DNA of 37,058 bases from Mycoplasmataceae bacterium (GTDB taxonomy: Bacteria > Bacillota_I > Bacilli_A > Mycoplasmatales > Mycoplasmoidaceae). The notes under the pieces are model-generated. The model was given only the letters and a program-made list of their open reading frames with translations, was not told where the DNA came from and did no database searches. Shown here in pieces: positions 1 through 37,058 of the stretch (the first letter of the stretch is position 1; every line of letters begins with the position of its first letter). Position numbers and translations under genes: made by a program. Location: assembly GCA_031259945.1 (NCBI GenBank), contig JAIRKU010000003.1:1-37058 (forward strand), written 5' to 3'.

Positions 1-99
1 GCTACAACTAGTTGTTAATGCAATTGGAATACTAATTCCTAATCCAACTAACATTATGGAAGAGATTCCTAATATTCTTTTTAATTTCATGTTTTTCAT
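1..99 (-). CDS. Lipoprotein, N-terminal fragment (runs off the window)
   Basis: Only the first 33 codons are inside the window. The start at 99 follows an AGGAG SD site at 106-110. The peptide opens with MKNMKLKR, followed by a hydrophobic stretch and a lipobox ending L-T-T-S-C at residues 28-32. This is a classic type II signal peptide: the Cys would be lipidated and the mature protein displayed on the cell surface. The mature domain is not visible, so the function is unknown. The upstream leader carries a (GA)11 tract and a terminator-like hairpin, both unusual for a housekeeping gene and suggestive of switched expression. Confidence 0.8.
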   Translation of the reverse strand, partial: MKNMKLKRILGISSIMLVGLGISIPIALTTSCS

Positions 100-137
100 T
101 TTTTTCTCCTTTGTGAAAACGATCAACTAGACACGAA

Positions 138-175
138 AAAAGCAAGAACTAGCAAATGCTAAATTCTTGCTTTTA
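138..175 (-). terminator. Attenuator-like hairpin in the lipoprotein leader
   Basis: Arms 141-148 and 164-171 pair perfectly (AGCAAGAA with TTCTTGCT) and the loop side pairs further (TAGCA with TGCTA). On the minus strand the hairpin is followed by a run of T at 135-140. It lies between the GA tract and the SD site of the lipoprotein gene, so it would terminate the leader transcript rather than end a gene. A 7-bp inverted repeat (GATCAAC at 121-127, GTTGATC at 234-240) encloses the whole structure. Confidence 0.55.
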
Positions 176-208
176 AGAAAAGCTAAAGCGTCAAGAGCAA
201 CTAAGTTG

Positions 209-230
209 CTCTCTCTCTCTCTCTCTCTCT
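209..230. repeat. (CT)11 / (GA)11 dinucleotide tract
   Basis: Eleven CT units read as (GA)11 on the coding strand of the lipoprotein gene that starts at 99. Short tandem tracts of this kind change length by slipped-strand mispairing and are known upstream of variable surface lipoproteins in mycoplasmas. The tract directly abuts a hairpin with arms 194-201 and 205-212. Confidence 0.85.
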
Positions 231-271
231 TGTGTTGATCATGTTTAAATTAATGTAATACTTATACAACA

Positions 272-311
272 AAAAATGTGTTTTAGAAAGGAAAAATGTG
301 TTTTAGAAAGG
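272..311. repeat. Two perfect tandem copies of a 20-bp unit
   Basis: Positions 272-291 are repeated exactly at 292-311 and followed by another GAAAA. The repeat lies in the intergenic region between the divergent lipoprotein gene and the dinJ-like gene, just upstream of a TATAAT at 318-323 on the plus strand. It may carry regulator sites or change copy number by slippage. No gene is visible in 241-418. Confidence 0.8.
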
Positions 312-418
312 AAAAGTTATAATGGGGGTTGCTTAATAGGGGTTGGAACTTAATGATTCAAATAAAAGTATTTTCTATTTAAAATACTAGAAAAATAGAA
401 TATGTAGGAGGAAGTAAT

Positions 419-595
419 ATGAAAAAAAATAAATGAACTTTAAATGAAAAAACATTGCGAGCTTTACATGAAATGGAAAGTGGCAATGGTTTGCATGTAG
501 ATTCTTTCGAAGAAATATTAGAAAGTATCGGCATTTCTCTCGTACCAGTTAAAAAATTATTCAGCAAAAACAAACATGAAAAAAATAATCTTTAG
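419..595 (+). CDS. DinJ/RelB-like antitoxin
   Basis: A 58-residue protein starts at the ATG behind a strong AGGAGG at 406-411 and contains one UGA Trp (residue 6). I call it an antitoxin mainly from context: it overlaps by 20 nt a frameshifted gene whose protein is clearly YafQ-like, and DinJ-YafQ pairs have this order and overlap. The sequence itself is divergent: a short acidic helical segment around residues 18-35 and a Lys/Asn-rich tail. It lacks a convincing ribbon-helix-helix N-terminus. It is the only gene of the two toxin-antitoxin loci that still reads through. The antitoxin family assignment is inference. Confidence 0.5.
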
Positions 596-829
596 TTCTC
601 AATTTCCGGAAGATTTGTCGACTTGTAAAAGAGAATATTTGGTTTATATGGTTTAGAAAAATTGAATCATGTGATTAGTATTTTAAAAGAAGGTCACAAA
701 CTTCAACCTAAATATAAAGATCATCCTTTGGATAAATACAAAGAACTTAAAGGTAAAGGTTTGAGAGATTGTCATATTGTTGATCGCTTTATGGCTGTCA
801 GTGATACTTTGGTCGCTAATCATATGTAG
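576..829 (+). pseudogene. YafQ-family mRNA interferase toxin, frameshifted
   Basis: The first frame starts at ATG 576 and runs 26 codons to TAG 654. The YafQ N-terminus is visible (MKKIIFSSQF, then DLSTCKRE). A shift at about 640-652 is needed to continue with GLEKLNHVISILKEG and then the family hallmark L-x-P-K-Y-K-D-H-P-L and R-D-C-H-I, as in YafQ/RelE endoribonucleases that cut mRNA in the ribosomal A site. The second frame stops at 829, before the catalytic C-terminal strand (usually G-S/T-H-x-x-L-F). The gene therefore has both a frameshift and a lost active-site end and should be inactive. Confidence 0.75.
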
Positions 830-870
830 ATTTATCTACCTCTATGATTGGCACTTTTAATTTACAAAAT

Positions 871-903
871 AAAAATAAGGTTGGTTATTCAACCTTATTT
901 TTA
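871..903 (+). terminator. Rho-independent terminator after the yafQ remnant
   Basis: Arms 873-883 and 890-900 form an 11-bp perfect stem (AAATAAGGTTG with CAACCTTATTT) around a 6-nt loop. T residues follow on the plus strand and A residues precede, so it may act in both directions. It separates the two decayed toxin-antitoxin loci. Confidence 0.8.
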
Positions 904-933
904 TTATTACCTAAGTATGCTTGTTAGAAAAGT

Positions 934-949
934 AACCAAGGTATTACTA
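934..949 (+). repeat. 16-bp direct repeat, copy 1
   Basis: AACCAAGGTATTACTA occurs here and again, identical, at 1542-1557. The two copies bracket the second toxin-antitoxin locus (about 608 bp apart) and each lies 86-123 nt before the first start codon of the operon that follows. It could be a recombination or target-site scar, or a shared regulatory site. Confidence 0.7.
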
Positions 950-979
950 CAGAACAATTTATATCACAATAAAATAGTT

Positions 980-985
980 TATAAT
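980..985 (+). promoter_or_regulatory. -10 box for the second toxin-antitoxin locus
   Basis: A consensus TATAAT lies 34 nt upstream of the antitoxin ATG at 1020, and a GGAGG SD site follows at 1007-1011. No convincing -35 box is visible, as is common in mollicutes. Confidence 0.6.
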
Positions 986-1019
986 GGAAAGCATAAAAGT
1001 TATAACGGAGGTAGAACCC

Positions 1020-1248
1020 ATGATTCATATAACTGTAACAATTAACGAAACTAAAATTACTGGTGAATTTGTAAACACAAATGAAGCTAAAAAATTTGTT
1101 AATATTGAATGTTAAAAAAGTAGAACCAAGTCAACAAAAACAGTTGAATGGTTTAGAAATTGCTTTAGAACAAGTAAAACATTTAAAAAAATCTGATTTT
1201 ATGTCTTTAGAAGAAGTAAAAGATCGTGTCAGTGAACTCCTCTTATAG
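1020..1248 (+). pseudogene. YefM-like antitoxin of a YoeB pair, frameshifted
   Basis: From ATG 1020 (GGAGG at 1007-1011) the first frame reads MIHITVTINETKITGEF... and stops at TAA 1113. A +1 shift near 1105 continues into NVKKVEPSQQKQLNG... and a helical segment with MSLEEVKDRVSELL, ending at TAG 1248. The second half alone could start at ATG 1081. Position, length and overlap with a YoeB-like toxin make it the cognate antitoxin. The sequence is not close to any antitoxin I can name with certainty, so the family label rests on the partner. Confidence 0.55.
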
Positions 1249-1505
1249 AGTTGCTACAACTCCAAGATTTGATTCCGAAATGAAGGAATGGCGTTCTCAT
1301 CATCATAGGAATAAAATACACAAAAGAATTCATATTTTAATTAATGATATATTAGCTTCACCTTTTAAAGGAATTGGAAAGCCAGAACCACTAAAAAATC
1401 AAAATGGTGTGTGAAGTAGACGAATTGACTCTGAGCATAGAATAACATATTTGGTGTCTTAAAGATACAATCATTCTATTAACTTGTCGAGGCCATTACA
1501 AATAA
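1232..1505 (+). pseudogene. YoeB/Txe-family toxin, C-terminal frameshift
   Basis: The toxin starts at GTG 1232 (or 1226), overlapping the antitoxin. It contains the YoeB hallmarks PFKGIGKPEPLK, then W-S-R-R-I-D-S-E-H-R, with the Trp encoded by TGA at 1406. YoeB/Txe toxins are ribosome-dependent mRNA endonucleases. The frame stops at TAA 1460, but the missing tail is present one frame over (DTIILLTCRGHYK, ending at 1505), including the catalytic H-Y near the C-terminus. A single indel around 1455-1460 thus removes the active-site end. Together with the antitoxin frameshift this makes the locus a decayed module. Confidence 0.8.
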
Positions 1506-1541
1506 TTTTTTATTTTTTGTGATATAAATTAACCGCAGGCA

Positions 1542-1557
1542 AACCAAGGTATTACTA
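1542..1557 (+). repeat. 16-bp direct repeat, copy 2
   Basis: Identical to 934-949. It lies between the decayed YoeB locus and the structured leader of the three-gene cassette. The flanking bases differ (ACAG against ATAG after the repeat), so the identity stops at 16 bp. Confidence 0.7.
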
Positions 1558-1560
1558 TAG

Positions 1561-1656
1561 TCATACGGAGTTATGATTTATTTTTGGTTTCTAGAAAAAG
1601 CTAGCGGTAACGTTTAGCTAATTACTAGACGACCGGACCTTGCCATGCAATGGAGG
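1561..1656 (+). promoter_or_regulatory. Structured leader of the three-gene cassette, with sequestered SD
   Basis: A nested stem-loop is visible: TCTAG (1590-1594) pairs with CTAGA (1625-1629), enclosing AGCTA (1599-1603) with TAGCT (1615-1619). A second hairpin pairs CCAT (1643-1646) with ATGG (1650-1653) and so covers the start of the GGAGG SD site (1652-1656) of the 1665 gene. A short reading frame of 14 codons begins at ATG 1573 inside the leader. The arrangement suggests RNA-level control of the operon, but I recognise no known riboswitch class. Confidence 0.4.
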
Positions 1657-1664
1657 TATTCAAT

Positions 1665-1997
1665 ATGAATACTTTAAATAATATCGAGACTTCGATAAAA
1701 AATAAGTCAACAGATAGTTTTTTGAATATGAGTAAAATCACAATATATCGTGTAAGTACAGATCATGAATGATTAAAGAAAAAATATTCTTCATTGTTTG
1801 ATGCGTTGGTGCATATCGAAGCTGAAACAGCTAATGCTGTGTTACTAGTTAATGTACTTTGAGAATCAAATCCTCAAAACGATGTGGACTATTCCTTAAA
1901 TCGTTTTGCAGACATGTTTTATCCAGGTGTACATAAGGCTTGAATCGCCAAATGTCTCATTAAGATATCAGTCTATGATGCAGAAAAAGCTAAATAA
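1665..1997 (+). CDS. Unrecognised protein of 110 aa, first gene of the cassette
   Basis: Starts at ATG behind GGAGG (1652-1656) and uses three UGA Trp codons, so it is a genuine table-4 gene. The protein is soluble, with a polar N-terminus, then alternating helices (YSSLFDALVHIEAETANAVLLV), and ends KAK. No signal peptide, membrane segment or catalytic motif is visible and I do not recognise the family. The following gene starts 15 nt downstream and the operon ends in a terminator at 2551-2602. The neighbourhood of decayed toxin-antitoxin genes and a relaxation-like protein suggests a plasmid or phage origin. Confidence 0.7.
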
Positions 1998-2011
1998 GGA
2001 GATGTGTTAAC

Positions 2012-2203
2012 ATGAACGAATCAACCAAATATATTAAATACATCGAAGAGATTAGCAAAACATTCATCAAAGAAAATTGAACATTCAATGATCTGCGTAA
2101 ATTCATGGCTTTTGCAGGTATTAAAGAAAAATGAGTTAGAGACATTATTTTCAAAAGTGTTTTACTAAAAACTACAATGCTTGAGTCTCGTGAGGAAAGG
2201 TAA
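2012..2203 (+). CDS. Unrecognised small protein of 63 aa
   Basis: Second gene of the cassette, with ATG 15 nt after the previous stop and an AGGAG at 1997-2001. It has two UGA Trp codons. The sequence is mostly helical and charged (YIKYIEEISKTFIKENW, then FAGIKEKWVRDIIFKSVLL), and a helix-turn-helix-like pattern around residues 25-45 is possible but not convincing. It has no membrane segment. Its close spacing with both neighbours implies cotranslation. It may be a small DNA-binding or adaptor protein; this is a guess from size and charge only. Confidence 0.6.
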
Positions 2204-2212
2204 TTATTAGTC

Positions 2213-2521
2213 ATGCAGTATAATAAGTGTATGAAAAAAGTAAAAATCATTGCCTCAGATCATAATCCAGTGCAAGTTGGTGATAATGCTCTTGTTGATG
2301 TTAAAACGAAAACTAAGAAACGTAAACCACATAATCCTGGTCCAAATTCAGATAATGGCGGCAAAAGACCACCTAAACCTCCAGCATGATTTGCAGGAGC
2401 CATTCAGGAAGCGTTAAATCCGTTAAGAACTGATATTCAAACGCTCAAAACTCGTTTAGATAAACAAGACGAGTTCAATCGTGAAGTTAGTCAAAGACTT
2501 ACTAATCTCGAAACTCGTTAA
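2213..2521 (+). CDS. Unrecognised coiled-coil protein with Pro/Lys-rich linker, 102 aa
   Basis: The start is either ATG 2213 (after GAGGAAAGG) or ATG 2231. The second start sits 6 nt after a perfect TATAAT at 2219-2224, so a separate leaderless transcript may begin there. The protein has three parts: a short beta-like N-terminus, a basic/Pro/Gly linker (about residues 35-60), and a C-terminal amphipathic helix from about residue 65 with heptad-like spacing (LRTDIQTLKTRLDKQ) suggesting a coiled coil. One UGA Trp. No family recognised; a structural, tethering or phage-like accessory role is possible. Confidence 0.65.
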
Positions 2522-2550
2522 TCACAATTCAAAATAAACTAGTAAACATT

Positions 2551-2602
2551 AGATCATGGGTCAAGTCCTTCGAAAAGCCTAGATCTCATGATTTTTCTTT
2601 TA
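2551..2602 (+). terminator. Terminator of the three-gene cassette
   Basis: ATCATG near 2553 pairs with CATGAT at 2587-2592, with additional pairing of GGTC and GATCT allowing one bulge. TTTTTCTTTT follows on the plus strand. It marks the end of the operon beginning at 1665. Confidence 0.65.
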
Positions 2603-2664
2603 TAACACAACCAAATTATCGTGAGCACACGATTTAAGCATCGTTAATTTTAGGAGGTATACAC

Positions 2665-2745
2665 ATGTATATCAAATCTCAAAAAAGCGAAATTAGAGGT
2701 ATTCCTGTGCGTCATTTTTTCATAAAATTTAACAAAACGGCTTAA
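2665..2745 (+). CDS. 26-aa reading frame with strong SD, probably a truncated gene
   Basis: ATG 2665 follows a very good AGGAGG (2652-2657). The frame opens MYIKSQKSEIRGIPVRHFF and ends at TAA 2743-2745, only 4 nt before the converging gene on the other strand. So strong a ribosome site in front of so short a product suggests the 5' end of a larger gene cut off at about 2740. A genuine micropeptide cannot be excluded. Confidence 0.4.
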   Translation: MYIKSQKSEIRGIPVRHFFIKFNKTA

Positions 2746-2749
2746 ATTA

Positions 2750-3529
2750 TTAGTATTTTGCTAAAGAATCGTGTAACTTTAAAATTTCTAAATGTTCAGG
2801 TATATGTCCAGTTTCAACGCAAGGTAGTAAATTTTTTCATTTGTTATAGACTGGTAGCTTTTCATTAGCATAAATCTTAACCATTTTAAAACGTTTAGCA
2901 TAGTCTCCCAAAGCAAAAAGGCTACGCAGCACTATTCGCATACGTTTCTCAGATTTAGGAGTATTCTCAACTTCAATGCAAACTCAACCTTTCATTTCTT
3001 TATTCCATACAAGTAAATCTGGTTTTCGTTCTTCGACACCAGCGTATCAGATATGTTTAATTTCTTTATAGACATCAACTCACATGTAACCAGTATCTCT
3101 AGATGATCAGTAATATCTGTTATCTACTGGTTGAGCGCCAAATTCTTTAAGTAGAGCTTTGATACATCAATCCGTATGCTCTACTTCATAAAAGTTAAAC
3201 TTAACACTATATCTTGGTACTAGCTTTACTCTATTTCCATCTGATACCTCTTTGGTAATACCCAATCTTCGTTGTGCATAGCCGGTGGCGCTATACAAAT
3301 GTTTGCTACTGAAAGGATATTTTTTATACACCACTAAATTTAATCCTTTATCATCGGATTCATAGCAACGAGCATCTAGTACCTTTAATAAATTAGCTAT
3401 TTGTCGCTCTGTTAAGTTGGTTAATTTAACCATTTGAGGTCTTGTTAAATCACCTCATCTTACTAGTGCACCTAATAGTCTTTTTATACTTTCTAATTAC
3501 AAATTGCTGTAACTATGTTTTATTTTCAT
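2750..3529 (-). pseudogene. Winged-helix plus PD-(D/E)XK-like protein (replication-relaxation type), damaged 5' end
   Basis: The open part reads from about 3478 to TAA 2752-2750. The N-terminal section looks like a winged helix: LLGALVRWGDLTRPQM, then LTERQIANLLKVLDARCY. The C-terminal section has E-R-K-P-D-L-L-V-W followed by W-V-C-I-E-V-E-N-T-P-K, the spacing of a PD-(D/E)XK nuclease core. This two-part plan resembles plasmid replication-relaxation (Replic_Relax) proteins; the match is by eye. No start codon lies between the in-frame TAA (3499-3497) and ATG 3433, which is inside the winged helix. ATG 3529 with a weak SD would be in frame but for that TAA. Five or more UGA Trp codons are used. 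Confidence 0.5.
3488..3510 (-). repeat. Solo copy of the IS30-type terminal repeat (copy 1)
   Basis: On the minus strand this reads ACAGCAATTTGTAATTAG then AAAGT, a 23-bp exact match to the outer end of the IS30-type element at 36896-36918. No transposase adjoins it. The repeat contains the TAA that interrupts the reading frame of the 2750-3529 gene. Confidence 0.75.
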
Positions 3530-3618
3530 TCCACTAATACCCTCGTGGTTGTCATTGTTGCAGTTATTTTAAATTATCATGGTTTTTATTTCGGCAAAAC
3601 AATATTAATTATTTTAAA

Positions 3619-3694
3619 TGGTGGAGTGTGAGGGGATCGAACCCCCGACCCTCTGCTTGTAAGGCAGATGCTCTCCCGGCTGAGCTAACACTCC
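3619..3694 (-). tRNA. tRNA-Val (anticodon TAC)
   Basis: On the minus strand the acceptor GGAGTGT pairs with ACACTCC, the anticodon stem TCTGC/GCAGA carries loop CTTACAA (anticodon TAC), and the T arm is GGGGG TTCGATC CCCTC. CCA is encoded. It is first from the left in a Val-Glu-Asn cluster. Confidence 0.95.
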
Positions 3695-3699
3695 GTGAA

Positions 3700-3776
3700 T
3701 GGTGACCAGTATGGGATTCAAACCCATGAATGCCGCCGTGAAAGGGCGGTGTGTTAAGTCGCTTCACCAACTGGCC
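3700..3776 (-). tRNA. tRNA-Glu (anticodon TTC)
   Basis: Acceptor GGCCAGT pairs with ACTGGTC. The anticodon stem CCGCC/GGCGG carries loop CTTTCAC, giving anticodon TTC. The T arm has TTTGAATC. Discriminator A and CCA are encoded. Confidence 0.93.
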
Positions 3777-3779
3777 ATA

Positions 3780-3854
3780 TGGCGGCCACAGCAGGGATTG
3801 AACCTGCGACCAACCGGTTAACAGCCGGTTGCTCTACCGCTGAGCTATGTGGCC
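3780..3854 (-). tRNA. tRNA-Asn (anticodon GTT)
   Basis: Acceptor GGCCACA pairs with TGTGGCC. The anticodon stem ACCGG/CCGGT carries loop CTGTTAA, giving anticodon GTT. Discriminator G and CCA are encoded. It is the promoter-proximal member of the cluster. Confidence 0.95.
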
Positions 3855-3897
3855 TTATAGTAGAATATTAATAATAACACATAAAGGTGGAGTTATA

Positions 3898-3928
3898 AGA
3901 AAAACCCATAAATATAAAACATTGGGTT
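3898..3928 (-). terminator. Terminator after the DUF2779-type gene
   Basis: On the minus strand AACCCA (3928-3923) pairs with TGGGTT (3908-3903) and is followed by TTTTCTTATA. It lies between the end of the four-gene operon and the tRNA cluster. Confidence 0.6.
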
Positions 3929-3951
3929 CACATAGCTCATTAAAGCGCATT

Positions 3952-5853
3952 TTATAATGTCAAAATATGTTTGATATAAAGCTCAACTGCCACCATAGCT
4001 CTTACATCATTTTCACAATAAATTTTTAATTGCTCAGTAATCTCTTTTCATTCGTCGTCATTTATTAAGCCAAAGAAACGACGAATAGTTTTATTCATAG
4101 CTTCGCTACCGTTTTGAATATCAAGTGTATGATAATCAAGGGCCTGAACCATACCGAATATATGATTAGCATTTTCTTGAATCACAGATAAAATATTTTT
4201 GATGGAATAATAACCTTTTAGTTCTTGGATAGTGATAAGGTCGTTATATGGATTAAAAAAATCACATAGATCAAAAATATTATTGATGATTATTTCTATT
4301 TTTTTTGTGTATTCTGGGTCATTAATTAGAACAGCCATTTCGTTTAAACGTGAACACTCAAAGGATTTGTTGTAAACCACATAACTGTTATCACTGTCAT
4401 TAAAAATGTTATCAATGATATCTTTGAAGTCTTCAACTGTAATAGTCAATGGGTCTTTAACTATATTAACTATTTTATCATTTTTAATAATAGAGACTTG
4501 GATAACTATTTGAGTGTATGGGACTGTGTCATCAATTACGCGTATGGCTGGATTAATGGTTTCAAAATCAAAGTAAACTTTGTTTGGTTTTAATTTGGCA
4601 AATAGCTCTTTTGTTTGTTGAAAACGATATATACCTTCTTTGAAATTTCTATAATTAATATTTTTAAAATCTTTGAAAAAACGCGCGAGCTGTGGCTTTG
4701 TGCTTAAAAAGTATCTTTGCAGCGCGCTATTATCTTGAGTATTGTGAGTTATATAGGCTTCATTTTGTAAAGAAAAAGGTATTAATTTACCGGATCAATG
4801 AAATGATAAAAATTGATTATTGGTACGATAGTATGCAAGAAGTTCCTTTAATAAGGAGTATTCGCCAAATCAATTTTTAAAGTGTTCATAGTCAGGCACA
4901 AGCGAAGGTAAATTATTAGACGTATGCTCATGTAATTCTTGAACTATAGAGTTAAAGTGACTTCTACTAACTAAAGGTTTTACATGAAGCTCATAAACCT
5001 TAATTTCTTTATTTTTTAGATCAAATGGTTGTCCTTCTATTAAACTTTTGATAGTTACCTTAGAATCGCTGTCTAAACGTGTTAAGCGTCTTACCTCAAT
5101 CGCCTCGTCACTGTATTTTAACTGGCCAGTAAATAGTTTTTTAGTTTTTTCATTCCAATCTTTACCATTTTTAACTAACGGGATATGGTTAGTCATTTCA
5201 AAATCTAATTTATTTTTAGAACCTTTAGTATATTTAATAACACATAGTAAATATTCATCAATACGTGCTCTGTATTCGCCCAAAACATCATTAACAACGT
5301 GTGCTTGATAAATCAAGTCAACTAAGTGTTTGGCTTTAGGTTTACTAGTGCCCTTTATTTCAATAATAGTATATTTACCCTTTTCTTTAATTAATGCATC
5401 AGGGCGTGTAATAGCATTATTTTTAGAAATAAAGACAGGTTGGAATAAAATAAAATTATCCTTAAGCAAAAATGTCTTCGTTTCATTTGCTAGATAATTT
5501 ACGTCTTTAATACCTTCATACAATTTATCAAAATCAAAAAATTTTAAGCGGATATATTTCAATGCAATAAAATCCCGAGATTTTTTATCAATCAATAAAC
5601 CTTCATAAACTTTAGGATCGCGTTCATCTATAGTTTCTCCATTGATTTTTTTTAGACGGAGCATTTCTAAATTATCGCTTTCACTTTCTAAGTCAAGGTC
5701 GTCTAAAAAAACATCGGTGTGAGAACCAAATTTTGTTTTACTTTTAATGTAATCAGCCAAATCTTCTTCTTTATAAAATCATTGATCTTTGGGACGTAAA
5801 AAATAATTAATGTAATCTGATTTACGAATGTAAAGCGGTTTTTTAGCTTCCAC
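3952..5853 (-). CDS. DUF2779-type protein: PD-(D/E)XK nuclease fused to DEDD-like exonuclease domain
   Basis: Begins at GTG 5853, immediately after the TAA of the upstream gene, giving 633 residues with several UGA Trp codons. An N-terminal PD-(D/E)XK core is visible at about residues 150-175 (T-R-P-D-A-L-I, then I-I-E-I-K-G-T), as in Cas4/RecB-type nucleases. The C-terminal third has the DnaQ-like pattern: Y-F-D-F-E-T, then VVYNKSFECSR, and finally Y-C-E-N-D-V close to the C-terminus, with K-G-Y-Y-S-I-K between. This matches the uncharacterised DUF2779 family found in many mollicutes. It probably acts on nucleic acid; substrate unknown. It is the last gene of the operon with lysS. Confidence 0.8.
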
Positions 5854-6860
5854 TTACAGAACCTCAATATTATTTTCCACAAAATATTTATGAAGTTCAG
5901 AAGAATAGGGTGAATGCACTACTTCACATAAGTGTAATTTATTTAAATTGATTAACATGAGATTGGAAAAATAAATTTTAATTCCAACAGATAAAGGAAA
6001 ATTTTTATTTTTATCCAAAATAGTTTCTTGGTAGATCTGATGATCTAAATCACCTGGAGCATCAATAATTAGTTGTTCTTTTATGATTTCAAGCGTAGGT
6101 CTTGGCGCGATTTTAATAATAGGCAAAACTCTATTAATCGATTCGCTAAACACATATAGAATGCTAGTATTGTTATAGTCTTCATTTGTTGGAGTACCGA
6201 ATTCCAAGCGTTTATCATCTGGTAATATTTTGTGAGAGCCAATAATGAGTGTGGGCCCATGAGTAATTACATATTCGGTTAAACCTTCTTTTAATGGCAA
6301 CGTTGGGAATAACTTTTTTATTTTTTCAATCTCAACAATATTAGTTTTTTGCCCCATGTAAAAAGGCTTTTGAATGTCTTTAAATAAATGATTTGTGTTA
6401 ATATCGTTGATTATGGAAAAAATATTTGTAGCTAATGAAACAACTATATTAGAAATATTTTGCGATTCAATTAAACGATATTCGATAAAAAAATTATTTG
6501 TTACCATCGTCTCGCCTTTTTCTTCATCAATATCACGACTTATAGACGGCATATATGTGTAGGCGGAAATATCGCTATCCAAAAAGCTAATTAATGCATA
6601 GCGTAAATAACTACTTGGATCTTCAACTATTTCGCTTACTTCACTAGTGAATTTATTATCAAAAGAAATATAACGCATATTTTGTTTATGCCCATTTCAA
6701 GAATTGTTCACCATAGTTAATATGGGTGCATCGACGTAAGAAGCTTTCAATTTTTCACAGATATTACCATGCATTAATTTAACATACTGCGATATGTATA
6801 AACGTGTTCTTGAGCACAAATATGCGGGTTGATAATTAATTGGGAAAAAATCAAAACCCA

Positions 6861-6861
<1 letters not shown>
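5854..6861 (-). CDS. AsnA-like (aspartate-ammonia ligase fold) protein, active site degenerate
   Basis: 335 residues, near the 330 of AsnA. ATG 6861 overlaps the lysS stop (TAATG). Weak but ordered similarity to AsnA spans the length: Y-V-D-A-P-I-L, then A-Y-T-Y-M-P-S-I-S-R-D, E-Y-V-I-T-H-G-P-T-L-I-I-G and I-L-Y-V-F-S-E. Key AsnA residues appear missing by eye: the L-A-K-W-K-R lysine region reads P-S-S-Y-L-R, the D-N-L-S-G aspartate is gone, V-D-Q-W-D-W reads N-N-F-F-I-E-Y, and the G-G-G-I-G-Q-S-R arginine motif reads S-V-G-I-K-I-Y-F-S. It is probably a pseudoenzyme of the class II synthetase fold. Function unknown; the operon with lysS hints at a translation-related role. Confidence 0.55.
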
Positions 6862-8336
<1,475 letters not shown>

Positions 8337-8338
8337 GT

Positions 8339-8878
8339 TTATAAACTCTTAATAATTGTATCAATCGTAGTAATTTTTGCTCCATAAGTTTTTTGGAAGT
8401 ATTTTAAACTATGTCTATAAATTTCTTTACTAAAACTGCATATACCATCTTTGGGAATAGTGATTTCATATCCCCATTGATATGCGTCAGCAATAGTGTG
8501 TGCTATACAAATGTGTGCTTGGAGACCGACCACAATTAGAGCTTTGATATTAAGTTTTTTAAGAACTTGTTGTAATTTCGTATCAAAAAAACCACTAAAA
8601 TGATGTTTGTCAATCACATAATCTATTTTTTTAAACGGTTTTAGTTGTGGAATGATTTCTGCTCCTTTAGTACTTTTAATAGCGTGCTCCCCTCAAAGAT
8701 TTAATTCATGATCTTTATTAGTGTGAGCATCATTTACATAAATGATAGGAACGCTCTTTTGACGAGCAGTTAATATCAATTTTTGAATTGGTTTAATAAT
8801 TGAAAGTGCATTTTTGCACGCTAATTTGCCTGTAACAAAATCATTTAACATATCAATGACTAAAATTGCTTGTTTCAT
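8339..8878 (-). CDS. Isochorismatase/nicotinamidase-family cysteine hydrolase
   Basis: 179 residues from ATG 8878 ([14 protein letters not shown]). An upstream in-frame ATG at 8905 would add nine residues and has no better SD. The family triad is visible: Asp in V-I-D-M-L-N-D-F, Lys in I-D-K-H-H-F-S-G-F, and the nucleophile Cys in [11 protein letters not shown]. The family includes nicotinamidase PncA, and an NAD-salvage role is plausible, but the metal-binding D-x-H is replaced here by D-A-H-T-N and the substrate cannot be fixed. One UGA Trp. First gene of the lysS operon and divergent from pheS. Confidence 0.75.
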
Positions 8879-8923
8879 AATCAAGTGGATGAGTAATTTT
8901 AACATAATTACTTTTATAGGCTT

Positions 8924-8929
8924 TATAAT
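8924..8929 (+). promoter_or_regulatory. -10 box of pheST
   Basis: TATAAT lies 18 nt before the pheS ATG, leaving a leader of only about 12 nt with no SD site. The divergent hydrolase gene begins at 8878, so both promoters share roughly 70 bp. Confidence 0.6.
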
Positions 8930-8947
8930 TACAACAATTTAAGTAGC

Positions 8948-9970
8948 ATGAAGCAGATAAACGCCAAAAAAATTATTCAAGAGTTAAAAGAAAAGTTAGA
9001 TACGAAATTAAATGAAACACAAATTATTGAACTTCGCAATATTTATATTAATAAATATGTAGCGCCTATTTATCAAGAATTAAAAACTGCGCCGTTAAAT
9101 GAAAAAAAGGAAATAGGTAATTTTGTTAATATCTTCAAAAATGAAATTAATACATTAATTGATGAGGTTTTAAATAATCTAAAAATAGAAAAAGAAAATA
9201 CTTTACATAAGGTTGATTATGACATTAACATTGACAATGTTAACGTAGCGTGAGGCACATTAACCCCAATAACATTAATCACGAATGAAATATTAAGTTT
9301 TTTTCAAAAATTGGATTTTCAAATTTTAAATGGCGAGGAAGTAGTTAAAACTAAATACAATTTTGACAATCTTAATATTGATATTAAACATCCTGCTAGA
9401 AGTTACCAAGATTCATTCTTTATTAATTTATCAACAATGCTTCGAACCCACTGTACTAGCACCACTGCCGAAGTTTTAGATGCAAATAAAAATAGAGATA
9501 TCCGAATGGTTACATATGGTAACGTGTATCGCAATGACGAAGACGATGCTACCCACAGCCATCAATTTAACCAAATTGATATTTTATGAGCGAGAGAAGG
9601 ATTAAACTTACAAAATTTAAAATGATTAATTACTAAGTTGTTAAAATATTTATTTGGTGAAAAAGTACAAACTAGATTTCGTTTATCTTATTTTCCTTTC
9701 ACTGAGCCATCGTTTGAAGTTGATATTAGTTGTACCAATTGTCATGGTAAAGGATGCTCAATGTGTAAGCATACTGGCTGAATTGAAATTTTAGGCGCAG
9801 GAATGCTTCACGAAAATGTTATGAAGGCTAGTAACGTTAATATTAAAACAATATTGGCAGCCGGATTGGGCATTGATCGTTTAGCCATTCTAAAATATGG
9901 TTTTAGTGACATTCGCGATTTATATAGTAATGATTTTAGAATTTTAAATCAATTCAAAAAGGTAAGTTAA
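8948..9970 (+). CDS. pheS: Phenylalanyl-tRNA synthetase alpha subunit
   Basis: 340 residues with UGA Trp codons. An N-terminal coiled coil (residues 1-75) binds tRNA-Phe, followed by the class II core: motif 1 around H-P-A-R, L-R-T-H-T/C-S motif L-R-T-H-C-T-S, motif 2 [17 protein letters not shown], and motif 3 [11 protein letters not shown]-x-x-C...C-x-x-C cluster ([12 protein letters not shown]) inserted before [10 protein letters not shown] is common in bacterial PheS. It forms the heterotetramer with PheT, whose gene starts 2 nt after this stop. Confidence 0.97.
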
Positions 9971-9972
9971 GT

Positions 9973-12324
9973 ATGATTGTTAGTAAATATTTAATCGGTA
10001 AATTCTTGCCTAAAATTCATGAATTAGATGATCAACATTTTATTGATGCCTGTGGAGCAATCGGCATTGAAGTAGAAAACATTTATCATCATCCTAAAAC
10101 CAATAACCTAGTTATTGGTCAAATAATAAAAGTTACTCCACATCCAAATGCCGATAAATTATCTGTGTGTGAAGTAAAAATAGACAATACTGATAAAGTT
10201 CATGTAATTGTTTGTGGTGCCGCCAATGTTAAAATTAATAAAAAAGTTATCGTTGCATTACAGGGTGCTAAATTTTATGACAACCGTATTATAGAGTATC
10301 GTGATTTACGTGGGGTTTTATCACAAGGCATGCTTTGCGCTTACACCGAACTAACACCGCATCATTCATTCTTAAACGATACAGATGCTAATGGCATTAT
10401 TCTCTTAGACGACGCCGTTATTGGCGATAAAGAAATTGAAAAATATATCGGTTTGAATGATACGATTTATGATTTAGATATTTCTTCTAATCGTAACGAT
10501 TTAAATGGTGTTCTACCATTATGTCAAGAACTAGCTGGGTTCTTTAAATGAGATTTTGTTTTCCCTACTATTAATGCGATTAATGGTTCTTATAAAGAAG
10601 ATGTTCATTTAGAATATGATTCACAAATATGCGATGGAATTGCTGTTATTAAAATTAAAGATATTCTTCATGGTGAATCAACTTGATTATTTAAAGGTTT
10701 ATTGATGAACAATGGGGTAAAACCCATAAATAGTACATTAGATAAATTAGCTTATGTAACATTACTAACTAATGTCCCTACAGCAGCTTATGATGCTGAC
10801 AAAATTTCGTCAGCATTATCAGTAGAGTTATCAAATGGCAATGAATCATTTGTTGGGTTTGATAAAAAAAGTTATAAATTAAATAGCAATGACATCGTCA
10901 TTAAATCTAATGGGAAAATCGTTGGACTAGCTGGAATTATGGGGGCGAAAGATTATGGTGTAAATAATGCTACCAAAGATATTTATATTGAAATAGCTAA
11001 CTTTAATTATTTCAACATTCGCGCTACTTCTATTAGGCTTAATATTTTTTCAGATGCTGCGAAACGATTTTCCAAGCCTATTTCAATTTATTTAAATAAT
11101 TTAACACTTCAGTTCGTTGCCGAACAATTTATGGGGTTGCAAATTAGCCGACCTATTGTCAACTTTAAACAGCAACAACAAATTGCTTTTGATGTTGATT
11201 ACGATTTCATTAATAAAATTTTAGGTATTAATTTATCAAGTAATGTAATCCAAGCTAGTCTTAAATATTATGGTTTTCAGTTTGATAACCATAAATGCAT
11301 AGCACCATTACACCGGTTAGATATAACTACATCTCAAGACTTGTCTGAAGAAATTGTTAAATTTATTAATATTAATGAATTGCCGATTACTCCTATTATT
11401 GGAGAAATTAACATTACAAGCGATAACAAGGAGTATGAATTAATTACTAAAATTAAAAGCTTATTAAATAGTAATTTCTTTAATGAAGTTAAAACTTACA
11501 ATTTAACCAGTTTGGAAGATTTAAATGAGTTTAATATATTTAAATATACTGATTTTATCAAAATTGAAAATTCACATAATTTGTCAAGAACACATTTAAG
11601 ATCAAATTTAATTTCTGCATTATTGAAGATTTATCAATTTAACGATTCTTATAAAACTAAATTACAACCAATTTTTGAAATTCAAAAAATTTATGCTAAT
11701 CGTACATCACATTTAAATCTGACAATAATTGCACCAGAAATTATTCATCTTGACCGTATTTCTGATTCTAAAATCATGATGAACGTTAATGTGCTTAAAG
11801 CAATTAGTAATGAGTTTGCTAAATTATTGAACACTGAATTTGAATATTTTGTTACAAGTGAATCCAATGTCTTTTATAACAACGAGTTATTAGCCGTTCA
11901 ATGTAACGGTAAATTAATAGGATATATAGGTTCAATCAAAAGTTCTAAACTGGTTAATTATGATTTAAGTAATCAAACTATCTATTGCTTAAGTATTAAT
12001 TTAGAACTTTTGCTAGAAATGTATACAAAACCAATAATGCATTTTGTTTCTGTAAATAATTTAATGCCTATATATAAAGATATTTCGTTCATCATTCATC
12101 CTTTGGAAAAAATTACTAATTTATTGCATGCTTTAGATAATTTAGATTTTATCCAATCCTATGAATTTATTGACCGTTATGTTATAACGGAAGGCGAACA
12201 AATATCTTATACGCTTCGATTTAGGTTTAATAACATTAAGGGGACAAATACTAAAATAATTGAGACATATTTAACCGAAATTGAAAACAAGATAATTGAA
12301 AACCACGCAAATATTAGACGATAA
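9973..12324 (+). CDS. pheT: Phenylalanyl-tRNA synthetase beta subunit
   Basis: 783 residues, the normal length. The order of domains is visible: an N-terminal EMAP-like tRNA-binding domain (I-G-Q-I-I-K-V-T-P-H-P-N-A-D-K-L-S-V-C), a B3/B4 editing region in the middle, a B5 segment, the catalytic-like core, and a C-terminal ferredoxin-fold anticodon domain (Y-K-D-I-S-F-I, ending L-T-E-I-E-N-K). Trp codons are UGA at 10549 and 10684. It follows pheS with a 2-nt gap and must be cotranscribed. Adjacent ferredoxin has its own SD and probably its own promoter. Confidence 0.97.
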
Positions 12325-12381
12325 TATTAATGGTAATATGTTAAAATAGTTATTCATATTTAGAATAAACGGAGTAATATC

Positions 12382-12555
12382 ATGTCAAAAGCAAACGTAA
12401 ATAAGACTATTTGTATCGGTTGTGGGGTTTGCGAAGCAAGCTGCCCAATGGGTGCAATTAAATTAGTAGATGGCAAGGCTACAATCGACACTAATAAATG
12501 TACCGGTTGTGGCGCATGTGTTGGTAGCTGTCCTGTCAGCGCTATCACAAATTAA
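12382..12555 (+). CDS. 2[4Fe-4S] ferredoxin
   Basis: 57 residues, ATG 12382 behind GGAG (12371-12374). Two complete cluster motifs are present: C-I-G-C-G-V-C-E-A-S-C-P and C-T-G-C-G-A-C-V-G-S-C-P, so eight Cys bind two [4Fe-4S] clusters in the clostridial style. It is a low-potential electron carrier in the cytoplasm. Possible partners inside this window are IspH, which needs an external electron donor, and rubrerythrin. Ferredoxins of this type are rare in classical mycoplasmas, supporting an anaerobic lifestyle. A strong terminator follows. Confidence 0.97.
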   Translation: MSKANVNKTICIGCGVCEASCPMGAIKLVDGKATIDTNKCTGCGACVGSCPVSAITN

Positions 12556-12570
12556 AGTTTGTAATATTAT

Positions 12571-12602
12571 AAAAACCCACTCTTGACGAGTAGGTTTTTT
12601 TT
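12571..12602 (+). terminator. Terminator after ferredoxin
   Basis: AAAACCCACTC pairs with GAGTAGGTTTT with one mismatch around TTGAC, followed by a run of eight T. It also separates ferredoxin from the convergent tRNA-Arg gene. Confidence 0.8.
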
Positions 12603-12678
12603 GGCGCGCTCGAGGGGATTCGAACCTCTGACCACAGGCTTAGAAGGCATGTGCTCTATCCAACTGAGCTACGAGCGC
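12602..12678 (-). tRNA. tRNA-Arg (anticodon TCT)
   Basis: Acceptor GCGCTCG pairs with CGAGCGC, the anticodon loop is CTTCTAA (anticodon TCT), and the T arm is AGAGG TTCGAAT CCCCT with one mismatched pair. Discriminator G and CCA are encoded. One pair of the anticodon stem (CATGC/GCCTG) is mismatched. Confidence 0.93.
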
Positions 12679-12788
12679 CAATGTAATGAAATAATTATAC
12701 TCATTAATCAAGTAATGAATTTTAATCGACATTAAATAATATCACCAAATTTAAGATCAATTCTTAATTTTATGGTTCATATACAAAT

Positions 12789-13511
12789 TTAAGTTCTAGG
12801 GTGATTTAGATAATATTTATTAGTTGCAATTTTAATACCAACAACACAAATAATTGTCATAATCGTTTCTATGCTATTAGAAGCAATCAAAACATAATAT
12901 GAAAAATCATTACCAGAACCATTAACAATCATTAAAATTGTTCAAGTTGTTCATAAAGCATAAGCAATCAAGTTAAGACAATATGTCATGATAGAGATAT
13001 GAATAACATGTTCTTTATCATAAATCGTTTTTAAAAAAATTGGAATTGTATCAATACAACATAAAATTCCCGTTACCAAACTAACAATTCAAACTGCAGC
13101 ATCACTAACAACTTTATCATTCATTTGAATTCCATATATTTGTAGGATTAAGTATAACGGTGCAAAAACGCAAAAAACGGTAAAAGCAATCACGAGACTT
13201 TTTTGCTTGAAAAATTTTAATTTTTCTAATTTTAATTTCATGACAATGATGATTGTTGAAAAAAATAATGCCGCACCATAACATAAAAATTTACCCAGAA
13301 AATAGTACCAAGCAGCATCAACCCCAACCGCAATAATTTGGGCAATGCTAGTCAGTGTACAAAAAGCGCCCGCATTGAATATGATGGCAAAAGCCAAAAA
13401 AGGTACACCTTTAGTCAATTTTGATCTAATGATCTTAATGCATTGTGGACCGCCAACTGATATTTGAAAAATAGTGGCTGTTCATAACACGACTTGAATT
13501 GCAATATTCAT
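12789..13511 (-). CDS. PQ-loop family membrane protein
   Basis: 240 residues from ATG 13511 behind GGAGG. Hydrophobicity suggests about seven membrane segments. The first helix is followed by the PQ-loop signature G-G-P-Q-C-I-K-I-I-R-S-K (residues 20-31), and a second, weaker one appears in the second half (T-I-P-I-F-L-K-T-I-Y-D-K). Two three-helix PQ-loop units joined by a linker helix is the SWEET/PQLC transporter plan, so a small-solute carrier is likely but the substrate is unknown. UGA Trp codons occur in both halves. It starts 9 nt after the hydrolase stop, implying one operon. Confidence 0.75.
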
Positions 13512-13520
13512 TTTTCCTCC

Positions 13521-14222
13521 TTAAGTAATCTTTTTTAGACAATGATTAAAACTAATTATCAATTGTCTTAAATGTGTTTTTCACGGTGAATGTGATGCAT
13601 TTTTAATAGTAATAAATTCAAAATCTTTTTTATTTTTAAAAAAATTAATAAATCATTTTTTACTAGGCTCAAATGGAACAATTTCATCGTAGTCGCCAAA
13701 AATTACGAAAATTGGTACATTAATTCTTTTTAAATTTTTAGCAATTGTTAAATTGCATTTTTCACCAAAAATGTCTAATGATAATTTATAAGGATCTCAC
13801 GCCTTATTAATTTTTGTATTACCAGTAAATCAATCAAATTTTGTAATAGGATTAGTTTTATTTTTTATTGATTGGCGTACCGAACTTCGTTCTTTAGGTG
13901 TCAGCGAGGGGTTAGCGGGATCTCATAAAATAACACATTGTAAACTTTTAATTTTATGTGCAATAATCGAAAGGATTGCCCCCCCCATTGAATGACCAAT
14001 AACAATGACGTTTTGCAATCTATAAGAATTTATGTATTGAGTTACATATTTACAATAATCACTTATTAAAAACTGTTTAGAAAAATCTAAATTTTGTCCA
14101 TGATTAGGTAAATCAAATGTATGTACATTATGACCTTGTTTTTTTATTTTTTTAAAAAATGAATCGGCGATGGTTTTATAATCGCCAAACCCATGTATAT
14201 AAAAAATATTAAATTTCTTCAT
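13521..14222 (-). CDS. Alpha/beta hydrolase
   Basis: 233 residues. H-G-F-G near residue 11 forms the oxyanion loop, the nucleophile elbow is G-H-S-M-G-G (about residues 75-80), the acid is in F-G-D-Y-D-E-I-V-P-F and the His in N-A-S-H-S-P-W. The triad is therefore complete and the enzyme should be active as an esterase or lipase-like hydrolase; such genes are common in mollicutes and often serve lysophospholipid or ester cleavage. It starts 2 nt before the stop of the upstream PLP enzyme gene ends and is followed by the PQ-loop gene, so the three form an operon. Confidence 0.85.
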
Positions 14223-14224
14223 GT

Positions 14225-15412
14225 TTATTTTTTGGCACTTTTAAAAGCTTGATCGAAATCTTCAATTAGATCTCTTACATCTTCAATTCCAGTCGAAAAT
14301 CTAATTAAATTTGGAGTAATGCCAGATTTAAGTAATGCTTCTTTGGTGAATAAAATATGTGTCATGGAAGCGGGGTGTTCAATCAGACTTTCAACACCGC
14401 CAAGACTTACTGCAAGTGTTACCAATTTAAGATTGTTAACAAACTTTTTAGTTTGACTAAAACTTAAATTAGTTTCAAAACTAATCATTCCACCAAATTG
14501 TTCCATTTGTTTTTTGGCAACAATATGATTTTTATGAGATTTTAATCCAGGATAATAAACTTTTTTTACATATGGTGATTTTTCTAAATATTGAGCAATT
14601 GCTAACGCATTTTGACAAATGACGTTCATCCGCACCGCTAAAGTTTTTAAACCTCTTATTACCATATAGGCATCATCAGGGCTTAACACCGAACCCGTTG
14701 AATCTCTTAAACCTTCGTCACGAATTATTTTAATATCTTGCTTATTGCCACAAACACAGCCAGCAAGTACATCACTATGACCATTAATGTACTTCGTTAA
14801 TGAATGAATACAAATATCAACTCCTAGTTGCAAGGGGTGTTGCAAATATGGTGAAGCAAATGTGTTATCCAATACTACCCGAATATTTTTATTGTAGTTA
14901 TGAGCGATTGTAGCAATTGCTTTAATATCATTAACTTTAATGGTGGGGTTACAAGGCGTTTCAAAATAAACCATTACTGTGTTGGGTTTTAATGATTTTT
15001 TAACTAGTTGTAAATTATTAAAATCCACCAGAGTGGATGTAACGCCTAGCCTAGACAATACTTTGGTAAACAATAAAAAAGTACTTCCATATAAATCAGT
15101 GTCGGCTAAAATGTGATCACCTTTTTTTAATAAACCTCATATCGTAGAGGTAATTGCTCCCATCCCACTGGATGTGCACAAACAATCTTCTGACCCCTCT
15201 ATGTAGGCTAATCGTTCTTCAAGGTATCGTAATGTGGGATTGCCATTTCTGGTGTAGACATATCCAACTTCTTTACCAGCATATCTTCTGCCACCTTGTT
15301 CAACACTATCAAATACAAAAGTACTAGAACGAAAAATTGGTTCATTTATAACTCCGTAAGAATACTTTGTTTTTTGTTTTTTTGCGTGTATAACCGCTGA
15401 ATTTATTCTCAT
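14225..15412 (-). CDS. Cys/Met-metabolism PLP enzyme (methionine gamma-lyase or cystathionine lyase type)
   Basis: 395 residues from ATG 15412 behind GGAG. Fold-type I PLP enzyme of the trans-sulfuration family: Y-T-R-N-G-N-P-T near residue 55 (phosphate-binding Tyr/Arg), S-S-G-M-G-A-I, D-N-T-F-A-S-P-Y (pyridine-ring Asp), the PLP Lys in H-S-L-T-K-Y, and L-G-G-V-E-S-L-I-E-H-P. The D-L-Y-G-S-T-F segment has Ser where many methionine gamma-lyases have Cys, so gamma-lyase and beta-lyase activities cannot be separated by eye. It would release ammonia, a 2-oxoacid and a thiol or sulfide, useful for iron-sulfur supply. One UGA Trp. Confidence 0.88.
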
Positions 15413-15458
15413 ACTGCTCCTCTATTTTAAATTATCATTTAACATCTATATGTAAGAT

Positions 15459-15464
15459 TATAAT
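15459..15464 (+). promoter_or_regulatory. -10 box of the malic enzyme gene
   Basis: TATAAT followed by a start region containing two ATG codons (15490 and 15508). A GGAG at 15492-15495 overlaps the first ATG and lies 12 nt before the second, which favours the start at 15508. Confidence 0.55.
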
Positions 15465-15507
15465 GGCAATATAGTTATTAAAACTTTATATGGAGATTAA
15501 TAAAAAT

Positions 15508-16662
15508 ATGGATTTTGCTAAAAAATCATTAGAAGTACACCGTAAGATAAGGGGTAAAATTGAGATTAAGCCTAAAGTTAAAGTAAATACTGCAATTGAT
15601 TTAGCTTTAGCATATACACCAGGTGTAGCGGCACCATGTAGTGCAATAGCTAAAAATAAAAACGAAAGTTTTAATTTAACAGCACGTGGTAATTTAGTTG
15701 CGGTTATTACCGATGGTAGTGCAGTTTTAGGATTAGGCAATATTGGTCCAGAAGCAGGTATGCCCGTAATGGAAGGTAAGTGCGTTTTATTTAAAGCATT
15801 TGCTAATGTTGATGCTATTCCATTATGTTTAAATACACAAAAAGTAGATGAAATCGTTAATATTGTAAAAGCTTTAGAACCTTCTTTTGGTGGTGTTAAT
15901 TTAGAAGACATTGGTTCACCAAGATGTTTTGAAGTCGAAAAAAGATTAAAAGAAGAATTATCAATTCCTGTAATGCATGATGATCAACATGGTACAGCTA
16001 TTGTCGTTGCAGCAGCTTTAACTAATGCCATAAAAGTAGTTAACAAAAGAAAAGGTAACCTAAGAATTGTTATTAATGGTCCTGGGGCCGCCGGTATTGC
16101 AATTGGTAATTTATTATTAACAATGAATTTTGGCAATGTATTAATGGTGGATCGAGTGGGTATTTTAAATCATAAATCTAGAACATTACCACCACACCAT
16201 GTGGAGATTGCCAAAATTTCTAATAAATATAATGAAAACGGTGACCTAAAAGCAGCATTGACAAATGCTGATGTCTTTATCGGCGTTTCTGCTGGTAATG
16301 TTGTTTCATTAGAGATGGCTAAATTAATGAACAAAAATGCTATTATTTTTGCAATGGCTAATCCTATTCCAGAAATTCTCCCCGATGTTGCTAAACGTGC
16401 TGGAGCCAAAATTATAGGCACAGGGCGAAGTGATTTTCCAAATCAAATTAATAATGCTTTAGTATTCCCTGGTATGTTTCGTGGCGCTTTAGACGCCAAA
16501 GCAAAACAGATTACTGATAAAATGAAAATCGCCGCTGTTAATGCTATTGCTTCACTAATTAAGCCGAGTGAATTAAAACCAAATTATGTTATTCCTTCAG
16601 TTTTAGATAAACGCGTTGTCCCAGCAATTGCTAAAGCTGTAGCCAGAGCAACCCACAAATAA
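15508..16662 (+). CDS. Malic enzyme (oxaloacetate-decarboxylating malate dehydrogenase)
   Basis: 384 residues from ATG 15508 (390 if ATG 15490 is used). It converts malate to pyruvate and CO2 with reduction of NAD(P)+. Visible signatures are A-Y-T-P-G-V-A near the start, T-D-G-S-A-V-L-G-L-G-N-I-G-P, the metal-binding L-E-D-I and H-D-D-Q-H-G-T, the Rossmann motif G-P-G-A-A-G, and A-N-P-I-P-E-I. It is the short bacterial type without the fused phosphotransacetylase domain. It is convergent with fumC with no gap between stop codons, and the two enzymes catalyse successive steps. Confidence 0.95.
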   Translation: MDFAKKSLEVHRKIRGKIEIKPKVKVNTAIDLALAYTPGVAAPCSAIAKNKNESFNLTARGNLVAVITDGSAVLGLGNIGPEAGMPVMEGKCVLFKAFANVDAIPLCLNTQKVDEIVNIVKALEPSFGGVNLEDIGSPRCFEVEKRLKEELSIPVMHDDQHGTAIVVAAALTNAIKVVNKRKGNLRIVINGPGAAGIAIGNLLLTMNFGNVLMVDRVGILNHKSRTLPPHHVEIAKISNKYNENGDLKAALTNADVFIGVSAGNVVSLEMAKLMNKNAIIFAMANPIPEILPDVAKRAGAKIIGTGRSDFPNQINNALVFPGMFRGALDAKAKQITDKMKIAAVNAIASLIKPSELKPNYVIPSVLDKRVVPAIAKAVARATHK

Positions 16663-18027
16663 TTAAACCATTTTTTTAGCGTCTACTAATTTATCAAAAT
16701 CAGTTTCGTTAATATATTTTAATGTTAAGGCAGCTTGCTTAAGAGTTAAATTGTTTTTGTAAGCATATTTGGCAATTTCAGCAGCTTTGCTATATCCAAT
16801 TTTAGGGGTTAGAGCAGTAACCAACATTAATGAGTTTTTTAAATTTGATTCAATTTTGTTCTTATTGACCTGAATACCACTAACGCATTTTAAGTTAAAT
16901 GATTGCATGGCATCTGTTAATAATTTAATAGATCATAAAGCATCGTAAGCGATTACTGGCATAAATGTATTTAATTCATAATTACCTTGACTAGCCGCAA
17001 AAGAAATTGTCATGTCATTTCCTAAAACTTGTGCACAAACCATCATCATTGCCTCTGATTGTGTAGGGTTCACCTTACCAGGCATGATAGAACTTCCAGG
17101 TTCATTAGCCGGCAATATTAACTCACCAATTCCAGCACGCGGACCACTACCTAAGAATCTTATATCGTTGGCTATTTTATAAAGTGAAGTCGATAAAATT
17201 TTAAGTTGTGCATGTACACTGGATACACGCTCTTTAAAAGCAAGACCATCAAATTTATTAGACATGGTTCTAAAAGGTAATTTATACATTTGTGCTAAAT
17301 ATTGAATAACTAATTTATCAAAATTTTTAGGAGCATTTAAACCTGTACCTACGGCTGTACCGCCTAACGGTAATTCATATAAACTATTAATGGTATTTAA
17401 AATTTGCAATTGACAATTTTCTAAGCTACTTCGTCAAGCTGATATTTCTTGTGATAACAAAATTGGCGTAGCATCTTGTAAATGAGTACGACCAATTTTG
17501 ATAATATTAGCAAATCTTTTTTCCATTTTTTTAAAAGCAATAATTAATTCAATTAAACTAGGCAATAAATTATTTGTTAAAGATTGACACATAGCAATAT
17601 GAATAGCGGAAGGAAATACATCATTAGAACTTTGCGACATATTAACATGATCGTTAGGATGTACGACTGCTTGTTTTGATGATTTGTTAGCAATATGAGC
17701 AATAACTTCATTAACATTCATATTAGTTTGTGTCCCGCTACCGGTTTGTCAAATCTTTAATGGAAATTGATCATTTAATTTATTGCTTAGAACAATATTA
17801 CCTGCATTGATGATTGCTTTAGCTTTTTGCTCTTCAATTTTCTTAAGTAACAAATTAGTTTTAGCTGCAGCGATCTTAATGGAAGCAATTGCATGAATTA
17901 ATATTATCGGCATTGTTTCATTGCCGATAATAAAGTTCTCTAAGCTTCTTTGAGTTTGTGCTCCTCAATATTTTTGGTTATCAACTTTGATTTCACCAAT
18001 ACTATCTTTTTCAATACGATATTTCAT
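16663..18027 (-). CDS. fumC: Class II fumarate hydratase
   Basis: 454 residues from ATG 18027, with UGA Trp codons restoring the frame at four places. It hydrates fumarate to malate without an iron-sulfur cluster. Family marks: [36 protein letters not shown], and the superfamily signature [13 protein letters not shown]. These are fumarase rather than aspartase features. The start has no SD and lies 10 nt after a -10 box that overlaps the ruvX -10 box. It converges with malic enzyme, with which it forms a fumarate-to-pyruvate route. Confidence 0.95.
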
Positions 18028-18033
18028 AAGTTT

Positions 18034-18043
18034 TATAATTATA
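18034..18043. promoter_or_regulatory. Overlapping divergent -10 boxes of ruvX and fumC
   Basis: TATAATTATA contains a plus-strand TATAAT (18034-18039) and a minus-strand TATAAT (18043-18038). The first lies 6 nt before the ruvX ATG and the second 10 nt before the fumC ATG. The boxes share two base pairs, so the polymerases should exclude each other, and both mRNAs would be leaderless or nearly so. Confidence 0.65.
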
Positions 18044-18045
18044 CA

Positions 18046-18468
18046 ATGCGTTTAATAGGAATTGATCTCGGAACAAAAACTATGGGTATAGCTATAACTG
18101 ACTCATTAAAGATGTTAGCAACTGGCTTAGAAAATTTTACTTATAGGGATAACGATCTTAATAGCTGTGTAGCAAAAGTGAGAAACCTTTTGCAACGTTA
18201 TCAAAACGATGTTGAAACTATTGTTTTAGGATATCCTTTGAATGTCAACAACACAAAGAACGAACGTACTTATTTGGTAGAACACTTTCAAAAATTATTA
18301 CAAAACGATATAACTATTCCAATCGTACTTCAAGACGAGCGTTATACAACAATAGCAGCAACGGCGCGTCTCAAATTTGATGTTGGACTTAAAAGTAGTC
18401 AGATTAAAAAACATAAAGATAAAATTAGTGCAGTAATAATTCTTGAAGAATACATTAACAAGTCATAA
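18046..18468 (+). CDS. ruvX: RuvX/YqgF-family RNase H-like nuclease
   Basis: 140 residues from ATG 18046; a longer frame opening upstream lies on the fumC coding strand opposite and is not credible. M-R-L-I-G-I-D-L-G-T-K-T-M-G-I-A at the N-terminus is the RNase H-fold nucleotide-binding strand with its catalytic Asp, and G-Y-P-L-N and D-E-R-Y-T-T follow, as in YqgF. The family is linked to Holliday junction resolution and to 16S rRNA pre-5'-end maturation. The -10 box ends 6 nt before the ATG, so the mRNA probably begins at the start codon. It is cotranscribed with the methyltransferase gene one nucleotide downstream. Confidence 0.92.
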   Translation: MRLIGIDLGTKTMGIAITDSLKMLATGLENFTYRDNDLNSCVAKVRNLLQRYQNDVETIVLGYPLNVNNTKNERTYLVEHFQKLLQNDITIPIVLQDERYTTIAATARLKFDVGLKSSQIKKHKDKISAVIILEEYINKS

Positions 18469-18469
18469 G

Positions 18470-19030
18470 ATGATTAATTTAGAACAAATTGAAACTAAAA
18501 GTATTGCCGATGGCATACCTTATGTTCGTAAACAAACTTTAGCATTACTTATAGATTTAATTAAAAATAATAACATTAAATCAATTTTAGAAATCGGTAC
18601 AGGATATGGATATAGTGCTTTGGGCATGTCTTGCTGTTCTACGGTGAACAAGATTGTTACTATAGAAAAAAACACAGATAACTATTTGATTGCAAAAGAA
18701 TTTTTAAAAAACACTTTAATTCAATGTATCAATACTGATGCCTTTGTATACGAACCACAGCAACAATTTGATTTAATCTTTATTGATGGCCCTAAATCTC
18801 ATCAAGAACAGTTAGTAGAAAAATATGTAAAATATTTAAGTAAGAACGGATTAATTATTATTGATAATATTTATTTAAAAAAATTTACACAAAAAACGTC
18901 GCTTACTAAAAACCAGGCAAGTCTAGTAAAGAAAATAAAACAATTTCATCAATGATTAATATCTCACAAAACTTTTGATGTAAAAATTTATGATGTTGAT
19001 GATGGTATTGCAATTGTAAAAACAAAATAA
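18470..19030 (+). CDS. trmR: O-methyltransferase, TrmR-like (tRNA 5-hydroxyuridine methyltransferase)
   Basis: 186 residues from ATG 18470, right after the ruvX stop. Class I SAM-dependent fold: motif I I-L-E-I-G-T-G-Y-G-Y-S-A, acidic loop V-T-I-E-K, and F-D-L-I-F-I-D-G-P-K-S-H with the metal-binding Asp, then I-I-I-D-N-I. This is the caffeoyl-CoA O-methyltransferase-like group that includes Bacillus YrrM/TrmR, which methylates ho5U34 in tRNA. In Bacillus the gene lies close to yrrK (ruvX), the same neighbourhood as here, supporting this call over other members of the group. One UGA Trp near the C-terminus. Confidence 0.78.
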
Positions 19031-19099
19031 ATAGTAAAAAATTGAATAGTTTTTATCTAAGATTATGAGGTGAAATTTAAGTTATTTACTACGAATTGT

Positions 19100-19105
19100 T
19101 ATAAT
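19100..19105 (+). promoter_or_regulatory. -10 box of topA
   Basis: TATAAT ends 11 nt before the topA ATG at 19117. No SD site follows, so the leader would be only about 5 nt. Confidence 0.6.
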
Positions 19106-19116
19106 GTAAGAAAAAT

Positions 19117-21246
19117 ATGAGTAAAAATTTATTAATCATTGAGTCTCCAAATAAAGTTGAAACTATTGGAAAATATTTAAAAAGCGAAGATTTTAAAATC
19201 ATGGCTACCATCGGTCATATTCGTGATCTTTCTACTAGAGGCATGGGTTTTGACGAAAAAACTTTAGAACCAAAATGAGTGATTTCTTCAAAAAAAAAAA
19301 GTGCAATGCGTAATAGCAAAACTAAGCAAGAAATCATTAACGAAATTAAAACTGCTGCTAGTAAAGCAGATAAGATTTATCTAGCCACCGACCCTGATCG
19401 TGAAGGCGAGGCGATTGCTTGACACGTTTATGAAATTTTAAGTGATAAGGATAAGGCTAAATGTTATCGAATTACTTTTAATGAAATTACTAAAACAGCT
19501 ATCTTAAAAGCATTGGAAGCACCAAGACATATTGATATTCGTTGAGTACAATCACAATTTGCTAGGCGTATATTAGACCGTTTGGTGGGATATCGATTAT
19601 CAAAACTAGTCCGTGAAAAGTTAAGAGGGACATCGGCTGGCAGAGTACAAACAGTTGCACTTAAATTTATTTATGATCGCGAAAAAGAAATCGAACGTTT
19701 TAAGCACACCAAATGATGGACAGTAGATGTTGTTCTAGAAAATAATGCAAAATTAATTCTTCGTGATCTATCTGCCGCCTTACGTAAAAAAGTTAATTTA
19801 ACTAAACCTGAAAACGAAGAGGGTAGTGGAATCGATTTTGCCGATGAACCTAGTGCTAAATTGATTAACCAAACCTTAGAAAAGCAATTTAAAATTTATG
19901 CTATTGATGATCCAACTGAAAAAAATAGTAATCCAAGAGATCCATATAAAACATCTACGTTACAACAAGATGCCATTAATAAACTGGGTTGGAATGTCGG
20001 TAAAGTTACAGTCGTAGCACAACATCTATACGAAGGTATTAAAATCAAAGGCGAACACTCAGCATTAATTTCATATCCTCGTACTGACAGTGTTCGTATT
20101 TCTACAACTTTTAGTGATGTGGTTAAAGATTTTATCTTTAAAAAATATGGAGAAAAATATTATCAAATGCGTCATTTTGGTAGTGATAAGAAAAAAAATA
20201 ATGACAATGTTCAAGATGCTCATGAAGCCATTCGTGTAATTGATCCATTCACCACACCAGCATCACTAAAAAATATTATTAGTCGAGACGAATACACTCT
20301 TTATAAATTGATTTGAATTAGGACGATTGCTGCTTTTATGACTCCAGCACGTTATGAAACAACAATTGTACGTTTAGAAAATAATGGTTGTAAATTTTAT
20401 ACATATAACCGTCGTTTACTCTTTGATGGATACCGTAAAATTTATCAGCATTATGAAACTAATGAAACTGAATATGACATTCAATTAAATAAATTAAGAA
20501 TTGGTCAAATTCAAAAAGCGCAATCGATTGAAGTAAAAGAACATACTACTATGCCTCCACCTAGATTTAATCAAGCTTCTTTAATTAAAACTCTTGACGA
20601 AGCGGGAATAGGCCGTCCTTCAACTTATCGTTCGATGGCTAATATGGCTGTAGAACGAGGATATGCGAAATTAGATAATCGTGCCTATACTATGTTACCA
20701 ATAGGCAATACCATCATTGAAGGACTGAGTCAATACTTTCCTGAAATTGTCGACCAAGAATTTACCAAAAAAATGGAAGAGCATTTGGATGAAATAGCTA
20801 ATCGTGATGAAAAATGAAAGGAATGAATTCTAAATGATTTCAAACCAAAATTTGATCAAGAATTAACTACCGCTCAAACTGAAATGAAAAAAGTTGAACC
20901 TGAAGAAGTCGGACGTCCATGCCCTATTTGCGGTAAACCATTAATTTATCGAACTTCTAAACGAACTGGTATTCAATTTATTGGTTGTTCAGCTTTTCCT
21001 GCTTGTAAGTATGCCGAATTTCCTAATGCACCTAAACGGGTAGCGCTAGAAGATAAGTGTCCTTTATGTGGAAAAAATTTAGTTGAAAGAACTAATAAAC
21101 GAGGCCAACCGTTTGTAGGTTGCTCTGGATTCCCTAAATGTCACTACATTCGTAAAGTTGGTAAAGACGGAAAAATCATTGAGTTTAAAAATAATTCATC
21201 TTCGCCTAAGAAGAAAGCTACTAAAAAGAAAGCTAAGAAAAATTAA
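19117..21246 (+). CDS. topA: DNA topoisomerase I (type IA)
   Basis: 709 residues, with Trp codons as TGA. It relaxes negative supercoils. The Toprim domain opens the protein (I-I-E-S-P-N-K and the metal site [12 protein letters not shown]), the strand-passage core has S-A-G-R-V-Q-T-V-A and the active-site Tyr in I-S-Y-P-R-T-D-S, and [13 protein letters not shown] follows. The C-terminus carries two C4 zinc ribbons (C-P-I-C...C-x-x-C and C-P-L-C...C-x-x-C) and a very basic tail. The stop overlaps the trxA start (TAATG). It starts at ATG 19117, although only fragments appear open under the standard code. Confidence 0.97.
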
Positions 21247-21569
21247 TGTCCATTAAAACTATTAACAATAAAGAAGAATTTATTACCATCATTAACAACG
21301 GTTATACTTTTGTTGATTTTTATACAACTTGATGTGGCCCATGTAAGATGTTAGCACCTATAGTAGAACAAATATCGACACAATTTAAAGACATTAATTT
21401 TTTAAAAGTTGATATTGATCAATTTAGTGATATCGCTCAAATGTTTTTTATTCAAAGCATTCCTACTATTTATTTATTTAAAGATGGAAAACCGCTCAAC
21501 CACTTTGTAGGTTTTAAACCTGTAACTGAAATAATTGAGTTTATTAAACAAAATAAAAAGAGTAAATAG
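21246..21569 (+). CDS. trxA: Thioredoxin
   Basis: 107 residues, the usual size. The active site is T-T-W-C-G-P-C-K with its Trp encoded by TGA, followed by the cis-Pro region S-I-P-T-I and the F-K-D-G-K strand. It reduces protein disulfides in the cytoplasm. The ATG overlaps the topA stop by one nucleotide, and the last codons are part of a bidirectional terminator. A convergent 22-residue Cys-rich peptide gene begins on the other strand one nucleotide after this stop. Confidence 0.97.
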
Positions 21570-21584
21570 TTATTTACTCTTTTT
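21555..21584. terminator. Bidirectional terminator inside the ends of two convergent genes
   Basis: Arms 21555-21568 and 21571-21584 form a perfect 14-bp stem with a 2-nt loop, with A5 on one side and T5 on the other. It covers the last codons of trxA and of the Cys-rich peptide; because of the symmetry both proteins end in K-K-S-K. Confidence 0.85.
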
Positions 21585-21638
21585 GCTTTTAGCACGACAG
21601 CCGCATGAACAGCTAGACTTACTCATTTTCTTTTTCAT
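21570..21638 (-). CDS. 22-aa Cys-rich basic peptide
   Basis: ATG 21638 follows AAGGAA (about 7 nt spacing) and a TATAAT at 21674-21669. The peptide is MKKKMSKSSC then S-C-G-C-R-A-K and a lysine tail: three Cys in a C-S-C-G-C arrangement between basic ends. A second in-frame ATG at 21626 gives 18 residues. No family is recognised. Good promoter, SD and shared terminator argue for a real gene. C-x-C-x-C could bind a metal or react with oxidants. It lies next to thioredoxin, and a second, longer Cys-rich peptide is at 33288-33398. Confidence 0.55.
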   Translation of the reverse strand: MKKKMSKSSCSCGCRAKSKKSK

Positions 21639-21668
21639 TTGTATTTCCTTATTTTTATTTCGTTACTA

Positions 21669-21674
21669 ATTATA
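21669..21674 (-). promoter_or_regulatory. -10 box of the 22-aa peptide gene
   Basis: TATAAT on the minus strand. At 16 nt further upstream TTAGAA could serve as a -35 box; it lies inside the solo IS end at 21682-21708, so the IS scar may contribute to this promoter. Confidence 0.45.
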
Positions 21675-21681
21675 TGTTATC

Positions 21682-21708
21682 GTGCGAACTTTCTAATTAC
21701 AAATTGCT
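21682..21708 (-). repeat. Solo copy of the IS30-type terminal repeat (copy 2)
   Basis: 27 bp identical to 36898-36924 on the opposite strand. It begins on the minus strand with AGCAATTTGTAATTAG and ends in TTCGCAC. No transposase sequence adjoins it, so it is either a scar of a lost element or a preferred target that resembles the end. Confidence 0.8.
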
Positions 21709-21737
21709 AAATGCTATTTAAACTTTCATATGGATGT

Positions 21738-21764
21738 TTAGCACTCTTAATTGACAAGTGCTAA
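21738..21764 (+). promoter_or_regulatory. CIRCE operator (HrcA site) of lon
   Basis: TTAGCACTC (21738-21746), nine bases, then AAGTGCTAA (21756-21764). This is the CIRCE heat-shock operator with one mismatch in the second arm (A for G). HrcA bound here would block the lon promoter. Confidence 0.9.
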
Positions 21765-21778
21765 TAATATGCTATAAT
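21751..21778 (+). promoter_or_regulatory. lon promoter
   Basis: A perfect -35 TTGACA (21751-21756) is followed after 16 bp by a perfect -10 TATAAT (21773-21778). The -35 box lies inside the CIRCE operator, the usual layout for HrcA repression. An AGGAGG SD site at 21813-21818 precedes the ATG. Confidence 0.88.
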
Positions 21779-21826
21779 GGTTCGGAATAAATTAGTTTAT
21801 GATTAATTATTTAGGAGGCTAAAATA

Positions 21827-24121
21827 ATGAATAAACCTATATTACTAACTCGCAGTGTTGTTGTTTTCCCGGGGACTAGCATAAACATTGAAATTGGTCG
21901 AATCAAGTCTATTAATTCTGTAAAATTAGCTGAAGAGACTGACCGTAAAATTATTATTGCATGTCAGAAAGACCCTCAAACTGAAGAGCCTAAGCTTAAT
22001 GACATATACACAACTGGAACAATGTGTTCCATTACTTTCTTTGAAAAAAACCCAGACGGATCATACAAAATTACTATTAAAGGTATTAAACGAATCAAAA
22101 TTAATTCCATTCATGATGAAAATAACATTTTGACTGCAGAATATGAACCACTAAAAGAAACCAATAGTAGTGGTAAAGAGATTAACGATAAAATTCGTTT
22201 ACTCTATGAAATGGTAGAAAAAACTATCGGTAATTTACCTGCTAAAGAGATTAAACAATTAAAATCTTTATTTTTAGGTACTATTTCTGCTAGTAAAATC
22301 GCCGATCAAATGGCGGCAGTTTTACCAGTTGATCAAACTGCTAAACAAAATTTATTAACTGAGCTAGATGTCGTTAAACGAATTGATGGAATCATTCGTT
22401 TAACTGCCAAAGAAGAAGATGCTAAAGCCATCGATAGTGAAATACAACGTAAAGTAAATGCTACTTTGTCTAAACAACAAAAAGAATTTTATTTACGTGA
22501 AAAGATGCGTGTTGTTAAAGAAGAACTTGGAGAAATAAATTCACGTGAAAATGATGTTAATGCTTTTAAAAAACGTGTGGAAGAAAACCCATATCCTGAG
22601 CATATCAAAAAACGTGTTATTGCTGAAATTAACCGAATGGAATCTTCTAATCCCCAAGAAAATTCAATTACAAGAGCTTATATTGAATGATTACTAGATT
22701 TACCTTGGTGACAAAAAACAACAGACAATAATGATATTAACCATGTTGAAGAAGTTTTAAATAAATCACATTATGGTTTAGAGAAAGTTAAGGAACGTAT
22801 TATTGAATATCTTGCCGTTCGTGCCCGTAGCCCAGAATCTAAAGCGCCAATCATATGTTTAGTAGGCCCGCCAGGCGTGGGTAAATCAACATTAGCACGT
22901 AGCATTGCTGAAGCGCTTGATAAAAAATTTATCAAGATGTCTTTAGGCGGTGTACGTGATGAAGCTGAAATCCGTGGTCACCGCAAAACTTATATCGGTT
23001 CAATGCCAGGACGCATTATTAAAGGAATGAAACAAGCTGGCGTAATTAATCCACTATTCTTGCTAGATGAGTTAGATAAAATGACAAGCGATATGCGCGG
23101 TGATCCAGCTAGTGCTATGTTAGAAGTTTTAGACCCTGAACAAAATAATAAATTTAGCGATAACTATATTGAAGAAGACTATGACCTATCAAAGGTGATG
23201 TTCGTAGCTACTGCTAATTATGCTGAACAAATTCCAGCACCGTTGTACGATCGTCTAGAAATAATTGAATTAACATCTTACACTGAAAGAGAAAAATTAG
23301 AAATTGCTAAAAAATATTTAATTCCTAAAATTCGTCAAGAGGCAGCTTTAAGCGATAAAGAATTAACTTTTGAAGATGAAGCTATTCTATTTATCATCCG
23401 TCGTTATACACAAGAAGCAGGAGTGCGTCAAGTAGAAAGATTATTACAAAAAATTGCCCGTAAATTTATTGTACGTCAACAACATAAAGTTGTTAAAACT
23501 GAAATAATTAACGAAAAATCTGTGGTAAATTACCTCAAAAAAGAAATTTATGAATACAATGTGCGTGAGCCTTCACCAATCCCGGGTGTAGTAAATGGTA
23601 TGGCTTACACTGCTGCAGGGGGAGATTTACTTCCAATTGAAGTTACTTACTTCAAGGGCAAAGGAGTTATTAGCATTACAGGCAACTTAAAAGAAACAAT
23701 GAAAGAATCCGCCCAAGTTGCCTTAGGTTATGTAAAAGCTAATGCCGAAAAATTCGGTATTATAAATATCGATTTTAATAAAACCGATATTCATATTCAT
23801 GTGCCAAGTGGTGGTATTCCTAAAGATGGTCCAAGTGCAGGCGTTACTTTAACTACTGCGCTTATCTCTGCTTTAAGCAATCGTGCAGTAGCCAACACTA
23901 TTGCCATGACTGGTGAAATAACCTTAAGAGGTCGCGTTGGAATTATTGGAGGAGTAAAAGAAAAAGTTATTTCTGCCTTCCGTGGGGGCATCAATGAAAT
24001 CTTTATGCCAGCTAAAGACGAACGCTATTTGGATGATGTACCGAAAGAAGTATCAGATAAGATAAAGTTTCATTTTGTACAGCACTATAACGAAATCTAT
24101 CAATCCATATTCAAAAATTAA
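21827..24121 (+). CDS. lon: ATP-dependent protease Lon
   Basis: 764 residues from ATG 21827. The N-terminal substrate-binding domain covers about residues 1-200, followed by a helical region (FYLREKMRVVKEELGE), the AAA+ module with Walker A G-P-P-G-V-G-K-S, Walker B F-L-L-D-E-L-D-K, and the C-terminal serine protease domain with catalytic Ser in P-K-D-G-P-S-A-G-V and Lys in G-G-V-K-E-K-V. It degrades damaged and regulatory proteins. Transcribed alone, from a CIRCE-controlled promoter, so heat-inducible. UGA Trp codons lie in the linker (around 22688 and 22709). Confidence 0.98.
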
Positions 24122-24154
24122 AAAAAGCAACGAGTAATTAATTCGTTGCTTTTT
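24122..24154 (+). terminator. lon terminator
   Basis: Arms 24122-24133 and 24143-24154 form a 12-bp perfect stem (AAAAAGCAACGA with TCGTTGCTTTTT) immediately after the lon stop codon. Confidence 0.9.
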
Positions 24155-24180
24155 GTTCCATGATTAGCAATATTGAATGT

Positions 24181-24450
24181 TTACTTTTTGTAATTTTCGC
24201 TTAGGTTTCATAAAGAAAGCACTTTATATAAAAGCTTTTCGTCAAATAAATATTCGTTTTTTAGATTACCTATTTGAGTAGTTCATTTATAAGAGTTGCT
24301 ATCGGGCACGATTAATAATTTATTATTTACTTTATCAATTACAACCTGTAAAAGATTACATAATTTTGGATTACTAACTGTGTACTACTCACACCGCTAG
24401 AACCACAAGCTGTTTATACGCAACTTGCTAATAACTAATTTAACATAAAA
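24181..24450 (-). pseudogene. Lipoprotein gene remnant
   Basis: The minus strand shows broken coding sequence. Near 24425 a lipobox-like L-A-S-C appears, followed by a TAA and then T-A-C-G-S-S-G-V-S-S in the same frame, typical of mycoplasma lipoprotein starts. Further downstream another frame reads about 45 residues (V-I-D-K-V-N-N-K-L-L-I-V-P-D-S, ending E-N-Y-K-K at TAA 24183-24181) with two UGA Trp codons. No intact gene fits 24155-24492. It is probably the relic of a surface lipoprotein; the family cannot be told. Confidence 0.5.
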
Positions 24451-24492
24451 AAAGCAAAAAAATAAAAAAAGTTTAATAAATAATGTAATTAT

Positions 24493-24786
24493 TTAATTTT
24501 CGTATTGAGTTTTTACACGACGCAATTGATCAATAATACGGTCAACCGCTTCATTGATAGATGTTAACACATCATGAGCATTTGCTTCAGCACGAATAGT
24601 GCCTTTTTTAACTACCTTTAAATTGATTCTAGTAGTAAATGATTGATTCTTTGGATAATAAACAATTTCTGCTTTTACTTCAGGTAATATAAAACGAAAA
24701 TCTTCAAACCGAGCAATTTTGCTTTCAAAGTGTGAGGTAACCGCATTAGATTTTTGGCAGTCTTTTCAACGAATAGTATAAGTCAT
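24493..24786 (-). CDS. hpf: Ribosome hibernation-promoting factor, short form
   Basis: 97 residues from ATG 24786 behind AAGGAG. The beta-alpha-beta fold of RaiA/HPF is recognisable: M-T-Y-T-I-R-W at the start, R-I-N-L-K-V-V-K-K-G-T-I-R-A-E-A-N-A-H-D-V, then a C-terminal helix I-N-E-A-V-D-R-I-I-D-Q-L-R-R. It lacks the C-terminal dimerisation domain of long HPF proteins. Members bind the 30S decoding region during starvation. It ends without a clear terminator. The DJ-1 gene upstream ends 16 nt before this start, so the two are probably cotranscribed. Confidence 0.85.
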
Positions 24787-24802
24787 GATAGTAAATCTCC
24801 TT

Positions 24803-25357
24803 TTAAAACAACATTCTCTTTTTTAGTTCTTTAGCTTTATTTGGACTAATAAATTCTTCTACCACTTTAAAAGCAAAGTTGCTAGCAAGCCCTGGACCTG
24901 CAGCTGTAATGAAGTTCTTAGAGATGACTATGTCTTGTTTTACATAATTATCTTCAATTTTGGCATTAACTGCATCAGGATAACAAGTTACTTTTACATT
25001 GTTATCTAAGATGTTTCAGTCAGCGAAACATAATGGTGCAGCACATATTGCCATAAAAGTAATCTTAGGATTTTTATATTCTTTTTGTGCAAAAGTCACT
25101 AATTTAGGGGCTAATTCTTTATTAAAACGTTGGTGTCCAGCTCCGCCTGGTAAAAAAATAGCATTATATTTGCTTAGGTTTTCTTTATTTAAGACTTCAT
25201 CACATGATATTTTTGTACCATGATTTAAAATAACGTTTTTCTTTTTTTCAATTGATACTAGTTTTACTATTAGACCAGCACGTCTTCAAATATCTATAGG
25301 CACAACAAGCTCTATATCTTCAGTTTGGTTAGCAACCATCACAGCAATTTTTAACAT
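24803..25357 (-). CDS. DJ-1/PfpI family protein
   Basis: 184 residues from ATG 25357, with a plausible AAGGA upstream. The nucleophile elbow Cys is in M-A-I-C-A-A-P (about residue 105), its Glu partner in N-Q-T-E-D-I-E near residue 14, and the C-terminal G-P-G-L-A-S-N-F-A-F-K-V-V-E is the DJ-1 group pattern. Members act as redox-responsive chaperones or glyoxalase/deglycase-like enzymes; which applies here is not visible. Two UGA Trp codons. It sits in the same operon as hpf, and near lon and thioredoxin, so a stress role fits. Confidence 0.88.
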
Positions 25358-25482
25358 ATTCAACCGTCCTTCGCGGATAGTATTATCTCATAAAATCCTA
25401 TTTTTTGGGCTCTAGTGTAGTTTAACCTCTAAAAATTAATGTTTAATACAAATTTTTAGTTCTATTTTAATTTATTAATAAA

Positions 25483-25488
25483 TATAAT
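25483..25488 (+). promoter_or_regulatory. -10 box of the ecfA1A2T operon
   Basis: TATAAT overlaps the ATG codons at 25487 and 25490 and ends 7 nt before ATG 25496. Transcription would start at about 25495, so 25496 is the likely leaderless start. Confidence 0.6.
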
Positions 25489-25495
25489 GATGAAA

Positions 25496-26329
25496 ATGTC
25501 TAATAAAGAAAATAAGGCAGTTGAATTTAATCAAATAACTTTTGGATATACAGACAATGTTGTTAATTTAGACCAAATAACTTTTGATATTTATGAAAAT
25601 GAATATATATGTATCATTGGTCAAAATGGCAGTGGTAAATCAACTTTATCAAAAGTATTGACAGGGTTATTACAACCACGAAGCGGTACAATTCGATTAT
25701 TTGGAGAAGTGGTTAATAAACTCAATATTAAACATTTACGAGACAACATTGGTATTGTATTTCAAAATCCTGATAATCAATTTATCGGCTTAACTGCTGA
25801 AGATGATATTGCTTTCGGTTTAGAAAACCGTAAAGTTGATCCTAATCGTATGCACGGTATTATTATGGCTGCAGCCCAAATGGTTAATATTGAAAACTTG
25901 TTACAAAAAGATGCTACAAGTTTATCGGGTGGTCAAAAACAAAGAGTAGCAATTGCTAGCGTCCTAGCAATTAATCCTAAAATTATCATCTTTGATGAGT
26001 CCACATCTATGTTAGACCCTAAAGCCAAACGTGAATTAAAAAATTTAATGTTAGTTTTAAAAAATAAATTCAATAAAACCGTTATTTCTATTACCCATGA
26101 TATGGAAGAAGTTACTAATGCTGATCGAGTTTTAATCATGCATAAAGGTAAATTATTAAAAATAGGTAATCCTAAAACTATTTTTGAAGACCGTAGTTTT
26201 TTGCAAAATATTGCCCTAGATATCCCTTTTTCTTTGCAACTATCTAAATCTTTAATTAATTTAGGTATTGATATCCAACCTAATCTACATATGAATTCCT
26301 TAATTGAGCAAATATGAAAACTCAAGTAA
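25496..26329 (+). CDS. ecfA1: ECF transporter ATPase subunit A1
   Basis: 277 residues. ATG 25496 is chosen because the promoter -10 box overlaps the earlier ATGs. ABC ATPase motifs: Walker A G-Q-N-G-S-G-K-S-T, Q-loop F-Q-N-P-D-N-Q-F, signature L-S-G-G-Q-K-Q-R, Walker B I-I-I-F-D-E (Glu followed by Ser) and the switch His in T-H-D-M. With EcfA2 and EcfT it forms the energy module that drives uptake of vitamins and other trace solutes through exchangeable S components. The last codons cross an in-frame TGA (Trp), so the gene overlaps ecfA2 by 16 nt. Confidence 0.95.
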
Positions 26330-27219
26330 TTAATATTGATTCACCGTACGCCATCACAGCGGATAATCTTAAAATTGTATTTGATGAACATACCGAAAAC
26401 GAATTGGTTGTTTTAAACGACTTTAGTTTTAAATTTCAAAAAAATAAAATTTATTTTATTGTAGGTAATTCTGGTAGCGGTAAAACTACTTTGATTAGTC
26501 ATTTCAATGGTTTATTAAAATCCAAATACGGTAATTTAACTGTCGGCAATCAAACTATCTTAGGCAAAGATCGTAAAATTAAAAACTTTAAAATTTTACG
26601 AAAAACATGTGGCATGGTTTTCCAATTTCCAGAATATCAATTGTTCAAAGACACTATCGAAAAAGACATCATTTTTGGTCCTATTAATCTTGGTGAAAAA
26701 AAAGATGAAGCTAAAGTTAAAGCTAAAAAGTATTTAAATATGTTAGGGTTAGATGATTCCTTCTTGCAAAGATCTCCATTTGATTTATCTGGTGGACAAA
26801 AAAGGCGTGTTGCTATTGCAGGTATTTTAGCAATTGAACCAGAAATATTAGTTTTTGATGAACCAACTGCAGGATTAGATCCGGCTGGTGAAAAAGAAAT
26901 GCTAGAAATTATTAAAAATTATCACAAGGAAGGGAAAACTATTATTGTGATAACTCATGTTATGGATCAAGTATTAGCATTAGCAGATGAAGTGCTTGTC
27001 TTGCATAATAAGGCATTGTTGGCAAGTGGTTCGTCATATGAAATTTTTACAAATTCATCATTAATGCAAACTACTACTTTAGATTTACCTAAAGTTATTG
27101 ACACTATAAAAAATTTAACTCACCTAGATAATCGTTTTCAACAACTTTATAACATCAAACCACGAACTGTTGATGAACTAGCTATAGCTATTAAAAACAT
27201 AAAGGAAGGAGCCAAATAA
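26314..27219 (+). CDS. ecfA2: ECF transporter ATPase subunit A2
   Basis: 301 residues. Walker A G-N-S-G-S-G-K-T-T, Q-loop F-Q-F-P-E-Y-Q-L-F, signature L-S-G-G-Q-K-R-R, Walker B I-L-V-F-D-E-P-T-A-G-L-D and switch T-H-V-M-D. The F-P-E-Y-Q pattern after the Q-loop Gln is typical of EcfA2 against F-Q-N-P-D of EcfA1. Overlap with both neighbours (16 nt with ecfA1, 1 nt with ecfT) points to tight stoichiometric expression. The C-terminal 50 residues extend beyond the core as in other EcfA proteins. Confidence 0.95.
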   Translation: MKTQVINIDSPYAITADNLKIVFDEHTENELVVLNDFSFKFQKNKIYFIVGNSGSGKTTLISHFNGLLKSKYGNLTVGNQTILGKDRKIKNFKILRKTCGMVFQFPEYQLFKDTIEKDIIFGPINLGEKKDEAKVKAKKYLNMLGLDDSFLQRSPFDLSGGQKRRVAIAGILAIEPEILVFDEPTAGLDPAGEKEMLEIIKNYHKEGKTIIVITHVMDQVLALADEVLVLHNKALLASGSSYEIFTNSSLMQTTTLDLPKVIDTIKNLTHLDNRFQQLYNIKPRTVDELAIAIKNIKEGAK

Positions 27220-28268
27220 TGAATAACGGTTTTAGTACGTATATTGATCGTAATTCTTTTATTCATAAATTTAATCCTTCATTAAAATTAATTATTTTAG
27301 TTTTTTTTATTGTAATGATTTTTATGCCTATAGGTTTTTTTGGCCAAGCAATTATCTTTATTATTTTAACTATTGGCTGAATAGTTGCTAAATTACCTGG
27401 GCGCACGATGTGGACTATTATCAAATCATGTTTAATCATGTTTTTAATTTTGTTTGTTATTAACTGATTGGCTTTTAAAAGCCCTGGCATGGTTTTTGAT
27501 TTAGATCATCGAGTACATTTATTATTTAATAACAACTGATGATCTAAAACTGAACATGATGGTGTTATTTATAATTGAGCCCACGGTTATGTGTGGGGTA
27601 TGCCTAATACATATACCATTCAATTTATTAAGCCTGAAAGTGGCGATTATTTATCATACAAAATTAATGACGGGCTCACCGCGTACATGCCTTACGAAAG
27701 TGTCTGATATAGTCTTTCTTCGGAAACGATTGTTTATGCCGCCCATATTACATTTAAAATTTATTTAATGATTTTAGTAGTTACTTTGGTGATCTCTACT
27801 ACTAATTCTGTTCAATTGTCTTTTGCGATTGAAGATATTCTAAACCCATTGAGGATTATTAAAATTCCAGTTAATGAATGAGCAATGACTATTTCTATTG
27901 CACTTAGGTTTGTGCCTTCCTTGTTAGAAGAGTCACAAAAAGTAATGCGTGCACAAGCATCGCGAGGCGTAGATTTTCGTAATGGAAATTTTAAAGACAA
28001 AGTAAAATCGTTGGTTTCATTAGTTGTACCAATGTTCTCTATTGCATTTCATAAGGCAGATGGATTAGCTGACGCTATGGAAGCGAGAGCTTACAATCCT
28101 CGGTATACTAGAACTCGTTACCGTAATTATCCGATCGCTTGACAGCATTGGTTAATTACAAGTATTTTGACTATCATTTTTGGGTTTATGATAATTTTTA
28201 CTGTTAAACAAATGCTATTTGCACCATTCGGATGAATAGAAGCAGTTTTGATGTACGGGGCGCGTTAA
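27219..28268 (+). CDS. ecfT: ECF transporter transmembrane subunit T
   Basis: 349 residues, with many UGA Trp codons. ATG 27219 overlaps the ecfA2 stop and follows AAGGAAGGAG. Hydrophobic segments alternate with a long polar insert of about 90 residues (roughly 85-180, rich in Trp, Tyr and Asp), probably outside the membrane; non-mollicute EcfT proteins of about 265 residues lack it. The coupling helices carry A-S-R-G-V-D and A-M-E-A-R-A-Y, the two Ala-Arg motifs that contact the ATPases. No S component lies nearby, so the module is of the shared (group II) kind. Confidence 0.93.
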
Positions 28269-28271
28269 TTT

Positions 28272-28997
28272 ATGAATTATTCCATAACTGTTAGTTATGA
28301 TGGCAGTAACTTTCACGGTTGAGCTAAACAGAAAAATGTTCGCACTGTTCAAGAAGAAATTGAAAAAATTTTATCAAGAATATTTGATTTACCTATCACA
28401 ATTCATGCTTCCGGACGAACTGATGCCTTTGTTCATGCCATTGCTCAGGTATTTTCTTTTAATGTTAAAAAAACACAAATGAAAGTTTCTGCCCTATTAA
28501 TTGCATTACGTAATTTAAGCCCTAGCGATATTTATTTTGTAAAAGCAAAAGTAAATGATGGGATGTTTCATGCACGATTTCATGCCCAAAATAAAACATA
28601 TCAATATGTTATTAATAATGGTTCTTACGATGTATTTAAAAATAATTATGAGTTATTTTATCCTGATAAAATTAAATTACCATTACTAAAGAAAGGATCT
28701 AAATTATTAATTGGTAGCCATGATTTTAAATCATTTAGTACATCCGATTTAAATGACACTATTCGTAAAATTAATTACATTAGATTTAAACAAATCAATC
28801 ATCATTTATTCATAAATATCAATGGCGATGGTTTTTTACGTAATATGGTGCGCATGATTATTGGCGCCTTATTAGATTTAAATGAAGGGAAAAAGAGTCT
28901 CCTTGATATTAAAAAATTACTTGAATATCCTAAAAAAGGTAGTGCTATTTCTAAAACTAAAGCGTGTGGATTGTATTTATTAAAAGTTAATTACTAA
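28272..28997 (+). CDS. truA: tRNA pseudouridine synthase A
   Basis: 241 residues from ATG 28272, three nucleotides after the ecfT stop. It isomerises uridines 38-40 of the anticodon stem. The catalytic Asp is in S-G-R-T-D-A-F-V-H-A (family G-R-T-D-x-G-V-H-A, with Phe for Gly here), and F-H-A-R-F-H-A-Q-N-K-T-Y-Q-Y and G-D-G-F-L-R-N-M-V-R-M follow. The ecfA1-ecfA2-ecfT-truA order is the standard one in Firmicutes. An in-frame TGA near codon 17 is Trp. No clear terminator follows. Confidence 0.96.
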
Positions 28998-29015
28998 AAT
29001 AGATTTGCTGAAACA

Positions 29016-29021
29016 TATAAT
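29016..29021 (+). promoter_or_regulatory. -10 box before the decayed GDPD lipoprotein
   Basis: TATAAT lies 8 nt before ATG 29030, the same close spacing as ruvX and ecfA1. The promoter therefore survives in front of a dead gene. Confidence 0.5.
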
Positions 29022-29029
29022 AAACGTCT

Positions 29030-29947
29030 ATGAAAAGAAAATATTAATATCTTCTCTAATGTTGTTAGGAGGGGCTCCAATCATTGCCATTTTTTCAACA
29101 TAGTGTTCTATTCAATATAAACCAATATACATAACTCATCGTGATGCTTTTAAGGAAAAACGGTACCAATCCTCAATTGGATATGGATTTTGAAAATTCT
29201 CATCAAGTCTTTACAGATGCAGAACGCGTTTCTAAATTTTGAGGTCTGGAATGCAATGTCTATCTTACATCAGAAGGTAAATTTGTAATAGCCTATGATA
29301 ACAATCCTTTTGCAGATACAAACTCATCTGAATTAAAAAGGGATAAAGAGACTTATGTCAATGATGTTAAATGAAGTGATGTTTCCACCAGAAGATTAGT
29401 CCCTTCAACTAACTATCCTAATTTTAGTGAACGTTATACAACATTAACTCCATTTGAACAATATCAATATGATTTCAGCAGGGACTGAAGTGATCCGATT
29501 TATGATAATCTTAGAAGCCTAAAAGAAATTATCGAAGATATTTACCATGGTAATTACATCTTTATTTCTTTTCAAGAATCTTATATTAGAACACTCGCGC
29601 GTTATTTTCTAGATATGAATAACAAACATCGTCTACAACAATTATGTTGATATAGAGCTAATGATCCAGGCGCTAATCCAAACAGTAATACGAATTATAA
29701 GGAACTAGTAGATGGTACTAATGATTCAAACATTAAATATGATATTAGTGTCGGCGATGAAAATGCTACAAATGACATGGTTTAATACACTCATGAACAA
29801 GGGTGAAAAATAGGTATTTGAACTATTAATACAAAAATCGCGGCACAGAAATATAATTCTTGAAGAGTTAATTATTTAACAACAGATTATTACAATTTCA
29901 TAGACAAGGAAAGTAATCAACCACCAAGTTTTGACACTACTACATAA
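29030..29947 (+). pseudogene. Lipoprotein with glycerophosphodiester phosphodiesterase (GDPD) domain, multiply disrupted
   Basis: After the ATG an A-run indel shifts into a signal peptide (ILISSLMLLGG...) ending at a TAG, followed by Cys-Ser where a lipobox Cys is expected. The GDPD pattern is split over frames: T-H-R-D near the start (family H-R-G), then E-C-N-V-Y-L-T-S-E-G-K-F-V-I-A-Y-D (family E-x-D-V...T-x-D-G-x-x-V-x-x-H-D), and near the end G-I-W, T-I-N and N-Y-L-T-T-D-Y. The long central frame (29162-29810) is open with UGA Trp codons. GDPD lipoproteins release glycerol 3-phosphate from lipid deacylation products; this copy also lacks the key His-Asp residues and is dead. Confidence 0.7.
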
Positions 29948-30018
29948 ACATTATTGAATGTTTAATAAATCAATAATTGGTAGTTACGTAAAAACCATAA
30001 TAAAAATCGGTATTAATA

Positions 30019-30024
30019 TATAAT
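30019..30024 (+). promoter_or_regulatory. -10 box of the lemA-like/ispH pair
   Basis: TATAAT ends 14 nt before ATG 30039, with no SD. ispH overlaps the end of the 30039 gene, so this promoter probably serves both. Confidence 0.5.
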
Positions 30025-30038
30025 ACCAAGCTATCAAA

Positions 30039-30569
30039 ATGGCACAAACGTTTAAACATTTAAAGGTTCCTGGACATTATTGTGACAAGTTGCGTTTGTT
30101 GTTAAGTTATTTGTTAATTTATCCGCTTTTTAAAAAAAAGCGTTATCAGCAATTAGTTCAAGAAGCTATTAATTATTTACTTTTATTGAAATTTAACTTA
30201 TTGAAAATTGTTCGTTATCGCCAAAATACATTGTCAGTTTTATACATCAAATACCACGAACAATTACCGACAATTATTGAAAAATTATCAAAAAATATTA
30301 TTGAACAAGAAGTATCTTCAAATAACTTCAATGATATCGAGTTTGAGATTGAAGCTTTACAAGAAGTATTTGATTCTAATATCCATTACAATCCCAAATT
30401 AACAAAAAAATATAAGGAGATGTTAGATTTATCGTGACAAGAATACACCAATGTGGCTCAATCTTATCAATCGTGTTATGCAAATACCATCAAAAAGATT
30501 AATCATTTTCCTTGAAAATATCTAATTAAAATTTTTAATTTAATGAATTTTGAAATAGTTTCACAATAA
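30039..30569 (+). CDS. LemA-like helical protein
   Basis: 176 residues with UGA Trp codons near the end. The C-terminal part follows the LemA pattern: a conserved Y...Y-N/C-x-x-I-x-x-F-P-W-x-x-I-x-x-x-F (L-D-L-S-W-Q-E-Y-T-N..., I-K-K-I-N-H-F-P-W-K-Y-L-I-K-I-F). A hydrophobic stretch (LLSYLLIYPLF) near residues 20-30 may anchor it in the membrane. The middle is helical and charged. LemA proteins are small, membrane-linked proteins of unclear function. The similarity is confined to the C-terminal third, so the call is tentative. It overlaps ispH by one nucleotide. Confidence 0.45.
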
Positions 30570-31438
30570 TGAAAAAAATTGTTATCTTAAAGCCTTGTGG
30601 TTGTTGTTATGGGGTACGACAAGCCATCAAAAAAATTAATTCAATATGTAAAAAACATCAAAAACAAAAAATTTATTTAATAGGCTGGTTGGTCCACAAT
30701 ACTCAAATCATGCAGAAGATTAGAAATAAACATGTTATTGTTTTAAATGATAATAATCATTCAAGAATTAGTTCATTAAAAGAAATTAAAGATCATAATG
30801 CAGTAATCGTTTTTTCGGCGCATGGTACACCAATTGACGCTCTAAAATACGCTTGTCAGCGCTTTACTAATGTTTATGATTTAACTTGTCAATATGTGAA
30901 TAATAATCTTGCTATTGCGCAGAAGTTATTAAAGAAAAAATATAAAATTTTATATTATGGGAAGAAAAAACATCCCGAAACTAAAGCAATAAAATCACTT
31001 TCCAAAAATATTCATGTAATTGAATCGACAAATGATATTTCTAAAATTAACAAACAAGCCAAATATGCTTTCATTAATCAAACAACTGCGCCAACTTATT
31101 TAGTTAAAAAAATTATCAAATTAATACATCAAAAGAACTATAAAACAAAAATTATAAATACAACATGTTTGTCTACTAGACAAAGATATAGTAACATTGA
31201 AAATTTGACTAATATTGATTTTTTGTTAGTTGTAGGCGATAAGGCGTCCAATAACGCTAATCAATTATTAAATTTAGCAAAGATAAAAAAGATTAACTGT
31301 AAACTGATCCAGACAAAAAATCAAATTAATAAAAAAATGTTTAAACGAATAAACACATTAGCTATTACTAGTGCTACTTCAGTGTCCACGACAGATTTTT
31401 TAAAGATTATTGATAAAATAAAACAAAAAATGATTTAG
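30569..31438 (+). CDS. ispH: 4-hydroxy-3-methylbut-2-enyl diphosphate reductase
   Basis: 289 residues. Last enzyme of the MEP isoprenoid pathway, a [4Fe-4S] protein that makes IPP and DMAPP. The three cluster Cys are present in context: K-P-C-G-C-C-Y-G-V near residue 12, D-L-T-C-Q-Y-V, and N-T-T-C-L-S-T-R-Q. Substrate-binding motifs include V-H-N-T, S-A-H-G, H-P-E-T and A-S-N-N-A-N-Q-L. The protein is very basic and diverged but has no lost motif. It needs reduced ferredoxin or flavodoxin, and a 2[4Fe-4S] ferredoxin is encoded at 12382. Other MEP genes are not in this window. Confidence 0.92.
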   Translation: MKKIVILKPCGCCYGVRQAIKKINSICKKHQKQKIYLIGWLVHNTQIMQKIRNKHVIVLNDNNHSRISSLKEIKDHNAVIVFSAHGTPIDALKYACQRFTNVYDLTCQYVNNNLAIAQKLLKKKYKILYYGKKKHPETKAIKSLSKNIHVIESTNDISKINKQAKYAFINQTTAPTYLVKKIIKLIHQKNYKTKIINTTCLSTRQRYSNIENLTNIDFLLVVGDKASNNANQLLNLAKIKKINCKLIQTKNQINKKMFKRINTLAITSATSVSTTDFLKIIDKIKQKMI

Positions 31439-31441
31439 AGC

Positions 31442-31468
31442 GCTCCCTAAATGGAGCCAAATTTTATT
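31442..31468 (+). terminator. Weak terminator candidate after ispH
   Basis: GCTCC (31442-31446) pairs with GGAGC (31453-31457) around a 6-nt loop and is followed by an A/T-rich tail with only four consecutive T. The remaining stretch up to the tRNA at 31548 holds nothing else I can identify. Confidence 0.35.
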
Positions 31469-31547
31469 CCTTTAAAAGTATCAAGATGTATTTGGTAACT
31501 AAACTAATCAGTGATTAAAAAATAAAAGTTATGTTTTTATAGTTATT

Positions 31548-31624
31548 TGGCGCACCCGAAGAGATTCGAACTCCTGACCCCAGGTTTAGGAAACTTGTGC
31601 TCTATCCAACTGAGCTACGGATGC
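31548..31624 (-). tRNA. tRNA-Arg (anticodon CCT)
   Basis: Acceptor GCATCCG pairs with CGGGTGC with one G-T pair. The anticodon loop is TTCCTAA, giving anticodon CCT. D arm GCTCAGTTGGATAGAGC and T arm TTCGAAT are typical. Discriminator G and CCA are encoded. Confidence 0.93.
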
Positions 31625-31766
31625 ATTTAATTTGTACCATAAATTATGTTCTAATTTATTAAAACCATTACAAAATGTATTTATATTATTTCCTTAGTTA
31701 AGCATAGCTTATTTCAAAGCAAAAATGATTAAAAGAAATTAGAGAACGACTTAATCTTAGTTGAAC

Positions 31767-31772
31767 TATAAT
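31767..31772 (+). promoter_or_regulatory. -10 box of prs-rnmV
   Basis: TATAAT ends 12 nt before ATG 31785, again without an SD site. This excludes the earlier TTG at 31761 as the translation start. The stretch 31625-31766 shows no other feature. Confidence 0.6.
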
Positions 31773-31784
31773 CATAGTCAAGTT

Positions 31785-32783
31785 ATGGCAAACAATGTAT
31801 CTAAAAAAAATATCTTAATAGTAGGTTTATCAGGGGCTAAAAAAATTACTAATAGTATTTGCAAGCATTTAAATGTGCAACAAGTTCCTATGACTATTTC
31901 GCGTTTTGCTGATGGCGAAATCATGGTTAAACCAGAGGTATCAGTTCGTTATAAAGTAGTTACCGTCATTCAATCTATTTCTAAACCAGTTAATGAAAAT
32001 CTAATGGAGCTATTAATTACAATAGACGCTCTAAAAAGGGCTTCAGCGAAAATAATTAATGTCGTTATTCCATACTACGCATATGCTAGACAAGATCGCA
32101 AAACATTAGGTAGGGAACCAATAACAAGTAAATTGGTAGCTACTTTACTTGAAAGAGCCGGAGCCTCTAGAATAGCTATCATTGATATTCATAGCGAACA
32201 AACTCAAGGTTTCTTTGATATCCCCGCTGATGCTTTAAAAGCTTCTTTTATTACAGTGCGTGAAGCAATTAATAAAATTCATTGTTCTAATCTTGTAGTA
32301 GTATCACCAGATTATGGTGGCGTTAAAAGAGCTAGACAAATATCTGCTATTTTGAATCTTCCTTTAGCCATCTTAGATAAAAGACGCCCTACTCCAAATC
32401 ATGCGGAAATATCTAATATTTTGGGTGATATTAAAAATAAAAATTGTTTAATTAGTGACGATATGATTGATACAGCGGGCACAATGGTAGCTGCTTGTAA
32501 AGTGCTTAAAGATCATGGCGCAAAAAGCATTACAATTGCTGCCACCCACGGTATTTTAAGTGATCCAGCAACTGAAAGACTTTCCAAGGCTGTCAAAAAC
32601 GGCATCATTTCTGATATTTATCTAACAAATTCAATTGAATCAGTCTATGCACGCAAAATACCAAATTTACATGTTTGCGATTTAGGTAAATATTTATCAG
32701 AAATAATTAAAGTTTATTACAGTGAAAACGGTTCTGTTTCTACAGTTTACGAACACTACGCGCCTCGTCATATAATGAAATAA
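31785..32783 (+). CDS. prs: Ribose-phosphate pyrophosphokinase
   Basis: 332 residues from ATG 31785. It makes PRPP from ribose 5-phosphate and ATP for nucleotide and NAD synthesis. Signatures: R-F-A-D-G-E near residue 40, Y-A-Y-A-R-Q-D-R-K, the flexible-loop/metal region D-I-H-S-E-Q-T-Q-G-F-F, V-S-P-D-Y-G-G-V-K-R, and the PRPP loop D-D-M-I-D-T-A-G-T-M. Length fits the bacterial class I enzyme plus a short C-terminal tail. The stop overlaps the rnmV start (TAATG), so translation is likely coupled. Confidence 0.97.
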   Translation: MANNVSKKNILIVGLSGAKKITNSICKHLNVQQVPMTISRFADGEIMVKPEVSVRYKVVTVIQSISKPVNENLMELLITIDALKRASAKIINVVIPYYAYARQDRKTLGREPITSKLVATLLERAGASRIAIIDIHSEQTQGFFDIPADALKASFITVREAINKIHCSNLVVVSPDYGGVKRARQISAILNLPLAILDKRRPTPNHAEISNILGDIKNKNCLISDDMIDTAGTMVAACKVLKDHGAKSITIAATHGILSDPATERLSKAVKNGIISDIYLTNSIESVYARKIPNLHVCDLGKYLSEIIKVYYSENGSVSTVYEHYAPRHIMK

Positions 32784-33313
32784 TGAAATCATTCATTAAG
32801 GAAATTGTGGTAGTTGAAGGTAAAACCGATACGGCTAAATTAAAATCGTTATTTAATGTAGACACAATTGAAACTAATGGTAGCCGTTTATCAACAAAAA
32901 CACTTTCATTAATTCAACAGGCATCTTTAAATCGAGGTGTTATATTATTTTTAGATCCTGATGGACCAGGCGAAATGATTAGGCGGAAATTAGAACATAA
33001 TTTAATTAACTTCAAACAAGCTTTTTTAAAAAAGAAAGATATCATTGATAATAAAAAAATAGGAATTGCTGAAGCAAATAATAAATCTATTATTAATGCT
33101 CTAGCAAAAGTAATTACTTTTAACAAGAACAATGAATCGATTAGTTGACAAGAATTTATGCAACATGACTGAAATAAAGCTAAAAGAAAAATAGTTACAG
33201 ATTATTTTCAAATTACCGAATCTAATAATAAGCAACTATTTAAACGTTTAAATATGATGAACGTTAACAACGCCACTATTAAGAAAATTATTTTTTCTTA
33301 CAAGGACCATTAA
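32783..33313 (+). CDS. rnmV: Ribonuclease M5
   Basis: 176 residues. A Toprim domain opens the protein: V-V-V-E-G-K-T-D-T, then L-F-L-D-P-D-G-P-G-E-M-I-R-R-K. RNase M5 performs the last maturation step of 5S rRNA in Firmicutes and mollicutes. Length and the D-P-D-G-P-G motif exclude primase or topoisomerase. Two UGA Trp codons follow residue 121. Its 3' end overlaps by 26 nt the convergent Cys-rich peptide gene. The frequent partner ksgA is not adjacent here. Confidence 0.93.
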
Positions 33314-33398
33314 CACGACACTCACATTCTTGTGAACATGTACAATTCTCAATTGTTTCACCACATCCACAAGGGCACATTTCTTTTTCTTTTAGCAT
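33288..33398 (-). CDS. 36-aa Cys-rich, metallothionein-like peptide
   Basis: ATG 33398 follows a strong AAGGAG. The peptide has eight Cys in 36 residues, at positions 8, 10, 12, 19, 21, 25, 27 and 33, in the pattern C-P-C-G-C, C-T-C, C-E-C, then C-K-K-K. C-x-C pairs of this density are typical of metallothioneins, which bind Cu(I), Zn or Cd. I recognise no family beyond that. It is divergent from an hxlR-type regulator gene, with one shared control region, so its expression probably answers to that regulator. The end overlaps the rnmV coding region. Too short for standard gene finders. Confidence 0.65.
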   Translation of the reverse strand: MLKEKEMCPCGCGETIENCTCSQECECRVNGPCKKK

Positions 33399-33456
33399 AT
33401 TTTTATATCTCCTTAATTTTGTATCTACAAAGATATACTATCACACCGTTCCTAAA

Positions 33457-33486
33457 TGTCAAGTATGTACATTATTGTACTATAAT
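33457..33486. promoter_or_regulatory. Shared control region of the Cys-rich peptide and hxlR-type gene
   Basis: A perfect minus-strand -35 TTGACA (33462-33457) serves the peptide, with a weaker -10 (TAGTAT-like) about 16 nt on. A plus-strand TATAAT (33481-33486) serves the regulator. Between them GTACATTATTGTAC (33467-33480) is a 14-bp palindrome with two mismatches, a likely operator of the HxlR-type protein that would affect both promoters. Confidence 0.6.
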
Positions 33487-33501
33487 ACCTAAAAGGATAC
33501 T

Positions 33502-33864
33502 ATGATACATAAACAACATGATAAAAATTGCCCGGTGACAGCTACGATTAATTTAATTGGTGGTAAATACAAGCCAATTATTCTTTGATATTTAACCAAA
33601 GGACCAACAAGATATGGTGAATTAAAAAAATACATTAGTAATGCTACTGCTAAAATGCTCACTCAACAACTAAGAGAACTTGAGAAAGATAAATTAATAT
33701 CTAGAAAAGTGTATCCAATCGTTCCACCGAAAGTAGAATATAGCCTTACAAATGTTGGCAAAAGCATAAGTAATGTTATGTTTGAAATGTACAAATGAGG
33801 TAAAGCATACTTGATTAATCAAGGTGTTAAAGTTAATTGTGAAATGTACAAAGGTAGAGAATAA
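33502..33864 (+). CDS. HxlR-family transcriptional regulator
   Basis: 120 residues from ATG 33502 behind AAGGA. The HxlR/MarR-like winged helix is clear: N-C-P-V-T-A-T-I-N-L-I-G-G-K-Y-K at the start, R-Y-G-E-L-K, then L-T-Q-Q-L-R-E-L-E-K-D-K-L-I-S-R and P-P-K-V-E-Y-S-L-T-N-V-G. Cys10 occupies the position used as redox sensor in YodB/HypR-type members; a second Cys lies near the C-terminus. Two UGA Trp codons. A palindrome upstream is the probable operator. Its stop overlaps the rarA start, so rarA may be cotranscribed. Confidence 0.9.
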
Positions 33865-35096
33865 TGAAGCAACCTTTAGCTTTAATTTTAAGACCAAAAA
33901 CTATTAGTCAAATCATCGGACAATCCCATTTATTTAGTCAAAATTCCGTTATAAATCGTATGGTCAAGACTCAAAGTTTGTATTCGCTAATTTTTTATGG
34001 AGTCCCCGGCATCGGTAAAACGTCTATTGCTTTAGCCCTAGCTAATGATCTAAATATTCCGCGCATAATTTACAATGCTGTGGTTGATAAAAAAGAACAA
34101 CTGATGAATATCATAGATCTAGCTAAACGTTCTGATAAGGGATATGTTATTATTTTGGAAGAAGTACATCGCTTAAATCGTGACAAACAAGACATACTAT
34201 TACCTTTCTTAGAAAATGGTACTATACATATTTTTGCTACTACTACTGAAAACCCTTATTTTACCATTAACCCCGCTATTCGTAGCCGATGTCAAATTTT
34301 TGAATTAGTCTCATTATCTAAGAACGATGTTTTTGAAGGTTTAAAAAAAGGTTTGTCCACAATCAAACTTAACACCGAATTTAATGATGAAATATTGCAA
34401 ATGATTGCTGAGCAAACTAACGGAGATTTACGGTCAGCACTTAACATTATTGACATGTTAAATGCATTGTATGCTAATGAAGTAATTGATAAAAATACAA
34501 TAAAAGATGTAATGCAACAATCTTATGTATTATCTGCCGATTATGGTGATGAATACCATGACATTAAATCAGCAATGCATAAATCATTACTAGGAAGTGA
34601 TCCGAATGCTGCTATTTATTATTTAGCAAGATTATTAGTTGTAGGAGATATAGAATCACTATGCCGTAGATTAATTGCTATGGCATATGAAGACATTGGT
34701 TTAGCTAATCCACAATTATGTAGTCGCGTTATCGCTGCATGTAATGCTGCAAAAGAAGTGGGTTTTCCAGAATGCAAGCAAATATTTGCAGCAATTGTAA
34801 TTGAAATGTGTTTATCTCCCAAGTCAAATTCTGCGTATTTAGCCATAATGGATGCATTAGAAGATGTAAAAAATGGGAAAACTTATTCTATTCCTAAACA
34901 TATTAAAGATCAATCATATAACTCAGCTAGCAAATTAGGCAGAACTGGTTATAAATACCCCCACGATTTTAAAAACGCTTATGTTAAGCAACAATATTTA
35001 CCAAACGAGTTAATTAATAAAAAATATTACAAAGTAAATATTAACAATCCACTTGAATCAAAAATGAATGAATATTTAAATAGCATTAAAAAATAA
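33864..35096 (+). CDS. rarA: Replication-associated recombination protein A (RarA/MgsA AAA+ ATPase)
   Basis: 410 residues. It acts at stalled replication forks. R-P-K-T-I-S-Q-I-I-G-Q-S-H-L at the N-terminus, Walker A G-V-P-G-I-G-K-T, Walker B I-I-L-E-E-V-H-R (E-E-V-H where most have D-E-I-H), sensor 1 A-T-T-T-E-N-P, and arginine finger region R-S-R-C. The MgsA C-terminal domain has R-L-I-A-M-A-Y-E-D-I-G-L-A-N and ends P-N-E-L...Y-Y. ATG overlaps the hxlR-type stop. The pepD remnant begins directly after the stop. Confidence 0.93.
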   Translation: MKQPLALILRPKTISQIIGQSHLFSQNSVINRMVKTQSLYSLIFYGVPGIGKTSIALALANDLNIPRIIYNAVVDKKEQLMNIIDLAKRSDKGYVIILEEVHRLNRDKQDILLPFLENGTIHIFATTTENPYFTINPAIRSRCQIFELVSLSKNDVFEGLKKGLSTIKLNTEFNDEILQMIAEQTNGDLRSALNIIDMLNALYANEVIDKNTIKDVMQQSYVLSADYGDEYHDIKSAMHKSLLGSDPNAAIYYLARLLVVGDIESLCRRLIAMAYEDIGLANPQLCSRVIAACNAAKEVGFPECKQIFAAIVIEMCLSPKSNSAYLAIMDALEDVKNGKTYSIPKHIKDQSYNSASKLGRTGYKYPHDFKNAYVKQQYLPNELINKKYYKVNINNPLESKMNEYLNSIKK

Positions 35097-35097
35097 T

Positions 35098-36243
35098 TTT
35101 TATAAACTATATTCATACAACGTTAATATTAAAGTAAATGGAAGAACTTTAGGGGCTGATAATGGTATTGGTGTGGGTTTAATTTTATCTATTTTTGCAA
35201 ACCCAAACATAATACACGGGCCATTGGAGACATTAATTACATCTAATGAAGAAGTTGGAATGATCGGCGCTAAAAAATAAATCCTAAACTAATAAAAGGT
35301 GAATATCTATTAAATTTATATGGTGAAAACGATAAAGAAATTGTTTTCGCATGCGTTGGTAATTCAACTATAAATAGCGAACGTAAATTAAAATTTACAG
35401 TCAATAGTTTCCACAATCAATTTCTATTAAATATTACAAACTTAATTGGTGGTCATTCTGGTGTTGATATTCATAAAAATCGACTGAATGCTATCAAGAC
35501 TATTTTTGATATTATTAATTCTATTCAAAAAAAATATAAATTATCGTTTGTAGATTGTTATGGAGGAACTGTTCTAAATAGTATTCCTCAATCTGCTAGC
35601 GTAACTTTCGTTACTGATGCAAGCAAAAAAGAAATTGAAGAAATAATTTATATCTAATAAAAAAAGTTAATTCATAAATTTCCCATTGAACGAAATATGA
35701 AATTTTCAATTCGTTCACAGAAGAAATCAAAATTGATTGTACAACATCAGCAGTCAAACCAAATCATTAGTTTTTTTGCTAATATTTTTAATGGTGTTAA
35801 ATGTTTGAACAAGCAATATCAAAAAAGTCCAATCTTCTAGTAATCTCGGTAATATTCATATCACCAATAAACATTTGTGCATCGGTATATATAAGAGATT
35901 TAAACATTAAAAGAAAAATCCAATTTGATAAATTGTTTTTTCAACGATTGAATAAATTAGGTGCTAAATATAGTTGATTTGGCAGACCAGGATGAAATGA
36001 AAATTTAAAAATTTCATCATTTGCCAAAAGATTTCAAAGATATTTTAATAAAAACCTTGTTCTTACATTTGTAAACGGTGGAGTAGAACCTAAAAATTTA
36101 TTGAATCATGTGCCTAGTTTCAAGTCTGGCATTTCTTACGGCGTTAACATAACTTCACCACACAGCCAAAGTGAAAGGGTTCGATAAAATCGATAAATTT
36201 TGTTTATAAAGTATTAAAAGATTTACACAAAATGTTTAAATAA
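35098..36243 (+). pseudogene. pepD: Aminoacyl-histidine dipeptidase (PepD, M20), 5'-truncated and frameshifted
   Basis: The first recognisable piece is G-R-T-L-G-A-D-N-G-I-G-V, then P-L-E-T-L-I-T-S-N-E-E-V-G-M-I-G-A, the metal-binding region of PepD. The N-terminal 100 or so residues with the first metal His are missing. After a stop at about 35278 the frame shifts to G-G-H-S-G-V-D-I-H-K-N-R (35440-35500) and to a stop at about 35656. Another frame holds the C-terminus: Y-S-W-F-G-R-P-G-W, then N-G-G-V-E-P, T-S-P-H-S-Q-S-E, ending near 36243. A truncation and several indels make it non-functional. No intact gene lies in this stretch. Confidence 0.85.
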
Positions 36244-36251
36244 AAAAAGAA

Positions 36252-36809
36252 TTAATAATTTTTCTTAGGTAATTCTTGGAAATAAGCTTGTGGGTGAGCA
36301 CATACTGGGCAAACCATAGGAGCAGCTTTACCTACATGATGATGACCGCAGTTTTGGCATTGTCATGTAATAGAATTGGAACGTTTAAATATTCTATTAT
36401 TTTTGATGTCTTTTAATAAATCTCGATAACGTTGCTCATGAATCGCCTCAATTTTAGCGACACCTTCCATTCGAGTAGCAATATCTTCAAAGCCTTCTTC
36501 TCGCGCTACTTGCGCCATTTTTTTGTACATAGAAGACCATTCATAATGTTCGCCGCTAGCGGCATCTAATAAATTAACTGCAGTTGTGGGCATGCCGCCA
36601 TGCAAAGCTTTGAATCATAATTCTGCATGTTCTTTTTCATTCCCAGCAGTTTCTTCAAATATTTTTTGGATTTGTACATATCCATCTTTTTTGGCTTGTG
36701 ATGCATAATAGCCATATTTCATCCTAGCTTGGGATTCACCAGCAAAAGCATCTCATAAATTTTTCTCTGTTAGTGTTCCCTTTAATGATTTTTTTATTTC
36801 TTTTTTCAT
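36252..36809 (-). CDS. rbr: Rubrerythrin
   Basis: 185 residues from ATG 36809 behind AAGGA. A ferritin-like diiron domain comes first: F-A-G-E-S-Q-A-R-M-K-Y, E-T-A-G-N-E-K-E-H-A-E-L-W, E-E-G-F-E-D-I-A and E-A-I-H-E-Q-R-Y supply the Glu/His ligands. A C-terminal rubredoxin domain follows with C-Q-N-C-G and C-P-V-C. Rubrerythrin reduces hydrogen peroxide with NADH-derived electrons in anaerobes and is unusual in mollicutes. One UGA Trp precedes the rubredoxin domain, another in H-A-E-L-W. A -10 box is at 36857-36852. Confidence 0.96.
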
Positions 36810-36851
36810 ATTCAAAAATTTCCTTACGTTATCAATATATTTTTCTTAGTT

Positions 36852-36857
36852 ATTATA
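36852..36857 (-). promoter_or_regulatory. -10 box of the rubrerythrin gene
   Basis: TATAAT on the minus strand, 42 nt upstream of the start codon. I see no clear operator near it; the GTAC palindrome of the hxlR-type region is absent. Confidence 0.55.
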
Positions 36858-36897
36858 GTGAGTAATGAACATAAATTTAATGAAAATACACTTTAAC

Positions 36898-36924
36898 AGC
36901 AATTTGTAATTAGAAAGTTCGCAC
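36898..36924 (+). repeat. Terminal inverted repeat of the IS30-type element (copy 3)
   Basis: 27 bp shared exactly with 21682-21708 (opposite strand) and partly with 3488-3510. The orientation places the element to the right. The transposase stop codon (36912-36910) lies within it. Confidence 0.8.
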
Positions 36925-37058
36925 CTGTTCTTTAGACTGTTGTGAGAATTTCTGCACGTGAGCATTATATATTTCTCTAGCCGTTTTAAATCCAAATTGT
37001 TTTCTCGGATAATCGTTATGTCAGTCTTCAATGTCTTGAATTTCTTTATCAGTTAAAT
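36910..37058 (-). CDS. IS30-family transposase, C-terminal part
   Basis: The last 48 codons are visible, ending at TAA 36912-36910. L-T-D-K-E-I-Q-D-I-E-D-W, then H-N-D-Y-P-R-K-Q-F-G-F-K-T-A-R-E-I-Y is the IS30 C-terminal pattern (family: N-x-R-P-R-K-x-L-G-Y-K-T-P-x-E). One UGA Trp. The DDE catalytic part lies outside the window, so activity cannot be judged. Confidence 0.85.

What the first reader, a model, noticed from the sequence alone, without database searches (positions are those of the whole stretch)
1561..2602. Unrecognised three-gene cassette behind a structured leader with a sequestered ribosome site
Three small genes (110, 63 and 102 residues) are compactly arranged, use UGA Trp and end at a terminator. 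Their leader has a nested stem-loop and a hairpin covering the SD site. The third protein combines a basic Pro-rich linker and a coiled coil and may also be made from an internal leaderless promoter (TATAAT 2219-2224, ATG 2231). None resembles a family I know. In an island with toxin-antitoxin remnants and a relaxation-like protein this may be a plasmid- or phage-derived defence, maintenance or regulatory system.
Basis: partly seen in the sequence, partly recalled or inferred. Interest (0 to 1): 0.65.

Follow-up and report, generated by a model that had tools for sequence, protein, structure and literature searches.

The report
Decayed ICE operon with structured leader
This is the leftover right-hand end of a mobile conjugative element in a termite-gut mycoplasma relative; its intact copies carry a conserved folded RNA leader, a copy of the host's ribosomal-RNA "keep transcribing" signal hidden in the first gene's codons, and a last gene of a family scattered in up to about twenty copies per genome, apparently made without any mRNA leader.

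Summary
In detail: three compact UGA-Trp ORFs (110, 63, 102 aa), a folded leader, a hairpin over the SD site and an internal TATAAT-N6-ATG are all present. Comparison with 35 genomes of the same genus (Mycoplasmataceae MAGs, probably termite gut) shows what they are: the tail operon (leader-g1-g2-ssb-g3) of a mycoplasma-type ICE, normally behind traG/VirD4 and a toxin-antitoxin pair. A fuller ICE copy lies elsewhere in the same genome. In the window the conjugation genes and ssb are deleted and the TA genes are broken.

Most likely the intact module is under rrn-type antitermination plus SD sequestration; the window copy is decayed. The defence/maintenance reading is not supported.

The parts
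334..858 (+). YafQ-type toxin-antitoxin remnant (frameshifted) joined to the sequence that lies behind traG in intact ICE copies
   Evidence: blastn: 334-783 is 92% identical to L049:9338-8867 and 773-858 is 89.5% to 9447-9364; intact C17 toxin hits Pfam YafQ 1.6e-17
961..1462 (+). second toxin-antitoxin remnant (YoeB type, frameshifted) between traG end and leader
   Evidence: window 773-1847 collinear with L053:1815-788; the L053 toxin hits Pfam YoeB_toxin 4e-21
1523..1543 (+). inferred promoter TATAAA (1523-1528) and conserved GCAGGCAAA at the inferred transcript start (about 1535)
   Evidence: TATAAA plus GCAGGCAAA before seven leaders, incl. two in G005 and the divergent G033; start site inferred from the 6-nt spacer rule
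1562..1575 (+). leader hairpin 1 followed by a T-rich stretch
   Evidence: present in folds of window, C17, G024, G027, G033
1586..1634 (+). nested leader stem-loop capped by a GUAA (GNRA) tetraloop at 1607-1610
   Evidence: model R1 hit 1583-1644; pair counts 95.8%, compensatory changes, GCAA loop in G033
1637..1657 (+). hairpin that sequesters the Shine-Dalgarno GGAGG (1652-1656) of g1
   Evidence: folds of six leaders all pair SD bases with a different upstream arm
1665..1997 (+). g1, 110 aa; conserved N-terminal segment plus a variable body (predicted small beta-barrel)
   Evidence: homologues in G024, G027, G006, G005 (A2); AlphaFold core pLDDT about 90
1713..1728 (+). boxA-like element inside g1 codons, two substitutions from the conserved AGTTCTTTGAAAA (decayed copy)
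2012..2203 (+). g2, 63 aa, predominantly helical by sequence, unknown family
   Evidence: homologues in G024, G006, G005 in the same place (A3)
2213..2230 (+). deletion junction: start codon and SD of the lost ssb gene fused to the g3 promoter region
   Evidence: in G024 g2 is followed by GGAGGTAATTAGTTATG = ssb start; window has GGTAATTATTAGTCATG then TATAAT
2219..2224 (+). TATAAT -10 box, 6 nt before ATG 2231: leaderless start of g3
2231..2521 (+). g3, coiled-coil protein of a multi-copy genus-wide family (ORF opens at 2213)
   Evidence: 31/36 genomes, up to 21 copies; AlphaFold: two strands plus helix 58-101
2552..2593 (+). terminator-like hairpin with T-tract that ends the unit
   Evidence: recurs behind g3 copies L002, L010, L012, L027, L030, L034, L035
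   Evidence: 74% DNA identity to L049:6887-6173; Pfam none

Best explanation
The region is the decayed tail operon of a mycoplasma-type integrative conjugative element. Shown: in relatives the order is traG - (toxin-antitoxin) - promoter - structured leader - g1 - g2 - ssb - g3 - terminator; the window has lost the conjugation genes and ssb. Inferred working of the intact operon: transcription starts at GCAGGCAAA; the leader RNA folds into a hairpin (GNRA-capped in most copies) and a second hairpin that hides the g1 Shine-Dalgarno site; while the start of the message is untranslated, a host rRNA-type boxA (AGTTCTTTGAAAA), encoded in g1 codons 17-21, is exposed 59-63 nt behind the SD and can recruit NusB/S10. 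This would make RNA polymerase processive through the operon and/or delay translation of g1-g2-ssb until conjugation. g3 is made independently as a leaderless message from TATAAT at the 3' end of ssb, which is why it can keep working when ssb or the ICE is lost and has become a dispersed gene family. In the window the boxA has two substitutions, so only the SD hairpin and the leaderless g3 start are likely still functional.
For: ICE context: VirB4 NF045975 (Mbov_0397 ICE family) 7.4e-60 and VirD4-like 8e-7, TraG-D_C and integrase, gene order. SSB: SSBs are the best PDB-profile hits (4e-4) and NCBIfam SSB 8.7e-6. Leader. boxA: nine copies with identical GATAGTTCTTTGAAA and no synonymous change while neighbouring conserved motifs vary in codons; all hits with at most one mismatch in 36 genomes are DSSLK-type ORFs or 16S leaders, reversed-pattern control 0; the exact 13-mer occurs 39 times against 8 for the reversed control, about 5 expected; of 30 read, 19 lie about 31-34 nt before 16S (own genome included), 1 in a 16S-23S spacer, 5 in DSSLK-type ORFs. 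boxA is necessary and sufficient for rrn antitermination complex formation in E. coli (PMC10250234); boxA near protein-coding genes is known to act (PMC5725501). g3 leaderless; spacing rule PMC4245973.
Against: boxA lies inside a reading frame, where ribosomes could displace Nus factors. Presence of NusB in this genus was not tested, and mollicutes generally lack Rho (own knowledge), so any target would have to be intrinsic terminators. No expression data. The G006 inner loop (AUUU) is not GNRA, and the G005 leaders fold differently. The boxA in the window itself is mutated. Only about 7 distinct leader sequences, some close relatives.
Confidence: 0.55

Rival explanations
1. The leader is a translational operator for SSB: SSB binds the leader hairpins and shuts off its own operon, as T4 gp32 does; the boxA-like codons are incidental.
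For: The leader precedes operons that encode ssb, with only a g1 remnant between in G006b; the SD is sequestered in every copy; T4 gp32 is an autogenous translational repressor acting on a structured operator (PMC535899).
Against: Does not explain the identity of the g1 codons with the 16S leader or the absence of synonymous change. In G005 the same leader also precedes a 434-aa gene without ssb directly behind it.
Confidence: 0.2
2. The conserved 15-mer is no boxA but a module boundary: leader plus first codons is exchanged by recombination between ICE copies and cargo genes, and identity reflects recent exchange.
For: Bodies of g1 differ (C17, G033, G005b) behind a shared start; g3 also shows module swapping.
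Against: The leader beside it has diverged strongly in G033 and G005 while the 15-mer is identical, and the match to the 16S leader would be coincidence.
Confidence: 0.2
3. The folded leader acts as single-stranded DNA (an ssDNA promoter like Frpo, or an oriT/ssi hairpin) that expresses ssb when the ICE enters a recipient.
For: Early genes of conjugative plasmids lie in the leading region with Frpo-type elements (PMC11541004; ssb among them is own knowledge).
Against: A conserved double-strand TATAAA promoter with constant spacing, GNRA loops and SD pairing all point to RNA; conserved pairs include G-U.
Confidence: 0.05
4. A self-standing plasmid- or phage-derived defence, maintenance or regulatory cassette.
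For: Compact small genes beside toxin-antitoxin remnants.
Against: Homologues sit in the ICE tail operon with ssb; no defence-family hit; no phage or plasmid relative found.
Confidence: 0.04

Closest known systems
Mycoplasma ICEs (ICEA of M. agalactiae, Mbov_0397-type VirB4)
   Same: VirB4 of the NF045975 family, VirD4/TraG, many small genes without known relatives (PMC6030558)
   Different: Here a tyrosine-recombinase-type integrase is nearby, whereas ICEA is ascribed to the Mutator-like superfamily; the leader, the boxA and the ssb-g3 arrangement are not described in the passages of PMC6030558 and PMC7648426 searched here
conAn (pLS20) and canT (Tn916) antitermination
   Same: Conjugative-element operon with a cis-acting structured RNA near its start, alone or with a small protein (PMC8955417, PMC11658703)
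   Different: Here the signal looks like the host's own rRNA boxA and lies in the first codons; sequence relation not tested; it precedes an ssb operon, not the main transfer operon
rrn boxA and the E. coli suhB BoxA
   Same: Same 13-mer as the host 16S leader; suhB shows boxA control of a protein-coding gene (PMC5725501)
   Different: suhB boxA is 6 nt from the SD, in the 5' UTR; here it is 59-63 nt downstream of the SD, in the reading frame
T4 gene 32 translational operator
   Same: Structured operator before the gene of an ssDNA-binding protein (PMC535899)
   Different: SSB is third in the operon here, and no binding data exist
M. pneumoniae DUF16 / RepMP1 family
   Same: Multi-copy repeat family with DUF16 coiled-coil proteins in a reduced genome (PMC3472980); three g3 members hit DUF16 weakly (best 6.5e-5, below cut-off)
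   Different: The hit covers only the linker and coiled coil; the g3 N-terminal domain and leaderless start are its own

Membership tests
Mycoplasma-type ICE (tail operon) | VirB4 and VirD4/TraG ATPases beside the module in an intact copy | tested here: met
   C17 copy: NF045975 7.4e-60 and TraG-D_C 3.7e-9; same order in G024 and G027
Mycoplasma-type ICE (tail operon) | conjugation genes present in the window itself | tested here: not met
   No traG/virB4 piece remains; only flanking pieces align. The window is a remnant, not an ICE
Structured cis-regulatory RNA family | compensatory base changes above shuffles and slid controls | tested here: met
   (0/500 on pairing, 1/500 on covariation score); few sequences, partly related, alignment fitted to the structure
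Known Rfam family | match at gathering score | tested here: not met
   only a tRNA at gathering level in window 1-3700
rrn-type boxA element | sequence identity with the host 16S-leader boxA | tested here: met
   13-mer identical in intact copies incl. C17 versus the own-genome 16S leader; the window copy has 2 substitutions
rrn-type boxA element | NusB/S10 binding and antitermination | not testable with these tools
   needs binding and reporter assays; NusB presence in the genus not searched
SSB (gene lost in the window) | OB-fold SSB profile match | tested here: inconclusive
   best profile hits in PDB are SSBs (4e-4), NCBIfam 8.7e-6, Pfam below cut-off
conAn bipartite antitermination | ConAn1 protein plus conAn2 RNA at the start of the transfer operon | tested here: not met
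   module lies behind traG, not before the transfer operon; homology of g1 to ConAn1 not tested
Leaderless gene | TATAAT about 6 nt before the start codon, conserved in homologues | tested here: met
   28/43 versus 25/332; transcript start itself not measured
DUF16 (PF01519) | score above Pfam cut-off | tested here: not met
   23.8 bits against 40, outside the N-terminal domain
Anti-phage defence system | PADLOC family match | tested here: not met
   no credible match

The most novel reading that the evidence does not exclude
A mollicute ICE borrows its host's ribosomal-RNA antitermination signal by writing boxA into the codons of the first gene behind a conserved SD-sequestering RNA leader, and its last gene has become a small leaderless gene cassette (ssb 3' tail with promoter, g3, terminator) that spreads through host chromosomes on its own.
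Probability: 0.35. Interest if true: 0.75.

Novelty: new variant of a known kind. Interest (0 to 1): 0.6.

Why it matters
If the boxA reading is right, a mobile element uses the rRNA elongation machinery of its host for its own operon, with the signal constrained inside coding sequence; that is directly testable by synonymous recoding. It would add a further kind of antitermination in conjugative elements besides conAn and canT. The g3 family is a case of single genes leaving an ICE and multiplying in reduced genomes, each with its own leaderless promoter.

Tried and rejected
Pfam, NCBIfam, PHROG and PADLOC searches of the trio gave nothing above chance or coiled-coil level. Fold search of the g1 model gave only weak SH3-like resemblances, best E 0.18 viral and 1.2 PDB. 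IMG/VR scans with g1 and g3 found no viral relative; tblastn of the g1 homologue in plasmids and of g3 in phages was empty. DUF16 and XhlA hits of some g3 members were rejected as coiled-coil similarity. A Clr5 domain hit of one g2 homologue (22.6 bits, cut-off 22.3) was not trusted: one member only, 24 residues. Divergent hits of model R2 with E 0.08-2 were treated as noise. The 20-mer search also hit other coding places at two mismatches. An idea that the 5' GCAGGC pairs with the SD-hairpin arm as an antisequestor was dropped: it is not kept in G006 or G033. The match of window 80-255 to L050 was first read as an ICE left end, then as a shared (CT)n lipoprotein-gene leader.

Full report
1. 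The observation. Under genetic code 4 the three ORFs are as described: g1 1665-1997, g2 2012-2203, g3 2213-2521. The leader folds into a nested stem-loop and an SD hairpin. The region ends at a hairpin followed by T's.

2. Relatives. The window is contig C22 of an 848-kb assembly. Named records with homologues are 'Mycoplasmataceae bacterium' MAGs; the isolate codes suggest a termite-gut survey, which is inference from own knowledge. Homologues of g1 and g2 occur only in G024, G027, G006, G005 and the own genome; g3 is genus-wide (31 of 36). None of g1, g2 or g3 was found in the genomes of other genera of the order that were searched.

3. Context. In the own genome, C17 carries a fuller ICE: integrase, a convergent conserved gene, an RHH-like protein, g3, ssb, a g1 variant, leader, YafQ toxin, traG, an AAA protein, virB4. 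In G024 the order traG - g1 - g2 - ssb - g3 is complete; G005 has g1 - g2 - ssb - g3. In G027 a YoeB toxin sits between traG and the leader. The window aligns piecewise to these: TA remnant, traG-downstream piece, second TA remnant, leader, g1, g2, g3 and the convergent gene, beside tRNA-Val, -Glu, -Asn. So the island is an ICE remnant. ssb has been removed from about its second codon to beyond its stop, leaving its SD and ATG fused to g3; the same fused form occurs at G027:C8. The remaining ORFs are still open; g1 and g3 of the window show dN below dS against relatives, but with a higher ratio for g1 (about 0.5) than between intact copies (0.32).

4. The leader. Model R1 finds it in front of g1-type genes in window, C17, G024, G027, twice in G006, and divergently in G033 (with R2, of which G033 is itself a part, 50 bits). 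On the model-fitted alignment 95.8% of cells pair; no shuffle of 500 reaches this; slid versions give 24.6-41.1%. Compensatory changes include G-C to A-U in the inner stem, and the loop changes from GUAA to GCAA in G033; G006 has a non-GNRA loop. The SD hairpin is made by a different arm in each leader type. Upstream, TATAAA and GCAGGCAAA with near-constant spacing mark a promoter and probable start in seven leaders; G005 carries two such leaders, which fold differently, one of them in front of a short DSSLK ORF and a 434-aa gene.

5. The boxA. Across nine copies codons for DSSLK read GAT AGT TCT TTG AAA without any synonymous change, in front of bodies that differ; C17 differs at one base outside the 13-base core. 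Elsewhere in g1 conserved residues use varying codons. The 13-mer AGTTCTTTGAAAA is the conserved element about 31-34 nt before 16S rRNA in this genus, own genome included, and occurs once in a 16S-23S spacer. It occurs 39 times in 36 genomes, about 5 expected by composition, 8 for the reversed control; of 30 read, 25 are rRNA leaders/spacer or DSSLK-type ORFs. I read it as boxA, the NusB/S10 site that is necessary and sufficient for rrn antitermination complexes in E. coli (PMC10250234). The distance from SD to boxA is 59-63 nt in five copies. The window copy, 1713-1728, has two substitutions in the core.

6. g3. The family has a short N-terminal beta segment, a Pro-rich linker and a coiled coil. 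Copies lie singly among housekeeping genes, for example behind rpsB in the own genome, where G027, G024 and G006 have none. In about eleven dispersed copies the shared sequence starts at the same point, AAGCTTTGCTTAAT within the last codons of ssb, and several share the same terminator. So the dispersed unit is promoter-bearing ssb tail, g3, terminator. Whether it moves or is what remains of decayed ICEs is open. C-terminal ends (YMKSHP, NNLK, LTNLETR) are swapped among copies.

7. Mechanism. The combination - SD hidden, boxA behind it, several small genes and ssb - fits an operon that is transcribed processively with the help of host Nus factors while translation of its first gene is held back, and that supplies SSB when conjugation makes single strands. 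Shown: order, conservation, structure, identity of the element. Inferred: Nus binding, antitermination, timing. SSB autoregulation after T4 gp32 (PMC535899) is the main rival and could coexist.

8. Novelty. Mycoplasma ICEs, antitermination in conjugative elements (PMC8955417, PMC11658703), boxA control of protein genes (PMC5725501) and leaderless mollicute genes (PMC4245973) are known kinds. New here, as far as the libraries and papers searched show: this leader family, a host rRNA boxA embedded in the first codons of an ICE operon, and the g3 family. Hence 'new variant of a known kind'. The window copy itself is a decayed example.

Noticed in passing
L049:8288-8593, L063:1582-1911, L054:330-450: The first gene behind the leader keeps its N-terminal ~25 codons (DSSLK) but has different bodies in C17, G033 and G005: a cargo-swapping position.
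   Followed up: partly
L004, L005, L010, L011, L025, L028, L030, L034, L036, L110: Dispersed g3 units share a sharp left edge (AAGCTTTGCTTAAT) inside the ssb 3' end and often the same terminator; possibly a mobile single-gene cassette.
   Followed up: partly
window 206-230; L050:13750-13800: (CT)n tract upstream of a lipoprotein-like gene start, shared with a relative; looks like a phase-variation tract.
   Followed up: no
L007, L008, L119, G000:C15:34184-34257: The same ssb-tail promoter also stands in front of a different N-terminal domain (KKVVRKVEFASFNLKK), so promoter and coding modules are shuffled.
   Followed up: no
L054:448-2422: Behind a second copy of the leader in G005 lie a 434-aa protein and a 222-aa protein resembling class II glutamine amidotransferases by eye.
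   Followed up: no
L218 around 1500 (minus strand): The boxA 13-mer also occurs in a 16S-23S rRNA spacer.
   Followed up: yes
L050:2700-2790: At the end of traG lies another nested stem-loop of similar architecture (TTAGC...GCTAA inside GAGTGT...ACACTC).
   Followed up: no
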